Below, piece by piece: positions 1 to 64,000 of a stretch of 64,000 bases of DNA (its first letter is position 1; every line of letters begins with the position of its first letter). This DNA comes from Melioribacter roseus P3M-2. GTDB lineage: Bacteria > Bacteroidota > Ignavibacteria > Ignavibacteriales > Melioribacteraceae. Below the pieces are notes generated by a model. That model saw nothing but the letters and a program-made list of their open reading frames with translations, had not been told where the DNA came from and searched no databases. The translations under genes and the position numbers were made by a program. The stretch is taken from assembly GCF_000279145.1 (NCBI RefSeq), contig NC_018178.1, forward strand, positions 1 through 64,000, read 5' to 3'.

Positions 1-11
1 ATTAATTGAAC

Positions 12-85
12 GCACCCGTAGCTTAATTGGATAGAGCATCTGACTACGGATCAGAAGGTTGGAGGTTCGAGTCCTCCCGGGTGTA
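12..85 (+). tRNA. tRNA-Arg (anticodon ACG)
   Basis: A complete cloverleaf is readable. The acceptor stem pairs 12-18 (GCACCCG) with 78-84 (CGGGTGT), beginning with a G-U pair, and A85 is the discriminator. The anticodon stem TCTGA/TCAGA encloses the loop CTACGGA, giving anticodon ACG, which reads CGU and, after A34-to-inosine editing, CGC and CGA. The T arm carries the usual GGTTCGAGTCC core. No CCA is encoded, so the 3' end must be added enzymatically. The probable editing enzyme TadA lies at 6630-7100. Confidence 0.96.
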
Positions 86-86
86 C

Positions 87-120
87 AAAAAAGCAGACCT
101 TTTGAATGGTCTGCTTTTTT
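87..120 (+). terminator. Intrinsic terminator after tRNA-Arg
   Basis: A perfect 13-bp inverted repeat (87-99 against 108-120) encloses an 8-base loop and ends in a run of six T. It begins two bases after the tRNA and should end its transcript. It also separates the tRNA from zwf, which must then use a promoter within about 121-197. The flanking A-run and T-run make it potentially bidirectional. Confidence 0.9.
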
Positions 121-197
121 ATTATCGGGAGGGATATTAAACCTTTATCATTTTGTTACTTTTTCAAATGAACTGCATCATATTGTTATTTTGTTGA

Positions 198-1721
198 ATG
201 ACTATGAATAACGATAAGCATATATATACAATATTCGGCGCTTCGGGCGACCTTACAAGACGGAAACTAATTCCTGCCCTCTACTCGCTTTACGTCCAGA
301 ATCTTCTGCCGGATAAATTTATAATTCTCGGAGCTGCGCGAAGTCCGTTATCAAACGAAGATTTCCGAAACATAATGAAGGAGTCGATACTCAATTCCAA
401 TGAAATTCACGATAAATCGTCGGCGGAAGAATTTCTCAAACATTTGTATTATATCGGATTGCAGTATGATAATCCTAATGATTACATACAATTAAAGGAA
501 TACCTGGAAAAACTCAGATCAAAATTCGATATCCCCGGAAATACTATTTTCTATCTCTCTACCCCGCCTTCATTGTATAAAGTAATTCCTGTCCATTTAG
601 CTGCGGTAGGACTCAATGAAACCGATGACGGCTGGAAAAGATTAATAATCGAAAAACCGTTCGGCTTTGACCTTCAATCCGCGATTGAGTTGAAAGACCT
701 GTTGCTAAAAGACTGGAAAGAAGAACAAATTTACCGCATTGACCACTACCTCGGTAAAGAAACAGTGCAGAACGTACTGGTTACCCGTTTTTCGAACGGT
801 ATTTTCGAACCTCTCTGGAACAGGAATTATATACACCACATCGAAGTCACTGCCGCCGAAAATATAGGCATCGAAAACAGAGGCGGGTATTACGACTCTA
901 TCGGAGCTCTGAGAGACATGATCCAGAATCATTTACTCCAGGTTGTCGGTTTAATTTCGATGGAACCGCCCTCCTCGCTGGAGCCGCTTTCAATCCGGAA
1001 CGAAATTTTGAAAGTATTTCAGTCGCTGCGCCCCCTCAGAAGAGAAGAAGTAGCCAAATATGCAGTAAGAGGACAGTATATTTCTTCGGTAATAAACAAC
1101 GAAACGGTCAAAGGTTATCGGGAAGAAAAGAATATAAAACCTGATTCGAAAACCGAGACGTTTGCGGCTATCAAATTTTATATCGATAACTGGCGGTGGG
1201 GCGGAGTCCCCTTTTATATAAGAACAGGCAAAAGACTGCCTACTCGTGTTACTGAAGTTGTTATCCATTTCAAACCGACTCCACATTTTTTATTTACGCG
1301 CAAGAATATTCAGGAAGCCTGCAACAAATTAATTCTGAGAATACAACCGGACGAAGGCATGCTTCTCGAAATAGGCATTAAAACCCCGGGGGCAGGTTTT
1401 GAAGTCCAAAATATCGATCTCGATTTCAGATATTCGGAACTCGCTCATCAGCGAATACCGGGCGCTTACGAACGTTTGCTGCACGATACCATCAGAGGCG
1501 ACAATACTCTTTTCGCCCGCACCGGGGAAGTTATTGAAGCGTGGAAGTTTCTTACTCCGATTTTGGAAGAATGGTCGAATAATCCGAATGTTCCTCTCTA
1601 CGGTTATCCAGCGGGCACATGGGGTCCTAAAGAAGCCGACAATCTGTTCGATGACGAAAATCAAACCTGGCATTTCCCCTGCCGTAACTTGACAAACAGT
1701 AATCTTTATTGTGAATTGTAA
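198..1721 (+). CDS. zwf: Glucose-6-phosphate 1-dehydrogenase
   Basis: This cytoplasmic enzyme oxidises glucose 6-phosphate to 6-phosphogluconolactone with NADP+, opening the oxidative pentose phosphate pathway. The N-terminal dinucleotide-binding motif GASGDLTRRK lies near residues 14-23. The catalytic signature RIDHYLGKE lies near residues 180-188. At 507 residues it has the normal family length. Two ATG codons (198 and 204) could start it and the first is used here. Its stop codon overlaps the pgl start by one base (TAATG), so the two are translationally coupled and catalyse consecutive steps. Confidence 0.97.
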   Translation: MTMNNDKHIYTIFGASGDLTRRKLIPALYSLYVQNLLPDKFIILGAARSPLSNEDFRNIMKESILNSNEIHDKSSAEEFLKHLYYIGLQYDNPNDYIQLKEYLEKLRSKFDIPGNTIFYLSTPPSLYKVIPVHLAAVGLNETDDGWKRLIIEKPFGFDLQSAIELKDLLLKDWKEEQIYRIDHYLGKETVQNVLVTRFSNGIFEPLWNRNYIHHIEVTAAENIGIENRGGYYDSIGALRDMIQNHLLQVVGLISMEPPSSLEPLSIRNEILKVFQSLRPLRREEVAKYAVRGQYISSVINNETVKGYREEKNIKPDSKTETFAAIKFYIDNWRWGGVPFYIRTGKRLPTRVTEVVIHFKPTPHFLFTRKNIQEACNKLILRIQPDEGMLLEIGIKTPGAGFEVQNIDLDFRYSELAHQRIPGAYERLLHDTIRGDNTLFARTGEVIEAWKFLTPILEEWSNNPNVPLYGYPAGTWGPKEADNLFDDENQTWHFPCRNLTNSNLYCEL

Positions 1722-2449
1722 TGGCTAAAGAAAATCTGACAATCATTAATGATATAGCGGAAGTTGCCAAGGAGTCCGTTGATTATATTAATAGTCAACT
1801 CGAGAATTTTACGCCCGAAAGATATTTTACCATAGCTCTCGCAGGAGGCAATACCCCGAAAAAATTATTCAGACACATAGCGGAAAACTACGCTACAGCT
1901 CTGCCGTGGAACAGGATTAAACTATTTTGGGGCGACGAGAGATGTGTGCCGCCGGACATCAACGAAAGCAATTTCAAAATGACATACGATAATTTGATAA
2001 AATTCATCGACATACCCCCGGAAAATATTTTCAGAATAAAAGGCGAGAACAATCCCGATGAGGAAGCGTTTAATTACTCGATAGCCCTGGGACAAAATTT
2101 ACGTTCCAGAAACGGACTCCCCTCTTTCGATTTAATAATGTTAGGCTTGGGCGAGGACGGGCATACCGCCTCGATTTTTCCCGGTCGGTTGGATTTATTC
2201 GCCTCAGACGAATATTGCGCCACTGCAATTCATCCGGATACAGGGCAAAAAAGAATTACTATAACAGGCAAAATAATCAATAATGCGGCAAAGGTGGCGT
2301 TTCTTGTAACAGGCGTTAAAAAGGCAAAGGTTGTAAGCGAAATTCTGTATCGCGTGCCGGGAGCCGATAAATACCCCGCTTATTTTGTAAATCCCGTCAA
2401 CGGTAAATTAAGATGGATTCTTGACGCAGAAGCCGCGAGCGTATTATAA
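1721..2449 (+). CDS. pgl: 6-phosphogluconolactonase
   Basis: Hydrolyses 6-phosphogluconolactone, the product of the preceding zwf gene, to 6-phosphogluconate. The 242-residue protein has the NagB/RpiA-like fold motifs of DevB-type lactonases: an N-terminal ALAGGNTPK phosphate loop, FWGDERCVP in the middle and LGLGEDGHTASIFPG near residue 140. It shares one base with the zwf stop, which indicates coupled translation. It ends four bases from the convergent histidine-kinase gene and no clear terminator lies between them. Confidence 0.95.
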   Translation: MAKENLTIINDIAEVAKESVDYINSQLENFTPERYFTIALAGGNTPKKLFRHIAENYATALPWNRIKLFWGDERCVPPDINESNFKMTYDNLIKFIDIPPENIFRIKGENNPDEEAFNYSIALGQNLRSRNGLPSFDLIMLGLGEDGHTASIFPGRLDLFASDEYCATAIHPDTGQKRITITGKIINNAAKVAFLVTGVKKAKVVSEILYRVPGADKYPAYFVNPVNGKLRWILDAEAASVL

Positions 2450-2453
2450 GAGC

Positions 2454-3935
2454 TTATTCTTCGATCTTTATATCGAGAAATACGATTGTGCCTTCTCCTT
2501 TTTTACTCTTAATACTGATGTCAATATTGTTGATTTCACAATAGTTCTTTACCAGAGCCATACCGAGCCCTGTTCCGTCGTAGCTGCGGGTGTATCCCAT
2601 CTCTTCCTGCGTGAACGGACTAAAAATAATCTTCAGGAATTCTTCCGAAATTCCTATACCCGAATCTTCGACGACCATTGTGATTTTATCTGCTGATTTT
2701 TTTAATAAATAAACTTTTACGTATCCTTTATTTGTATACTTAATCGAATTGTCGATCAGATTCGCAAAGACTTGCGTTAAAGAATATTTATCTGCGACAA
2801 CATATATTTCCGAATCGGAAACGTCGAGTTCCAACGATAAACCCTTTTGTTCGGCTTTTATTTTGAATTCATTAATTAAATTTATCAGGACGTCTCGATA
2901 AAGGGCTATCCGCATATATTTTGGTTTATAGTTCCCTGCCTGCAGCTGGGACATGTGGAGTATCGAATCGATTGTATTCAACAGACGCACTACGCCTTTG
3001 TCAATCGAATTGAAGAAGCCGGCTACATCTTCATTCCCGCAATCTTTCGAAACAAATTCTTCCTTAATAAGTGACAAATAACTGAGAATGGTTGTAATGG
3101 GCGTACGAATTTCGTGCGACATTTGAGCCAGAAAAATCGATTTCATTCTATCGGATTCTTCGGCTGCTTCTTTTGCTTCAACAAGCTCTTTGGTACGTTC
3201 CGCTACGATTTTTTCAAGATCTTCGTTAATTTTTTCCAGCTTTTTATTAGTAGTAATTAACTTATCTGTCATTTCGTTAAAAGAAGCGGCAAGCTTGCCA
3301 ATTTCATCCTTTGTGTCGATCTCCGCCCTTTCGGTATGTTTACCAGCCGCTATATGTTGAGCGACTTCCGAGAGATGCACCATCGGTCTAACCAGTATTC
3401 CGCCCATAAGCCAAGCCGCAAAAATACCGATCCCGAAAACGAGCAGGCTGATCATTGCTATATTCCTGCGTACACGAGAGATAGTATTATTAATTTCATC
3501 GAAAGAATAACCTAAATAGAGGTCGCCTTCTTTGTAACCCTCGAATAATATTTCTTTTTTGATTTTGAACAGGTTATCTCTATATCCGATTCCTTCGACT
3601 CTTAAATAATCATTTTCGCTGGCTATCCGGTAATTATACGCATAATAAACGGAATCGCTCTTTCCCAGATGAATTACAACATAGAGAATATTATTATCCT
3701 GTACAATCGGTTCGATTCCTTCTACGAGAGCGTCGTGATCCCTGAATCCTACCGCGGCGCTAATACCGTAAACCGTAATTTCCGCTAATTCATTGGCTTT
3801 GTTTTTTAGCGACTTGGTTTGCTCTTCAATTATAACGGAAGGAAAATAAAAATAGATAAACACAGAAATGGCGGCCAGGATTAACGAGAATGTGAGAATA
3901 ATTTTTTTCCGGAATGTATTGAAAAAGAGCGCCAT
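2454..3935 (-). CDS. Membrane sensor histidine kinase (HAMP, HisKA, HATPase)
   Basis: The 493-residue protein has a first membrane helix at about 12-33, an extracytoplasmic sensor region to about 155, and a second helix at about 160-182. A HAMP linker (about 183-235) and a coiled coil follow, then the HisKA box MSHEIRTP with phospho-acceptor His274. The ATPase shows the N box (ANLIDNSIKYT), G1 (EDSGIGIS) and G2 (GTGLGMAL). It starts four bases after the YfiR-like gene, in line with the TonB receptor, so the three are probably one transcript. No response regulator is adjacent. The cognate signal is unknown. Confidence 0.9.
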   Translation of the reverse strand: MALFFNTFRKKIILTFSLILAAISVFIYFYFPSVIIEEQTKSLKNKANELAEITVYGISAAVGFRDHDALVEGIEPIVQDNNILYVVIHLGKSDSVYYAYNYRIASENDYLRVEGIGYRDNLFKIKKEILFEGYKEGDLYLGYSFDEINNTISRVRRNIAMISLLVFGIGIFAAWLMGGILVRPMVHLSEVAQHIAAGKHTERAEIDTKDEIGKLAASFNEMTDKLITTNKKLEKINEDLEKIVAERTKELVEAKEAAEESDRMKSIFLAQMSHEIRTPITTILSYLSLIKEEFVSKDCGNEDVAGFFNSIDKGVVRLLNTIDSILHMSQLQAGNYKPKYMRIALYRDVLINLINEFKIKAEQKGLSLELDVSDSEIYVVADKYSLTQVFANLIDNSIKYTNKGYVKVYLLKKSADKITMVVEDSGIGISEEFLKIIFSPFTQEEMGYTRSYDGTGLGMALVKNYCEINNIDISIKSKKGEGTIVFLDIKIEE

Positions 3936-3938
3936 AGA

Positions 3939-4505
3939 TTACCTTACAATATTAGCTATTTTAAGTAAGTGCGCGCTGAATTGTACGCCTTCTTCCTTTG
4001 CAGCTTCCGTATTGATGTTTATCAGCAATTTGTTATTCCTGCTGTCGAATGTAACCGTTACGCCATAATCGTTATAACTTGGGATTCCGCCGATAGTCAT
4101 CTTTTTATATTCCTTACACAATGAGGCAATCTTGCCGATATCGATTCCTCTCATAGGTGTAAAATAAACTGCGGCTATATCGGGGTCTTTCAAAATATCT
4201 TCCAGATTGCTTTCGTAGGATAAATCAACCGGAATTATTTCACTTATTATATCGGAATATTGATACGAATCGGATTCCAAAGAACGAGTCATTTCATTCA
4301 TAACCCATTCCGAATTTCTCTGTTTGCCGCTATATAATATAACAAGTTTCACATTACGGTTATAATCGTTTCGCAAATTTTTATTCATCAACAAAATTTT
4401 GGGTATCACAGACGCCTGGATATCAGCCGGAACGGTCATACTTTGGCACATCACCGCATTTGTTGTCGCCCAAAACAATACGATATATAGAATAAATTTC
4501 GTCAT
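3939..4505 (-). CDS. YfiR-like (DUF4154-type) periplasmic protein
   Basis: A 188-residue protein with an N-terminal signal peptide ending near residue 20 (VMCQS). Its C-terminus has the pattern typical of the YfiR/HmsC-like family: a beta strand, an alternating NKLLININ stretch, then AAKEEGVQFSAHLLKIANIV. YfiR in Pseudomonas is a periplasmic repressor of a membrane signalling enzyme. Here it sits exactly between a TonB-dependent receptor (one base away) and a membrane histidine kinase (three bases away), so an analogous role of relaying receptor state to the kinase is inferred. The family call rests on recognisable pattern only. Confidence 0.72.
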   Translation of the reverse strand: MTKFILYIVLFWATTNAVMCQSMTVPADIQASVIPKILLMNKNLRNDYNRNVKLVILYSGKQRNSEWVMNEMTRSLESDSYQYSDIISEIIPVDLSYESNLEDILKDPDIAAVYFTPMRGIDIGKIASLCKEYKKMTIGGIPSYNDYGVTVTFDSRNNKLLININTEAAKEEGVQFSAHLLKIANIVR

Positions 4506-6494
4506 TTACTTAATTATATACTCGATTGTAAACAGGTAATTTCTTCCCGGCTGCAAAATTGTATCCTGCCTGAACTGCAATCCGGAAGGGTATCTAATAG
4601 ACGAATTAAAAAGATTTCTTACAAGCAGTGAGATTCGAAGATTTTCCGTAACCCCGGAATAGAGATTCGCCTGCGCATAATGGACTGAATTTGTTTTGTT
4701 GCCGTAGTTAGTAATCCTCGCTGATTCAAACTGGTACTCCAGGGCAATATTGAAGTATCTGTTAATATTTTTTGTAACTCCCGCTTTAAGCAAATGTTCG
4801 GGAGAGTTGCTCAACCGTCTTTCATCTTGATCCGTTGTATACTGATAAGAATATCGGATAAAACCGCTCCAGCCCTCAGACAGATTTGCAGAAGTTTCCA
4901 ATTCCACTCCGAACGTTTCGGCTTCCCCAATATTCCTGTACTGATAATACCCGCCCTCTGCATGATATTCCACATCAACAAGGTTTGTCATGTTGTAATG
5001 ATAAAGCGTTGCGAGAGATTTTAATTTTCTTGATAATCTTTGTTCCCATGATACTTCGGTTGTATAAATTCTTTCCGCCTTCAAATCCGTATTCTTTTTA
5101 TAAAGGAAAGGCACTTCTATATACCTTTCGTAAATATTATTTTCTCTGAAAGCAACGCCGTAGGACAATCTGAAAATATTATCTTCGTCATATGCATAAT
5201 TTATGCTGAACCTCGGATTTAATACAGTTCTACCGGCATTAAAAAGATCATGAGTGGGATTATATGTGTCTATTCTGAGTCCTGCATAGAAAGATAGCCT
5301 GGAAGAATATTGATATTCGTTTTGAATAAAATAGGAGAATTGATCCATATGATGGTTAATATTCAAAACGGTTATGCCCGGCATCCCCATATAAATCTTT
5401 TTTTCCAGGTCATGTTTGTATTCAATGCCGGTAATTATTCTGTTGTTCTGCAAGATATCCCATATAAATTGCGCTTCGAACCCAACCGACCTGGCTAAAT
5501 TCTGCGCCGAGCCGTGTCCGTTGAAACCGAACAGATTCACATAATAGAGACCGTTGAAATCATACATGTCATAGAATAATCTGGTTCTGATAAATTTATC
5601 GTAGGAAAGATTCATTTTATGGCTTAGTTCGAGGAATTGATATTTATCTACCGTCTCGGATTTCTTATTGAATTCCGAGAAAAACGAACCGGTAGGATTC
5701 CCTTTTCTTCGGAACGATATAAAAGCTTTCAATTCCAGATCGGAATAATAGAGGCGCCCATAAATCCCATATGTTTTTTCATAATCCAGGTTTTGAGCGA
5801 TGCCGTAATTAGTTTCTTCCGAATCGTATTCTTCGTAATAAAGGTCTTCGCCTTTCGAGTCGTAGAGAGTTGCATTGACGCTGAATCCGAATTTATCAGT
5901 AATTGCTCTGCCTCCATTGAACGACAATTTTTTCGAATCAAAAGAGCCGTAGCGTCCCGTAATTTTTAGATCTTCGTTTTTTTTCGGAATTATGTTAATA
6001 ATCCCAAGCATTGCATTCGTGCCGTATAATGCAGAACCGGGTCCCCGAATGATTTCCACACGCTCGATATTGCTTATATCAAACGACAAATCCGAACCCA
6101 AAGGGGCGCCGTCGAAAATATTTAATCTGTGCCCGTCGAAGAGTACAAGTATTCTGCTGTTATAATCATTAACCCTGTTGAAACCTCGTATGCCGATTGT
6201 AGTATACTGGCGGGAATAAGTTTCGTAGAAACCGCGCTGAGCTTTCAACAATTCATTGACGGTAGTATAACCGTAGTTTTCTATTTCTTCGGAGCCGACT
6301 ATTGTAATTGAAGTGGGAGCTTCAAAAGATGGTTGCGAGTATTTTGACGCGGCGTCTACGTTTTCCGTTTCCGGTAAATCGACGGTAAACAAGGTATCTA
6401 GCGCCACGCCTGGCGTATCGACCTGAGCGCTAAGTTCAATACTTATAAAAATAAGCGCAATACTGGTATAAAGCGTCAACCTCTGAGCTGGCAT
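4506..6494 (-). CDS. TonB-dependent outer-membrane receptor
   Basis: A 662-residue protein with a signal peptide (cleavage probably after ELSAQ). An N-terminal plug domain contains SITIVGSEEIENYGYTTV, the TIGIRGF motif, and VEIIRGPGSALYGTNAMLGI near residues 150-170. A C-terminal beta barrel rich in alternating aromatic strands follows. It lacks an obvious carboxypeptidase-like N-terminal repeat, so it is not a SusC-type receptor. It is the first gene of a three-gene transcript with a YfiR-like protein and a histidine kinase. The ligand cannot be read from sequence. Confidence 0.93.
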   Translation of the reverse strand: MPAQRLTLYTSIALIFISIELSAQVDTPGVALDTLFTVDLPETENVDAASKYSQPSFEAPTSITIVGSEEIENYGYTTVNELLKAQRGFYETYSRQYTTIGIRGFNRVNDYNSRILVLFDGHRLNIFDGAPLGSDLSFDISNIERVEIIRGPGSALYGTNAMLGIINIIPKKNEDLKITGRYGSFDSKKLSFNGGRAITDKFGFSVNATLYDSKGEDLYYEEYDSEETNYGIAQNLDYEKTYGIYGRLYYSDLELKAFISFRRKGNPTGSFFSEFNKKSETVDKYQFLELSHKMNLSYDKFIRTRLFYDMYDFNGLYYVNLFGFNGHGSAQNLARSVGFEAQFIWDILQNNRIITGIEYKHDLEKKIYMGMPGITVLNINHHMDQFSYFIQNEYQYSSRLSFYAGLRIDTYNPTHDLFNAGRTVLNPRFSINYAYDEDNIFRLSYGVAFRENNIYERYIEVPFLYKKNTDLKAERIYTTEVSWEQRLSRKLKSLATLYHYNMTNLVDVEYHAEGGYYQYRNIGEAETFGVELETSANLSEGWSGFIRYSYQYTTDQDERRLSNSPEHLLKAGVTKNINRYFNIALEYQFESARITNYGNKTNSVHYAQANLYSGVTENLRISLLVRNLFNSSIRYPSGLQFRQDTILQPGRNYLFTIEYIIK

Positions 6495-6629
6495 AAGGGA
6501 CTTCCTCAGCCTTTTATCTTAAAAGATAATATAACTACTTTAACGTTTTCTGTGTATCGCAAATACGCTATTTTATTGTCGTATTTTTACTACTTTTGTT
6601 TAGGTTAAAACAAAATTAAACGGAAAAAA

Positions 6630-7100
6630 ATGATTTTTCCTGAATTCGTTTACAAGAATATGTTTTCCGCATTGCAGGAAGCAGAAAAGGCATTCGAGGA
6701 TAACGAAGTGCCGGTCGGCGCGGTGGTCGTTTATCAAAATAAAATAATCGGAAGGGGCTACAATCAAACCGAACGGCTCAAAGACCCGACCGCCCACGCA
6801 GAAATGATAGCAATAACTTCCGCCGCCAATTATTTAAGCGACTGGCGACTGAATGAATGCGACATTTATATTACAGCCGAACCGTGTATTATGTGCACGG
6901 GAGCGCTCCTTCTCTCCAGAATAAAAACAATATATTTCGGCGCTTACGAACCGAAATTCGGCGCCTGCGGTTCGCTCCATAATTTAATCGAGACCGGTAA
7001 CTATAACCATCAACCCAAAGTTTATTCCGGTATTTACGAAAACGAATCGAGAGCGTTACTGGAAGAATTTTTCAGGAGAAAACGAAACCCGAAAAGCTAA
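6630..7100 (+). CDS. tadA: tRNA-specific adenosine deaminase
   Basis: A 156-residue zinc-dependent deaminase of the cytidine deaminase superfamily. The catalytic HAE motif is at residues 56-58 and the second zinc motif PCIMC at 85-89. EVPVGAVVV and the GACGS segment are typical of TadA. TadA converts A34 of tRNA-Arg(ACG) to inosine, and that tRNA is encoded at 12-85. It is transcribed divergently from the TonB receptor across a 135-base gap. A guanine deaminase is a less likely alternative. Confidence 0.88.
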   Translation: MIFPEFVYKNMFSALQEAEKAFEDNEVPVGAVVVYQNKIIGRGYNQTERLKDPTAHAEMIAITSAANYLSDWRLNECDIYITAEPCIMCTGALLLSRIKTIYFGAYEPKFGACGSLHNLIETGNYNHQPKVYSGIYENESRALLEEFFRRKRNPKS

Positions 7101-7180
7101 AAGTCAATTTGTTAATTAGGACATTTATAACTAATTTTCGCCGTAAAATTTCTTTTTAATCACAAAATAACGAATTAGCT

Positions 7181-7828
7181 ATGCAGATAATAATTTTCGG
7201 AGCCCCCGGAGTGGGCAAAGGAACACAAGCTAAAATTCTGGCTTCCAAATTAAATCTGGCTCATATTTCTACGGGCGACATTTTACGAGAAGCAATCAAA
7301 AACGAAACCGAACTCGGTCTTAAGGCAAAGGAAATTGTCCAGAGCGGCGGACTGGTTCCGGATGAAATTGTAGGCGGTATTGTGAAAGAAACGCTCCAGC
7401 AGGAAAAATGCAAAAACGGATTTATTCTGGACGGATTTCCGAGAACTCTTCCCCAAGCTGAAATACTAACCAGAATTCTTTCCGAATTAAATAACGAAAA
7501 ATTGTATCTCATAAAACTCGAAGCGGACGACGATGTTATTGTCAGTCGTCTTTCGAACAGGCTTGTATGCAGCAAATGCGGATATATTATCAATAAAGAC
7601 GCCCTGAAAGACAATGCCAAATGCCCTTCGTGCGGCGCCGAAAACAGTTTTGTTAAAAGAAAAGACGACGAGGAAGAGGTAATCAAAAACAGACTGAAAG
7701 TATACCACGAAACAACCGAACCGGTTTTCGAATATTACCAAGACAAAGCCGAAATTATCGAAGTGGACGGCACAAAATCGATCGAAGAAGTAAGCCGGGC
7801 AATTCTCGATAAATTAAATAGTAATTGA
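7181..7828 (+). CDS. adk: Adenylate kinase with zinc-binding lid
   Basis: Interconverts ATP plus AMP with two ADP. The 215-residue long-form enzyme has the P-loop GAPGVGKGT (residues 7-15), the AMP-site segments STGD and DGFPRT, and a lid carrying four cysteines (130, 133, 148, 151) spaced as CSKC and CPSC. In this family such a lid binds a structural zinc ion. The gene follows tadA by 80 bases and is closed by a strong intrinsic terminator. Confidence 0.97.
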   Translation: MQIIIFGAPGVGKGTQAKILASKLNLAHISTGDILREAIKNETELGLKAKEIVQSGGLVPDEIVGGIVKETLQQEKCKNGFILDGFPRTLPQAEILTRILSELNNEKLYLIKLEADDDVIVSRLSNRLVCSKCGYIINKDALKDNAKCPSCGAENSFVKRKDDEEEVIKNRLKVYHETTEPVFEYYQDKAEIIEVDGTKSIEEVSRAILDKLNSN

Positions 7829-7836
7829 TTTTAATG

Positions 7837-7877
7837 CGGTCTTATCCGCAAACGATAAATTTCCCAGGATAAGACCG
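7837..7877 (+). terminator. Intrinsic terminator of adk
   Basis: An 11-bp perfect inverted repeat (CGGTCTTATCC at 7837-7847, GGATAAGACCG at 7867-7877) with a 19-base loop is followed on the plus strand by TTTTTCTTT. It sits between the convergent adk and ftsE genes. There is no matching T-run on the minus strand, so it mainly serves adk. Confidence 0.82.
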
Positions 7878-7884
7878 TTTTTCT

Positions 7885-8559
7885 TTAATTTTCTTTTTTC
7901 TTCAAAACCACCTTAACAGCCTTGCCGTTATCCAGTTTTAAAATCTTTGCGTTATATGCCCGTATCAATTCGTAATTATGAGTGGCAAATATTACCGAGG
8001 TGCCGCGCGAATTAATTTTTTTCAAAATAGATAGAATTTCATCGGCTGTTTCCGGATCTAAATTACCCGTCGGCTCGTCCGCCAAAATCAAAAACGGGTC
8101 GTTTATAATGGCTCTTGCTATTGCTACTCTTTGTTTTTCTCCGCCGGATAATTCCTCCGGCATATTCGTCTGTTTGTGAGTTAAACCGACTTCCGAAAGT
8201 GCATGAATTATTCGCCTTTTAATTTCTTTCCTAGGCGTTCCGGTTACTTCGAGAACGAATGCAAGATTGTCGTACACATTGCGGTCGTTCAATAATTGAA
8301 AGTCCTGAAAGATTACGCCGATTTTTCTTCTGAGAAAAGGGATATTTTTCTTTTTAATCGAATCGGAAGAAAACTCGCCCACCTGTACGTAACCTGAATT
8401 TGGGAAACAATCCATATAAATCAATTTCAAAAGAGTCGATTTTCCGATGCCGCTTTTGCCTATTAGAAAAACGAATTCGCCCTGCTCCACCTGAAGGTTC
8501 AAATCCTGAAACACAGGCTGATTGGGATATGAAAAATCGACATGATTAAATATTAACAT
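7885..8559 (-). CDS. ftsE: FtsE-like cell-division ABC ATPase
   Basis: A 224-residue ABC ATPase with Walker [11 protein letters not shown]-loop IFQDFQLL, signature LSGGEKQR and Walker [13 protein letters not shown]. The short form, the conserved opening ([13 protein letters not shown]) and [13 protein letters not shown] fit FtsE rather than LolD or MacB. FtsE works with the membrane protein FtsX to regulate cell-wall hydrolases at the septum, but no ftsX is adjacent. It overlaps the upstream methyltransferase gene by seven bases and is the last gene of the rho-headed cluster. Confidence 0.82.
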
Positions 8560-9287
8560 GGCTTTTTCTTTAAAATAAATTGCGCTCTTTCGGAATCATT
8601 CCGCACATCGTCAAATGTAAAAGCGTCGAAACAGTTTTCAACATACAGTCCGCTTTCATCTATGGCTTCCAGATATTCTTCCATGGCATAAATTCTCTGC
8701 CGGTGTTCTTCGTAATATTTCGTTCCGTCTTCCATAATAATTTCAAAATTGTTGTAGTGAATTTTCTCTTCTCTGTCATAATAGCTTTTCTGAATATACC
8801 TGATTTTACCGACTTTCCCTTTCCTGTTAAGGTATTTTGCATGTTTTATGCTGTTGGGTTCGAGACTAACGTCAAATGTAAAGATGCCTGGAGAATCCAA
8901 ACATCTCTCTACTTCGGCGAATAATTTTTTTAGTTTATCTTTATTCAAAAGATAATTAATGCTGTCGAAAGTTGAAAAAATAAAATTATATTTATTCTTA
9001 AAAGGAAGCGACGTCATATCGCAGCAGACAATTTTGACGGGCGCGTTAATCAACTTCAGCATATTGATTGAATAGTCGGTTGCGACGTAATCGGCAAATT
9101 TATTCGATAAAAGACGAGACAATTCCCCGGAGCCCGCGGCCAGTTCTAGCGCTCTGAATTTTTCGGTATCGAGCTCCGCCGCAATTTCCAATAAATATTC
9201 CGCCCAGTCTTTATAGTCGATAGAACGCATCAGATGCGCATAAATTTTAGCCAATGCGGAGTATTGCGGAGCGGTTTTATCGTTCAT
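8553..9287 (-). CDS. SAM-dependent methyltransferase, class I
   Basis: A 244-residue protein with the Rossmann-type SAM-binding motif LELAAGSGELSRLL near residues 47-60, an acidic motif II (VATDYS) and a post-motif FIFSTFDSINYLL. The N-terminus (YSALAKIYAHLMRSIDYKDWAEYLL) resembles methyltransferases annotated near ftsE or pdxA in related bacteria. The substrate is unknown. It overlaps pdxA by 11 bases and ftsE by seven, so it is almost certainly co-translated with them. Confidence 0.82.
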   Translation of the reverse strand: MNDKTAPQYSALAKIYAHLMRSIDYKDWAEYLLEIAAELDTEKFRALELAAGSGELSRLLSNKFADYVATDYSINMLKLINAPVKIVCCDMTSLPFKNKYNFIFSTFDSINYLLNKDKLKKLFAEVERCLDSPGIFTFDVSLEPNSIKHAKYLNRKGKVGKIRYIQKSYYDREEKIHYNNFEIIMEDGTKYYEEHRQRIYAMEEYLEAIDESGLYVENCFDAFTFDDVRNDSERAQFILKKKPC

Positions 9288-10254
9288 TCTTTTTTCTGTT
9301 CCGTACGATTTTTTCAGCCCATAAAATTGCCTCTATCATACTTCCCGCATTCGCCGCTCCCTTGCCGGCGATATCGAATGCGACGCCATGATCCGGAGAA
9401 GTTCTGACGATCGGTAAATTGGCGGTGTAATTCACTCCCCTCTCAAAATAGAGCATCTTAAAGGGAATCAATACCTGATCGTGATACATGCCGATAATAC
9501 CGTCGTATTTTTTATAGAGCGCCGAGCCAAAAAAAGCGTCCGCCGGGAATGGCCCTTGAACAAAGCCGTATGAATCGACTAGAGGTTTAATTACCAATTT
9601 TTCTTCTTTACCGATGAGACCGTTTTCGCCCGCGTGGGGGTTGAGACCCAGTACGGCTATCCTTGGATTATTTATTCCCAACTCTACCGAAAGCAGACGG
9701 TAAAGTATATCAATATTATTTTTTAAAACTCTTTTATTAATCATTCCGGGCACATCCCTAAGAGGCGTGTGAATGGTCAACAAAGAACAGATCATTTCTC
9801 TCGACAAGAAGACCATCGAATAATTTTTGGCGCGCGTTAAATGCGCCAGAAGTTCCGTGTGCCCCGGGTAATCGATTCCCGCAAGCGCAAAAGCCTCTTT
9901 TGAAATTGGCGCTGTTACTATTGCGTCGCACAAATTATTCTTGACTGCCCGAACGGCTCCGATGATAGCCCGATATGATATTTCCCCGGATTCTTCGGAA
10001 GGTTTGCCCACGGTTAACCCGGCTTTTCCCAGGTCGCAAACATGTATATTATATTTATCGCTCGCCTGCTCTTCGTCTTCGATTATTTCATACGAGACGC
10101 CGATGTTAAACTTTTTTCTATATCGTTCAAAAACATTCGCAGGACTGTAAATGAAGAATTTACGCTTTTTCGACGCCAGCCCGGCTATTGCTTTCAGAAT
10201 TATTTCCGGCCCGATGCCGTTTATATCTCCGCAGGTGATTGCAAATTTTGACAT
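9277..10254 (-). CDS. pdxA: 4-hydroxythreonine-4-phosphate dehydrogenase
   Basis: Oxidises 4-phosphohydroxy-L-threonine in the DXP-dependent pathway to pyridoxal phosphate; PdxJ, the partner enzyme, is not in the window. The 325-residue protein shows the family opening ITCGDINGIGPEI and the conserved TAPISKEAF, YPGHTELLA, LNPHAGE, YHDQVLIPFK and RTSPDHGVAFDIAGK segments, which hold the metal-binding histidines and aspartate. It starts immediately after the GWxTD gene stop, consistent with one operon. Confidence 0.95.
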   Translation of the reverse strand: MSKFAITCGDINGIGPEIILKAIAGLASKKRKFFIYSPANVFERYRKKFNIGVSYEIIEDEEQASDKYNIHVCDLGKAGLTVGKPSEESGEISYRAIIGAVRAVKNNLCDAIVTAPISKEAFALAGIDYPGHTELLAHLTRAKNYSMVFLSREMICSLLTIHTPLRDVPGMINKRVLKNNIDILYRLLSVELGINNPRIAVLGLNPHAGENGLIGKEEKLVIKPLVDSYGFVQGPFPADAFFGSALYKKYDGIIGMYHDQVLIPFKMLYFERGVNYTANLPIVRTSPDHGVAFDIAGKGAANAGSMIEAILWAEKIVRNRKKNER

Positions 10255-11484
10255 CTATTTCTCTAATCTGTAATTGCCCAGTCCCTTTTCGTCGACAAAT
10301 ATAAACCGCTTTCCGATATTTTCATAATACCAGTATTCTTTTACAGCGCTGTCGGAATAATCTCTTTCGATTTTATCCGGTTTCCCGTATTTAATATAAA
10401 TTATGCCTCGGTCTGAAAGGGCTCCTTTTTTATTCGTCATAGTGGAAAAGTTTTCTTCGGCATAATCTGCCCGTCTGTAAAATTCATGCATCAAACCGTT
10501 GTAAACTGATTTACCCGACGGGAACCGTTTATTCCAATAATCGACAAGACTGTTGAACAATGTTCCGGAACTATTCTTTTTTATTTCCGCCGAAGCATCC
10601 TTTCCCATTACGGCTTCGAGGATATCAATAGCGTATTTTATGTCGCGCAATACGTAAGGCTTATCAATCCATGATATTTCAATGAAAGTCCTGTAGAGCA
10701 ACGAGTCATTTTTATACACGCTTAATTTTGCTTTGCCTTCGTAGAGTCGGCTGCTGAAACTGTTGACCGTCGCATACCTTCCCTTGTCTCCGTCGCTTAA
10801 CAGATAGAGATTGCCGCCGCATTCCTTAATTGAAAGCGTACCGTTTTCAATATTGCCAATAACAGTATCGGATATAACGTTAAAATTTTGTTCTATCTTG
10901 ATTCTTAAATTTTCTGCCGTAAAATCATTACTCAACGGCATTATCAAACCATAATCCTTCGAAGAAAACGGAATCTTATTCCCATAATTGGCGAGCGGAT
11001 ACGTATTTTTTTCTTCAAGGCATTCGTTACCGTTTAACTCAATGATTACAGGCGAAGCGTTACGTACAAATATAGTATCGAGTAGAATCGAATTATTGTT
11101 ATTCAGAAATGAAATTGAAGGTATTAAATAATATTCTCCTTTGTCAATCTTGAAATACGTAAAAGATTGAGAATAACTTGATTTGCTCTCTGTTTGTTCG
11201 TACGATCCGGCGGTTACTTCTTCGCTGATTGTCTTTCTTTCAATAACGCGGTCTTTTTGAAACAGCTCAAACGTTAATGTGTAACCCGACGCATACTTAT
11301 TTTGCTTTTTCAAAAAAATCAGACGATCGTACGGTATTCTTACCGAGAGATAAAGATAATTCGAATCAGCGCCCGGCAATAGATTTTTTTCTATCAATAC
11401 GCCGGATCGGCTTTGAGCTGTTGCCCGGTACGTAATAAAGAATAAACTAATAAACAGAAGCAGAGAAAGAGCTAACCTGGTCAT
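10255..11484 (-). CDS. GWxTD-domain exported protein
   Basis: A 409-residue protein with an N-terminal signal peptide (hydrophobic LALSLLLFISLFFI, cleavage near ATAQS). The C-terminal domain, about 280-409, has the GWxTD-family pattern: DRGIIYIKYGKPDKIE, then YWYYENIGKRFIFVDEKG and a final GNYRLEK. The family is common in Ignavibacteria and other Bacteroidetes-Chlorobi relatives and has no firmly established function. It lies between rho and pdxA with gaps of four and zero bases. Confidence 0.78.
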   Translation of the reverse strand: MTRLALSLLLFISLFFITYRATAQSRSGVLIEKNLLPGADSNYLYLSVRIPYDRLIFLKKQNKYASGYTLTFELFQKDRVIERKTISEEVTAGSYEQTESKSSYSQSFTYFKIDKGEYYLIPSISFLNNNNSILLDTIFVRNASPVIIELNGNECLEEKNTYPLANYGNKIPFSSKDYGLIMPLSNDFTAENLRIKIEQNFNVISDTVIGNIENGTLSIKECGGNLYLLSDGDKGRYATVNSFSSRLYEGKAKLSVYKNDSLLYRTFIEISWIDKPYVLRDIKYAIDILEAVMGKDASAEIKKNSSGTLFNSLVDYWNKRFPSGKSVYNGLMHEFYRRADYAEENFSTMTNKKGALSDRGIIYIKYGKPDKIERDYSDSAVKEYWYYENIGKRFIFVDEKGLGNYRLEK

Positions 11485-11488
11485 CCGG

Positions 11489-12742
11489 TTAACTGTTCAT
11501 ACTGGCTAAGAATTCTTTATTATTTCGGGTTCCTTTCATTTTATCCATCAGGAATTCCATTGCCTCCGTAGGATCGAAATCCGAAAGAAGTTTGCGAAGT
11601 ATCCAAACCTTGTTGAGTTCCTCTTCGGTCATAAGCAATTCTTCTTTACGCGTGCCGGATTTATTAATATCAATAGCGGGGAATATTCTCTTGTCGGCTA
11701 ATGTGCGGTCGAGAACCAATTCCATATTACCGGTGCCTTTGAATTCTTCGAAAATAACTTCGTCCATTCTGCTTCCGGTGTCGATCAGCGCCGTTGCGAT
11801 TATAGTAAGGCTGCCTCCGTCTTCGGTATTTCGGGCAGATCCGAAAAATCTTTTCGGTTTATGAAGAGCATTTGCGTCGACGCCGCCCGACAAAATCCTT
11901 CCGCTGTGAGGAATAACAGTATTGTGAGCGCGAGCCAGACGAGTAATACTGTCGAGCAATATAACAACGTCGTCTCCGGCTTCGACCATTCTCTTGGCTT
12001 TTTCAATTACCATGTTGGCCACCTGAACGTGACGTTCTGCGGGTTCGTCGAAAGTCGAACTGATAACTTCCGCCTGCACGGAACGTTGCATGTCGGTAAC
12101 TTCTTCCGGGCGTTCGTCAATCAAAAGCATAATTATTTTTACTTCGGGATGATTTCTCGTAATCGAGTTTGCAATTTTTTGGAGCAGGATTGTTTTACCG
12201 GCTTTCGGCGGAGATACAATCAATCCTCTCTGTCCCTTTCCAATGGGAGCTATCAGGTCGACAATTCTCATCGAATATTCGCCCGGAGCCGATTCGAGCT
12301 TTAATCTCTTGGTAGGATAAATGGGAGTAAGATTATCGAAGAGCGTACGTTCTCTGATAGCTTCGGGATTTTTACCGTTGACGGCTTCGACTCTTAAAAG
12401 AGCAAAGAATCGTTCGCCTTCTTTGGGAGGTCTCACCTGACCGCTTACAAAATCTCCCGTTCTCAAACTGAATCTCTTAATTTGAGAAGGCGATACATAA
12501 ATATCGTCCGGAGAAGGCAAGTAGTTATAATCCGCCGAACGCAAGAATCCGTAACCGTCGGGCAGTACTTCGAGTACGCCCTTGGAAAAAGTTAATCCGT
12601 CTTTTTGAGATTGGGCTTCGAGAATTTTGAAAATTAATTCCTGTTTTCTTAAATCGCTGTAACCGGTAAGTCCGTATTCCTTTGCTATTTTATAGAGGTC
12701 AACGATTTTTTTGGATTGAAGTTCTGATATGTCCATTGGCAT
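11489..12742 (-). CDS. rho: Transcription termination factor Rho
   Basis: A hexameric RNA helicase that ends transcription at untranslated C-rich RNA. The 417-residue protein has the Rho N-terminal helical domain (about 1-48) and a cold-shock-like RNA-binding domain ([12 protein letters not shown] near residue 60). The ATPase shows Walker A SPPKAGKT, Walker [17 protein letters not shown] and the R-loop region GTRNNKEF at the end. There is no long acidic insertion as in some Bacteroidetes Rho proteins. It heads a five-gene minus-strand cluster and is preceded by a 142-base non-coding stretch with a TATAAT at 12769-12774 but no clear -35 box. Confidence 0.97.
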
Positions 12743-12884
12743 TTTTATTTTCCTGCAAATTGTGATTGATTATAATGGTATTTTTTACGGGGTTTTTTAG
12801 AGTCAATTATTTTTCGGTTTAGTTGTAAATAACGCAGAAGTCATCTGAGGTTCATTGGAAAATTAACTCGGCATTCATTCATTG

Positions 12885-14156
12885 TCAAGTAAATTGATAA
12901 ATTTTCGATTTTAATTTGCCAAGCAAATAGATGCTTCCGAGAACCGCCAGACATTCGTTTTTCTTATTCATTATAAAATCTTTGATCAATTCAACGGGTT
13001 CGTAAAGAGGGATTGCGTTTATTCCCGCTCTTTCGGCTGCGTTTTTCAATTCTTCGATTGTCGCGGATCTTTCAAAACCGACGCTAGTTACATATAAAGT
13101 ATCGAATGTTTTTCCCAGCTTTTTAATCATGTCCGGTATTTCTTTGTCTTTCATAGCGGCAAAGATTACGCTCCTTTTTTCATAGTTGCCGGCTTCATTC
13201 TTAAATTCCCGTAAAAAAGTATCAATCCCTTCGGGGTTATGAGCGGCATCGAAGATAACCTTTGGAGATTCGCTTATTACTTCGTAGCGTCCCTGAATAT
13301 TTGTGTTTTCAATAACTTTTTCGATACCGGAATCGATTACCAGACCGTCATTAATGTTGAGAGTTTCGTTCAAGGTTTTTAATGCAAGAGCGCAATTAAT
13401 TAGTTGATGGTAGCCTATTAACGGTGTTTTGTAAATATGAAATTGTTGGTTTTTCAATGTCAAATTTACAAAATCTTTTTCTTTTTCTGCAAAATTATTT
13501 AGAAAAAAAATTGAAGATTTTTTTTCCTTGGCAATCCCGTTTATAACTTCGGCGGCGGCTCCATCGACATTCCCAACAAAAACAGGTCTTCCCTCTTTAA
13601 TTATGCCGCCCTTCTCGCGGGCAATTTTCTCGACTGTATCTCCGAGTATGTGAGTATGTTCCAGGCTGATTGAGGTTATTACCGACGCCAAAGGATCGAC
13701 TAAATTCGTGGCGTCGAGCCGTCCGCCCAATCCCGTTTCAATTACCGCATAGTCGATATCCTTTCGTGCAAAATAATCAAACGCCATTGCAGTCGTAGCT
13801 TCAAAAAATGTTATCTCGTTTTCTATAATATATTTTTCATACTTGTTATAGAAGCTTGCTATAAATTCATCTTCAATCAAATTACCGTTTATCTGGACTC
13901 GTTCGTTAAAGCGGACAAAGTGAGGAGAAGTATACAGTCCCGTTTTATAGCCCGCCGCCATTAGAATACTGGCAATGAAAGAAGCCGTGCTTCCTTTCCC
14001 GTTACTGCCGGCAATATGAAATACTTTGAGTTTCTTGTGAGGATTATCGAGCGTCTGGAGAAATTTTTCGATACGTTCCAATCCCAGTTTAATATGGAAC
14101 TGGCGCATCGAATAGAGTTTGGTCAGAATTGAATTGATATCGTTATCAGATTTCAT
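12885..14156 (-). CDS. folC: Folylpolyglutamate / dihydrofolate synthase
   Basis: Adds L-glutamate to dihydropteroate and folates in the cytoplasm. The 423-residue Mur-ligase-fold protein has the P-loop HIAGSNGKGSTAS near residue 50, TSPHFVRFNERVQINGN and ETGLGGRLDATN; the C-terminal ligase domain has IFDAAHNPEG. It overlaps the upstream pyrD by 11 bases. An A8 run (13503-13510) and a T8 run (13518-13525) inside the gene are kept in frame, which is useful when judging the frameshifts seen in the act operon. Confidence 0.95.
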   Translation of the reverse strand: MKSDNDINSILTKLYSMRQFHIKLGLERIEKFLQTLDNPHKKLKVFHIAGSNGKGSTASFIASILMAAGYKTGLYTSPHFVRFNERVQINGNLIEDEFIASFYNKYEKYIIENEITFFEATTAMAFDYFARKDIDYAVIETGLGGRLDATNLVDPLASVITSISLEHTHILGDTVEKIAREKGGIIKEGRPVFVGNVDGAAAEVINGIAKEKKSSIFFLNNFAEKEKDFVNLTLKNQQFHIYKTPLIGYHQLINCALALKTLNETLNINDGLVIDSGIEKVIENTNIQGRYEVISESPKVIFDAAHNPEGIDTFLREFKNEAGNYEKRSVIFAAMKDKEIPDMIKKLGKTFDTLYVTSVGFERSATIEELKNAAERAGINAIPLYEPVELIKDFIMNKKNECLAVLGSIYLLGKLKSKIYQFT

Positions 14157-15066
14157 ACGAAGCGGTTAGATCGGCTATTCTGCCGATCGACATTTTCTTA
14201 CAATATTCAATTAATCCGTCGATAATTTCTTCGCCTGCTTTGGGATTGATAAAATTAACGGTGCCGATTTGAACGGCGGAAGCGCCCGCAATCATAAATT
14301 CGGCGGCGTCTTTCCAATCCATTATTCCACCGATTCCGATTATCGGGATTTCCACGTTACGACTTATTTCGAGCACTTTGGCAAGGGCTACCGGCTTAAT
14401 GGCGGGTCCCGAGAGTCCGCCCGTGACGTTTTTAATTTTTGGCTTTTTCGTCCAGATGTCGAATGCCGTCCCTACCAAAGTATTTATTGCCGAAACTGCG
14501 TCCCCTCCGTTGTCTTTCACCGCTTTAGCAAATTCCGAAATTCTCGACACGTTAGGCGACAGTTTAATAATAACCGGTTTATCTGTGACGGCTTTAACTT
14601 TGTTCGTAATTTGGGCAACGGCTTGTAAATTATTCCCGAATTCAAGTCCGCCGTCTTTTACGTTTGGACACGAAACGTTAATTTCAAAAGCCGCAATTGC
14701 TTCTTCCCGCGTTAGAATTCGCGTGCACTCAACATATTCTTCTACGGAACTGGCGGCTATATTACAAATAATAGTTGTATTTAATTTTTTAAGAAAAGGA
14801 ATTTTCTCTTTTATGAATACTTCAACCCCTACGTTTGCCAATCCGATGGCATTCAGCATTCCCGAAGAGGTCTCGCATACTCTTTGCGGAGGATTCCCGA
14901 TTCTCGGTTTAAGAGACAAAGACTTCGTTACTATTCCTCCCAATTTACTCAAATCGGTCAGCTCGGCAATTTCATTTCCGTATCCGACGGTTCCCGAAGC
15001 AAGCAGCACCGGATTTTTTAATTTTAGTTTGCCTATTTGTACTGATAAATCGATCATATTATTCAA
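14146..15066 (-). CDS. pyrD: Dihydroorotate dehydrogenase B, catalytic subunit
   Basis: Oxidises dihydroorotate to orotate in pyrimidine synthesis. The 306-residue FMN protein is of the class 1B type: it has LASGTVGYGNE, ALGLANVG-like NAIGLANVG, and NVSCPNVKDGG with the catalytic cysteine, then GGLSGPAIKP and IGIGGIMDWKDA for phosphate binding. The downstream end overlaps folC, and the start overlaps pyrK by eight bases. The adjacent pyrK makes NAD+ the likely electron acceptor. Confidence 0.95.
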   Translation of the reverse strand: MNNMIDLSVQIGKLKLKNPVLLASGTVGYGNEIAELTDLSKLGGIVTKSLSLKPRIGNPPQRVCETSSGMLNAIGLANVGVEVFIKEKIPFLKKLNTTIICNIAASSVEEYVECTRILTREEAIAAFEINVSCPNVKDGGLEFGNNLQAVAQITNKVKAVTDKPVIIKLSPNVSRISEFAKAVKDNGGDAVSAINTLVGTAFDIWTKKPKIKNVTGGLSGPAIKPVALAKVLEISRNVEIPIIGIGGIMDWKDAAEFMIAGASAVQIGTVNFINPKAGEEIIDGLIEYCKKMSIGRIADLTASYEI

Positions 15067-15814
15067 TAATTATTTTGTCGGATTCGAATACCGGTCCGTC
15101 TTTACAAACGAGATAATATCCTTCGCCTTGAGATTTTTTAATAGGGCATCCCTGACAAATGCCGAAACCGCAAGCCATTGCGGATTCCATCGAAAGCTGG
15201 CAATCGTATTTATTTATTGCCTCTTTTTGCAACGCTTTCAGCATCGGATTCGGACCGCACCCGAAAATTCTGATTTTCCTTTTTTCTAATTTGTGAACCT
15301 CCGATTGAAAACATGCAATGACATTCCCGTTGAAGCCTTCGGAGCCGTCGTCGGTAGCCGTCACAATATTTTTCATTCCCCATTTAATAACATGGTCTGC
15401 GCTTCTCGCTCCCACAAAAGTAACGATCTCTTTGCCTTCAAGTTTCTCAGTCAATAATGGGAAAGGCGCAACGCCGATACCTCCGCCGATTAATACCGCC
15501 GTATCGTAATCGCCTTCTGTATCGAATCCGTTTCCCAGAGGGCCGAGAATATTCAGCCGATCGCCGGGCTTTTTTTCGGCAAGCATCTTAGTGCCTTCGC
15601 CTTGGATATCGAACATAAAGTAAACGGAGTCCTCTTCGGCATAGCAAACGCTGAAAGGACGCCGCAGCAAAGGATAATTCGTTTCCGATACTTTGATATT
15701 GCAAAACTGCCCCGGCTTGATTGATTTCGCAATCTGCGGAGCTTTTACTTTTAACAAATAAGCGTTGCCGTTGAGTTTTTCACGCGATTCGACGGTTGAT
15801 AATTCGGTATACAA
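15059..15814 (-). CDS. pyrK: Dihydroorotate dehydrogenase electron-transfer subunit
   Basis: A 251-residue FAD and [2Fe-2S] protein that passes electrons from PyrD to NAD+. It shows a ferredoxin-reductase FAD domain (LLRRPFSVCYAEED), an NAD-binding domain (VLIGGGIGVAPFPLL) and a C-terminal cluster motif ACGFGICQGCP with a fourth cysteine in YYLVCKDGPVF. The length is typical. It overlaps pyrD and heads the pyrK-pyrD-folC transcript. Confidence 0.95.
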   Translation of the reverse strand: MYTELSTVESREKLNGNAYLLKVKAPQIAKSIKPGQFCNIKVSETNYPLLRRPFSVCYAEEDSVYFMFDIQGEGTKMLAEKKPGDRLNILGPLGNGFDTEGDYDTAVLIGGGIGVAPFPLLTEKLEGKEIVTFVGARSADHVIKWGMKNIVTATDDGSEGFNGNVIACFQSEVHKLEKRKIRIFGCGPNPMLKALQKEAINKYDCQLSMESAMACGFGICQGCPIKKSQGEGYYLVCKDGPVFESDKIIIE

Positions 15815-15878
15815 ATGAGGCTCTTTTTTTAGTCGACAAATTTAAATATGTTCGTCCGAAAAACAAAAAGGAATAAGA

Positions 15879-16502
15879 TTATTTTTTCAGAAACGAATTT
15901 TCGATAGCTGTAATTTTATCCAACCGCCTTTGGTGTCGTTCTCCCAGGAATTCCGATTCGAGCCATACGCCCACAATCGACTTAATGGTTTCCTCGCCGA
16001 GCGCTCTGGCTCCCAACGCAATTATATTTGCATTATTATGCTCTCGCGAGCTGCGCGCTGAGAACTCGTTATAACAGGTAGCGGCCCTTATACCAGGAAC
16101 CTTATTGGCGGCAATTGCAGAAGGAATTCCGGTGGCGTCGATTAAAATACCGCAATCGGCTTCCCCCGATTTAACTTTATTTGCAACTTTCAGAGCTATA
16201 TCGGGATAATCGACCGATTCTTCGCTGAAAGCCCCTACATCCTCAATCGAATATTTATCTTTAAGAAATTCCACAATTATCTTTTTGACTTTCACGCCGG
16301 TGTGATCGGATCCGACGGCAATTTTTTCGAAAGATTTTTTTGGCGATAAAGATTGACTGTTGTCGGATAAGATTTCGATTTTTTTCTGCAGAATCAAATC
16401 CCTGGCAGCGGGAGTGATAATATAACTCCCGCCGACATACAGACTGCTTTTGCCGGATTTTATTAAATCCAGAATGTCTTTCTCAGTAATGAGTCGTTTC
16501 AT
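15879..16502 (-). CDS. RpiB/LacAB-family protein with N-terminal extension, divergent active site
   Basis: Residues about 58-207 align by eye with ribose-5-phosphate isomerase B: AVGSDHTG, YPDIA, AANKVPGIRA and SREHNNANIIALGAR are kept. At the loop that normally reads ICGTG, it reads IDATG, so Asp122 replaces the usual catalytic cysteine. Residues 1-50 form an extra segment (ITEKDILDLIKSGKSSLYV, then ITPAARDLI) similar to the N-termini of some microcompartment-associated proteins. The total of 207 residues exceeds the usual 145-150. It overlaps manC by four bases. Isomerase activity is therefore uncertain. Confidence 0.75.
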   Translation of the reverse strand: MKRLITEKDILDLIKSGKSSLYVGGSYIITPAARDLILQKKIEILSDNSQSLSPKKSFEKIAVGSDHTGVKVKKIIVEFLKDKYSIEDVGAFSEESVDYPDIALKVANKVKSGEADCGILIDATGIPSAIAANKVPGIRAATCYNEFSARSSREHNNANIIALGARALGEETIKSIVGVWLESEFLGERHQRRLDKITAIENSFLKK

Positions 16503-17566
16503 AAAAGTTCGGACCTTTTATTCATTTTAAGGTAATCGACGACATCCCTTACGTTTTGCGCTTTGTCTCTGCTGCAAACCAACAATGCGTCTTTTGTATT
16601 GATAACTATCAGATTTTCCGCGCCGATAAGGGCTGTGAACTTTTTAGGAGAAAAGACATAAGAATTGTACGAATACTCCGAAAAAATATCCCCTATCAAC
16701 ACATTGCCGTCTTCGTCCTTTTCAGAGATTTCATACACAGCTTCCCAGCTGCCGACGTCGTTCCAATAAAATTCCGCTTTTGTAAGGTAAACATTTTTGG
16801 ATTTTTCCATTACGCCGTAATCGATAGAAATGCTTTTCAGTTGTCCATAAACGTAAGTCAACTGCTTAGCAAAATCATTCGAGCCGATTGCTTTTTCGAT
16901 TTCGAGCAGGCCCTCATACAGGTCGGGTAAGTAAGTCTTTATTTCTTCAAGAATAGTATCGACGCGCCATACAAATATGCCAGCATTCCAGAGGAAGTCG
17001 CCGCTTTCGATAAATCTCTTTGCGGTGGAGAGATTCGGTTTCTCCGCAAACGTCAACACTTTATAAATGTCCGGGCTTACTTCTTTCTCGTCGAACTGGA
17101 TATATCCGTAACCGGTTTCCGGGCGCGTCGGTTTAATGCCGATGGTTACAAGTCCTTTGTTCTTATAAGCAAAGTCCGCTCCTGTAGAAAGACATTTTCT
17201 GAAGGCATCGTCGTCTTTAATTAAATGATCGGAAGGCAGAATCAACGTTACGGCTTCAGGATCCCTCTGTTTAATCAGGATTGAGGCGAGTCCTATACAA
17301 GCTGCCGTATTCTTACCGAACGGTTCGTCGATAATATTTTCCTGTGGAATTTGCGGCAGTTGTTCCACAACCCTCATTTTCTGAATCTTGTTGGTAATTA
17401 CATAAATATTTTCGTTTTTCACCAAACCGTCGAGCCGGTTCACAGTATCCTGGATCATAGTGTTTTCACCGAAAATTCTTAGTAACTGTTTCGGCTTTCT
17501 TTCTTTGCTTCTGGGCCAGAAACGTGAACCGACACCACCAGCCATTATTACAGCGTATAAATTCAT
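16499..17566 (-). CDS. manC: Mannose-1-phosphate guanylyltransferase
   Basis: Makes GDP-mannose from GTP and mannose 1-phosphate for surface polysaccharides. The 355-residue nucleotidyltransferase has the signature AVIMAGGVGSRFWPRSKERKPKQLL, here as AGGVGSRFWPRS near residue 9. It also has LPSDHLIKD, GYGYIQFDE, FAEKPNL and NAGIFVWRVD. It lacks the C-terminal phosphomannose isomerase domain of bifunctional forms. It shares one base with the upstream hypothetical gene and overlaps the RpiB-like gene by four, so the three form one operon. Confidence 0.92.
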   Translation of the reverse strand: MNLYAVIMAGGVGSRFWPRSKERKPKQLLRIFGENTMIQDTVNRLDGLVKNENIYVITNKIQKMRVVEQLPQIPQENIIDEPFGKNTAACIGLASILIKQRDPEAVTLILPSDHLIKDDDAFRKCLSTGADFAYKNKGLVTIGIKPTRPETGYGYIQFDEKEVSPDIYKVLTFAEKPNLSTAKRFIESGDFLWNAGIFVWRVDTILEEIKTYLPDLYEGLLEIEKAIGSNDFAKQLTYVYGQLKSISIDYGVMEKSKNVYLTKAEFYWNDVGSWEAVYEISEKDEDGNVLIGDIFSEYSYNSYVFSPKKFTALIGAENLIVINTKDALLVCSRDKAQNVRDVVDYLKMNKRSELL

Positions 17567-18450
17567 CAGATCACCCTTTTTGTTTGAGAAATCAATTTAC
17601 CAAAATTTTCCGCTCTATTTAAATAATTTGTTATGTCGACCTCCTTGCCTCTTACAACGGCAACAATAACAATTAGGCACGCTCTCAAGGCTTCGATTGC
17701 CGTACTGCTCGGAGCTACTTTTTTATTGTGAATCGCTTCCAATCCCTGCACGAAAATAGCGTGCATATTGGAGATTATTTCAAAACCGATTTTCTGCGAC
17801 AAGTTCCCGTTTTCTTTCATCGTACGGATATAATTATTTATTTCGTTTTCCGTATAGTCATAGCGCGCTACCCTATTCAGAAAGGCGTCTATTTCTTTAA
17901 TGGGTCTCAATATACGCGCTTCATATTTTTCGAAATTGAATTCCTCTTCGGTTTCCAGACCGTCGAATATTATTTCCTTTTTAAGATCATCCGTAGTGGC
18001 TCGCTTCGGGGTTTCAATTTCGTTTTTAATTTTAGGCAACTCGGATTCACGGACAGGTTTTCTTTTCGTAAGATCGATTTCCACGTTTTCATTGTCGGCT
18101 TTTTTTTCTTTTTGAAGAATATCTTTCATCTGTTGAGGCGTTACGATATCGAGGAGATTACTGACGTCGCCGATCAGGTTGCCGCTGTGGTTTTTAAATC
18201 TTTCGGATAATTTAAGAAAATCGATCTTTCCGTTTTCCGTATAATTATAGATTTCGGTAAGTTTTATACCCAGCTTGGACAATTGCGTTATTTTCTTAAA
18301 TCGCTCTATCTCTTCGAATATATTTTCGGCTTTTGTCAAATGCTCCCTAAGAATTGCAAGCGACTCAATTTTTTCGGAGCTTAGCCTTAGCTGATTGGCT
18401 GCCGTCATGACGCACTGAATAATATAATTTCTTGTAAAATCGAATTTCAT
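17566..18450 (-). CDS. Hypothetical protein, first gene of the manC operon
   Basis: I do not recognise this 294-residue protein. It has no signal peptide and no transmembrane segment. The N-terminal third is helical (AANQLRLSSEKIESL, HLTKAENIFEEIERFK), the middle about 120-175 is highly charged and probably disordered (KKADNENVEID, RKPVRESE), and the C-terminal third is helical with hydrophobic ALRACLIVIVAVVRG. It shares one base with manC, so co-translation suggests a link to nucleotide-sugar or envelope metabolism, but nothing in its sequence proves this. Confidence 0.7.
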   Translation of the reverse strand: MKFDFTRNYIIQCVMTAANQLRLSSEKIESLAILREHLTKAENIFEEIERFKKITQLSKLGIKLTEIYNYTENGKIDFLKLSERFKNHSGNLIGDVSNLLDIVTPQQMKDILQKEKKADNENVEIDLTKRKPVRESELPKIKNEIETPKRATTDDLKKEIIFDGLETEEEFNFEKYEARILRPIKEIDAFLNRVARYDYTENEINNYIRTMKENGNLSQKIGFEIISNMHAIFVQGLEAIHNKKVAPSSTAIEALRACLIVIVAVVRGKEVDITNYLNRAENFGKLISQTKRVI

Positions 18451-18590
18451 CCTTCCCTATAACACAATTTCCTGCAATAATATACGACAAATGTAATCAA
18501 TTTTAATAATTCAGTCACATAAATAATTATGCGAAATTAGCGGCAGGCTTTCAAATTTGTTATCTTTATTTAACACAATCCGGAGGATAA

Positions 18591-18914
18591 ATGCTAATAA
18601 CCACAACCAACACTATCGAGGGGAAAAAAATCGTAAAATATCTCGGAATAGTAAGCGGCGAAGCCATAATGGGCGCAAACATCATCAAAGACATTTTTGC
18701 CGGAATACGAGATATCGTCGGAGGCAGATCCGCCACTTACGAAAAAGAATTGCGTAACGCCAAAGACCTTGCTCTAAATGAAATGGCGCAGGATGCCGCT
18801 ATGATGGGAGCCAACGCTGTTATTGCCGTAGATCTGGATTACGAAACCGTGGGACAAGCCGGCAGTATGTTGATGGTTTCGGCAAGCGGCACCGCCGTTG
18901 TAGTAGAAGACTAA
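18591..18914 (+). CDS. YbjQ/UPF0145-family protein
   Basis: A 107-residue protein with the family pattern: [20 protein letters not shown] at the start, [20 protein letters not shown], then [21 protein letters not shown]. The family forms pentameric rings and has been called a putative heavy-metal-binding domain, without a proven role. A strong GGAGG ribosome site (18582-18586) fixes the start. Its TAA stop overlaps the TAG stop of the convergent permease gene inside a single CTAA (18911-18914). Confidence 0.85.
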
Positions 18915-20137
18915 AATATTAACGTAAACCAGATAATTCCGATTGCTACAGTAATTACAGTAACAATAATTCCGGATTTTAAATACTCGACGAAAGTAAT
19001 GGTAATATTGTCTTTTTTGGCGGTCTCAGCCACTATAAGATTTGCCACCGAGCCGATAAGCGTTAAATTACCGGCAAATGTTGACGCCATCCCGAGTATA
19101 AGCCACGATTGTTCCGGATTTGGCATTACCGGTATTACCGGCTTCAACAGCAGGACAGCAGGCACATTCGAGATAAGATTGCTAAGAAATACCGTTGCCA
19201 ATGAAAACGATAAGACACTTTCCGTCAGATAAGGATTTATTGTCTTCGACAGATAATAACTTAATCCGGAAGTCTCAATCGATTTTGTCACCACAAAAAG
19301 AGCTGAAAAAAACACAAGCAACGACCAATCAATTTCTTTGAATACTCTGGCAGGCTTCAAACGCCTTGTGACAAGCAATAGAGATGCGCACGCAAAAGCG
19401 GCAATCGGAATTTCCATCCCTCCGAAAAACAAAGCGACCATCAGGATAGTCGATATTGAACTTTTTATTAACAGCGGCTTGTAAGGTTTAACTTCCCCTG
19501 TCTCTATCTGATCGAAGACCGTTCGGTGAAATTCTTTTTTATAAATAAATCTCAATATAATCAGCGCTACCAACAATCCGGATGCCGATGGTATTATCTG
19601 ATAAACCATATAATCCGCGAAAGAGATGCCCGAAGCAATACCGATTATCATATTTTGCGGATTTCCTATAATCGTCATCGCCGAGCCGATATTTGCGGAG
19701 AGCGCAACCGCTATTAAATACGGTATCGGATTCCTTTTAAGAGACCTTACGACCTCTATGACCAATGGCGTATAAACAATCACGATTGTATCGTTCAGGA
19801 AGAAAGCGGATAATATACCGGATGAAAAAATTATCAGAGTCAGAAGTTGAAAAGGCGTCCGCGCAAAATTAACAATCTTATAAGACAAGATTTTAAAAAA
19901 GCCGCTAAGCCTCAGATTTCCGTTGATAATCATCATTGAAAAGAGCAAAACAATCGTATCCATGTCGATAGCGCGATAAGCCTCGACGGAATCGATCGCG
20001 CCTGCCATAAGCAGCGCAGCCGCACCCACAAGCGCAATCGAAGCTCTGTTCATTCTGAATTTCGGAATCCTTCCGACTGCAATTCCGTATAGCGTAATCA
20101 GAATTATTATCAGACTGACAAACTGAACATAAGCCAA
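18911..20137 (-). CDS. Ion-transporter superfamily permease (ArsB/NhaD/YbiR type)
   Basis: A 408-residue integral membrane protein with about ten to eleven helices. Two related halves each carry a re-entrant signature: [15 protein letters not shown] with [20 protein letters not shown] in the first half, and [16 protein letters not shown] with [17 protein letters not shown] in the second. That arrangement is typical of ArsB, NhaD and SLC13-like carriers. The transported ion cannot be decided. No arsenic genes are near. It follows the MFS gene by five bases. Confidence 0.85.
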
Positions 20138-20142
20138 ATAAT

Positions 20143-21525
20143 TTATCCTTCGTGCTTAACTTTAAAACCTTTCATCATCCATTTTTTTGCAAGAAGCAGT
20201 CCGAGCGGACTTAATATTGCAATTAGTCCGTAAATGAACCACATTGTTTCAGTATTCATTTGAGAATGCGGAGTATCAGCCGGGCAATATTTCATCAGGA
20301 ACCAGCCTGAATAGAGGCTCGTAACAATCTTTGTAAGGAACCAGGGGAACTGACCGATTCCCATATAGATGCCAGTCATATTCTTCGGGGCAATTTCGGC
20401 AACCCATTGCAAAAAACGCGGCTGCCACATCGCTTCGCCGATTGTCATTATAATTAAATATATCATTAACGTATTGATATTCGGACCGAGCGCAAGAATA
20501 AATGTGGGGAACGCCATTACAAATGTGCCGATTATCATCATGTTATAAGTGTTTCTTTTTGTCGTCAAAGCCGCAACCATGGGCGTTAAGATGAAGATAA
20601 GTATCGGATTCAGATTAACAAAAAATTCAAAGTTGTCCTGAACGAATCCTTCGAAAGCTCTGCTTGTATAGAGAGGCAACGTAAGCCAGTTATGAGCGAA
20701 CAACGTCTGCACCGGAATCAATATGAAAATAAAATAGAGGAAACGAAAATCGCGCAGAGGGAAATTTTTAACGTAAAATTGCACTTTTTCTTTGAAAGTC
20801 ATATTCTTCAATTCGTCGTCGTCTTCTTCCTCTTCGTTTTTATTTTGGGAAGCTTCCGCTACGGCTTTCTCGTAAGCATTTTTCGTTATGACGAAATAGA
20901 CGATAAAAATGCCCACCACGGTCAGCGCCACATAAACCCAGAAGACGCCGAGAATTCCGTAAGCTTTTCTAACGGGAGGCGAGATCAAACCCGGCAGAAA
21001 ACCGCCCAGGTTCATTAGAGCGTATAACATGGCGTATCCCATTGCGGCTGTTTTTTCGTCGGTCAATTTTTTTACTCCTGCGTAACATGCCGGTTGATAA
21101 ATTCCATAGCCGATGATGATGCCGAGTATTCCGACCATCGAAAGAATATGCGCCGAGCCCCACAATCCTGGCTCTCCCACCGTGGGCGACACAGTTAATA
21201 TTATTCTGCCTACGAGCATAGCCGAGAGCGCAATCAACAAGGATTTTCTCAATCCGATCCAGTCGACTGTAGCGCCCAGAAATAACATGCTCAGCGTAAT
21301 GCCGGCTGTCAAAAATCCGACCATATTTCCCGCTCTTATGTCGTCCAGACCGATATATTCATTAAAGTAGATTGCAAGCAATCCGACAATTCCGAAATAG
21401 GTTAGTCCTTCGAGCATATAGGATAAATTCAATCCGAACAAAGCTCTCGAAGTATGGAGCAGATCTTTGAACGGTTGAGTTATCTCTTTCAATGTGTTTT
21501 TCAGTAGATTATTCTCCTGAGACAT
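20143..21525 (-). CDS. MFS transporter, POT/PTR2-like
   Basis: A 460-residue, roughly 12-helix carrier. The N-terminal LEGLTYFGIVGLLAIYF resembles the first helix of proton-dependent oligopeptide transporters, and DWIGLRKSLLIALSAML fits the MFS loop 2-3 signature. Between the two halves is an acidic cytoplasmic linker (NKNEEEEDDDELKN, about 226-239). Peptide transport is possible but the family call is by resemblance only. It lies between murB (20 bases upstream) and the permease gene. Confidence 0.78.
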   Translation of the reverse strand: MSQENNLLKNTLKEITQPFKDLLHTSRALFGLNLSYMLEGLTYFGIVGLLAIYFNEYIGLDDIRAGNMVGFLTAGITLSMLFLGATVDWIGLRKSLLIALSAMLVGRIILTVSPTVGEPGLWGSAHILSMVGILGIIIGYGIYQPACYAGVKKLTDEKTAAMGYAMLYALMNLGGFLPGLISPPVRKAYGILGVFWVYVALTVVGIFIVYFVITKNAYEKAVAEASQNKNEEEEDDDELKNMTFKEKVQFYVKNFPLRDFRFLYFIFILIPVQTLFAHNWLTLPLYTSRAFEGFVQDNFEFFVNLNPILIFILTPMVAALTTKRNTYNMMIIGTFVMAFPTFILALGPNINTLMIYLIIMTIGEAMWQPRFLQWVAEIAPKNMTGIYMGIGQFPWFLTKIVTSLYSGWFLMKYCPADTPHSQMNTETMWFIYGLIAILSPLGLLLAKKWMMKGFKVKHEG

Positions 21526-21545
21526 ATTGACCTCATGATTTTGTC

Positions 21546-22556
21546 TTATATTATATTGACTTCGTATTCCAGTTCAATTCCAAAATTTTCATACACAGCT
21601 CTCCTTACCATTTCAGCGAATTCCAGTATCTCCTTACCCGAGGCATTTCCGTAATTCACAATTACCAGCGCCTGGCTCTTGTGAACTCCCACATTGCCCA
21701 TGCGTTTTCCTTTCATACCGGATTTCTCAATCAACCATGCAGCCGGTATTTTATAAGTTTTTTCGTCGATCTTATGATACGGAATGTCCTTGTATAAAGA
21801 TTGTAGAGAATCGAGTCTGTTTATGTTCACGGCGGGATTTTTAAAGAAGCTGCCCGCATTCCCCAATTCCGACGGATCCGGTAATTTCGATTTTCTTATG
21901 GCAATTACTCCGTTGCGTACGTCTTCGATGTCGATATCATCGATATTTTTTCCGTGAAAATATTCTTTTAACGCGCGGTAATCGAGGTTCAATTTTTTTG
22001 ATTTGCTAAGTTTAATTACGATCGCGCTAATCAAGAATTTGTTTTTCAGTTTTTCTTTAAATATGCTTGAGCGGTATTCAAAATTACATTTGTCTGCCGG
22101 CAGAATTTCCTTTTGCATATCCGATAAATTCAAGCCTTCCACTTCTGTCAAACAATCCTTTAATTCGACTCCATATGCTCCAATATTTTGTATCGGCGCC
22201 GCGCCGACGGTTCCAGGAATAAGCGACAGGTTCTCAATTCCGTACCATCGATTATGCACCGAAAATTCCACAAGAGCGTCCCATGATTCGCCTGCAGATG
22301 CCCGAATCAAGACTTCGTAATCATTTTCAGAAATTACTTCGATTCCCTTTTTATTGTAATGAATTACAGTCCCGTCGAAGTCCCCCGTAAACAGGAGATT
22401 GCTGCCGCCTCCTAATATCAAATGTTTTTCAGGAAAGTTATTGCGAAAATAGTCGAGTAGCTCTTCTTCGTTATCGAATTCGATAAATTCTTTGGCTGTA
22501 GAATCTACGCCGAAGGTGTTATATTTTTTGAGCGAGAAATTAAGATGGCGTTTCAT
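21546..22556 (-). CDS. murB: UDP-N-acetylenolpyruvoylglucosamine reductase
   Basis: Reduces UDP-GlcNAc-enolpyruvate to UDP-MurNAc with NADPH in peptidoglycan synthesis. The 336-residue FAD protein has the FAD motif LILGGGSNLLF, then ENLSLIPGTVGAAPIQNIGAYG. YRSSIFKE and NAGSFFKNP carry the substrate tyrosine and the catalytic serine, and the C-terminal LEYEVNII has the catalytic glutamate. The YRSSIFK loop places it in the type I, E. coli-like group. It lies 49 bases downstream of comEC. Confidence 0.96.
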   Translation of the reverse strand: MKRHLNFSLKKYNTFGVDSTAKEFIEFDNEEELLDYFRNNFPEKHLILGGGSNLLFTGDFDGTVIHYNKKGIEVISENDYEVLIRASAGESWDALVEFSVHNRWYGIENLSLIPGTVGAAPIQNIGAYGVELKDCLTEVEGLNLSDMQKEILPADKCNFEYRSSIFKEKLKNKFLISAIVIKLSKSKKLNLDYRALKEYFHGKNIDDIDIEDVRNGVIAIRKSKLPDPSELGNAGSFFKNPAVNINRLDSLQSLYKDIPYHKIDEKTYKIPAAWLIEKSGMKGKRMGNVGVHKSQALVIVNYGNASGKEILEFAEMVRRAVYENFGIELEYEVNII

Positions 22557-22605
22557 CCAATAATGTTTCCGTATTTAGAGGTTGACAAATATCCGTAATT
22601 CATAC

Positions 22606-25017
22606 TCAAAATATAAGCCCACTTTCGAGTTTTTTCCAATTAATAACTTCAATATTTTCTCCGTCGCTTCTCAACAATAAGGCTCCCTGCTTATCCGTTC
22701 TTAGTATCCGCACATTCTTCCTATTCAACAAATCTATAATTTCCGGCGACGGGTGATTAAAATAATTTCCTTCGCCGGCGGAAATGATTGCGTAAGAAGG
22801 CTTGACGCATTTCAGAAATTTTTCTGAAGTGCTTGTTTTGCTTCCGTGATGCGCTACTTTTAATACATCCGATTGCAGAAATTCCCCGCAACGATTTATA
22901 AGAACGCTTTCAATTTTTTTTGACGCATCTCCGGTAAATAGGAACGAAGTGCTCCCATAAACAATTTTCAAAATTCCGCTTCTATCGTTGGAATTTAGAA
23001 GAACGTCGTCTTTATTAACGTTCATAACATAAATGCGGGATTTCGGATGTTTAATAATTTTATTTTCATAATACTCATACGGTACTTGTTTGCTCATTAA
23101 AAGATTTTCCAGTTCAATATCCGACCCGTCGCTCGAATCGATTTCCGGCTTGAAGACATATTTAACTCTGCCCTCTTTTATGAGCGATAGAAATCCGCCA
23201 TAGTGGTCGTTGTCAACATGAGAAATAAAACCGTAGCGAATCACATCAATTCCCAGATAGTCCATAAGCGGGATGATAGTTCTCTTTCCGTTATCGAAGT
23301 AATCCGTTGCGCTACCCGCGTCTATCAACATATATTCGCCCGATGGCAGTCCTATGAGGAATGAGTCGCCCTGTCCTACGTCGATTGCCATTATGGTTAA
23401 GTTATCGCGAGGGAAATATTCGTAATTGTCTATTTTCATAAATAAAATCATAACGGCGCCCGAAAGGATTGCAGCTGTAACTCGAAAAGAGATATTTTTG
23501 TAACGATACGCCAAATATCCAAGTAATATCAATACGATATAAAAAAGTATCAGGTCGTACCAGGAAAACTGATTAATTCTCACATAAGCAAAATCTATCG
23601 AGCCTATAAAATCTGTAACCGTTAACATTAAATGGGAAAAAAGGATTGCGGCAGATGCGTATAATTTGCCCAAGAGCGGAAACGCCGCCGAGAACGCCAA
23701 AGTTATGATTCCCAGGGAGACTATAATTCCAACCAACGGGATTACAATAAGATTCGACAATAACGCTATAAGCGATACTTTGTGAAAATAAATAATCGTA
23801 AACGGCAATGTGCCAATTTGAGCGGCAAGAGATACAGTCATAAACAATAAAATATTTTTAAGCCATCTTTTGTTTTTTTGATTAAAGTATTCACGTCCGA
23901 CTATCAAGTTGTTAAAATACGGCGTTAGCGCAAGAATAGAGAGCACGGCGGCGAACGATAACTGAAAACCGGGTTCGAACAGTTCGCCGGGATTTATTAT
24001 AAGAATTATAAACGCGGCTATCGCAAGAGTATTGAACGGCGAGGAATCCCTGCCGAAATATTTGGCTATGAGATAGACCGAAGCCATAATAACCGCTCTC
24101 GTAACCGAAGGAGGGGAATTTGTAATAATCATGTAAACAACCAGTCCTGATACCGTAAGCAAATATCTTATCGTTATATTAATACGTTGGAGCAAAACAA
24201 AAAATATAAAAGCAATAAAACCTACATGTAGTCCCGATACTGCCAAAATATGAATAACGCCCGCATTTATAAACTTTTCTTTTATTTCGTAATCGATCAT
24301 ATTTCTGTCTGCCAGTAAAAGTCCGCGGAGCAATGACGCCGTGATAAAATCGTGCTGTCTAAATATCATTTTGTCTATCGAGCGCCGTATTTTAAATACA
24401 AGATCGGGGAAGAATTTTCTCTCGCTATCCGTCAGTGTAAAATTATCCGAATCATATACATAAAAGAGGGCGCTTATTTTTCTCCTGAAAAGATAGTCCT
24501 GATAATCGAACTCGCCGGGATTCCTTTTGTCTCGTGCCTTCATTAATGTCCCCTCCATACGAACCCGGTTGCCCACAGAAATTTCATTATAAATACTTCG
24601 CAAGTTTTTATTTGCAGAAATTATGGCGCAGTAAATTTTTACTTTCTTTTTTGAGATGCTTTCGCTCCATTTAACGCTGTCGACGTCAACCGTAAAGTTC
24701 AGCCTGTCTTTCCTTATCAAATCGATGTCGGAAATTCTACCGTAGAGCCGGGCATGTCTGTATTTTGGGAGCGCATAAGGATAACTAAATTTTTCGGATT
24801 CGGAGAGAGCGTAGTGGAAAGCTCCCGAGGAAATTACCAACAGCATTACAAAAAATGTGTGGTAATTTGATTTGCTTTTCGAAAACAGAATGATCGATAA
24901 GATAAGTAGCGTTAAGAGCGCTGGGAAGATTATATTTATTGGAAGTTTGAAGATTGATTCGAGTATTATTCCGCAAATAAAAAAAACTATGAATTTTATA
25001 AGCGGATATTCATTCAC
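22606..25017 (-). CDS. comEC: DNA uptake channel protein ComEC/Rec2
   Basis: An 803-residue inner-membrane protein with all three expected parts. There are N-terminal helices and an OB-like soluble segment (about 1-200), and a multi-spanning competence domain (GVIHILAVSGLHVGFIAF near 250, then TNSPPSVTRAVIMAS). A C-terminal metallo-beta-lactamase domain shows MAIDVGQGDSFLI, SHVDNDHYGG and VAHHGSKTSTSE. ComEC carries single-stranded DNA into the cytoplasm during transformation. It overlaps the upstream phosphatase-like gene by four bases. No other competence genes are in the window. Confidence 0.94.
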   Translation of the reverse strand: MNEYPLIKFIVFFICGIILESIFKLPINIIFPALLTLLILSIILFSKSKSNYHTFFVMLLVISSGAFHYALSESEKFSYPYALPKYRHARLYGRISDIDLIRKDRLNFTVDVDSVKWSESISKKKVKIYCAIISANKNLRSIYNEISVGNRVRMEGTLMKARDKRNPGEFDYQDYLFRRKISALFYVYDSDNFTLTDSERKFFPDLVFKIRRSIDKMIFRQHDFITASLLRGLLLADRNMIDYEIKEKFINAGVIHILAVSGLHVGFIAFIFFVLLQRINITIRYLLTVSGLVVYMIITNSPPSVTRAVIMASVYLIAKYFGRDSSPFNTLAIAAFIILIINPGELFEPGFQLSFAAVLSILALTPYFNNLIVGREYFNQKNKRWLKNILLFMTVSLAAQIGTLPFTIIYFHKVSLIALLSNLIVIPLVGIIVSLGIITLAFSAAFPLLGKLYASAAILFSHLMLTVTDFIGSIDFAYVRINQFSWYDLILFYIVLILLGYLAYRYKNISFRVTAAILSGAVMILFMKIDNYEYFPRDNLTIMAIDVGQGDSFLIGLPSGEYMLIDAGSATDYFDNGKRTIIPLMDYLGIDVIRYGFISHVDNDHYGGFLSLIKEGRVKYVFKPEIDSSDGSDIELENLLMSKQVPYEYYENKIIKHPKSRIYVMNVNKDDVLLNSNDRSGILKIVYGSTSFLFTGDASKKIESVLINRCGEFLQSDVLKVAHHGSKTSTSEKFLKCVKPSYAIISAGEGNYFNHPSPEIIDLLNRKNVRILRTDKQGALLLRSDGENIEVINWKKLESGLIF

Positions 25018-25916
25018 TCATATAACTCCATTATGGAACTTTTAATGTCGTATAATGATTTAATGCGCGGAGCTATTCTCTCCGCATATTTTCCGTATGC
25101 CAAACCGAGAGCGGGATTGAGCGTATGAGTTCTTACGGTAAGGTCCTCGAAGTTTCCGTGGTCGGAACAGATCAAAAGAGTCATTTCATCGGGGAGAATT
25201 TTAACAAGGTTATGCAAAAAACCGTCGAGCGTATTAACTGTACGGTCGAATAAATCGAGATTTCTCCCGTGTCCCAGGTGATCGGTATGAAAATATTCAA
25301 ACAATGTAAAATGATTTCGGGACGCTATGCGAACGAGTCTCCTTGCCGCCAATTCGGGCGATATAACTTTTAATTTATAATTCATCTTATGGACAAATCT
25401 GTAATTGTCGATATCCGCGCTCAAGGCTCTGCCTTTATGCAAGTCGTTTATCTTATTCAGTTTTACGCCGCTTAATAAACAGGATAACGTAGTAACGCTC
25501 AGCATTCGTCTTCCTTTTTTGACATAATCGAAGAATTGTTTCGGATATGCGTTCACAAAAGCAACTTTCTTTCTTTTGCGTTTCAGTTCGATAAAAATAT
25601 TTTTTTCTTTAATTATGGGAACCAGGGTCGAATAAGGATACGGCCCGAAATGTTTGCCGATAATTTTCGGAGCGTTGACGCCGCAGAAAATCGCCGTTTG
25701 TCCTGTTCCGCTGAGCGGAATATCCGGAACTCCCATCAATGCGTCGATCGGAAAAACAAACGAGTTTTTACCTTCAAGATATCGTTTTTCGAGATGCGGA
25801 ATTTCGCCGAAAAGTTCTTTGAATATCTTAAAATCGTATTTGAAGAAGGGATTGTTAATATAGTCCTTTTTTCCGATTCCCACCCCGTCAATAAATATCA
25901 TCAAAACGGATTTCAC
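25014..25916 (-). CDS. Alkaline-phosphatase-superfamily metalloenzyme
   Basis: A 300-residue protein with two-metal alkaline-phosphatase-fold motifs: MIFIDGVGIGKKD (first metal aspartate), LSGTGQTAIFCGVNAP (threonine nucleophile region), EYFHTDHLGHGR and LLICSDHGNFED (metal-binding Asp and His residues). The pattern resembles phosphopentomutase and phosphoglycerate mutase relatives, but the protein is shorter. No signal peptide is present, so it is cytoplasmic. It overlaps comEC and dtd by four bases each. The substrate is unknown. Confidence 0.82.
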   Translation of the reverse strand: MKSVLMIFIDGVGIGKKDYINNPFFKYDFKIFKELFGEIPHLEKRYLEGKNSFVFPIDALMGVPDIPLSGTGQTAIFCGVNAPKIIGKHFGPYPYSTLVPIIKEKNIFIELKRKRKKVAFVNAYPKQFFDYVKKGRRMLSVTTLSCLLSGVKLNKINDLHKGRALSADIDNYRFVHKMNYKLKVISPELAARRLVRIASRNHFTLFEYFHTDHLGHGRNLDLFDRTVNTLDGFLHNLVKILPDEMTLLICSDHGNFEDLTVRTHTLNPALGLAYGKYAERIAPRIKSLYDIKSSIMELYE

Positions 25917-26377
25917 ATATTTCCTTTTTCTTTTGATTCTACGAGTAATGTTACCGGACCGTCATTAAAAATTTTCACAAGCATCATTGCTGCAAAAATA
26001 CCGTTTTTAACTTTCGCTTCGCCAAGATTAAATTTCATTCTTTCGATAAACTTTTCGTACAAATCATTTGCCGTTTCCGGTTTTGCCGCGTCCGAAAAAC
26101 TGGGACGATTGCCTCGTCTGGTATCGCCGTATAACGTAAATTGTGAAATTACGAGGGCTTCCCCGTCGATATCTTTAACGGACAAATTCATTTTGCCCTG
26201 ACCGTCTTCGAATATACGCAAATTGCAGCATTTATCCGCCACAAAGTTTACGTCTTCAATCGTGTCGCCTTCTTTGACGCCAAGCAGAATTACCATACCT
26301 TTCCCGATCGAAGCGAAATGTTTCGGCTCTTCAATTGTGACGGAACCTTCCGAAACTCTTTGAACCAACGCTCTCAT
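25913..26377 (-). CDS. dtd: D-aminoacyl-tRNA deacylase
   Basis: Hydrolyses D-amino acids wrongly attached to tRNA. The 154-residue protein has the two family motifs that form the active site across the dimer: SQFTLYGDTRRGNRPSF near residue 78 and NDGPVTLLVES at the C-terminus, with Gly-Pro replaced in neither. The opening MRALVQRVSEGSVTI is also characteristic. It overlaps prmC and the phosphatase-like gene by four bases each. Confidence 0.95.
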   Translation of the reverse strand: MRALVQRVSEGSVTIEEPKHFASIGKGMVILLGVKEGDTIEDVNFVADKCCNLRIFEDGQGKMNLSVKDIDGEALVISQFTLYGDTRRGNRPSFSDAAKPETANDLYEKFIERMKFNLGEAKVKNGIFAAMMLVKIFNDGPVTLLVESKEKGNM

Positions 26378-27237
26378 AATTTTTGCCCGTATATTATTCT
26401 GTCGATTTTTTGATAATCCCTGACAATTTCTATATTGTCAAAATCGTACTTCTTCATGATGGCACTAACTTCCGCCGACTGTCCCTGTCCCAATTCGAAA
26501 AATAATCTTCCGCCGGGCGATAAAAATTGGATTGCCAATTCCGCAATTCTTTTATAAAAGCTGTATCCGTCCTTATAATCGGTAACAGCAATACCGGGTT
26601 CGTAACGTGCCACTTCTTCCTGCAGTTTATTATATTCATCATAGCTTACGTATGGCGGATTCGAAACAATTATATCAAACCGGATGTCCGGGAACAGATA
26701 TTCTTCAAAAATATCTTTTTTAATAAATTCGATTGAATCCGAAACATCGTGCAAAGTTGCATTGTGCTGCGCAAGTTTAATCGCATCTTCGGATTTATCG
26801 ATAGCGACAATTCCGGCGCCTTGTAAGTTTAGCGCAAGAGCGACTGCAATGTTCCCGCTTCCTGTTCCGATATCAAGAATCCTGAGAGATTCGGCGTCGT
26901 TATGCAGTTCGATAATTTTTTCCACCAGCAGCTCTGTTTCAGGTCTGGGGATAAGCGCGGATTCGTTGACTTCGAATTTCAGACCGTAAAACTCGGTATA
27001 ACCCAAAATATATTGTAAAGGCTCTCTAGCGCCTCTGCGTCGTATCAATTCCCTGTACCGGTCTATTTCATCTTCTTTAAGAGGTTGATCGAATCGCAGA
27101 TAAAGGTCCATCCTCTTGCAGTTAAGAACATCGGCAAGCAACAACTCTGCATTCAAACGCGGCGACTCTACGCCTTTTTTTTCAAGATACTCTGCGGACA
27201 AAGTTACGGCATTAAGAACTGTCAACATGTTATTCAA
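26374..27237 (-). CDS. prmC: Peptide chain release factor N5-glutamine methyltransferase
   Basis: Methylates the GGQ glutamine of release factors RF1 and RF2. The 287-residue protein has an N-terminal helical domain (LNAELLLADVL), then RREPLQYILG-like ARREPLQYILGYTEFYGL, the SAM motif ILDIGTGSGNIAVAL near 120 and the catalytic SNPPYV near 187. Its start overlaps the HAD gene by eight bases and its end overlaps dtd by four, placing it in one compact minus-strand run. Confidence 0.94.
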   Translation of the reverse strand: MNNMLTVLNAVTLSAEYLEKKGVESPRLNAELLLADVLNCKRMDLYLRFDQPLKEDEIDRYRELIRRRGAREPLQYILGYTEFYGLKFEVNESALIPRPETELLVEKIIELHNDAESLRILDIGTGSGNIAVALALNLQGAGIVAIDKSEDAIKLAQHNATLHDVSDSIEFIKKDIFEEYLFPDIRFDIIVSNPPYVSYDEYNKLQEEVARYEPGIAVTDYKDGYSFYKRIAELAIQFLSPGGRLFFELGQGQSAEVSAIMKKYDFDNIEIVRDYQKIDRIIYGQKL

Positions 27238-27814
27238 CTTCTATGAAATCTCTTACGTCTACAATCATCATTCCGGCTGCTTTCGCCGCTTCGACGCCGA
27301 AGTCGCCGTCTTCATATACAACGCAATATTCTGGTTCTACGGTCAACTTCTCGGCTGCATAGAGAAAGATATCGGGAGCCGGTTTGTGTTTGATATTGTC
27401 GTCCGCCGTTACAATCAAATCGAAGTATTTATCGAGTCCCGTAACAATCAGCGACTGCATAACATTATCTTTAGAACCGCCGGAAACTACAGCCATCGGC
27501 AGTTTATTGTGGTATTCATAGACAACCGAAGCAACCGGGTCGATCGGTTTTATGGAATCGGCATATTGTTTGAAAAATTCATTCTTGGCGGCTACTATTT
27601 TTTCGGGGTCGGCGTTCGTTCCGAACTGTTTGTTATATAACCGAATGATTTCCTTGGACGGCATCCCCTTCTTCGAGAAGAAAAAATCATAATCGAATTT
27701 ATAGCCGTAAAAATTTATGGCGTATTCCCACGCTTTCAGATGCAGAGGCATAGTATCTACCAAAGTGCCGTCGCAATCGAACAATAGCGCTCTGGCTTTA
27801 GGATCGGGTTGCAT
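27230..27814 (-). CDS. HAD-superfamily phosphatase, beta-phosphoglucomutase-like
   Basis: A 194-residue haloacid-dehalogenase enzyme with motif I LLFDCDGTLVDTM (nucleophile Asp14 and Asp16), a small helical cap, motif II VVSGGS, a motif III lysine in KHKPAPDIFLYAA and motif IV YEDGDFGVEAAKAAG. This is the pattern of sugar-phosphate phosphatases and mutases. It starts 47 bases after araA with no visible terminator, so it may be the last arabinose gene. A sugar-phosphate detoxifying role is inference. Confidence 0.88.
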   Translation of the reverse strand: MQPDPKARALLFDCDGTLVDTMPLHLKAWEYAINFYGYKFDYDFFFSKKGMPSKEIIRLYNKQFGTNADPEKIVAAKNEFFKQYADSIKPIDPVASVVYEYHNKLPMAVVSGGSKDNVMQSLIVTGLDKYFDLIVTADDNIKHKPAPDIFLYAAEKLTVEPEYCVVYEDGDFGVEAAKAAGMMIVDVRDFIEVE

Positions 27815-27861
27815 TTTCGTACTCCTTTCAGAAATTCTAAAATTTGGAAGTACAAATATAC

Positions 27862-29358
27862 TTATTTCCCCGAATAATAGATTTCATTCCATTTCAATTC
27901 TTTTTTAAACTGATTGATCTCTGTCGAGTTGTCAATCAATAAGAATTCGACGCCCGCCATTTCGGCAAAGTCGTACAAATATTCCGAAGTGACGGATTGA
28001 CTGAAACAAGTATGATGAGCGCCGCCGGCGTAAATCCAAGCCGTAGCCGCCGTATGGAGATCCGGTTCCGGTTTCCACAACGCTCGTGCCACCGGAAGTT
28101 TTGGTAGATTATGTTCCGGCTCAACTACTTTAACGTTATTGACTATTAATCGGAAACGGTTGCCCATGTCGATCAAAGACGCATTGAGCGCATTGCCCGG
28201 AGCTACGTCAAAGACCAAACGTGGCGGGTCGTCTTTTCCACCGATAGATAAAGGATGAATTTCGAGCATTGGTTTTTCGGAGGCTATCGATTCGCAGACT
28301 TCGAGCATATGAGCGCCGAGCACAAGCGTATTAGAAGGGTCGAAGTGATAAGTGTAATCTTCCATAAACGACGTTCCGCCTTTCAAACCGGAAGACATCA
28401 CTTTAACGGCTCTTACAAGAGCGGCTGTTTTCCAATCCCCTTCAGCGCCAAAACCGTATCCTTCAGCCATCAAACGTTGGACGGCAATACCGGGAAGCTG
28501 GCTCAATCCGTGGAGGTCTTCAAATGTGGTAGTAAAGCCTACGAAGTTTCCCTCTTCCAAAAAATTTCTCATTCCTGCTTCTATTTTTGCCGCTTCGTAA
28601 AGACGGCGGTAATTTTCATCACCTTCTTTGAAAGGCGTATTTATTTTGTATGACTTTTTATAAACATCGATCAACTCTTTAACCGTTGATTCGCTTACTT
28701 TATTTACATACGCAACCAAATCGCCCACTCCGAAACCGTAAACCGAATAGCCGAGTTTTATCTGAGCTTCGACTTTATCCCCTTCCGTCACGGCTACATC
28801 TCTCATATTGTCTCCGAAGCGCGCAATACGCGCCCCCTGAGAATCAGCCCACGCAATTGCAGCTCTAACCCACACTGAGATTTTATTAATGACATTTGCA
28901 TTCTGCCAGTGTCCCGTTACAACCTTTCTGTTTAATCCCATTCGCGTACAGATGAACCCGAATTCTCGATCGCCGTGAGCCGCCTGATTCAAATTCATAA
29001 AATCCATATCGATACTGTCCCATGGAATATCCCGGTTAAACTGAGTATGGAGGTGCAAAAACGGTTTGTTCAATAAGTTTAATCCTCTTATCCACATTTT
29101 TGCAGGCGAGAATGTATGCATCCAGAAGATTAAGCCGGCGCATTTGGAGTTGCTGTTTGCTTCGATTGCAAGATTTGCAATGGCGTCCGGCGTTGTTAAA
29201 ACGTCTTTAAAAACAATTTTAATCGGAATTTCGTTTTTGGCGTTAAGCTCATTTACAATTGCAACCGAGTTCTCCTTGACTTTGGTTAAAGTTTCCTGAC
29301 CATACAAATGCTGGCTTCCGGCGGCAAACCATATTTCATATTTATTAATATCAATCAT
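27862..29358 (-). CDS. araA: L-arabinose isomerase
   Basis: Converts L-arabinose to L-ribulose in the cytoplasm with Mn2+. The 498-residue length matches the family. Recognisable segments include [17 protein letters not shown] at the start, [28 protein letters not shown], the metal-ligand region with [10 protein letters not shown] and HMLEVCESI, and HHTCFSQSV near the end. It overlaps araD by four bases and is followed by a HAD phosphatase gene. Confidence 0.98.
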
Positions 29359-30062
29359 TTTTCCCCCTGTTGTTTCATTTGTCCGTAATAGGAATTGGGA
29401 CCGTGTTTTCTCATAAAATGTTTGTTTAATATATAGTCGGGCAGATTTTGAACGTCTTTATTCAACGACAAAGTTTTAAACGCTATTTCCGCAATTTTCT
29501 CGAGAATCAGATTTTTTTCGACGGATTCAGCCGGCGATTTTCCCCAGCAGAAAGGTCCGTGTCCCGCAACGAGAATTCCCGGCGCCGATTCAATTTGCAT
29601 TCCCGCCAATCTTTCGATTATAACCAAACCGGTATTTTTTTCGTAATCGCTCATTACCTCCTCTTCCGTTAAAAATCTCGTAAGCGGCACAGAACCGTAA
29701 AAATTGTCGGCATGAGTAGTACCGAGGCACGGTATTTCCATAAGCGCCTGTGCAAAGACCGTAGCATAAGTGCTGTGAGAATGAGTTATGCCGTTAATAC
29801 CGGGGAAAGCTTTGTAAAGTTCAATATGAGTGGGAGTATCGGAAGAAGGTTTCAGTTCGCCTTCGACAACGTTCCCGTTCATATCGACCACAACCATATC
29901 GTCGGCTGTCATTTCGTCGTAGTCGACGCCGCTCGGTTTAATTACGACCAGATTTTTATCCCTGTCGATGCCGCTTACATTTCCCCAGGTAGAAATAATC
30001 AGATTGTATTCCACAAGTCGAAGGTTGGCGTCAAACACATCTCTTTTTAAATTTTCGAGCAT
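29355..30062 (-). CDS. araD: L-ribulose-5-phosphate 4-epimerase
   Basis: Converts L-ribulose 5-phosphate to D-xylulose 5-phosphate, the last step before the pentose phosphate pathway. The 235-residue class II aldolase/epimerase-family protein has [36 protein letters not shown], the zinc motif THSHSTYAT and [12 protein letters not shown]. It shares one base with araB and overlaps araA by four, giving a tightly coupled araB-araD-araA set. Confidence 0.97.
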
Positions 30063-31762
30063 TATTCACCGCTCCTGACTTTATCTCTTATATATAATAA
30101 ATCCTTCATGACGTTATAAAGATTTTCCTTATAATCTTTTGCGCCGAAAGAATCGTGCAGCTGCGAATAAAGCCGATAGAGTTGTTTATATATTTCGTGA
30201 TTCTGCGGAATCGGGTTGTATACTTTACTAATACCGGTCATCGATTCTTGGGCGTCAATTATATAATCGTAACCGCCCGCTGATTTTCCGGCGGCTACCG
30301 CCGCAAATATTGCTGCGCCGAGCGCGGGAGTTTGCTCGCTTCGGGATACTTTCATTGTACGATTCGTAATATCGGCGTATATCTGCATCAATAATTTATT
30401 TTTAACGGCGAGTCCTCCGCAATTTACTACTTCCTCTACATGAACGCCGTATTCTTCGAGTCTGTCGATAATTTTCAGAGCTCCGAATCCGGTAGCCTCA
30501 ATTAACGCCCTGTAAATTTCTGGCGCGGTTGTATGGAGCGTCTGACCGATTAACAGACCCGTTAAACGGACGTCAACAAGAATTGTTCTGTTGCCGTTAT
30601 TCCAGTCGAGAGCCAGGAGACCGCTTTCGCCCGGTTTTAGTTTATCCGCTTCTTCGCCGAGTATTTTGAATTTATCGTCGATTGTATTGCCGAATTTATC
30701 CGGCACGAGATTATTAACAAACCAGAGGAAAATGTCGCCTACGCCCGATTGACCCGCTTCGATGCCAAAGTAGTCTTCCATAACAGAGCCGTCGACAATG
30801 CCGCAAACCCCTTCGATGTCGTTCAAATTTTCGTTACACGGATGAATCATAATATCGCACGTGCTTGTGCCAATAATTTTTACAAGAGTGCCTTTTTTGA
30901 TACCCGCTCCTACCGCTCCCATATGAGCATCGAACGCGCCTACGGCTATTGAAGTATTCGGACTAAGTCCGAGATTTTCAGCCCATTCGGGCGAAAGGCT
31001 GCCTATTTTTACATTCGAAGGATACGCCTTATCATAAAGCCTGTCTCGTAAATCTTCCAGACCAGGAGACAGTCTTTTCAAAAATTCTTTATCGGGCAAA
31101 CCTCCCCACTGTTTGCTAAACATAGCTTTATGGCCAGCGGCGCAAACGCTTCTTTTGATTTCTTTCGGATTCGTATTGCCCGCCAGTGCGGCGGGAATCC
31201 AGTCGCAAATTTCCACCCAGCTGTACGCGGCTTCGAACACTTCCGGATCGATATTTTTGCAATGGAGTATTTTACTCCAGAACCACTCCGATGAATAAAC
31301 GCCGCCGATTTTAGCTAAATACTGAGGACGTATTTCCGAAGCCACTTTTGTTATGTAAGCCGCCTCTTCATAACTGGTATGGTCTTTCCACAGCCAAACA
31401 TAAGCGTTGGGATTGTCCTTGAATTTATCGTATCCGCTTAAAGGTTGACCTCTTTCGTCTACGGGCATCGGGCTGCTGCCGGTTGTATCGACGCCGATTC
31501 CGATAACGTCTTCGTTTTTAAATTCGGGATTTTTTTCTTTAGCGATACGAAGAGCTTCTTTAATTGTAACTTCTATGCCCTTTAAATAGTCGGCAGCGTT
31601 TTGTCTTGCCAATTCGGGATTTTTATGATCAACTATTACCCCGTTTTCCCCAGTAGGGTACGGAAAAACAAAGCTGGCTAATTCCACGCCGTTCCCTAAT
31701 TCAACAATCAGTGAACGGCAGGAATTCGTACCGAAGTCGAGTCCAATTGTGTATTTTGCCAT
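30062..31762 (-). CDS. araB: L-ribulokinase
   Basis: Phosphorylates L-ribulose with ATP. The 566-residue FGGY-family kinase opens with IGLDFGTNSCRSLIVEL, the first ATP-binding phosphate loop. It contains GIGVDTTGSSPMPVDE and AAGHKAMFSKQWGGLPD, typical of AraB, and the C-terminal VVNCGGLAVKNKLLMQIYAD and ALGAAIFAAVAAG nucleotide-site segments. It lies six bases after the sodium/sugar symporter gene. Confidence 0.97.
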   Translation of the reverse strand: MAKYTIGLDFGTNSCRSLIVELGNGVELASFVFPYPTGENGVIVDHKNPELARQNAADYLKGIEVTIKEALRIAKEKNPEFKNEDVIGIGVDTTGSSPMPVDERGQPLSGYDKFKDNPNAYVWLWKDHTSYEEAAYITKVASEIRPQYLAKIGGVYSSEWFWSKILHCKNIDPEVFEAAYSWVEICDWIPAALAGNTNPKEIKRSVCAAGHKAMFSKQWGGLPDKEFLKRLSPGLEDLRDRLYDKAYPSNVKIGSLSPEWAENLGLSPNTSIAVGAFDAHMGAVGAGIKKGTLVKIIGTSTCDIMIHPCNENLNDIEGVCGIVDGSVMEDYFGIEAGQSGVGDIFLWFVNNLVPDKFGNTIDDKFKILGEEADKLKPGESGLLALDWNNGNRTILVDVRLTGLLIGQTLHTTAPEIYRALIEATGFGALKIIDRLEEYGVHVEEVVNCGGLAVKNKLLMQIYADITNRTMKVSRSEQTPALGAAIFAAVAAGKSAGGYDYIIDAQESMTGISKVYNPIPQNHEIYKQLYRLYSQLHDSFGAKDYKENLYNVMKDLLYIRDKVRSGE

Positions 31763-31768
31763 TATATA

Positions 31769-33523
31769 TTACCCGCTGAAATAGATATAAGTGCCGAGAA
31801 TCATTAGAACGACTATAATTGAAGCAATTACATCTACGGCATTCCAGCTTGCACGGGATTCCCTTCTGTGTTCATCCGTAATCGTACCGAAAGTCAGTCC
31901 TTTTATTTTTTCGTATTCAGGTTCTTCCGTAGCATAACTTACCGCATACATTACTATAAGACTTACCAAAAAGATCAGAAGGCTGTAATATTGGAAAAAG
32001 ATATTATTTAATATCCACAACAAGGAGCCCTGCTCATATTGGAATCCCGCTACAAGTTTAACCGGTGTGTCGATTGCAAGTCTTAAAATTCCGAGAGCAA
32101 AACCGCTGAATAAAGCCGCCAGAGCGCCTTTGGCATTCAGACGTTTATTAAATATTCCCGCAAAGAAAACGACGAAAATCGGAGGGGCAAGATAAGCCTG
32201 AACGCCCTGCAGATAGTCGTACAAACCTTTGCCGCCGCGAATTACAGGCAGCCAGAGCAAGCCGATTATGACCATCACGGTTGTAGCCACTCTTCCCACC
32301 CAGACAAGTTTTTCTTGCGTTACATGCGGTTTTAATCGCGAGTAAAAATCGATGGTGAAAAGAGTTGAACACGCATTAAATACGCCGGCTAACGAACTCA
32401 TTAACGCAGCCAAAAGGCCGGCGACAACCACTCCCCTGATGCCTACAGGTAAAATATGAGCGACCATCATCGGAAACGCCTGTTGCGCATTGTCGCGAAT
32501 AACCTGTCCGTCGGGACCGATCAGTTGTTCCTGAAAAGCGGGCACTTTTCCGCTTACTGCCAGGGCATAAAAAATAATGCCGGGAATAATAAAAATGAAA
32601 ACCGGTAATAATTTAAAGAAAGCCGCTGCAATAGAGCCTCTTCTGGCTTCCCTTTCGTTCGGAGCGGACAAAACACGTTGAACAATGTACTGATCTGTAG
32701 TCCAGTACCACAGCCCTATAATCGGAGCGCAAAAGAGCATTCCGATCCAAGGATAATTATCGTTAAAATACCAAGCCATTCTGCCCGCTTCTTTTACCGG
32801 CGCCCAGGTAGCTTCGACTCCCGTCGGTACAAGGGGTTTCCACAAGTTGAACATTTCCGAACCCGCGATTGCTTTCAATTCGCTCCAGCCCCCCAGATAC
32901 TGCAACCCGAAATAAGTAACGAGAATCGAACCGATAATAAGTATTATTGTTTGAAGCGCTTCGGTATAGGCTACTGCAGCCATACCGCCCAATACCGTAT
33001 AAATACCCGTTATAACAATTACAAGAATGGAACCGATCCAGAAACTGTCGAGTCCGAGGAAATTGATATCCGGCAGAAGGACGGAAAAAACAATTCCTCC
33101 GGCGAATACCCCAACTGCAATTTTAGTTAATACGTAAGCTACCAATGAAATTCCGGAAAGCACTGTACGCGCAGTCGGAGAAAATCGGCGTTCCAGAAAT
33201 TCAGGCATGGTATAAACTCTGGAACGAAGATAGAAAGGCACCATTACCCAGCCTAGTACCAGCAAACACCAGGCGTGGAGTTCATAGTGAGCCATCGCAA
33301 CGCCGTCGGTAGCTCCCGAACCCGCCAATCCTACAATGTGTTCGGAACCGATATTAGATGCAAAAATAGAAGATCCTACAATAAACCATCCCAGGTGCCT
33401 GCCCGCCAGAAAATAATCGTCGGTGGTTTTTTTCTGTTTTTTGATAACCCACCAGGCGATTCCCAGAATGATGGCAAAATAACCAAATATTATAATCCAG
33501 TCGAGAGTGTAAAGTGTGCTCAT
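31769..33523 (-). CDS. Sodium/solute symporter (SSS family), probable arabinose uptake
   Basis: A 584-residue carrier with about 14 helices of the LeuT-like SGLT fold. SSS motifs are visible: DDYFLAGRHLGWFIVGSSIFASNIGSEH near the start, GGMAAVAYTEALQTIILIIG in the middle, and RGVVVAGLLAALMSSLAGVFNACSTLFTIDFY (the family signature), each shortened here. Its place between galM and araB strongly suggests sodium-driven L-arabinose import, though the sugar is inferred from context only. Confidence 0.92.
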   Translation of the reverse strand: MSTLYTLDWIIIFGYFAIILGIAWWVIKKQKKTTDDYFLAGRHLGWFIVGSSIFASNIGSEHIVGLAGSGATDGVAMAHYELHAWCLLVLGWVMVPFYLRSRVYTMPEFLERRFSPTARTVLSGISLVAYVLTKIAVGVFAGGIVFSVLLPDINFLGLDSFWIGSILVIVITGIYTVLGGMAAVAYTEALQTIILIIGSILVTYFGLQYLGGWSELKAIAGSEMFNLWKPLVPTGVEATWAPVKEAGRMAWYFNDNYPWIGMLFCAPIIGLWYWTTDQYIVQRVLSAPNEREARRGSIAAAFFKLLPVFIFIIPGIIFYALAVSGKVPAFQEQLIGPDGQVIRDNAQQAFPMMVAHILPVGIRGVVVAGLLAALMSSLAGVFNACSTLFTIDFYSRLKPHVTQEKLVWVGRVATTVMVIIGLLWLPVIRGGKGLYDYLQGVQAYLAPPIFVVFFAGIFNKRLNAKGALAALFSGFALGILRLAIDTPVKLVAGFQYEQGSLLWILNNIFFQYYSLLIFLVSLIVMYAVSYATEEPEYEKIKGLTFGTITDEHRRESRASWNAVDVIASIIVVLMILGTYIYFSG

Positions 33524-33555
33524 AACGGTACCGTCTATTTGTTGTGAAATATCGA

Positions 33556-34680
33556 TTATTTCATAATGCCGAAGCGATACACCGTTGTTTGTCGGTAGAT
33601 TTCGCCCGGTTTTAACAGAGGCGAATCAAAATTGTCTTTGTTCGGAGAATCGGGAAAAAATTGAGGTTCCAGGCACAAAGCCGTTCTGTAATTATATTTT
33701 ATACCGCCCTTGCCTGTAATTGTACCGTTCAAAAAATTTCCCGAGTAGAACTGCATACCCGGCTGGTCGGTAAATATTTCCAAAACTCTTCCGCTTTTGG
33801 GATCGGATAGGGTTACGGCTTTTCTTACATTACCGTCGTACTCATTAAGAGCCCAATTATGGTCGTATCCTTTTCCGTACTTCAGCTGAATGTAGTCCTC
33901 GTTAATACGCGCTCCGACCGCCGTCGGTTTTCTGAAATCCATCGGAGTATTTTCAACCGACGCAATTTCTCCCGTAGGAATTAATTCCGAATCAATAGGC
34001 GTAAAATTATCCGCATTAATAGTCAGGATGTGATCTAATATTGTATTTTCAAAATTACCAGAAAGGTTATAATACGCGTGATTGGTAAGGTTTAAAATGG
34101 TAGGCTTATCGGTTGTGCCCGCGTACTCAATGATCAAATCGTTATTATCATTCAAAGAAAATTTCACTTTCACATCAACGTTACCGGGGTAGCCTTCGTA
34201 GCCGTCCGGGCTGTGCAGTTTCATAACCACATATGAGCTCGTATCGTCTGTAACGATTTCCGAATCCCACACCAATTTATGAAATCCTTTTACGCCCCCG
34301 TGGAGATGATTGTTGCCGTCATTAATTGTCAGCTGATATTCACGATCATCGATTTTAAATTTTCCTTTGCCAATTCGGTTGGCATATCTTCCTACGGTAA
34401 CTCCAATAAAGGAATTGTCGTTAACGTAACCGCTCAAAGAATCGAAGCCGGCGATAATGTCGGCAAAATTACCGTCTTTGTCGGGCGTTACGATCGAAAC
34501 CAAAGTAGCTCCGTAATTGGTAAGTTTAACGGTCATGCCGTTTGAATTTTTCATTGTGTAGAGAAAGACGGGAGAACCGTCAGGAGCAACGCCGAAATTT
34601 TCTTGAATTACTTTGTTTTCGTCGTCCGAATTGCACGATAACATAATAACCGCCAGCAAAATAATTGTTATTCTCCCCAT
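33556..34680 (-). CDS. galM: Aldose 1-epimerase, exported lipoprotein form
   Basis: Interconverts alpha and beta anomers of sugars. The 374-residue protein starts with a lipoprotein signal (ILLAVIMLSCNSDD, lipidation at Cys16), so it acts outside the cytoplasm. The catalytic region has VGRYANRIGKGKF, the base-supplying NGNNHLHGG-like NDGNNHLHGG, LTNHAYYNLSG with the catalytic histidine, and the late glutamate in LCLEPQFFPDSPN. It heads the arabinose cluster, 32 bases before the symporter gene. Confidence 0.93.
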   Translation of the reverse strand: MGRITIILLAVIMLSCNSDDENKVIQENFGVAPDGSPVFLYTMKNSNGMTVKLTNYGATLVSIVTPDKDGNFADIIAGFDSLSGYVNDNSFIGVTVGRYANRIGKGKFKIDDREYQLTINDGNNHLHGGVKGFHKLVWDSEIVTDDTSSYVVMKLHSPDGYEGYPGNVDVKVKFSLNDNNDLIIEYAGTTDKPTILNLTNHAYYNLSGNFENTILDHILTINADNFTPIDSELIPTGEIASVENTPMDFRKPTAVGARINEDYIQLKYGKGYDHNWALNEYDGNVRKAVTLSDPKSGRVLEIFTDQPGMQFYSGNFLNGTITGKGGIKYNYRTALCLEPQFFPDSPNKDNFDSPLLKPGEIYRQTTVYRFGIMK

Positions 34681-34825
34681 AACAATGCCCTATAAAATTA
34701 ATAAAAATATTGCCGGATACTTAAAGAAATAATACAATTTAAAATTCTTGAAGTGAATAATAAAACTATAATTACTTTTTTCAAAACTTTTTTTTAGAGA
34801 CTTTGAAGTGAAATCCATGAAATGC

Positions 34826-34854
34826 TGGGTATCCCGTAATTATGAGGATACCCA
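34826..34854 (-). terminator. Hairpin after the respiratory operon
   Basis: A 9-bp perfect inverted repeat (TGGGTATCC at 34826-34834, GGATACCCA at 34846-34854) lies eight bases past the stop of the last respiratory gene. No strong T-run follows on the minus strand, so it may be a weak terminator or a 3' stabilising hairpin. The rest of 34681-34825 is AT-rich, holds no gene, and presumably contains the galM promoter. Confidence 0.4.
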
Positions 34855-34861
34855 CAAAAAG

Positions 34862-36202
34862 TTATTTTTTATACGTGCTCAACAGGTAGTCCACAACGGC
34901 TTCGGCCTCGGCCGGTTTGAGACCTTGATTAGGCATGGCGGGATAATCGGGATTTATTTTTACCGGATTCAAAATAAATTTGACCAATTCTTCTCTCTTG
35001 CCTTCGTATTTGGGGAGCGTTTCGTTATAAGGCGGGCCTACCAATTTCTTGTCGAATTGATGGCATGCTATACATTTTCCGTTATAAATATCCGCGCCGT
35101 TTATTACTACTTTCTTCAAGCCGTATTCTTCTTCCAGAGCGGATTTATATTCATCGTAATTTGCAGCGAGAAATGCAAATTGTTTCTTTGTCGCCGTATC
35201 CAACGAAGAATATTCCTGCATTACAACGAAGAATACCGCCAGAACGAATAAATAGACTAACGACGATGCGTATCTTAATTGAGCGTCCCTTATCATAAGA
35301 TAAAACAGAACGCTTATAAACATTACTACGAAGAGCGCCAAAAGCGTATAGGCAAAAAGATTGTACGACAATGCCTGGCTCGATTTTACCAATATCGACA
35401 GGATTATAAATAAAGGCAGTATTATCGAAATAATCAGGCCTGTTTTTAATCCGAAATTCTTTATAAAGTCGAAGTATTTTTCATCCGATTTAATTGCCTC
35501 GGAGGAATATGATCTATAAATTATAAAAGCGGCGGTAAACCCGAATGCGAATAAAATTATCTGTAAGAATCCGACTACGGTTTGTAATGAAAAGATTAAA
35601 TTAATAAAATAATTACCTGAGTCCCATAGCTCAGGCCGTGTAGTCAAGTTCAACGCCCCTACAAACAAATACACGGAAACTAATAACAAAGCGAGTCCGA
35701 AAAAGCCGGATTTCCTCAAAAGCTTATTGGCGCTACTCAGGTAGAAAGACGATTCTTCTTTAATTTCTTCTTTAATATTTTCATTCTCGGTTACCGCTCC
35801 CAGTATATCTCTCAGATGAAAGCTGTATTTGAACGTATAAATAAATATAATAGCGGCGATATAAAATATGGAAGAAAGCAATATATAGCCTGCTGCCGGT
35901 ACGTCCGAAAGGTGTAAAAGCTGAGCCACACCGAATGATATGCTCAGTAAGGGCGCCAATCCCAATCCGAGCGCAGACACCTTGTTGAAGGTTGTCAAAT
36001 CGATAAGAAATTTCGAAAATTTATAATGAGCGGCATTATTATTTTTTGCGCTCTTGTTTTTAAAGATAAGAGAAAAAGTCAGCGACCCAATAAGCAAACT
36101 GATGTAAGGAATAAAAATCAATAAAGCCAGCGCCATCAGATACTTCAGCAGAATCATATGATGCGCGGATTGGGGCAAAACATATTTGTCTAAGAATTCC
36201 AT
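34862..36202 (-). CDS. Multi-spanning membrane protein with C-terminal monoheme cytochrome c domain
   Basis: I do not recognise the membrane part. The 446-residue protein has about eight predicted helices (roughly 20-43, 72-95, 101-125, 168-190, 205-235, 255-275, 283-305, 313-335). An 80-residue cytochrome c domain follows with heme motif CIACH (Cys377, Cys380, His381) and a probable Met ligand in DYPAMPNQG. It is the last gene of the ACIII-oxidase operon, 10 bases after ctaB. It is not heme A synthase, lacking that family's paired-histidine layout. A membrane-held electron carrier to the oxidase is inference. Confidence 0.8.
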   Translation of the reverse strand: MEFLDKYVLPQSAHHMILLKYLMALALLIFIPYISLLIGSLTFSLIFKNKSAKNNNAAHYKFSKFLIDLTTFNKVSALGLGLAPLLSISFGVAQLLHLSDVPAAGYILLSSIFYIAAIIFIYTFKYSFHLRDILGAVTENENIKEEIKEESSFYLSSANKLLRKSGFFGLALLLVSVYLFVGALNLTTRPELWDSGNYFINLIFSLQTVVGFLQIILFAFGFTAAFIIYRSYSSEAIKSDEKYFDFIKNFGLKTGLIISIILPLFIILSILVKSSQALSYNLFAYTLLALFVVMFISVLFYLMIRDAQLRYASSLVYLFVLAVFFVVMQEYSSLDTATKKQFAFLAANYDEYKSALEEEYGLKKVVINGADIYNGKCIACHQFDKKLVGPPYNETLPKYEGKREELVKFILNPVKINPDYPAMPNQGLKPAEAEAVVDYLLSTYKK

Positions 36203-36212
36203 ATACGAACCA

Positions 36213-37160
36213 TTAAATTTCTGTTAGGAATAATTTACTTATTGAAATTATTACGGTAATTACCAGCACGAACAGATTAACTTTTATAAACGCTTCTTTG
36301 AACAATACTCTCTTGACGCGGGCTCCTTTATCGTAAAAGTAGGTCTTAAGAATATTTTTCGTATCGAATATGAGCCAGATACTAAGTAGCAGAAAAGCCA
36401 TAAAAGAATAGATACTGAAATTGACCGAATAAAACGGAATAAACAAACTGCTTACGGCCAGCGCTACAATCCAGACGAAAGTTATTCTGCCTAACTGCGA
36501 CTCGGAGAAATTTGAAGTAAGCACGGGGAAGCCTGCCTTTTCATAATCCTTGCTATGCAGCAACAAAAGAAGCCAGAAATGGGGTATCTGCCATATAAAG
36601 AAAAATAGAGCCAGCGATAAAATTTGCAAATCGAAAAGACCTCCTCCTGCGGCAGTGTAACCGATAACGGGCGGTATCGCTCCAATCAACGAACCTGGTA
36701 TAATTGCAAGCGCATTAATTCTTTTTAACGGCGTATATACAGCATTGTACCAGATTAAAGCTAGAAATGAAAGCGCCAAAGCGGTAATATTGGAGCTGAT
36801 ATAAATTATTAATCCCGCTCCCGCCGCCAAAAGCAGAGCAATTACGCTTGCGCTCTGAACCGAAATTCTGCCCGACGGTATAGGCCTGCCTTTGGTCCTG
36901 TCCATTAATTTATCTCTTTCTCTTTCCTGAATTTCGTTTATAACCGATGAACCGCAAGCCATTAAAAAAACGCCAAACGTAACTATTAACATTTGCCAGG
37001 TTATGGTTTCAGCATAAAGAATGTACCCTACGGACGTCGACATTGCGACGAAAGCCGTAATTTTGACCTTTGCCAATTCGGAAAATAGCTCCATTGCATT
37101 TTTAACACCGGCAATGCCGAAGGTTTTAATGTCCGTTAACCCGTAGGATAATCCCGCCAT
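36213..37160 (-). CDS. ctaB: Protoheme IX farnesyltransferase
   Basis: Adds a farnesyl group to heme b to make heme O, a precursor of heme A for the oxidase. The 315-residue UbiA-family membrane protein has the prenyl-diphosphate motif region NEIQERERDKLMDRTKGRP and PLKRINALAIIPGSLIGAIPP, plus about nine helices. It lies three bases after coxB. No heme A synthase (ctaA) gene is in the window, so the final heme type cannot be decided here. Confidence 0.94.
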   Translation of the reverse strand: MAGLSYGLTDIKTFGIAGVKNAMELFSELAKVKITAFVAMSTSVGYILYAETITWQMLIVTFGVFLMACGSSVINEIQERERDKLMDRTKGRPIPSGRISVQSASVIALLLAAGAGLIIYISSNITALALSFLALIWYNAVYTPLKRINALAIIPGSLIGAIPPVIGYTAAGGGLFDLQILSLALFFFIWQIPHFWLLLLLHSKDYEKAGFPVLTSNFSESQLGRITFVWIVALAVSSLFIPFYSVNFSIYSFMAFLLLSIWLIFDTKNILKTYFYDKGARVKRVLFKEAFIKVNLFVLVITVIISISKLFLTEI

Positions 37161-37163
37161 ATT

Positions 37164-37787
37164 CTATTCGCTTTCTTCAACTGTTTTCTTTTGGTTATAC
37201 AATTTTTCGAAATCGGACTTTTCCATAGCGACCACTTTAGTGTACATCATTGAATGGTTCAAGCCGCAATACTCGGCGCACGCAACGTCGTAGTCTCCCG
37301 GCTTAGCCGCCGTAAAAGAGAGAAAGTTTACCTTATTGGGAATTGCATCTTCTTTGATTCTGAAAGCGGGTATATAGAACGAATGATTTACATCCATCGA
37401 TTTCAATTTCAGTACCACCGGCTCGTTCACAGGCACATAGAGAGTATCTGTACGCAATCCGTTTTTATAATTAAATTCCCAAGACCACATTCTTGCCGTA
37501 ACGTCCACTTCAAACGCATTTTCGGGAATCTTTCTCATTTCGCTGAATCCAGTATACCCGTAATAGAACATCGACAATACGATTAGCGTGGGAATTGCGA
37601 TCCAAACTATTTCGAGCCATATATTGCCGTGGATATCAACCGGCCTGTGGCCTTTTTTTCGGTTGTATTTGAAAACGAAATATATCATTGTAATCGTAAT
37701 GCCCAGAAGGAGTATTACGGAGATTCCTACTATATAGAGCATTACAAAATCAACTGTTTCCGTATGTATTGACGGTGCAGGCGACAT
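37164..37787 (-). CDS. coxB: Cytochrome c oxidase subunit II
   Basis: A 207-residue protein with two membrane helices (about 15-38 and 57-78) and a C-terminal cupredoxin domain. The binuclear CuA site is complete: VNHSFYIP supplies the first histidine, and CAEYCGLNHSMM supplies two cysteines, a histidine and a methionine. It lacks the fused cytochrome c domain found in caa3-type subunit II. That function may be served by the separate cytochromes c of the operon. Confidence 0.95.
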   Translation of the reverse strand: MSPAPSIHTETVDFVMLYIVGISVILLLGITITMIYFVFKYNRKKGHRPVDIHGNIWLEIVWIAIPTLIVLSMFYYGYTGFSEMRKIPENAFEVDVTARMWSWEFNYKNGLRTDTLYVPVNEPVVLKLKSMDVNHSFYIPAFRIKEDAIPNKVNFLSFTAAKPGDYDVACAEYCGLNHSMMYTKVVAMEKSDFEKLYNQKKTVEESE

Positions 37788-37796
37788 TTTTAAACC

Positions 37797-38078
37797 TCAA
37801 CGATAAATAAAATCAAAAAATGTTAATACAAAAATTATCAATAATGTTAATCCGCTGAGAGCCAGGAACACCTTAAAAATCGGCTCGTCGAATTTTATAT
37901 GCATAAAAATATTAATTACCAACGCCGACTTTATTGCGGCTATAAACATCGCAATAAGTAATGTATAATCTCCCAAATGGATGCCGGCAACAGATACCGT
38001 GATTGCAGTTAGCGCCAATAACGATAACCAAACAATAATATAAGCGTTGTAACCGATAATATGTTTTTTATTTTCCAT
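37797..38078 (-). CDS. Cytochrome c oxidase subunit IV (small, caa3/bo3 type)
   Basis: A 93-residue protein with three hydrophobic helices (about 13-33, 35-58, 68-90). The segment AAIKSALVINIFMHIKFDEP is typical of prokaryotic oxidase subunit IV. It sits between coxC and coxB with gaps of nine bases each, as expected for an assembly or stability subunit of the aa3 oxidase. Confidence 0.88.
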   Translation of the reverse strand: MENKKHIIGYNAYIIVWLSLLALTAITVSVAGIHLGDYTLLIAMFIAAIKSALVINIFMHIKFDEPIFKVFLALSGLTLLIIFVLTFFDFIYR

Positions 38079-38087
38079 TTAGATGCC

Positions 38088-38729
38088 TCACTGTATAAGA
38101 TAAAAGAGCGGGAAAAGAAATATCCAGATCAAATCCACAAGATGCCAGTAAAGTCCGGCATTTTCCAGTTTGGTATAATTATCGGGTGTAATATCGTTCT
38201 TTATTAAAAAATAGAGCATAAACAAGAGCACAATAACGCCGATAAATACGTGGAGACCATGCAGCCCCGTCATTACATAATAGAGACCGAAGAATAGAAT
38301 CTGACCGTTCGGTCTCCCCAATAATTCTTCGGAGCCCGGGAAAATTCCATGGTCTATTTTTGCCATCCATTCGAAATATTTATTTACCATGAACATCAGA
38401 GCAAACACAACCGTAAGCGAAAGCATTAAGATCGATAAAAATTTATTTTTCTTCTGAATAGCCGCAATTGAAAGAGCGACCGTAAGACTGCTTGTCAGAA
38501 GAATTACGGTGTTAAGCGTACCGATACCGGTATTGAGTTCCATAGCCGCAATACGGAATTGATCTGGATACTGGTACCTGTAAACCGCATATGCCAGAAA
38601 CATTCCTCCGAATAAAAGGACTTCGGTAAACAGGAACAGCCACATACCCAATTTAGCTCCCACATCGTCGCGATGCACGTGCGCCGCTGTATGATTATTT
38701 TCGTTACCGGCAACGCTGTTATGATTCAT
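38088..38729 (-). CDS. coxC: Cytochrome c oxidase subunit III
   Basis: A 213-residue membrane protein with five helices. Conserved elements are GMWLFLFTEVLLFGGMFLAY near the start, FGLYYVMTGLHGLHVFIGV, and YWHLVDLIWIFLFPLFYLI at the end. The N-terminal tail holds several histidines (NHTAAHVHRDD). It overlaps the end of coxA's reading by 11 bases, indicating coupled translation. Confidence 0.95.
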   Translation of the reverse strand: MNHNSVAGNENNHTAAHVHRDDVGAKLGMWLFLFTEVLLFGGMFLAYAVYRYQYPDQFRIAAMELNTGIGTLNTVILLTSSLTVALSIAAIQKKNKFLSILMLSLTVVFALMFMVNKYFEWMAKIDHGIFPGSEELLGRPNGQILFFGLYYVMTGLHGLHVFIGVIVLLFMLYFLIKNDITPDNYTKLENAGLYWHLVDLIWIFLFPLFYLIQ

Positions 38730-40359
38730 TTTTCATCTCCTTGAGCTGGCTGAAATCGTAAGGTTCATGAGTAACCGTAGGTATTTCTTTGAAATTTTCC
38801 ATAGGAGGCGGAGAAGGTATATGCCATTCAAGCGTGACGCCTCCCCACGGATTGGGACCCGCTTTGGGACCTTTGCGCAATGAATAGATTAAATTGCCTA
38901 ACATTATAAAAATTGCCAGCGCCAGAATCCACGAACCGACTGTGGAAATTTCCTGCAATGTGGCAAACTGCGGCAGATAGTCGTAATATCTTCTCGGCAT
39001 TCCCATATATCCCATAATGAATTTTGTAAAATAGAGCATATTGAATCCGATAAAGAAAAGCAGAACCGCTATGTTGGCTGGTTTCTTAAAATACATTCTG
39101 CCGAACATTTTCGGGAACCAGTAATGAAGCGCGGCAAAAAAGATTGTGCCTGTTCCTCCAAACATTACATAATGAAAATGCGCCACTACAAAATACGTGT
39201 CGTGCAAATGGACGTCCGTCGCCAAAGAACCGAGCACCAACCCCGTCAATCCTCCGATCGAGAAGAGCACTATAAACGACATCACCCACAAAAACGGAGT
39301 CTGCGGATCGATTGAGCCTTTATACATAGTGGCGACCCAGTTGAAAACTTTAACGCCGCTTGGCAAAGCCACAATAAACGTCAGTAGAGAAAATATCCAT
39401 CTGGCTGTGTCGCTCATCCCGCTTGTAAACATATGATGCGCCCATACAAGATAGCCGACGAATGCAATTGCAAGCGACGACATTGCAATAGCTTTGTAAC
39501 CGAAAATCGTACGCCTTGCAAATGTAGGAATGATTTCCGAGACTACGCCCATTGCCGGCAGTATCATAATATAGACTGCCGGATGCGAGTAGATCCAGAA
39601 CAGATGTTGATATAAAATCGGATCGCCGCCCAATGCAGGATCGAAGATTCCCACTCCGAATGCGCGTTCAATAATAACCAACAATATTGTAATACCGATG
39701 ACCGGCGTTGCAATAATTTGAATCCATGCGGTGGCGTAAGTAGCCCATACGAAAAGCGGCATTTTGAAAAAAGTCATTCCCGGCGCCCGTAAACGATGCA
39801 CGGTGGTTACAAAATTTATTCCCGTTAATATTGAAGAAAATCCGAGCACAAAAGCCGCGAATATCGCCATCGAAACATTCGTTGAACTGCGTACGCTGTA
39901 CGGTATGTAAAAAGTCCATCCGGTATCAATCGGTCCGCCCGGCAGGAACAAAGAAATAAAAACAAGAATTGCCCCGGCAACATAAACATAATAAGAGAGC
40001 AAATTCAATCTTGGGAATGCCACGTCGCGCGCTCCTATCTGAATAGGCAGGAAGAAGTTTCCGAATATCGCCGGCAAGCCCGGAACAATAAAAAGAAAAA
40101 TCATTATTACGCCGTGAAGCGTGAACAATGTATTATATGTTTGCGCGTCCATTATCGTCTTGCCGGGCGCAATTAATTCCAGCCTCATCAGAATTCCGAT
40201 TATAACGCCGACGATAAAGAAAAACGAAATTGTGTATAAATACATCAATCCGATTCTTTTATGGTCGGTCGTCAACAACCAGGACAGTATTCCCGAATAT
40301 TTATTTGTGCTCTGCTGATAAAAATTCTTTTCTTCTATTGCAACAGCTCCGTTTGCCAT
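38719..40359 (-). CDS. coxA: Cytochrome c oxidase subunit I, type A2
   Basis: The catalytic heme-copper subunit that reduces oxygen and pumps protons. I start it at the ATG at 40357-40359 (MANGAVAIEEK, 546 residues), because the longer frame runs into the SCO gene. Heme ligands are in FTLHGVIMIFLF and VAHFHYVMFGG. The CuB site and Tyr crosslink lie in YSHPAVYIMILP. The A1-type D-channel glutamate of HPEVY is absent and replaced by the YSHPxVY signature, as in the Rhodothermus oxidase. About 12-13 helices are present. Confidence 0.95.
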   Translation of the reverse strand: MANGAVAIEEKNFYQQSTNKYSGILSWLLTTDHKRIGLMYLYTISFFFIVGVIIGILMRLELIAPGKTIMDAQTYNTLFTLHGVIMIFLFIVPGLPAIFGNFFLPIQIGARDVAFPRLNLLSYYVYVAGAILVFISLFLPGGPIDTGWTFYIPYSVRSSTNVSMAIFAAFVLGFSSILTGINFVTTVHRLRAPGMTFFKMPLFVWATYATAWIQIIATPVIGITILLVIIERAFGVGIFDPALGGDPILYQHLFWIYSHPAVYIMILPAMGVVSEIIPTFARRTIFGYKAIAMSSLAIAFVGYLVWAHHMFTSGMSDTARWIFSLLTFIVALPSGVKVFNWVATMYKGSIDPQTPFLWVMSFIVLFSIGGLTGLVLGSLATDVHLHDTYFVVAHFHYVMFGGTGTIFFAALHYWFPKMFGRMYFKKPANIAVLLFFIGFNMLYFTKFIMGYMGMPRRYYDYLPQFATLQEISTVGSWILALAIFIMLGNLIYSLRKGPKAGPNPWGGVTLEWHIPSPPPMENFKEIPTVTHEPYDFSQLKEMKNES

Positions 40360-40366
40360 TTTTATT

Positions 40367-41137
40367 TTACTCCGTTGTCTTACTTCTTTTTTTGAATAAT
40401 AATACGGCTGCAAAGAGTCCTACCCCCAGCAGCATAATAGCGCCGATTATCCTCGTTATATTCAAAGTATAAGAGCGCCCTTCGGGATCGTAACTATAAC
40501 AAAACTGAAGAACTTTTGAAATAGTCGGATTTTCTTTCCCGGCTTTTGCTTCCAGCATCGCCATTTTAACGTCGAAAGGATTGAACGTTACGCCGAACAG
40601 ATAACGCGTAATCTTCCCTTCCGGCGAAAGCGCAATAACAGTAGCCGGATGAACATACTGGCTGTCTTTTGTGGGTTTATAGTAAAATCCCGCAGCGTCG
40701 GTAACTTTCTTAATGTTTATACTGTCGCCCGTTAAAAATATCCAGTCTTCGGGACTTATTTTCTTTTTAATCGATTCAAGATAATTTTTTTTCCATTTGG
40801 CGGCAATCGCCGGTTTTTCCCTGTGATCGAAACTGAGCGAAATAATTTTGTAGTCTCTGCCCGGCGCTAAATCAACTTTATCGATAGTCCACGCCAATTC
40901 GTTTAACATAGGACTGCAAATGCCGGGGCATTCATAATAAACCAACGCCAGCAGCGCCGGTTTATCGATCAAACTTTTCAAATTTACGGTGTCGCCGGTC
41001 GACGTTACGAACCGGGCGTCGTCGGGAATATATTTGCCCAGTTGCTCGTCTACGCCTACGTCTACGCGCTTTTGTCCGAACGTAAAATTAGTCGTTATTA
41101 ATAGCGCCAAAAAAGTTGTTATAAATATTTTTTTCAT
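40367..41137 (-). CDS. SCO1/SenC-type copper chaperone
   Basis: Delivers copper to the CuA site of subunit II. The 256-residue protein has a signal peptide (LALLITTNFTFGQ) and a thioredoxin fold with the copper motif YYECPGICSPML and its partner histidine in VHPATVIALSPEGK. A C-terminal membrane anchor (GAIMLLGVGLFAAVLLF) is followed by positively charged residues. It lies between the cytochrome c gene (one base) and coxA (seven bases). Confidence 0.93.
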   Translation of the reverse strand: MKKIFITTFLALLITTNFTFGQKRVDVGVDEQLGKYIPDDARFVTSTGDTVNLKSLIDKPALLALVYYECPGICSPMLNELAWTIDKVDLAPGRDYKIISLSFDHREKPAIAAKWKKNYLESIKKKISPEDWIFLTGDSINIKKVTDAAGFYYKPTKDSQYVHPATVIALSPEGKITRYLFGVTFNPFDVKMAMLEAKAGKENPTISKVLQFCYSYDPEGRSYTLNITRIIGAIMLLGVGLFAAVLLFKKRSKTTE

Positions 41138-41138
41138 T

Positions 41139-42068
41139 TTATCTATTTATCGATATTAAATAATCATATATATTTTTCAGGTCGTCTTCTCTAATTTTTT
41201 CTATGCCCGGCTTTAACCCTACCGATACCGGATAGTTACCCTTTATTGCTTTGAATTTTTCGTAAGTGATATTTCCGTCCGATAAGAAGGCATAGACCAG
41301 TTTGTTCAGGTCAAACGTATATTGAATAATCATATTTGCAGTAGAATTGGAAGTCTTATCATCTTCTATTCTTTTTACAATGCTCGATGTTCTTTCTAAC
41401 AGCGTTTGATTTTCTTCGGTAAGAATATCAATTGCTTTGCTCACCGGAATTTTATTCGGGATTTCGACGCCTGCGGTTACATTATAGAGCATATCGATAT
41501 TTTTCAATTCTTCGTCTGTTACCGGGGGGAATTCCGCAAAAGTCCTGATATAATGGATGATTGCAAATCTGTCTTCGGGAGGCAGATATTCGTAAGCCGC
41601 CATTCCGTTTTGAATTATTCCTTCCTGCAGCGTTTTGTACATCATGTCGATAGTTCTGCCGTTTGTCCATCCGTCTTGCTGATGAAAGTTTCGAGGTTTG
41701 GGATTTAAAGCCGCTCCGGCAGGTCCGTCGCCTCTACCTTCGGAGCCGTGACACGACTGGCAATTTGCGTCGTACAATTCTTTGCCGTGAGCCAGCATTT
41801 CCTCCGAAGGAGATTTGACTTTATTAAGATCGACTGCCGGCATAATGCCGCCTTTTGTCTGTACAATTTCTTTTTTTACAATCGAACTGTCTTTAACGCC
41901 CACAGGCTGCTCGTTAAAAGAAATCGTTATCAGATTATGACCGAAATAAATGCCCGCCATTAAAAGAATCAATAGAAAATAAGGGAAAAACCATCCGAAT
42001 AATCGGACGGGATTTTTCAGAAGTTCTCTGAATTTAATTTCGTCTTCTACTTTTATCTTTTTTTCCAT
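41139..42068 (-). CDS. Membrane-anchored monoheme cytochrome c with C-terminal extension
   Basis: A 309-residue protein with one N-terminal helix (about 24-46) and a class I cytochrome c domain: CQSCHG (Cys103, Cys106, His107), GPAGAALNPKPRNFH, and a likely Met ligand in NGMAAYEYLPPED. The last 120 or so residues have no recognised domain. It follows actF by two bases. It could be an additional ACIII subunit or the electron carrier from ACIII to the oxidase; the sequence does not decide. Confidence 0.87.
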   Translation of the reverse strand: MEKKIKVEDEIKFRELLKNPVRLFGWFFPYFLLILLMAGIYFGHNLITISFNEQPVGVKDSSIVKKEIVQTKGGIMPAVDLNKVKSPSEEMLAHGKELYDANCQSCHGSEGRGDGPAGAALNPKPRNFHQQDGWTNGRTIDMMYKTLQEGIIQNGMAAYEYLPPEDRFAIIHYIRTFAEFPPVTDEELKNIDMLYNVTAGVEIPNKIPVSKAIDILTEENQTLLERTSSIVKRIEDDKTSNSTANMIIQYTFDLNKLVYAFLSDGNITYEKFKAIKGNYPVSVGLKPGIEKIREDDLKNIYDYLISINR

Positions 42069-42070
42069 AG

Positions 42071-43147
42071 TTATAATCTGAAATCTATTCCGCGTTTTAG
42101 TTTCGGATCGCCAACTGCGACCATGTTGTGTTTATTTGCCATATAACTGAATATTGTCAATAAAATTCCGGCAGCTAAAAGAATAAATCCGATTTCGATC
42201 CAGCCAAACACAAAACCTTCTTTTGCAAATGTAGGCATTACCATCCAGTAAAGGTCGTAATAGTGCGCAATCAGAATCACAAACGACATAACAACCAAAC
42301 GGCGCGGATCTTTTTTGGAGGGCTGCGAAAGCAGTCCGAAATACGGTATAACAAATCTTATAAATATCAATCCTATGCTTACATACTTCCAGCTTCCTTC
42401 CCACCTTTCCAGGAACCAGATAGTTTCTTCCGGTAAATTTGCGTACCAAATCAATAAGTACTGAGAAAACGCTATGTAAGCCCAGAAATTTGTAAAAGCA
42501 AACAATAGCGCCCCCAAGCTGTAATAGTTGTCGGACGAAATACCTTTGACCAGATAACCGTTTTCAGACAATAATACGATTGCAATTGTAGCGGTTGCTA
42601 ATCCCGCCAATACCGTACCCGAAAAATAATAGACGCCGAAGATAGTAGAGAACCAGTGCGGTTCAAGGCTCATCAACCAGTCAATTGCCGTAAACGTAAT
42701 CGTTATTGCAAAAAAAGGCATGAAGACGGCGGAAATCTTAGTATTAATTTTAGTTAATTGCTGGTCTTTAGTTGCATCCTGCTTGAGCGAATTCCGAGTA
42801 AGCAAGAAATAGAAGAGCCACCAGACTGCAATAAACGCCGCTACCCGTATAACGAAGAACTCGACATTGAGGTACGGAGCTTTGCTTTTAAGCAATTCAT
42901 CCATTTCAACCGCTTCCGGATGCATCCAGTGAAATATATGACCCATATTCGCCAGAACGGGCAAAGCTACAAACGGAACCACCAGAACGGATGCGGCAAT
43001 AAATTCAACTATTCTTCTGAAAGGGACGCTCCATACCGCGCCAGAAAGATATTCCGAGCCAATCAAAAACAAAGCGCCTACGCCAACGCTGATAATAAAA
43101 GTCAACAGAATAATATTATTAAACGCGCTTCTTTCGAGATCCGTCAT
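42071..43147 (-). CDS. actF: ACIII subunit ActF (NrfD-like), 5' end displaced by a frameshift
   Basis: Integral membrane subunit of alternative complex III. The ATG-started part is 358 residues with about nine to ten helices (WSVPFRRIVEFIAASVL, HIFHWMHPEAVEMDELLKSK, ITFTAIDWLMSLEPHW). The same frame stays open upstream to the actDE stop, without an ATG, and encodes a helix (AGYILLIAGIVLSVFGY) that fits ActF helix 1. An ATG overlapping the actDE stop (43269-43271, ATGA) would give a 399-residue protein if one base were dropped between 43248 and 43271. The listed start is therefore probably not the functional one. Confidence 0.85.
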   Translation of the reverse strand: MTDLERSAFNNIILLTFIISVGVGALFLIGSEYLSGAVWSVPFRRIVEFIAASVLVVPFVALPVLANMGHIFHWMHPEAVEMDELLKSKAPYLNVEFFVIRVAAFIAVWWLFYFLLTRNSLKQDATKDQQLTKINTKISAVFMPFFAITITFTAIDWLMSLEPHWFSTIFGVYYFSGTVLAGLATATIAIVLLSENGYLVKGISSDNYYSLGALLFAFTNFWAYIAFSQYLLIWYANLPEETIWFLERWEGSWKYVSIGLIFIRFVIPYFGLLSQPSKKDPRRLVVMSFVILIAHYYDLYWMVMPTFAKEGFVFGWIEIGFILLAAGILLTIFSYMANKHNMVAVGDPKLKRGIDFRL

Positions 43148-43257
43148 ATAACCGAATACCGAGAGAACAATCCCCGCAATCAGGAGAATATATCCGGCGT
43201 TAGTAACTTTAGCGGGTATATTTTTTTCTGGTAAACTATGTCCATATTTATTCCGAA

Positions 43258-43262
43258 TTTTT
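43258..43262 (-). other. Candidate one-base frameshift site at the start of actF (A5 run)
   Basis: From the ATGA-coupled start, translation reads seven codons (MSNKNSE) and stops at TAA (43248-43250). Removing one A from the A5 run joins the start to the open ActF frame and its first membrane helix. It could be a real mutation, a slippage site or a sequencing error; the sequence alone does not tell. Confidence 0.6.
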
Positions 43263-43267
43263 ATTAC

Positions 43268-44407
43268 TCATTTTAAATCGGTTTCCCTGGCGTTCAACGC
43301 CCTCTGTAAAGCTCTTACATAATTAACCACCGCCCATCTTTCTTCTTCGTTTAATTGCGTAGAATACGACGGCATGGCGTTTTGTCCTTCGGTTATAACG
43401 TGAAAGATACGACCGTCGCTCCAATTTCTTACTTTTTCGGAGTGGAGCGAGGGAGGATTAGGAAACTGACCTCTCAACCTGCTGTCGCCTTCCGCGTGAT
43501 ATCCGTGACAGGGGCTGCAATAAATATCATATTTTTTTTCGCCGAGCTTCAACACTTTCTTCGACATCGGGAGAGGGTTTATCAAATACTTGCCCGCTTC
43601 CTCGGGCATATTTTTATAAGGATAAAACTCTTCGCCTCTGGCAACGGTACCTTCTACAGGAGGTCTCATGCCGAAACCGTCTGCAAATATAGAGCTTACG
43701 GATTGAGGCGTCAGTTTATCCTGCTCCATCATCCAATTAAACGGAACCATAAACAATAATTTATTGAGCGTAAAATAAGTAGCGCCCGACGTAATAACCG
43801 CAGTCGCCAAAAGAAACATTATAAATTTCGGTTCGAGCAGTCGCGGTTTGAATGAAATTTCGTTTTCGTCATAATAAACGGGGGATATTTCTTTAGCGCG
43901 TAACGATTCCAAAAATCTCTTTACTTCTTCTTCATTAAACTTATCATCCTCGGCATGAATAAACAAACCGTACTTATCGGACGAGACTTGTTTCATGTAA
44001 TCTGTGCCGTGCAACGGATGAGCGTTGTTCGGAAGCTTAAAAAAGATAAAGAGCATGGCAAGAACGGTTGCAATCGAAGCCGACAAAACAGTTACTTCGA
44101 AAATAACGGGCACGTACGCCGGGAAAGAAAAAAGCGGTTTTCCGCCAATCACTATCGGATAGTCGACTGCGGAAATCCAGTACATCAAGAGCAGAGCAGT
44201 CAACGCTCCCGATAGTCCTACTACCAGAGCAACGTAGCCTAATTTCGACGGCGGCAGTTTCATCGCCTCCGGCATTCCGTGTATCGGATACGGCGAATGA
44301 ACGTCGTACTTTTTATATCCCGCGTCCACCGTCTTTTCGGCGGCTTCAATTATATCATCGGGATTATCGAACAAAGCGGAATAACCGTATAAAATTTTAT
44401 CTTTCAT
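43268..44407 (-). CDS. Fused ACIII subunits ActD and ActE
   Basis: A 379-residue fusion. The N-terminal half is ActD: ILYGYSALFDNPDDII, HSPYPIHGMPEAMKLP, two helices (about 55-75 and 90-112), and LPNNAHPLHGTDY. A third helix (about 192-212) leads into an ActE-like monoheme cytochrome c domain: GEEFYPYKNMPEEAG, then CSPCHG (Cys297, Cys300, His301), FPNPPSLHSEKV and a Met ligand in NAMPSYSTQL. In characterised complexes ActD and ActE are separate proteins. It lies three bases after actC. Confidence 0.9.
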   Translation of the reverse strand: MKDKILYGYSALFDNPDDIIEAAEKTVDAGYKKYDVHSPYPIHGMPEAMKLPPSKLGYVALVVGLSGALTALLLMYWISAVDYPIVIGGKPLFSFPAYVPVIFEVTVLSASIATVLAMLFIFFKLPNNAHPLHGTDYMKQVSSDKYGLFIHAEDDKFNEEEVKRFLESLRAKEISPVYYDENEISFKPRLLEPKFIMFLLATAVITSGATYFTLNKLLFMVPFNWMMEQDKLTPQSVSSIFADGFGMRPPVEGTVARGEEFYPYKNMPEEAGKYLINPLPMSKKVLKLGEKKYDIYCSPCHGYHAEGDSRLRGQFPNPPSLHSEKVRNWSDGRIFHVITEGQNAMPSYSTQLNEEERWAVVNYVRALQRALNARETDLK

Positions 44408-44410
44408 CTG

Positions 44411-45778
44411 TCAATGCTCCTTATGAGAAGGTTGAGCCCCGTCTACTACCGCTTTAACTTCGGCAATCGATACGACGGGCAATGCTTTCGTAAAGAGTAA
44501 AATCCACGTAAAGAAGAATCCGAAACTCCCGATTAATATCATAAAGTCGACTAAACTCGGCGTAAAATACTGCCAGCTCGAAGGCAAATAATCTCTCGAC
44601 AATGAAGTAACAACTATTACAAAACGTTCGAACCACATGCCGACATTTACAAACACCGCGATTACAAACATTACGGGGATGGTTCTTCTTATTTTTTTGA
44701 ACCAGAATAATTGCGGCGCAAGAACGTTACACGAAACCATTATCCAGTAAGCCCACGCATACGGACCGAAAGCGCGATTGATAAACGTAAATTGTTCCGG
44801 TTGAACCCCGCTGTACCAGGCAATAAAAAACTCCATCGAATATGCATATCCGACCAACGAGCCCGTCAGTAGAATAATTTTGTTCATCCTTTCGAGCGTA
44901 TCGACGGTTATAATATGTTCGTAATTGAAAATCTTCCGTACGAAAATCAAAACGTTCTGCACCATCGCAAAGCCCGAGAAAACCGCGCCGGCTACGAAGT
45001 ATGGCGGAAATATTGTAGTATGCCAGCCGGGCAGTATCGATACGGCAAAATCGAAACTAACTATTGTATGAACAGAAAGGACAAGCGGAGTTGCAAATCC
45101 GGCTAAGATCAAATAGACCATTTCATAATGCTGCCAGTGCCTGTTCGAAAATCTCCAGCCGAGACTGAAAATCGAATAGATTACTTTCTTGATTTTGTTC
45201 GACGTCTTCTCTCTCAAAGTGGCAAAGTCGGGAATCAATCCCACATACCAGAAAATCAAAGAAACAGTCAGATAGGTCGATACCGCAAATACGTCCCAGA
45301 GAAGCGGCGAAGTAAAATTAACCCAGATCGAATGCTGATTGGGATACGGAAAGAGATATCCCGCCAGCCAGGGTCTGCCGGTGTGAATTAGCGGAAATAT
45401 ACCCGCCGTCATCACTGCAAAAATAGTCATGCCCTCGGCAAATCGGGCTATTCCCGTACGCCATTTTTGTCTGAACAAAAATAGGATAGCCGAAATCAAA
45501 GTTCCTGCGTGACCGATACCTACCCAGAAGACAAAATTGACAATGCCGAATCCCCATGCCACCGGAATATGATTGCCCCACGTTCCGATACCGTAATAAA
45601 AAGTCATAAACAGACCGATGACGAACAACCCGAGCATGGACAACGTAACGGAAAGAGCAATATAAAATTTCTTATCCGGTTTGGTCTCGAGCGGCTTGGA
45701 AATTAAATCGTCAAGAGACCTTAACGGCGGTCTGCCTTCTATAACAGAAGCTTCGTGCGTGTAATCGACTGAACTCAC
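44411..45778 (-). CDS. actC: ACIII subunit ActC (NrfD/PsrC-like)
   Basis: A 455-residue integral membrane protein with about ten helices that in ACIII forms the quinol-oxidising and probable proton-translocating core next to ActB. Conserved segments include [24 protein letters not shown], shortened here to [13 protein letters not shown], then [44 protein letters not shown] and [16 protein letters not shown]. Its start overlaps the actB stop by four bases. Confidence 0.95.
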
Positions 45779-48700
45779 TGAATTTCCTCCGTATGGATAT
45801 TCCTGATTTTAGCTAAATACGAGATATTCGGTTTCACATTCAAAGTTTCCAGCACGTGATATGCAAGGTCGTGTCCTCTTAACTTTGCAATTTCGGAATT
45901 CGGGTCGTTGACGTTTCCGAATACAATGGCTTCGGAAGGACAAGCTTGCTGGCAGGCTGTCTGAATTCCGGCGCCTTTAAATTCTTCGCCTCTGGCTATA
46001 GCTTCGGAACGGGCTTCCATAATTCTTTGAATGCAGAAAGTACACTTTTCCATAACGCCCCTGGAACGAACTGTAACTTCTGGATTATTTACAAGCGAGG
46101 TCAATTCGTTTTCGTAATATGAGTCTTCAAAATGATCCCTGTAATTGTAAAAGTTGAATCTTCTCACTTTATAGGGACAGTTATTCGAGCAGTATCTAGT
46201 TCCTACACAACGATTGTATACCATTTGATTCAAGCCGTCGGGGCTGTGATTCGTAGCGTTGACCGGGCATACATTTTCGCACGGCGCATTATCGCAATGC
46301 TGGCACAACATGGGCTGATTGCTTACCACAGGCTCGTCGGGCGTGCCCGAATAGTACCTGTCTATACGAATCCATTGCATTTCCCTTCCTTTTGCGACCT
46401 GATCTTTTCCCACCACAGGCACATTATTCTCAACGTTGCACGACGCCACGCAAGCATTGCATCCCGTACATTTGTTCAGATCTATTGCCATAGCCCATTT
46501 TACGCCGTCGTATTTATGCTCGTCGGTGATACTGAAAAGTTCGTGTTTTTCCTCATGCAGAAAATGATGATTTTTTTCGTATTGAGAAAGCGTGCCTTCC
46601 TGAATAATTTTTCTGATGCGATGAAAGTCTTTTACGAATGTATCGTCAAGCGAATGATGTTCCTGTGTGGAAGCCAGAGTATACTTTCTTTCGGATTTAT
46701 TAAGTTTTACGCCTGTCTGAATAAAAGGAGAATAGTCCGAAATTTTTGTTATAAATACGAGAGGGTTAAAACCGACGCCTTCGCCCACTACGCCTGCGCT
46801 CTTTCTTCCGTATCCCGCTTCTATGTGAAGAGTATCGTCGCTCATTCCGGGCTGGACAAATACAGGCAGTTCAAGACTTACTCCATTATAAGAAACTTCG
46901 GCCATATCGTTCATTTCAAGATTCATTTTCTTTGCCGTAGCGGGCGATATCGACAAATAGTTGTCCCATGTAACTTTGGTTACCGGATGCGGTAATTCCT
47001 GAAGCCAACCGTTATTTGCATATTTTCCGTCGCCTACAAAGTAACTTTCGGTTATCAACAAAGTGTATTCACCCGCTGGAATTTTAGTATTTATAAGTTC
47101 TTTCAATGAGCCGGGATTGAAGACAAGCTTTTTAGCGCTTTCATTGAATTCGACGAATCCGTCGTGCAAGGAAGCGTACCAAAAAGCTTTGAAATCCGAG
47201 GCGGGTTTTATTTTTTCATAAACCTGAGCTCTGCAAGTTTCGGCTATGAAATCGCGATATCTGCCGTCATTGAATTCATCGTCAATACCCTCCGACCATC
47301 TTAACAATATAGCTTCTTTCTGGCGCGTATCGAATAAGGGCGCAATAACAGGCTGTTGCAAGCCATAAACGCCGCTGCGCGCATAATAATCGCCCCAGCT
47401 CTCGAATGGCGCGCTTTCCGGAAGCACATACCCGCTCAAGTCCGCTGTTTCGCTTTTTGTACTTGTAATTGTAACTACTGTCGGAACGGATTTAAGCGCA
47501 TCCGCATATCTGAAATCTGCGGGAAGATGAAATACGGGATTTGTGTCCAAATGAATAACTACGCCTACATTACCGGCACGCATATTATCACATAAAGTCC
47601 GGATATCGTTCATTTCCGATAACGGAAGTAGATCAACAAACGAATATTTCGTGTCGTATAATTCGGTATTGCCAAGAATTTCATTCAGCAAGTTAGCAGC
47701 CAGGTGCATTTCTACAGGTAAATTGCTACCTGTATATACTATGGATTTGCCCCTGTTTCCGTCCAGGTCTTCGATCAGAAGTTTTATTTTTTCATCTTCC
47801 TGAAATTCCTCGAGATCGAATATTCCGAGAAACGACTCAAAATCCGAAGGAAGTTTTATTTGGCTTCCTTTTTTATAAAGAGCGTTAGCCAAGCCCATTA
47901 ATAAATTAAATTGTTTTAAAGGACTGACTCTGAGTCTGTAATCCGCCATCATCCCGGTAACGCTCATCCGGCTTTCGGCTATGTACAATCGGTTTAGTTT
48001 ACCGTTATTAACAATATCCCGTCCTTGAGAAAATCTTCTTGTATTTTCGATGTAATTTCCTTCGTTGCCCAGGAAGTCGCCTTCGACGCTGAATATTACA
48101 TCGGCTTGCTCCCATCGTATCGCAGGATATTCACTCGAGCCATAGGAAATTTCCCATGCTTTTTGGCGCGTGCTTTCATTGAAGAGCTGATAAGAATAAA
48201 TTTTTGTTGTGGGATATTTTTTCTTGAATTGCTCCATTACTCTCAAAGCCGAAGGAGATTTAACGTTTCCCGCAAAGAGCGCGATTTCTTTATTCTCATC
48301 AGCCGCTTTTTTCAAAGCGTCGACTATTTCCGAATCGACTCTTTTCCAGTCCGATCTTCTCCCTTTAATAACCGGGTAACGTAGTCTTTCCGGATCATAT
48401 AAATTATAAATCGAAGCCTGACCTTTTGCGCAAAGTTTACCGCGATTGATCGGATGTTCGGGATTGCCGTCGACTTTAATTGGTCTTCCTTCTCGCGTTT
48501 TAATCAATACGCCGCATGCGCTGGTGCAACCTGCGCACGAAGAGGCATAGTAATTTGCTTTACCGGGCAAGAGATGTTCGGGCTTTTTGTTATAAGGAAT
48601 TATTTCGCCTTTATCGCGGTAATCCGTACATGCCGTAGCTCCTATGGCTGCGGTCGCAGAAACAAGCGCCAGAAATTTCCGGCGCGATAGTTTTGATAAT

Positions 48701-48816
48701 TTATCGGGGTCAAAATCTTCCGTTACCCCTTCCATAAATTCGTTCTCTTTTATTTTACGAATCTCTTCGCTGTCGTTATAGTCTTTCAGGCTTTTCCAGA
48801 AATCTTTTTTGTTCAT
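45775..48816 (-). CDS. actB: ACIII subunit ActB, fused MopB-like and ferredoxin domains
   Basis: A 1013-residue periplasmic subunit with a Tat signal ([11 protein letters not shown], Arg45-Arg46). The first part, about 85-780, resembles molybdopterin oxidoreductases, and the last 230 residues are a four-cluster ferredoxin domain ([39 protein letters not shown] with ACQQAC). Unusually, the MopB part keeps a full Cys-x2-Cys-x3-Cys-x27-Cys motif (Cys94, 97, 101, 129) followed by AKG. ACIII complexes of known structure lack a cluster there. It overlaps actC by four bases. Confidence 0.95.
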
Positions 48817-48826
48817 AATTGAAACC

Positions 48827-48988
48827 TTATTTTACTCTTTTTACGGCGTCTTTATGAATGTTTACTTTTATTTTGTCGTTGCTCTTGAATTTCAAAAATC
48901 TTTTGGGTAATAGAGCGGCAATGAATCCCGCCAGAGACAAAACGCCGATTGTTTCAAAAAATTTTCTTCTTTTATAAATTTTTTCCAT
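48827..48988 (-). CDS. Small single-helix membrane protein between actA and actB
   Basis: A 53-residue protein starting at the ATG at 48986-48988. A GGAG ribosome site (48994-48997) is five bases upstream, which favours this start over an upstream TTG at 49021. It has a basic N-terminus (KIYKRRKFFE), one hydrophobic helix (TIGVLSLAGFIAALLP) and a very basic C-terminus. The RRKFF before the helix resembles a Tat or membrane-anchor signal. It may be a small ACIII subunit or assembly factor. I know no family for it. Confidence 0.65.
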   Translation of the reverse strand: MEKIYKRRKFFETIGVLSLAGFIAALLPKRFLKFKSNDKIKVNIHKDAVKRVK

Positions 48989-49024
48989 CTCTTCTCCGGC
49001 TATCTGTGACAAGCAAAACAATTT

Positions 49025-49573
49025 TCAGGACCTTTTTTTTACGTCCTTCAGATACGGTAAATTTTCATGCGGACTGCGATGGCAATCGAGACACGCAGCC
49101 ATCGTAAACTGTCTGACCTGAGAAATTTTTTCCATCTGAGCCACGTCGCCATGACAGCTTTCGCATTGAATGCCTTTATTGACATGGACGCTGTGATTGA
49201 AATAAGCGTAGTCGGGCACTTTATGAATTCTCTTCCAGGGTATCGGTTTATTTTCTTCGTAATATTTGGCGAGTTTAATTATTTCGGGACTATCCTTGCG
49301 GGCGTAAGTATGACAATTCATACAGATGTTGACAGACGGAATTGCTGCTTGCCTTGACTTTTCGACGCCTACGTGACAATATTGACAATCGATAGCCATA
49401 TCGCCGGCGTGAAGTTTGTGTGAAAAATTAATCGGTTGTTCAGGCTCGTACCCGAGACCGTCCCGTTCCGGACGAGAAACGTAATAGGTAACGATAAAAG
49501 TTGAAATAATGACAAATAATGTCAGAGGCAACCGAATTTTAAGAAGATAATCCAAATAATGTTTTTTCATCAA
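49025..49573 (-). CDS. actA: ACIII multiheme cytochrome c ActA, C-terminus cut by a frameshift
   Basis: As read, 182 residues with an N-terminal anchor helix (about 14-31) and four CxxCH heme motifs at residues 63-67, 84-88, 137-141 and 161-165. Conserved neighbours include QPINFSHKLHAGD, KVPDYAYFNHSVHV and CLDCHRSPHE. Described ActA proteins carry five hemes. Right after an A8 run the +1 frame reads GPENCFACHR and stops at 49000-49002, supplying the fifth motif. Dropping one A would give a 190-residue pentaheme protein. It is the first gene of the respiratory operon. Confidence 0.93.
   Translation of the reverse strand: MMKKHYLDYLLKIRLPLTLFVIISTFIVTYYVSRPERDGLGYEPEQPINFSHKLHAGDMAIDCQYCHVGVEKSRQAAIPSVNICMNCHTYARKDSPEIIKLAKYYEENKPIPWKRIHKVPDYAYFNHSVHVNKGIQCESCHGDVAQMEKISQVRQFTMAACLDCHRSPHENLPYLKDVKKRS
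49033..49040 (-). other. A8 run: candidate slippage or frameshift site near the end of actA
   Basis: On the coding strand the sequence is GACGT followed by eight A and GGTCCTGA. In the listed frame this gives KKRS and a stop. With seven A it gives KKGPENCFACHR and a stop, restoring a fifth CxxCH. Runs of eight A are known to promote RNA polymerase slippage, but they are also a common place for sequencing errors. Confidence 0.75.
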
Positions 49574-49668
49574 TGGCTCTGAATTAAGATTAATAATAAG
49601 ATATTATGTACAATTATCTGAATTCAAGATTTAAATATACACAACAACGAGAATCTAACAAAAATTCA

Positions 49669-50661
49669 TTAATAGAAAAAATTATTTTTTCGTTCAACTA
49701 CAAAATGAACGAGCCCTGAGAGAGAGTCTTTGGCGTCGCAGTCTTCGAACTGCTCGAGACAAGTCAACGCCTTACGCGCATATTCATTGGCTTTTTCTTC
49801 GGCGTAACTTATGCCGTCGTGTTTTTTTACAAACTCAATAACTGTATTAACATCCAGGTTTTTCCCTCCGTTTTTAATTAATTTCAAAACGGATTTGGCT
49901 TCGTCATTATCTGCTTTACTCAACGCATAAATCAAAGGCAAAGTAAGCTTTCTTTCCCTTATGTCACCGGCCAGAGGTTTGCCTAAAATACTCGATTTGC
50001 CAATGAAGTCGAGTATATCGTCACGAATTTGAAAAGCTATGCCGAGGTTTTCGCCGAACTCCCGCATTGCTTTAATTTTGTTAGAGTCGTTCGTGGCGGC
50101 CATAGCTCCGATTTCGCAACAAGTAGACAATAACGAAGCGGTTTTATCCGAAATAATCCTGAAATATGTAGCCTCATCGTTATTTAGTTTTCTCGTTTTT
50201 CTTATCTGTAACAGTTCGCCTTCCGACATCCTTTTTACGGTATTCGTAATCACTTTGAGGAAGTCGTGGTCTTCATATTCGACGGCTAACATAAGTCCCT
50301 TTGCCAGCAGATAATCGCCCATCAGAACTGCAACTTTATTTTTCCATATTGCATTTATCGACGGGAAATTTCGTCTTGTATCGGCATTGTCAACGACGTC
50401 GTCGTGCACTAAAGTGGCAGTATGGAGCAATTCAACGAGTCCGGCTCCCCTGTAGCTTCTTTCGGTAATGCCTCCGGATATTTTACTGGAGAGCAAAACA
50501 AGCAGAGGGCGAATTTTTTTCCCTTTCTGCTTTAGAATATACTTAGTGACAAGGTCTACAATGCCTACATTCGACTTTAGCGATTTTTTAAAAACGGCAT
50601 TGAATTCTTTTAACTCTTTATCGACGCTGTGTGTTATATCGGAAAGCGTATGAATGCTCAA
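49669..50661 (-). CDS. Long-chain polyprenyl diphosphate synthase
   Basis: A 330-residue trans-isoprenyl diphosphate synthase. The first aspartate-rich motif is in ATLVHDDVVDNADTRR and the second in IAFQIRDDILDFIG. No bulky residue pattern that would limit chain length is obvious. By length and motifs it resembles heptaprenyl and octaprenyl synthases that make quinone side chains, which would fit its position just upstream of the quinol-oxidising ACIII operon. It overlaps tatC by four bases. Confidence 0.9.
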   Translation of the reverse strand: MSIHTLSDITHSVDKELKEFNAVFKKSLKSNVGIVDLVTKYILKQKGKKIRPLLVLLSSKISGGITERSYRGAGLVELLHTATLVHDDVVDNADTRRNFPSINAIWKNKVAVLMGDYLLAKGLMLAVEYEDHDFLKVITNTVKRMSEGELLQIRKTRKLNNDEATYFRIISDKTASLLSTCCEIGAMAATNDSNKIKAMREFGENLGIAFQIRDDILDFIGKSSILGKPLAGDIRERKLTLPLIYALSKADNDEAKSVLKLIKNGGKNLDVNTVIEFVKKHDGISYAEEKANEYARKALTCLEQFEDCDAKDSLSGLVHFVVERKNNFFY

Positions 50662-51413
50662 TTTTTCTTCTGGAATATTTTTGAAACTAAAATACTTATT
50701 TCGTATAAGAAAACCAATGGAACAGCCAGAATAATCTGAGATACCGGATCGGTGCCGGGAGTTAAAATTGCGGCAAGTATCAAAATGGCGACAATTGCAT
50801 GTCTGCGGTAACGTCTCATTATGCCGGGATTAAGTATCCCGATTTTAGTCAGGAAAAAAGAAAGCATCGGGAGTTCAAATACGAGTCCGGCGCCGATAAT
50901 TACGCTTAAAATAATCGAGAAATATTCGTCGATTGCAAAGTTATTTTCGATAGCTTCCGAGCCGAATTCAGCCGCAAACTTCAACGTCAAAGGCAGCATT
51001 ACGAAATAAGCAAATACAACTCCCGCCAAAAAACAAAACGTTGTAAAAATAACTATCGAAGTAATATATTTTTTTTCGTTTTCTTTTAAAGCCGGAGCTA
51101 TGAATTTCCAGAACTGATAGACGACATTCGGAAAGCTAAAAATCAAACCGACGATAATCGCCACCTGAAAATACAAGAACAATTGTCCGAACGGTCTGAG
51201 ATTCTGAAGTTTTATATGCGATTGACGCGCCGGCAGCAAAAGGATTCCATCGATAATAAAATCGATGAACACCCAGGCTATAATAGCGCCTATTAAAATT
51301 CCGATCAAAGAGTAAATGATTCGCCACCTCAATTCTTCGAGGTGTTCAAGAAAAGTCATTTCGACTTCACCGGACTCGTTTTCTTCATTCAGGAGTTTGG
51401 TATCGTCTGCCAC
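50658..51413 (-). CDS. tatC: Sec-independent protein translocase TatC
   Basis: The receptor subunit of the twin-arginine export system. The 251-residue protein opens with the diagnostic MTFLEHLEELRWRIIYSL and has six helices. FSFPNVVYQFWKFIAPALKENEKKY, cited here by its FPNVVYQFWKFIAPAL core, and FELPMLSFFLTKIGI are also family segments. ActB in the downstream operon carries a Tat signal and is a likely client. It lies four bases after glyA. Confidence 0.95.
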   Translation of the reverse strand: MADDTKLLNEENESGEVEMTFLEHLEELRWRIIYSLIGILIGAIIAWVFIDFIIDGILLLPARQSHIKLQNLRPFGQLFLYFQVAIIVGLIFSFPNVVYQFWKFIAPALKENEKKYITSIVIFTTFCFLAGVVFAYFVMLPLTLKFAAEFGSEAIENNFAIDEYFSIILSVIIGAGLVFELPMLSFFLTKIGILNPGIMRRYRRHAIVAILILAAILTPGTDPVSQIILAVPLVFLYEISILVSKIFQKKN

Positions 51414-51417
51414 TTAA

Positions 51418-52719
51418 TCAACCGTTAATTAATTCGGGATAAAGCGGAAATTTCGAGCAAAGTTCTTTCACTTCCGATTTAATATTATTCAGCTCCTCTT
51501 CGTTTTCCACGTTTTTAATGGCTCTGTCGATAAACGAAGCAATTATTTTCATTTCGTTTTCTTTCATGCCGCGTGTAGTAACTGCCGGAGTTCCGATTCT
51601 AATACCGCTGGTAACGAACGGGCTTTTCGTATCGAAAGGAATCATGTTTTTATTTACCGTCATACCGGCTGCGCCCAAAGCATTCTCGGCTTTTTTACCG
51701 CTAATATTTTTATTGGTTAAATCGATAAGCATCAGATGATTGTCCGTACCGCCCGATACAACTTCGTATCCCAGAGCCATCAATTCGGCCGCTAGAGTTT
51801 TTGCATTCGATATCACCTGTTTGGCATAGATTTCAAACGAATCCTGAAGAGCTTCGCCGAATGCAACGGCTTTTGCCATAATTACATGCATCAGCGGTCC
51901 GCCCTGTATTCCGGGCATTACCATTCCGTCAAAAATTTCGGACATTAATTTAAGCCTGTCGCCTTTGACGGTTTTAATACCCATCGGATTTTCTTTGTCT
52001 TTTCCGATTAAGATCACGCCGCCTCTGGGACCTCTCAATGTTTTATGCGTTGTGGATGTAACCACGTCGCAATAAGGCAGAGGATTGTTCAATAAACCCT
52101 TGGCGATTAATCCTGCGGGATGCGCCATATCGCACATTAAAAAAGCGCCTACTTTATCGGCAATTTCACGGAATTTACTGTAATCCCAGTCTCGTGAATA
52201 CGCGCTTGCGCCGGCGACGATAAGTTTCGGTTTTTCTTTTTTTGCTATATCTTCTATTAAATTATAGTCGAGGAGTTTGGTTTCTTTGCTCAATGTATAA
52301 GAGACGGCATTGTATATTTGACCCGAAAAATTCACCGGCGAACCGTGAGTAAGATGTCCGCCCTGATCCAGACTCAACCCCAGAATTTTATCGCCGGGAT
52401 TCAACAGCGCCATAAAGACCGCCATATTTGCCTGAGACCCGCTGTGAGGCTGAACGTTTACGTACTCGGCTCCGAACAATTTTTTCAATCTTTCGCGAGC
52501 CAGCTCCTCGGCCATATCAACATACTCGCAGCCGCCGTAATATCTTTTACCCGGATATCCTTCGGCATATTTATTGGTCAATACGGAACCTGTCGCAGCA
52601 AGCACGGCAAGACTCACAAAGTTTTCAGAAGCTATTAATTCGAGGTTGTTAACCTGCCTTCCGATTTCAAGATTCAATATCTTTGAAATTTCAGGGTCGT
52701 TAGCCAGATAATTAAGCAT
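51418..52719 (-). CDS. glyA: Serine hydroxymethyltransferase
   Basis: Interconverts serine and glycine while loading tetrahydrofolate with a one-carbon unit. The 433-residue PLP enzyme has [40 protein letters not shown] and the PLP-lysine signature [16 protein letters not shown] near residue 230. It heads the glyA-tatC-polyprenyl synthase cluster. The region 52720-52821 upstream holds no gene. Confidence 0.97.
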
Positions 52720-52821
52720 AATTTTTTCCTGTGATTTTTTTTAACACACAAATATAAAGTTTTCCTTCCGGTTATTCTAACATTAATTTGCGTTGATAAA
52801 AAATGATAATTGTCAGTCGGC

Positions 52822-52854
52822 AAAAAAAAAGCCGTCCCCGATTAAAGAGACGGC
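52822..52854 (-). terminator. Intrinsic terminator of the TPR gene cluster
   Basis: A GCCGTC/GACGGC stem (52831-52836 with 52849-52854) and a 12-base loop is followed on the minus strand by nine T (52822-52830). It lies 26 bases past the TPR gene stop, and ends the glgA-to-TPR transcript before glyA. Confidence 0.88.
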
Positions 52855-52879
52855 AATTAATCTTAATTACATTAAAATC

Positions 52880-54115
52880 TTACGGCACTTGAATCGACCT
52901 GTCGATCCACGAGTAGCAGGCTCCTTCGATTTTAATGGTATCGCCCGATTTAAGTTTTCTGAAGAAATAATCCTCTTTAGTAGGCACCGAATTTTGCAGA
53001 GCTTTAACGCGGTCTGCGGCAACCGTAGCGTATTGCCCGCCCAAAGAAGCGGCTTTTCTGTAGGTATCAACTGCAAGTTGATAAACGCATTTAGCCATAA
53101 AATCATAATCGCAGGAACGCGCAGCCTGCTCGTACAATTGCGCTTCAATAAGATACGGATAGTCCCACTGCGGATCGATTTTCATGGCTTTCTGAAGATA
53201 AGTTCTAGCAACCGAAAGCTGATCCAATCTTTTATAAATCAACGCGAGATTGACGTAATTTTCTTTTCCGTCGGGCTGGAGTTCGATAACTTTTTTGTAA
53301 GCGTTAATTGCTTTGTCTGTTTTGTCGAGCTTATCGTAAGCGCTTGCAAGCTGTTTCCAGTAATTGATTACATCCGGCGCTTTTTGAGTAAGAAATTCAA
53401 GCGGCTCTACGGCTTTTTCATAATCCTGAGCTCTCAGACAGGTAGAAGCATATTTCCATGCTTTTTCGAGATTTTCCTTGTCGAGGTCCCACGATTTTTT
53501 TGTGATCTCAACCAATTCTTCGATATTCTCGGCAATCGATTCCAATTTTTGTATCCATAACGGATTATCCGGCTCGGCTTCGGATAATTTTGAATAGAGA
53601 TCGAGCGCCTTTAACTTATACCCGTTTTCTTCGTTGGCGCTTTTGATGTAGAGAATTCCGAGTCTGTCCTTATAAAACGCGGGCAATTCGGGATCTTTGG
53701 CCAGAGCTTCTTCGTAAACGGGAATAATTTTCTCGGCGGATTCATCTGCCCATACTTCCATAACGTAAGCTTTACGCGCTAAATAATATCCCGCCAAATC
53801 GGGTTCATATTGTATCGCTTTGTCGTAGAAGTAAAGAATGGTGTCGGTAAGCGCTTTCTTTTCGTCGTCGGTAGCGTTCGTACTGTCGTGCAAATACCAG
53901 AGCGTTTCTTCCATTTTAGGGAATATTTTGTATTTAATGAATTGCGATGGATCCTCATTGATAACTTTCCATCCGTAAGGAGCCGCGCTGACATAATCTT
54001 TATTCTTATGATATTCGTAGAATAAAGAAAAGTTAGCCATCAATTGATTTTGGGCATATAATGAAGAAACGCCTAAAAGATAGGTCATCATCAGCAAATA
54101 TTTTAAGTGTTTCAA
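52880..54115 (-). CDS. Exported TPR-repeat protein
   Basis: A 411-residue protein with a signal peptide (YLLMMTYLLGVSSLYAQ). The middle holds several tetratricopeptide repeats (for instance YEKAVEPLEFLTQKAPDVI, AINAYKKVIELQPDGKENY, ARTYLQKAMKIDPQWDYPY). The last 70 residues form an extra cap ending in GDTIKIEGACYSWIDRS. It is probably periplasmic and mediates protein contacts. It is 27 bases from an outer-membrane protein gene, with which it is likely transcribed. Confidence 0.85.
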   Translation of the reverse strand: MKHLKYLLMMTYLLGVSSLYAQNQLMANFSLFYEYHKNKDYVSAAPYGWKVINEDPSQFIKYKIFPKMEETLWYLHDSTNATDDEKKALTDTILYFYDKAIQYEPDLAGYYLARKAYVMEVWADESAEKIIPVYEEALAKDPELPAFYKDRLGILYIKSANEENGYKLKALDLYSKLSEAEPDNPLWIQKLESIAENIEELVEITKKSWDLDKENLEKAWKYASTCLRAQDYEKAVEPLEFLTQKAPDVINYWKQLASAYDKLDKTDKAINAYKKVIELQPDGKENYVNLALIYKRLDQLSVARTYLQKAMKIDPQWDYPYLIEAQLYEQAARSCDYDFMAKCVYQLAVDTYRKAASLGGQYATVAADRVKALQNSVPTKEDYFFRKLKSGDTIKIEGACYSWIDRSIQVP

Positions 54116-54142
54116 TTTGTAAATCCCCTAATTTGTTTTCAA

Positions 54143-55387
54143 TTATCTGTCTTGTCTAATAAACCAGAGTTCTCCGATACTCAAACTTACTGAAAATCTA
54201 TAAATATTTTCGAGCAATAAATTATTATCTTTAGCGCCGCGTCGACCGTACTGGAACGCAAAGTCGAGTCTGTTTGCTATATCCAGCGGTATCGAGAACC
54301 CCGTATAAAAAGAAATCTGGTCTATCCCTTTTCCGTTTATTTTATATTGAGATTCTTCATAGCTTAAACCGAAACGGAGCATTACCAGTTCCCAGAAACT
54401 GTTCGAGCGGACATCGGATTTCCTGTACTCGAAACCGATACTGTACTTGTTTATGTCCTGCATCACATCGGATTTAAGATTGTTGTGCGTAAAGTCGCTG
54501 AAAGACTGGTGCAGATAATCGGCTATGAAACGATAGTCGTCGTCCAAAAGGAACGAGATACCCGCGCCGTAACGAGCCGGAATTTTTTCCGATACGCTTC
54601 CCTGCGACGAAGTAACGGTCCCGATTACTGTTGCAGCCTGGTTCACACTGTCGACTTTGACATTTACCGAATTCGAATAAAAAGCGCCAAGCCTCAAATC
54701 GCTTATTTTATCGGATCCCAGTAAACCGGATAAATCTTGTGAAATCGCGCCAACCGTCAGGCCGGCAGCAATGTAACTGTACTCGTCCGAAAAGGAGCCG
54801 TCTATCAAACCGTCGCTCGAAATAAATTCGATGGAAGTTTTTCTCGAAATTTTTCCGTTATAATAATCGAGCGAAAATCCTAATGTGGCGCCGAACGGCA
54901 TTTGATATGTTCCGCCAATCATCACTTTGGAAATTCCGCCTTTGCCTTCGTAATCCGTAGTGTATCCTCCTACTATCGAGGAATCGGTTACGACGCTCAG
55001 TTTGTAATCGACGTTAGAATACGGCACAATTCCGGCAACAAGACTGACGCCGTATTTTTGATATACGGGAAAGCCGATCATGAAGCCGGGTATGATCAAA
55101 TCGGAATGATACACCGACGAACTGTTCGAAGAGATGTTGTTGCCGTGGTAAACCACTCCGGTTTCAAAGCGGGTGAACTTGAGCGCCGACCATCCGGCAG
55201 GGTTCATCGAACCGAGATAATCGAAATCCTTCAACGCAATTCCGAGTTCGCCTATCGACATCCTCCGGGCATCGTAACTGAAGAACAGATCGCCAATGCC
55301 AAACCGAGAATATACCGAGCCTCCGGATGCATGAGATACAAATGGCAGAACTACTATTATTAAAAATCCGATTAATATTTTCTTCAT
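54143..55387 (-). CDS. Outer-membrane beta-barrel protein
   Basis: A 414-residue protein with a signal peptide (LIGFLIIVVLPFVSHAS) and a barrel-like pattern of alternating strands. SVYSRFGIGDL and ARRMSIGELGIA followed by SMNPAGWSAL are typical of Bacteroidetes-type FadL/OmpP1-related barrels, in which an N-terminal segment plugs the pore. The cargo is unknown. Neighbours are a lipoprotein gene (four bases) and a TPR gene. Confidence 0.8.
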   Translation of the reverse strand: MKKILIGFLIIVVLPFVSHASGGSVYSRFGIGDLFFSYDARRMSIGELGIALKDFDYLGSMNPAGWSALKFTRFETGVVYHGNNISSNSSSVYHSDLIIPGFMIGFPVYQKYGVSLVAGIVPYSNVDYKLSVVTDSSIVGGYTTDYEGKGGISKVMIGGTYQMPFGATLGFSLDYYNGKISRKTSIEFISSDGLIDGSFSDEYSYIAAGLTVGAISQDLSGLLGSDKISDLRLGAFYSNSVNVKVDSVNQAATVIGTVTSSQGSVSEKIPARYGAGISFLLDDDYRFIADYLHQSFSDFTHNNLKSDVMQDINKYSIGFEYRKSDVRSNSFWELVMLRFGLSYEESQYKINGKGIDQISFYTGFSIPLDIANRLDFAFQYGRRGAKDNNLLLENIYRFSVSLSIGELWFIRQDR

Positions 55388-55391
55388 AAAA

Positions 55392-56582
55392 TTATCTGCT
55401 TTTTAAGTATGTTATTTTCAATTTAGGACGTATACCTTCGTTCACCGAACGCGCGCCGTATATCCATATTGTTGCCAACGATTCTTTTTCGTCGGCGAGA
55501 TACAATTCCAGTCCCTGATTTGTGTAAGAAGTATCCGACACCCATTTTTGAACAATCCAGGCAATGTCTCCCTTGAATTTGTCGCCGTCCCTTGACAAAA
55601 TTGTTGTAATTGTGCTGTCGGAAGTGTAAGATTTTTCTACGCTGTCGGCCAATACTTTTACTATAATCGAATCCGAGGAGGGTACGCCGTCTATAGTTTT
55701 TAATTCGTCTATATATAACTCTAATTCCGCTTTGTTAACTATGATATTCTTAGGTAAATCCGCAAGGTCAAAATAGAGAAAACCTCTGTTAAACAATCCG
55801 CCTTGTAGAACCATGTCGTTGTCGGAAATTACCGGATCGCCTTTGATCGCATGCACATCCATATAAGGGAGAGCCGATAGAGTATCCGTAACTTCATTTC
55901 GCCCGTACATAATTGTCAAAGCAGGCAGGTCGGTATCCGTAAAAAGCTGATATGCGTTAAAACCCACAATCCGTTGGGTATTATTAGTTGGCTTTATTAG
56001 AATGCCATAGTTGGGTTCGGCGGCGTTGGAATCCGCGCTATATTTTATCCAATCGAGCACAATTGAAGGGTCTATCTTAAAAGTAATCGACGTATCGTCG
56101 ACTGTTTTTTCGTATGCAATATCCCGATAATCATATTGAAGAGCGTCGAGACTGTCTGTGTTGAAACCTGCGGTGCTCCAGTAGCTTGTTATGCGATGGA
56201 CTGTAAAATCGAACGGCAATGATTTATCTCCCAGGTAGTACTTCAATTTGATATAGATTGAAGCCTCGGAAATATTCAGATTGTTGCCCTGCGCGAGAGT
56301 GATTACCGAATCCGGCACAGAAAATTCGTATCTCAACAACGCCTGCGCTTCGTACTTGTCGTTCTTGCCTACTAGTAGTTTGCTCGATATTCCCAGTTGC
56401 AAATTGCGCTGATAAGTATACGAATTTGTTTTTACATTAGCCGAGTCCGTATTGAAAAGATGAAACGAAAGAGTGGCGTCGTCTTTAATCAAATCGTATC
56501 CAACCGAAGTCGGGTCCTGATTGCATGAAATCAACAAGATTCCGATGAGCACGGGAAATATCAGTTTAAATTTTCTAATCAA
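55392..56582 (-). CDS. Lipoprotein with probable DNRLRE/DUF4270-like beta domains
   Basis: A 396-residue protein with a lipoprotein signal (VLIGILLISCNQDPTS, lipidation at Cys20). The rest is beta-rich and contains repeated short motifs such as ASIYIKLKYYLGD and AELELYIDEL, with HRITSYWSTAGF and AWIVQKWVSDT. This alternation resembles DNRLRE-type or DUF4270 surface lipoproteins. The function is unknown. It overlaps gmhB by four bases and precedes the barrel protein gene, so it may act with it at the outer membrane. Confidence 0.72.
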   Translation of the reverse strand: MIRKFKLIFPVLIGILLISCNQDPTSVGYDLIKDDATLSFHLFNTDSANVKTNSYTYQRNLQLGISSKLLVGKNDKYEAQALLRYEFSVPDSVITLAQGNNLNISEASIYIKLKYYLGDKSLPFDFTVHRITSYWSTAGFNTDSLDALQYDYRDIAYEKTVDDTSITFKIDPSIVLDWIKYSADSNAAEPNYGILIKPTNNTQRIVGFNAYQLFTDTDLPALTIMYGRNEVTDTLSALPYMDVHAIKGDPVISDNDMVLQGGLFNRGFLYFDLADLPKNIIVNKAELELYIDELKTIDGVPSSDSIIVKVLADSVEKSYTSDSTITTILSRDGDKFKGDIAWIVQKWVSDTSYTNQGLELYLADEKESLATIWIYGARSVNEGIRPKLKITYLKSR

Positions 56583-57154
56583 TTATTTTCCTCCGCGAAA
56601 GTTTGAGTAATATATTTGTTGATTTCATAAAAATCAGCGGCTACAAAATTGGGCTTTTTGCCGTCATTAATCAAGTTTTCAATCTCACCGTTTTCCTTCT
56701 GTTGTGAAATCAGAATCGTTTTAATATTTGCATTAATACCAGCTTCGATATCGCTTGCTCTGTCGCCAATCATAAAAGATTTCGACAAATCAATATCGTG
56801 ATCCTTAGCAGCTTGTAAAATCATAAACGGAGAAGGTTTCCGACATTTCGATTTTTCCGGCGGGTCAAAATCGGGGTGATAAGGACAATAATATATATCG
56901 TCTATTGCTACGCCGTTTTCTTCAAGTAAATCTTTAACTCTTTTATTAACCGCTTCCACGTCTTCAATAGTCATCAGTCCCTTTGCCACTCCGGCTTGAT
57001 TCGAAATTATGATCAGTTTGAAATCGAATTTCCTTTTTAAATCTTTCAGATTTTCGGCGACGCCGTCGATCAAACGGACAATCTCAGGGTCTCGAATGTA
57101 ACCTGGGTCGTGATTGATTGTCCCGTCTCTGTCCAGGAATAATGCAGGTCGCAT
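56579..57154 (-). CDS. gmhB: D-glycero-D-manno-heptose-1,7-bisphosphate 7-phosphatase (GmhB-like)
   Basis: A 191-residue HAD phosphatase with LFLDRDGTINHDPGYI (nucleophile Asp8, Asp10), IISNQAGVAKG, and KCRKPSPFMILQAA with the HAD lysine. The GmhB zinc loop is partly present: CPYHPDFD then a single cysteine in KSKCRKP, whereas the usual loop has two. GmhB makes heptose for lipopolysaccharide core. It is four bases from glgA and overlaps the lipoprotein gene. Confidence 0.86.
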   Translation of the reverse strand: MRPALFLDRDGTINHDPGYIRDPEIVRLIDGVAENLKDLKRKFDFKLIIISNQAGVAKGLMTIEDVEAVNKRVKDLLEENGVAIDDIYYCPYHPDFDPPEKSKCRKPSPFMILQAAKDHDIDLSKSFMIGDRASDIEAGINANIKTILISQQKENGEIENLINDGKKPNFVAADFYEINKYITQTFAEENN

Positions 57155-57157
57155 TAA

Positions 57158-58645
57158 TTAATCGGATAACTTTTTGTAAAGTTCAACATATTTTTTGGCG
57201 GAATTGAGCCAGCTGTAATCGCCTTTCATGCCAGTTTTCATCAATTCCGTCCATAATTCTTTATTTTCATTGTAAAGTTTGAGAGCTTTTTTGACAGCTC
57301 CGACCAATTCCGTAACTGTATATTTTTCGAAAAGGAAACCGTTTCCCGCCTTCGTTTTTTCATCAAACTGAATAATTGTGTCTGCCAAACCGCCGGTTTT
57401 GTGCGCTATCGGTACTGTGCCGTATTTAAGGCTATACAATTGATTGAGACCGCACGGTTCGATTTTCGAGGGCATAAGGAACATATCTGAACCCGCTTCT
57501 ATCAAATGCGCCAGGTCTTCGTCGAATCCGATAAAACACGAAAATTTACCGGGATATTTCGTCGCCATTTCGCTGAAAAATTTCGTGTATTTCTTGTCGC
57601 CGGCGCCGAGCAATACCATTTTAATCTTCAGTTTCATCAACTGATTAAATGCCTTCTGCAAAAGATCCATCCCTTTTTCGTCAGTCAAGCGCGATATAAC
57701 GCCGATAATCGGAACGTCTTCTTCATATTCAAAACCGAAATTTTCCGACAAGGCTTTTTTATTAACTTTCTTATTGTCGAGTTTTTTTACTGAATATTTT
57801 TGAGGTATTTTAGTATCTTTTTCCGGGTCCCAGATTAATCTGTCGATACCGTTAATAATACCGAACAAATCCTTGCTTCTCTTTTTGAGATATTTTTGCA
57901 AACCTGCGCTGTAGATTTTCGCGGTTGTCAACTCTTTTGCATACGTTTCGCTCACGGTATTAATTTTATCGGCGAATAGAATTCCGCCTTTTAGGAAATT
58001 GATTTTTTTATTGTGGAGCAATCCTTTCTCGGTCGCCAATTCATCTGGCAGATCCGTTTTTTCGAAAGACGACAACGGAAATTCGCCCTGTTGGAATATA
58101 TTGTGAATTGTAAGCAGTGTTTTTGTCGAAGAAAATTGCGGCTCGTCTTTGTAGATTGTTTTCATATAAACTGGCACCAAGCCGCTCTGCCAATCATTGC
58201 AATGAATTACGTCTGGCGTCCATCCGAGTTTTAGCATCAATTCAAAAACGGCTTTGGTAAACAAGATAAACCGTTCGTCGTTGTCGGGAAAATCTTCTCC
58301 CGTAATCGGATCGGCATAAAGGCTGTGGCGATTGCCGAAATATTCGGGATTATCGAGGAAATAAATTTGTACTCTTGCTTTTGGTCCTACTAAAAAGGAA
58401 GATCTCAGCGAAAAAACGACTTCTTTTCCGGCTATATTAACCGGGATATCCTTTAATCTAACCACCTCGTGTATCTTGAATTTACGTTCGTCGATTGCGC
58501 CGTATTTGGGCAATATGATTCGAACATCGTGTCCCATTTCCTGTAAACGCTGCGGCAGCGCTGAAGATACGTCTGCCACGCCGCCTGTTTTTACAAACGG
58601 AACTGCTTCGGGGGTAACGAAAAGGATTTTAAACTTTGAAGGCAT
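57158..58645 (-). CDS. glgA: Glycogen synthase (ADP-glucose type)
   Basis: A 495-residue GT5-family glycosyltransferase that extends alpha-1,4-glucan from ADP-glucose. It has the substrate loop FVKTGGVADVSSALP near residue 17, HCNDWQSGLVPVY, TIHNIFQQGEFP, GIINGIDRLIWDP and the late EPCGLNQLYSLKYGTVPI nucleotide-binding segment. The length is normal. It heads the five-gene minus-strand cluster that ends at the TPR gene, and is divergent from hutI. Confidence 0.95.
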   Translation of the reverse strand: MPSKFKILFVTPEAVPFVKTGGVADVSSALPQRLQEMGHDVRIILPKYGAIDERKFKIHEVVRLKDIPVNIAGKEVVFSLRSSFLVGPKARVQIYFLDNPEYFGNRHSLYADPITGEDFPDNDERFILFTKAVFELMLKLGWTPDVIHCNDWQSGLVPVYMKTIYKDEPQFSSTKTLLTIHNIFQQGEFPLSSFEKTDLPDELATEKGLLHNKKINFLKGGILFADKINTVSETYAKELTTAKIYSAGLQKYLKKRSKDLFGIINGIDRLIWDPEKDTKIPQKYSVKKLDNKKVNKKALSENFGFEYEEDVPIIGVISRLTDEKGMDLLQKAFNQLMKLKIKMVLLGAGDKKYTKFFSEMATKYPGKFSCFIGFDEDLAHLIEAGSDMFLMPSKIEPCGLNQLYSLKYGTVPIAHKTGGLADTIIQFDEKTKAGNGFLFEKYTVTELVGAVKKALKLYNENKELWTELMKTGMKGDYSWLNSAKKYVELYKKLSD

Positions 58646-58770
58646 TTTGGTAAGATCCTTTGTTTTTTATTTTCGAAAAATACGAAATTTTATCCCCTTT
58701 AACAAAAAATTAGAAATAGACGACTTTATTCTCTATATTAATTTAAACAAAAAATCAGGTGTTTTTTTTG

Positions 58771-60021
58771 ATGAAAATCCTCCTTAAAAATCCCGGTCAA
58801 ATTGTGACGGTTAATACTTCGGGCAGAAACTTCAAACCGGGCAAGTCGATGAACGACCAGGATATTCTTACAAACCACTCAATCTACATCGAGAACGGAA
58901 TAATCAAAGATATTTTACCAAATTCATCAGCAAATAGAATTAAAGCCGACGAAATTATCGACGCCGAGAATTTATTGGTTTTGCCCGGATTCGTAGAATG
59001 TCATACTCACAGCGCTTTTGCGGGTAACCGTTCGAACGAATTCCTTATGCGGCTTTCAGGCAAATCTTACGAAGAGATTGCCGAAGAAGGAGGCGGCATT
59101 ATATCGACGGTAAATTCGGTCAGGCAGGCTTCTTACGACGAATTGATCCGACTTCTGGCTCCGCGTATTAAAAATTTTATTTCGCAAGGCATTACTACTC
59201 TCGAAATCAAAAGCGGCTACGGATTGAGCTATTACGACGAAATTAAACTATTGCAGGTGATAAATTACTACAAAAAAAATTCACAGATCGATATCATTCC
59301 CACTTTCCTCGGAGCGCACACTTATCCGCCCGAATATAAAAACGACCACAAGGAATACTTGAAATTAATCGTAGAAGAACTTCTGCCTTATATCCGCAAA
59401 AATAATCTGGCGGAATTTACGGATGTTTTTTGCGAAAAGACCGCTTTCAATCCGGAAGAAACCGATTTGATTTTCACGAAAGCAAAAGAACTCAGATTTA
59501 AACTCAGACTTCACACAAATCAATTCCACAGTATCGGAGGAATCGAAGTAGCGCTCAAGCATTCGGCGCATTCGGTCGACCATCTGGAAGTAATTAACGA
59601 CGGAGAAATCGAAAAAATCGCCAATTCCGAATTAACCGCGGTATTATTGCCGGGCGTATCGTTCTTTCTCGATTATAATTACGCCCCCGCCAGAAAATTA
59701 ATAGATTTAAACGCCACCGTAGCGCTGTCGACCGATTTTAATCCGGGCAGCTCTCATATAGCCGATTTCCATCTTATGATGAGTCTGGCTGCGTTAAAAA
59801 TGAAGATGACCGCCGGCGAAATAATTTCCGCAACTACAATCAACGCGGCTAAAGCCGTCGGAATGAATAACATTCTCGGCAGTATTGAAATAGGTAAGCA
59901 GGCAGACTTTGCCCTGATGAACGCAAAGGATATCTCGGAAATAATCTATAATATCGGAAATAATCTCAACGTAATGACAATTAAAAAAGGGAAAATAATT
60001 TACAAACGCGAAACGGAGTAA
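58771..60021 (+). CDS. hutI: Imidazolonepropionase
   Basis: Hydrolyses imidazolone propionate to formiminoglutamate in histidine degradation. I start it at the ATG at 58771 (416 residues) rather than the GTG 12 bases upstream. The amidohydrolase metal site is visible in GFVECHTHSAF near residue 74, then LGAHTYPPEY, KLRLHTNQFHSIGG, SVDHLEVI and STDFNPGSSH. It is two bases from ftcD. hutH and hutU are not in the window. Confidence 0.95.
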   Translation: MKILLKNPGQIVTVNTSGRNFKPGKSMNDQDILTNHSIYIENGIIKDILPNSSANRIKADEIIDAENLLVLPGFVECHTHSAFAGNRSNEFLMRLSGKSYEEIAEEGGGIISTVNSVRQASYDELIRLLAPRIKNFISQGITTLEIKSGYGLSYYDEIKLLQVINYYKKNSQIDIIPTFLGAHTYPPEYKNDHKEYLKLIVEELLPYIRKNNLAEFTDVFCEKTAFNPEETDLIFTKAKELRFKLRLHTNQFHSIGGIEVALKHSAHSVDHLEVINDGEIEKIANSELTAVLLPGVSFFLDYNYAPARKLIDLNATVALSTDFNPGSSHIADFHLMMSLAALKMKMTAGEIISATTINAAKAVGMNNILGSIEIGKQADFALMNAKDISEIIYNIGNNLNVMTIKKGKIIYKRETE

Positions 60022-60023
60022 TC

Positions 60024-61040
60024 ATGAAAATAATCGAATGCGTTCCAAATTTCAGCGAAGGCAAAAACAATGAAACTTTCGAAGCAATCAAATCGGCAAT
60101 CGATTCGATTGACGGAGTAAAATTATTGAATCTCGAGCCCGACGGGGATTATAATCGCGTAGTAGTGACAATGGCCGGCAGCGACGAAGGGATATTGAAC
60201 GGAGCCGTCAATGCAAGCCTAGCAGCCGCTGAACATATCGACATGAGAAACCATAAAGGCGAACATCCGAGAATCGGAGCCATCGACGTCGTGCCGTTTA
60301 TTCCGGTCTCCGGAAGCACGATGGAAGAATGCGTGAAAATTTCGGAAAAGTATGCCGAAATAATTTCCGGTAAATTAAACGTGCCGGTCTATTTATATGA
60401 AAATTCGGCTCGCAAACCCGAAAGACAAAATCTTGCAAATATCCGGAAAGGAGAATACGAAGGACTTGAAGAAAAATTAAAAGATCCCGAATGGCAGCCC
60501 GACTACGGACCGGCGGTATTTAATCCCAAATTGGGAGCAATTGTAACGGGAGCGCGTTTCTTTCTTATTGCATATAACGTCAATATCGATTCGGCGGATT
60601 TGTCGTACGCAAAAAAAATTGCGGAAATTTTGAGAGAAAGCGGTTACCCTAAACGCGACGAAAACGGCAATGTAATTAAAAAAGACGGTAAGACCGTCAG
60701 AGTTCCGGGCAGATTAAAATCCGTTAAAGGAATGGGAGTAGCTCTCGAAAAATTTAATCTGACGCAGGTCTCCATGAATCTGACAAACTATAACATCACG
60801 CCGATTCACGTTGCCTTCGAAGAAGTTAAAAAGGAAGCCGCTCGTTTGGGCGTCAAGGTAAAAGGGAGCGAGATTGTCGGTCTCGTGCCTAAAGAAGCGC
60901 TTTTAATGGCGGGCAGATTTTATACCGACAACAGAATCGAAAACGAAAAGGAATTAATTAACGCGGCAATCGAAAATCTCGGTTTGGATTCTTTAGCTCC
61001 ATTCAAACCCGAAGAAAAAATCATCGAATACATGATATAA
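60024..61040 (+). CDS. ftcD: Glutamate formimidoyltransferase
   Basis: Transfers the formimino group of formiminoglutamate to tetrahydrofolate. The 338-residue protein opens with IIECVPNFSEGKN and contains NHKGEHPRIGAIDVVPFIPV, YENSARKPERQNLANIRKGE (quoted in part) and GAIVTGARFFLIAYNVN. This is the formiminotransferase half only; the cyclodeaminase half found fused in animals is the next gene, 18 bases away. Confidence 0.95.
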   Translation: MKIIECVPNFSEGKNNETFEAIKSAIDSIDGVKLLNLEPDGDYNRVVVTMAGSDEGILNGAVNASLAAAEHIDMRNHKGEHPRIGAIDVVPFIPVSGSTMEECVKISEKYAEIISGKLNVPVYLYENSARKPERQNLANIRKGEYEGLEEKLKDPEWQPDYGPAVFNPKLGAIVTGARFFLIAYNVNIDSADLSYAKKIAEILRESGYPKRDENGNVIKKDGKTVRVPGRLKSVKGMGVALEKFNLTQVSMNLTNYNITPIHVAFEEVKKEAARLGVKVKGSEIVGLVPKEALLMAGRFYTDNRIENEKELINAAIENLGLDSLAPFKPEEKIIEYMI

Positions 61041-61058
61041 TAAAAAAAAGGATTTAAT

Positions 61059-61688
61059 ATGGATATCAAAAAAACCGTAGAACAATATCTTAACGAAATT
61101 TCGTCGTCGTCCCCTACCCCCGGCGGCGGCAATGTATCGGCATTCTGCGGAGCTTTGGCTTCGAGTCTCGGCATTATGGTATGCAATTTGACCATCGGCA
61201 AAAAAAAATACGATGATGTACAAGAGGAAATCGAAGAGGCAAAAGAGAAGCTCCTGACTTACCAGAAAAACTTTTTGATACTCGCCGAAAAAGATAACGA
61301 AGCGTTTAACCGTGTTATGAACGCTTTCAAACTACCCAAAGAAAACGAAGAGCAGGCAGAAACGCGTAAGAAAGCGATTCAAGACGCTACTCTCGAAGCG
61401 GCGGCAATTCCTATGGAAGTATTGAAAAACTGTTCGGCGGTTTTTATTCACATCAAGACTGCAGCCGAAAAAGGCAACAAGAATTCGATATCCGACGCCG
61501 GAGTGGCGGCAACGTTAATTGGCGCCGCGGCTAACGGAGCTTATTTGAATATATTGATCAACGTAAGTTCGCTCGAGAATAAAACCATAGCGCGCGAAAT
61601 ATTGAAAAGCGCCGACGCATTGATCGACGATATCGATCATAACGTTAAATTGATTACAAAAATTATAAAAGACTCGCTTTCTCAATGA
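61059..61688 (+). CDS. fchA: Formiminotetrahydrofolate cyclodeaminase
   Basis: Converts 5-formimino-THF to methenyl-THF and ammonia. The 209-residue helical protein begins with SSPTPGGGNVSAFCGALASS, the family signature, and includes MVCNLTIGKKKYDDV, DNEAFNRVMNAFKLPK and DAGVAATLIGAAANGAYLN. It follows ftcD directly and overlaps namZ by four bases. Confidence 0.94.
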   Translation: MDIKKTVEQYLNEISSSSPTPGGGNVSAFCGALASSLGIMVCNLTIGKKKYDDVQEEIEEAKEKLLTYQKNFLILAEKDNEAFNRVMNAFKLPKENEEQAETRKKAIQDATLEAAAIPMEVLKNCSAVFIHIKTAAEKGNKNSISDAGVAATLIGAAANGAYLNILINVSSLENKTIAREILKSADALIDDIDHNVKLITKIIKDSLSQ

Positions 61689-62911
61689 AAAAAATATCTC
61701 TTCTCGCTTTTCTTTTTTTGTTAAACTTCACATGCCCGGCTCAGAATGTTCTGCCGGGCATTGATGTATTGATCAAATATGATTTTGCGCAATTATCCGG
61801 TAAAAACGTGGGACTGATTACTAATCAGACCGGGGTCAACAAAGATTTAATTTCCACTGTGGATATTTTCCTGAATAGCGAAAAGATTAATCTGGTTGCC
61901 GTTTTTACACCCGAGCACGGATTACGCGGCAGCAAAAGCGCCGGAGAACCGATCGATTCGGAACGACACAAAAAAATTAAGGTTTATTCTCTCTACGGCG
62001 AGACAAAAAAACCCACGAGCGAAATGTTGAAAGGCATCGACGCGCTTGTATACGATATTCAGGATGTCGGTTTGCGTTCGTATACATACATTTCGACGCT
62101 CGGATTGGCAATGGAAGCCGCTGCCGAAAACAATAAGGAGTTCGTTATACTCGACCGCCCCAATCCTTTCAACGGCATTAAAACGGAAGGAGCGCCGCTG
62201 GACACTCTCTTCAAATCTTTTGTCGGTTATTTCCCGGTACCTTATATCTACGGTCTAACGCCCGGCGAACTGGCGCGTTTTATTAACGGAGAAATCTTAA
62301 AGCAGAAAGGGAAAGAATGTAATCTGAAGGTAATTCCGATGGAAGACTGGAACCGGCAAATGAGTTTTGAAGATACGGGATTGCTGTGGACGCCTACGTC
62401 CAATCACGTGCCCGATTCGGAAACGCCCTATTATATGGCAGCAACGGGAATACTCGGCGAACTGAACGTAGTTTCTATCGGAGTGGGATACACGCTGCCC
62501 TTCAGAACAATAGCCGCCGAATGGATTGACCCCGACTTGCTTGCCGCAAGAATGAACGCTCTCAATTTACGCGGCGTTAAATTTCGTCCTATTACATACA
62601 AACCGTACTACGGCAAATGGAAAGATACCGTTCTCAACGGCGTTCAAATATATATTACAGACAAAGACGCCGCGGAATTATTAACAATACAATTCTATTT
62701 TATGGAAGTTCACAATGAACTTTATCCCGGGAAAAAACTTTTTTCTCTCGCCGATTCTTCGCGAATAAAAATGTTCGACCTGGTGACGGGTACGGACAAA
62801 ATAAGAAAAGCATTTACAAAAAATTACAAAGTAAACGACATAAAAGAATTACTAAACGAAGGGCTCGATAAATACAAAAAGAATATACGGAAATACCTTA
62901 TCTACAAATAA
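61685..62911 (+). CDS. namZ: Exo-beta-N-acetylmuramidase NamZ (DUF1343 family)
   Basis: A 408-residue exported protein with a signal peptide (LLAFLFLLNFTCPAQ). Family motifs are KNVGLITNQTGVNKDL, AVFTPEHGLRGSKSAGE, YDIQDVGLRSYTYISTLGL, DRPNPFNGIKTEGAPLD and NHVPDSETPYYM. Characterised members release terminal MurNAc from peptidoglycan fragments during cell-wall recycling. Although coupled to fchA by a four-base overlap, it has no evident link to histidine degradation. Confidence 0.92.
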   Translation: MKKISLLAFLFLLNFTCPAQNVLPGIDVLIKYDFAQLSGKNVGLITNQTGVNKDLISTVDIFLNSEKINLVAVFTPEHGLRGSKSAGEPIDSERHKKIKVYSLYGETKKPTSEMLKGIDALVYDIQDVGLRSYTYISTLGLAMEAAAENNKEFVILDRPNPFNGIKTEGAPLDTLFKSFVGYFPVPYIYGLTPGELARFINGEILKQKGKECNLKVIPMEDWNRQMSFEDTGLLWTPTSNHVPDSETPYYMAATGILGELNVVSIGVGYTLPFRTIAAEWIDPDLLAARMNALNLRGVKFRPITYKPYYGKWKDTVLNGVQIYITDKDAAELLTIQFYFMEVHNELYPGKKLFSLADSSRIKMFDLVTGTDKIRKAFTKNYKVNDIKELLNEGLDKYKKNIRKYLIYK

Positions 62912-64000
62912 TTATTTACAATACAAATTCACGTCGCCCACAGGCCAGCGAGCTCTCAAATTCAATGTGTCGGGATAGTAATAGAACTTTTCGGCAAATT
63001 TATACGGTTTAACGCTGCCGTATGAATAACTACCGTTTCCGTCCTTATCGATAAAATGCCAAATTATGTATTTACCCGGCAACACTTTATTAATAGCGAA
63101 CTTGTTTGCATCCGTTTTTTCCAGATAATTTTTCCCCGTGTCGATATTTTTAATAACAACATATATATTCGAAGTATCGGAATTGCAAATTACATTGCCG
63201 GATACTGCGGAAAATTCAAGGTCGCTTGCAGTCGTAAAATTTACCGTCAGAACAGAATCGACTTTGTTGCCGGCAATGTCGGTTATTTTACCGAGATCGA
63301 TTTTCATTTCATATTCCGTCGCCTGACGAAGCCTCGATTTTACGATTATGTTAAAAGCCGCATCGTCCGTCTTTTCAATTCTGTAAGAAAAGATATTCCC
63401 CTTTTTATCGGAGAGTATCACGAAACTGTCGGGTAAATAAAATCCTTCGTCGAATTTGCATTTTATTACGGGATTCTCATAATCGATTTTATTTTCGGGA
63501 TAAACTCCTTCAATGCCGATAAATACGGGAGCGGAAGTATCGGCTTTTACAACAGGGGTTATCGGAATAATATCGTAGCTCGTCAGATTGCCTTTCAAAT
63601 CGGGTATATTTTCCGCTACAAGAAAAATCCTGCCGCTTTCAGGTAAAGTGTCCTGCAACGAAATATAGAATTGATTCTTCTTGCCTCTTCCCTTGTAAAA
63701 GAAGCGGGAATAATATTTTTTATTCGTCAGCGAATCGACCAGATAGAAATTACCGGAACCAATATTTGCGCTGTCGACTGCTTCGTTAAATTCGATCAAA
63801 TACTTGTAACTGTCAATCGCATTGGCATTCGATAATTTGGGAGGTATTGTGTCGCCCCGGGTTAACATAAAATCGAGGTCGTTAATTTCCGTATTCCCGT
63901 CGCTTAAGATCACTCTTTTGTATTGAACGCCGTAATAATCGTCGCTAATCTGATATTTCAGGTCGTTCAGTTTATCTTTAAGCGCGATTATTTTATATTC
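62912..64000 (-). CDS. Exported-type protein with Ig-like (SbsA-like) domains, truncated at window end
   Basis: The frame stays open to base 64000, so the N-terminus is outside the window; the GTG at 63911-63913 is not a real start. The visible 362 residues include a charged segment (ALKDKLNDLKYQISDDY). They also include an Ig-like domain typical of Gram-negative surface proteins (GDTIPPKLSNANAIDS, DLKGNLTSYDIIPITPV), a second one (DIAGNKVDSVLTVNFTTA), and a C-terminal DUF-like part (VLPGKYIIWHFIDKDGNGSY). The family is SbsA-like Ig; the function is unknown. It is convergent with namZ with no gap. Confidence 0.82.
   Translation of the reverse strand, partial: EYKIIALKDKLNDLKYQISDDYYGVQYKRVILSDGNTEINDLDFMLTRGDTIPPKLSNANAIDSYKYLIEFNEAVDSANIGSGNFYLVDSLTNKKYYSRFFYKGRGKKNQFYISLQDTLPESGRIFLVAENIPDLKGNLTSYDIIPITPVVKADTSAPVFIGIEGVYPENKIDYENPVIKCKFDEGFYLPDSFVILSDKKGNIFSYRIEKTDDAAFNIIVKSRLRQATEYEMKIDLGKITDIAGNKVDSVLTVNFTTASDLEFSAVSGNVICNSDTSNIYVVIKNIDTGKNYLEKTDANKFAINKVLPGKYIIWHFIDKDGNGSYSYGSVKPYKFAEKFYYYPDTLNLRARWPVGDVNLYCK

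Follow-up and report, generated by a model that had tools for sequence, protein, structure and literature searches.

In Melioribacter roseus P3M-2, actF is very likely an ordinary gene for a membrane subunit of alternative complex III (ACIII), whose 5' end was thrown out of frame by a 454 undercall at a run of seven A (A7) and whose start is the ATG at 43245. Positions are those of the window, i.e., the whole 64,000-nucleotide stretch of DNA analyzed, and all the genes discussed are read from its minus strand. The position of the gap, the homology of the start and of the first helix, and the sequencing platform are all documented below. The loss of the A7 base itself is most likely an error of sequencing, a real mutation being the less favored reading.

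The gene upstream, actDE (43268–44407), encodes a fusion of ActD (PF11821) and the cytochrome c ActE (PF13442) and terminates with TGA at 43270–43268; actF follows it in the act cluster. As the earlier note on this DNA had described, an ATG (43271–43269) overlaps this stop as ATGA, and the frame it opens (43248–43271) runs for seven codons only, M S N K N S E, before the TAA at 43250–43248. The actDE stop shares its reading frame with actF, whose frame is open from 43267; as also claimed earlier, it has no ATG until the annotated one (43145–43147), which is the first ATG, GTG or TTG and the 41st codon of this frame. The ORF starting there has 358 residues and lacks helix 1; the predicted peptide VTNAGYILLIAGIVLSVFGYMTDLER would span this annotated start. 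As assembled, actF has no continuous frame that includes a start codon ahead of helix 1, because the A7 run (43221–43227) lacks one base. Upstream of this run, two bases past the stop of the seven-codon frame, there is a further ATG (43245–43243), out of frame with the actF body (42071–43220) and preceded by GGAA at a spacing of 5 bases. Neither this ATG nor the A7 run figured in the earlier note, which had placed the error in an A5 run (43258–43262) located upstream of the likely start.

The closest relative is a MAG of the same genus, deposited as Melioribacter roseus and called the sister below, with an ActF of 82–84% amino-acid identity. Its actF (L031/G001) is intact, starting at the same ATG with ATGGATTTAGCTTATCAGAAAAAA, MDLAYQKKYLPTK, and has 391 codons; the counterpart in the window, ATGGACATAGTTTACCAGAAAAAAA (MDIVYQKK), lies at 43245. 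In three alignments the window lacked a single base at the A7 run (window CAGAAAAAA-ATATACC vs. sister CAGAAAAAATATTTACC), and this was the only frame-breaking gap in the ORF alignment, the distance from ATG to stop being 1175 nt in the window and 1176 nt in the sister. The idea that a single base parts the start from the body thus gained support from the sister. With one base added at A7 the protein reads MDIVYQKKNIPAKVTNAGYILL, or KKYIP at this place if the lost base was T.

Alternative N-termini were scored against a profile of 43 relatives, the null being 1738 random N-termini attached to the same body (mean 672.2 bits, s.d. 1.2, maximum 679.3). The version starting at ATG 43245 with one base added at A7 (MDIVYQKKNIP) reached 681.1 bits, as high as none of the 1738 random N-termini, while the annotated ActF from 43147 obtained 642.7 bits. 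The protein made by deleting one A of the A5 run (MSNKIRNKYGHSLPEKNIP) scored 674.3 bits, and 126 of the 1738 random N-termini did as well; its N-terminus is indistinguishable from random since the score falls within the null range. A version from ATG 43271, in which both A5 and A7 are taken as one base short, was equal to the ATG 43245 version (681.9 bits). That two frames can be joined by a change of one base is uninformative alone, as the same can be done wherever an ATG lies out of frame ahead of an open frame.

Outside the genus, 38 of the 43 relatives begin actF at the ATG overlapping the actDE TGA, which puts the ATGA overlap beyond chance. Their ActF mostly opens with MS, after which comes a conserved motif of the EYQKKELP type; in the alignment from which the fold was modeled, Y12 and K15 show a conservation of 90% or more. 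The uncorrected frame of the window loses the conserved tyrosine, and a start at ATG 43245 (MDIVYQKK..) restores the near-invariant Y..K motif. In the sister, the ATG at the ancestral ATGA position is replaced by TTA, and the pattern covering the MDIVYQKK start was present only in the two Melioribacter genomes among all loci compared. The actF start of Melioribacter is hence displaced by about 26 bases downstream of the ATGA overlap (about 24 in the sister) and has its own GGAA motif. As in other Ignavibacteria, the ATGA of the actDE stop and actF start is still present in the window; unlike there, it leads only to the seven codons, the start of the genus having moved downstream.

Judged from these sequence comparisons, the ATGA is the ancestral actF start and a relic in Melioribacter, and ATG 43245 is most likely the start in use there. 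The latter is preferred because the sister uses the matching ATG and because one error is needed instead of two. The start would accordingly be proposed to have moved downstream in Melioribacter, with the ancestral ATGA start surviving as a seven-codon relic in front of the new one. The earlier proposal of the ATGA as the actF start therefore holds for the relatives, but most likely not for Melioribacter itself. The bases between the old and the new start (43243–43271) are strongly conserved between both Melioribacter species.

The existence of a first membrane helix upstream of 43147, also proposed earlier, proved real. An AlphaFold model of the open frame, made with 24 window and locus sequences as input, had a mean pLDDT of 90.1, a pTM of 0.91 and ten long helices. 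Helix 1 comprises residues 19–42 of the open frame (43142–43213) with a block pLDDT of 97–98; residues 1–11, part of the wrong-frame stretch, were below 50. The open frame matched solved ActF chains, with E-values of 3.4e-106 for 6f0k_F (profile positions 14–394) and 3.9e-75 for 8k9e_F. Overall, the homology to ActF of alternative complex III (Rhodothermus marinus 6f0k_F; 8k9e_F, 6lod_F, 6btm_F) is near-full-length and includes helix 1, and the ten helices are shared as well; unlike in known ActF, the assembled frame has no start codon upstream of helix 1. Pfam and NCBIfam offered no useful ActF family, only a weak DUF3185 match covering helix 1 and a small-protein match below threshold.

These data support the view that the natural start is not at 43147: the segment upstream of it corresponds to ActF helix 1, is conserved in relatives and was confidently modeled, and the annotated Met is an internal residue at the end of this helix, aligned with residues that are not Met starts in relatives. 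A start at 43147 was rejected on this ground. Readthrough of the actDE TGA was set aside too, because in relatives actF has a start of its own and what precedes the conserved motif shows no match. Ten helices are reported for R. marinus ActF (PMC5928083) and nine for ActF of M. roseus, Mros0041 (PMC3534657), the latter number fitting the loss of helix 1 through the annotated start. The real ActF very probably begins 33 codons before the annotated start and has the normal ten membrane helices; the gene would start at ATG 43245 (MDIVYQKK...) and have 391 codons, with transmembrane helix 1 included.

The assembly is a single contig of 3.30 Mb with 99.94% completeness, and what has been published on M. 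roseus P3M-2 agrees with it in gene order, in the fusion of ActD with ActE and in the oxidase cluster downstream; that genome was obtained with Roche GS FLX (454) only, from about 114 Mb of reads (PMC3534657). The survey of frameshifts covered 177 orthologous ORFs with 177 kb of alignment, drawn from 864 kb of the genome and, in the sister, 756 kb, whereby reading-frame breaks were judged by eye from the listed indels. They occurred in 4 of 177 ORFs (2.3%), all at A/T runs of 6–8: in actF (A7), in actA (A8), near 771.7 kb (T6) and near 626.6 kb (T7), the sister ORFs for the last two being intact at L102 (8646–9138) and L146 (7890–8649), respectively. Several other flags of the survey were start-site differences or non-coding indels. 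Published frequencies of genes with homopolymer errors are 2.13–2.78% for 454 vs. 0.32–1.02% for Illumina, with the 454 errors biased to A/T and longer runs (PMC3277595). The observed rate fits the published 454 rate, although the numbers are small. As with 454 homopolymer errors in other finished genomes, actF differs by one base at an A/T run of seven, its relatives are intact and the assembly is 454-only, and the A7 run would thus be one base short through a 454 homopolymer undercall.

Some observations speak against an error. In the reciprocal comparison, the sister MAG had two, perhaps three, frameshifts of its own in 178 ORFs, so that the rate alone is no proof of error. Moreover, the deleted base could have been a T, the A6-T-A merging into A7, a less typical outcome for a 454 undercall. 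Two frameshifts of the sister are located at L106 near 17765 and at L145 near 8797 (A7 run, C4 run), where the genome studied here has longer intact ORFs.

The second frameshift of the operon, 5.8 kb from the first, is near the 3' end of actA, where an A8 run (49033–49040) has one base too many; at this position the stretch in the sister is shorter by one base. ActA as assembled ends with ...DVKKRS and contains four CxxCH motifs, the fifth being in the next frame within the displaced C-terminus GPENCFACHR* (49000–49032). This fifth motif is present in the sister and in 14 of 14 other relatives. The original genome paper counted four haem motifs in ActA, Mros0045 (PMC3534657), and R. marinus ActA has five haems (PMC5928083); the count of four haems published for ActA is probably artefactual. 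Between actA and actB there is also a small ORF of 53 residues (48827–48988, MEKIYKRRKFFETIGVLSLAGFIAALLP...KVNIHKDAVKRVK), with 81% identity in the sister and weak conservation in several other Ignavibacteria, apparently at the same place. Searches for it in the PDB and among curated families gave no match. It apparently falls outside the published gene numbering and possibly represents an unrecognized small ACIII-linked membrane protein.

The best-surviving alternative, albeit an unlikely one, is a real one-base deletion at A7. The gene would then be truly frameshifted, with a little ActF made by slippage or as products of downstream restarts without helix 1. Homopolymer indels arise in nature too, and two of the four frameshifts belong to one operon, which real decay could produce as well. 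In addition, the published proteomics, in the portion of the article available, names ActB, ActC and ActDE and not ActF (PMC5492636). On the other hand, the same source describes a strain that respires aerobically with an expressed ACIII (ActB, ActC and ActDE detected); actB, actC and actDE are intact and 85–96% identical to those of the sister, and the ActF body downstream of the break has no other damage. An expressed complex with intact neighboring subunits speaks against decay of actF, and the 454 platform is prone to exactly this error (PMC3277595).

Programmed -1 ribosomal frameshifting or transcriptional slippage at A7, regulating ActF from ATG 43245, is very improbable. The codons ATG GAC ATA GTT TAC CAG AAA AAA would, after a step back by one base, indeed lead into the correct ActF frame. 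However, re-pairing in the P-site after a tandem slip would be poor with CAG before the run, the sister, with A6, has a normal open frame, and no other relative examined needs a shift. A conserved slippery site with a frame break was sought in the relatives and not found, the others starting at the ATGA in frame; the absence of a frame break at the A7 site from every relative examined argues against programmed frameshifting. Similarly remote is the idea that both the A7 and the actA A8 breaks are real, with full-length ActF and five-haem ActA obtained by slippage on the A-runs and the assembly of complex III dependent on recoding. The version of the earlier note, with a start at the ATGA (43271), an extra A in the A5 run and a 399-residue ActF, is barely credible: its start is ancestral and the removal of one A does open the 399-residue frame, but the sister alignment sets the frame-breaking gap at A7, the conserved tyrosine motif is lost and the resulting N-terminus is non-homologous, so that deletion in A5 was rejected as a mend.

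With the undercall at A7 retained as the preferred explanation, the finding is mainly a correction; it is not novel, yet worth correcting. The two homopolymer breaks match two published oddities, the nine instead of ten helices of ActF and the four instead of five haems of ActA. The published proteomics search was run against the RefSeq protein set (PMC5492636); if this set holds the truncated forms, the N-terminal peptides of ActF and the C-terminal peptides of ActA would have been missed. With both frames joined, the alternative complex III of M. roseus would be ordinary in its helices and haems.
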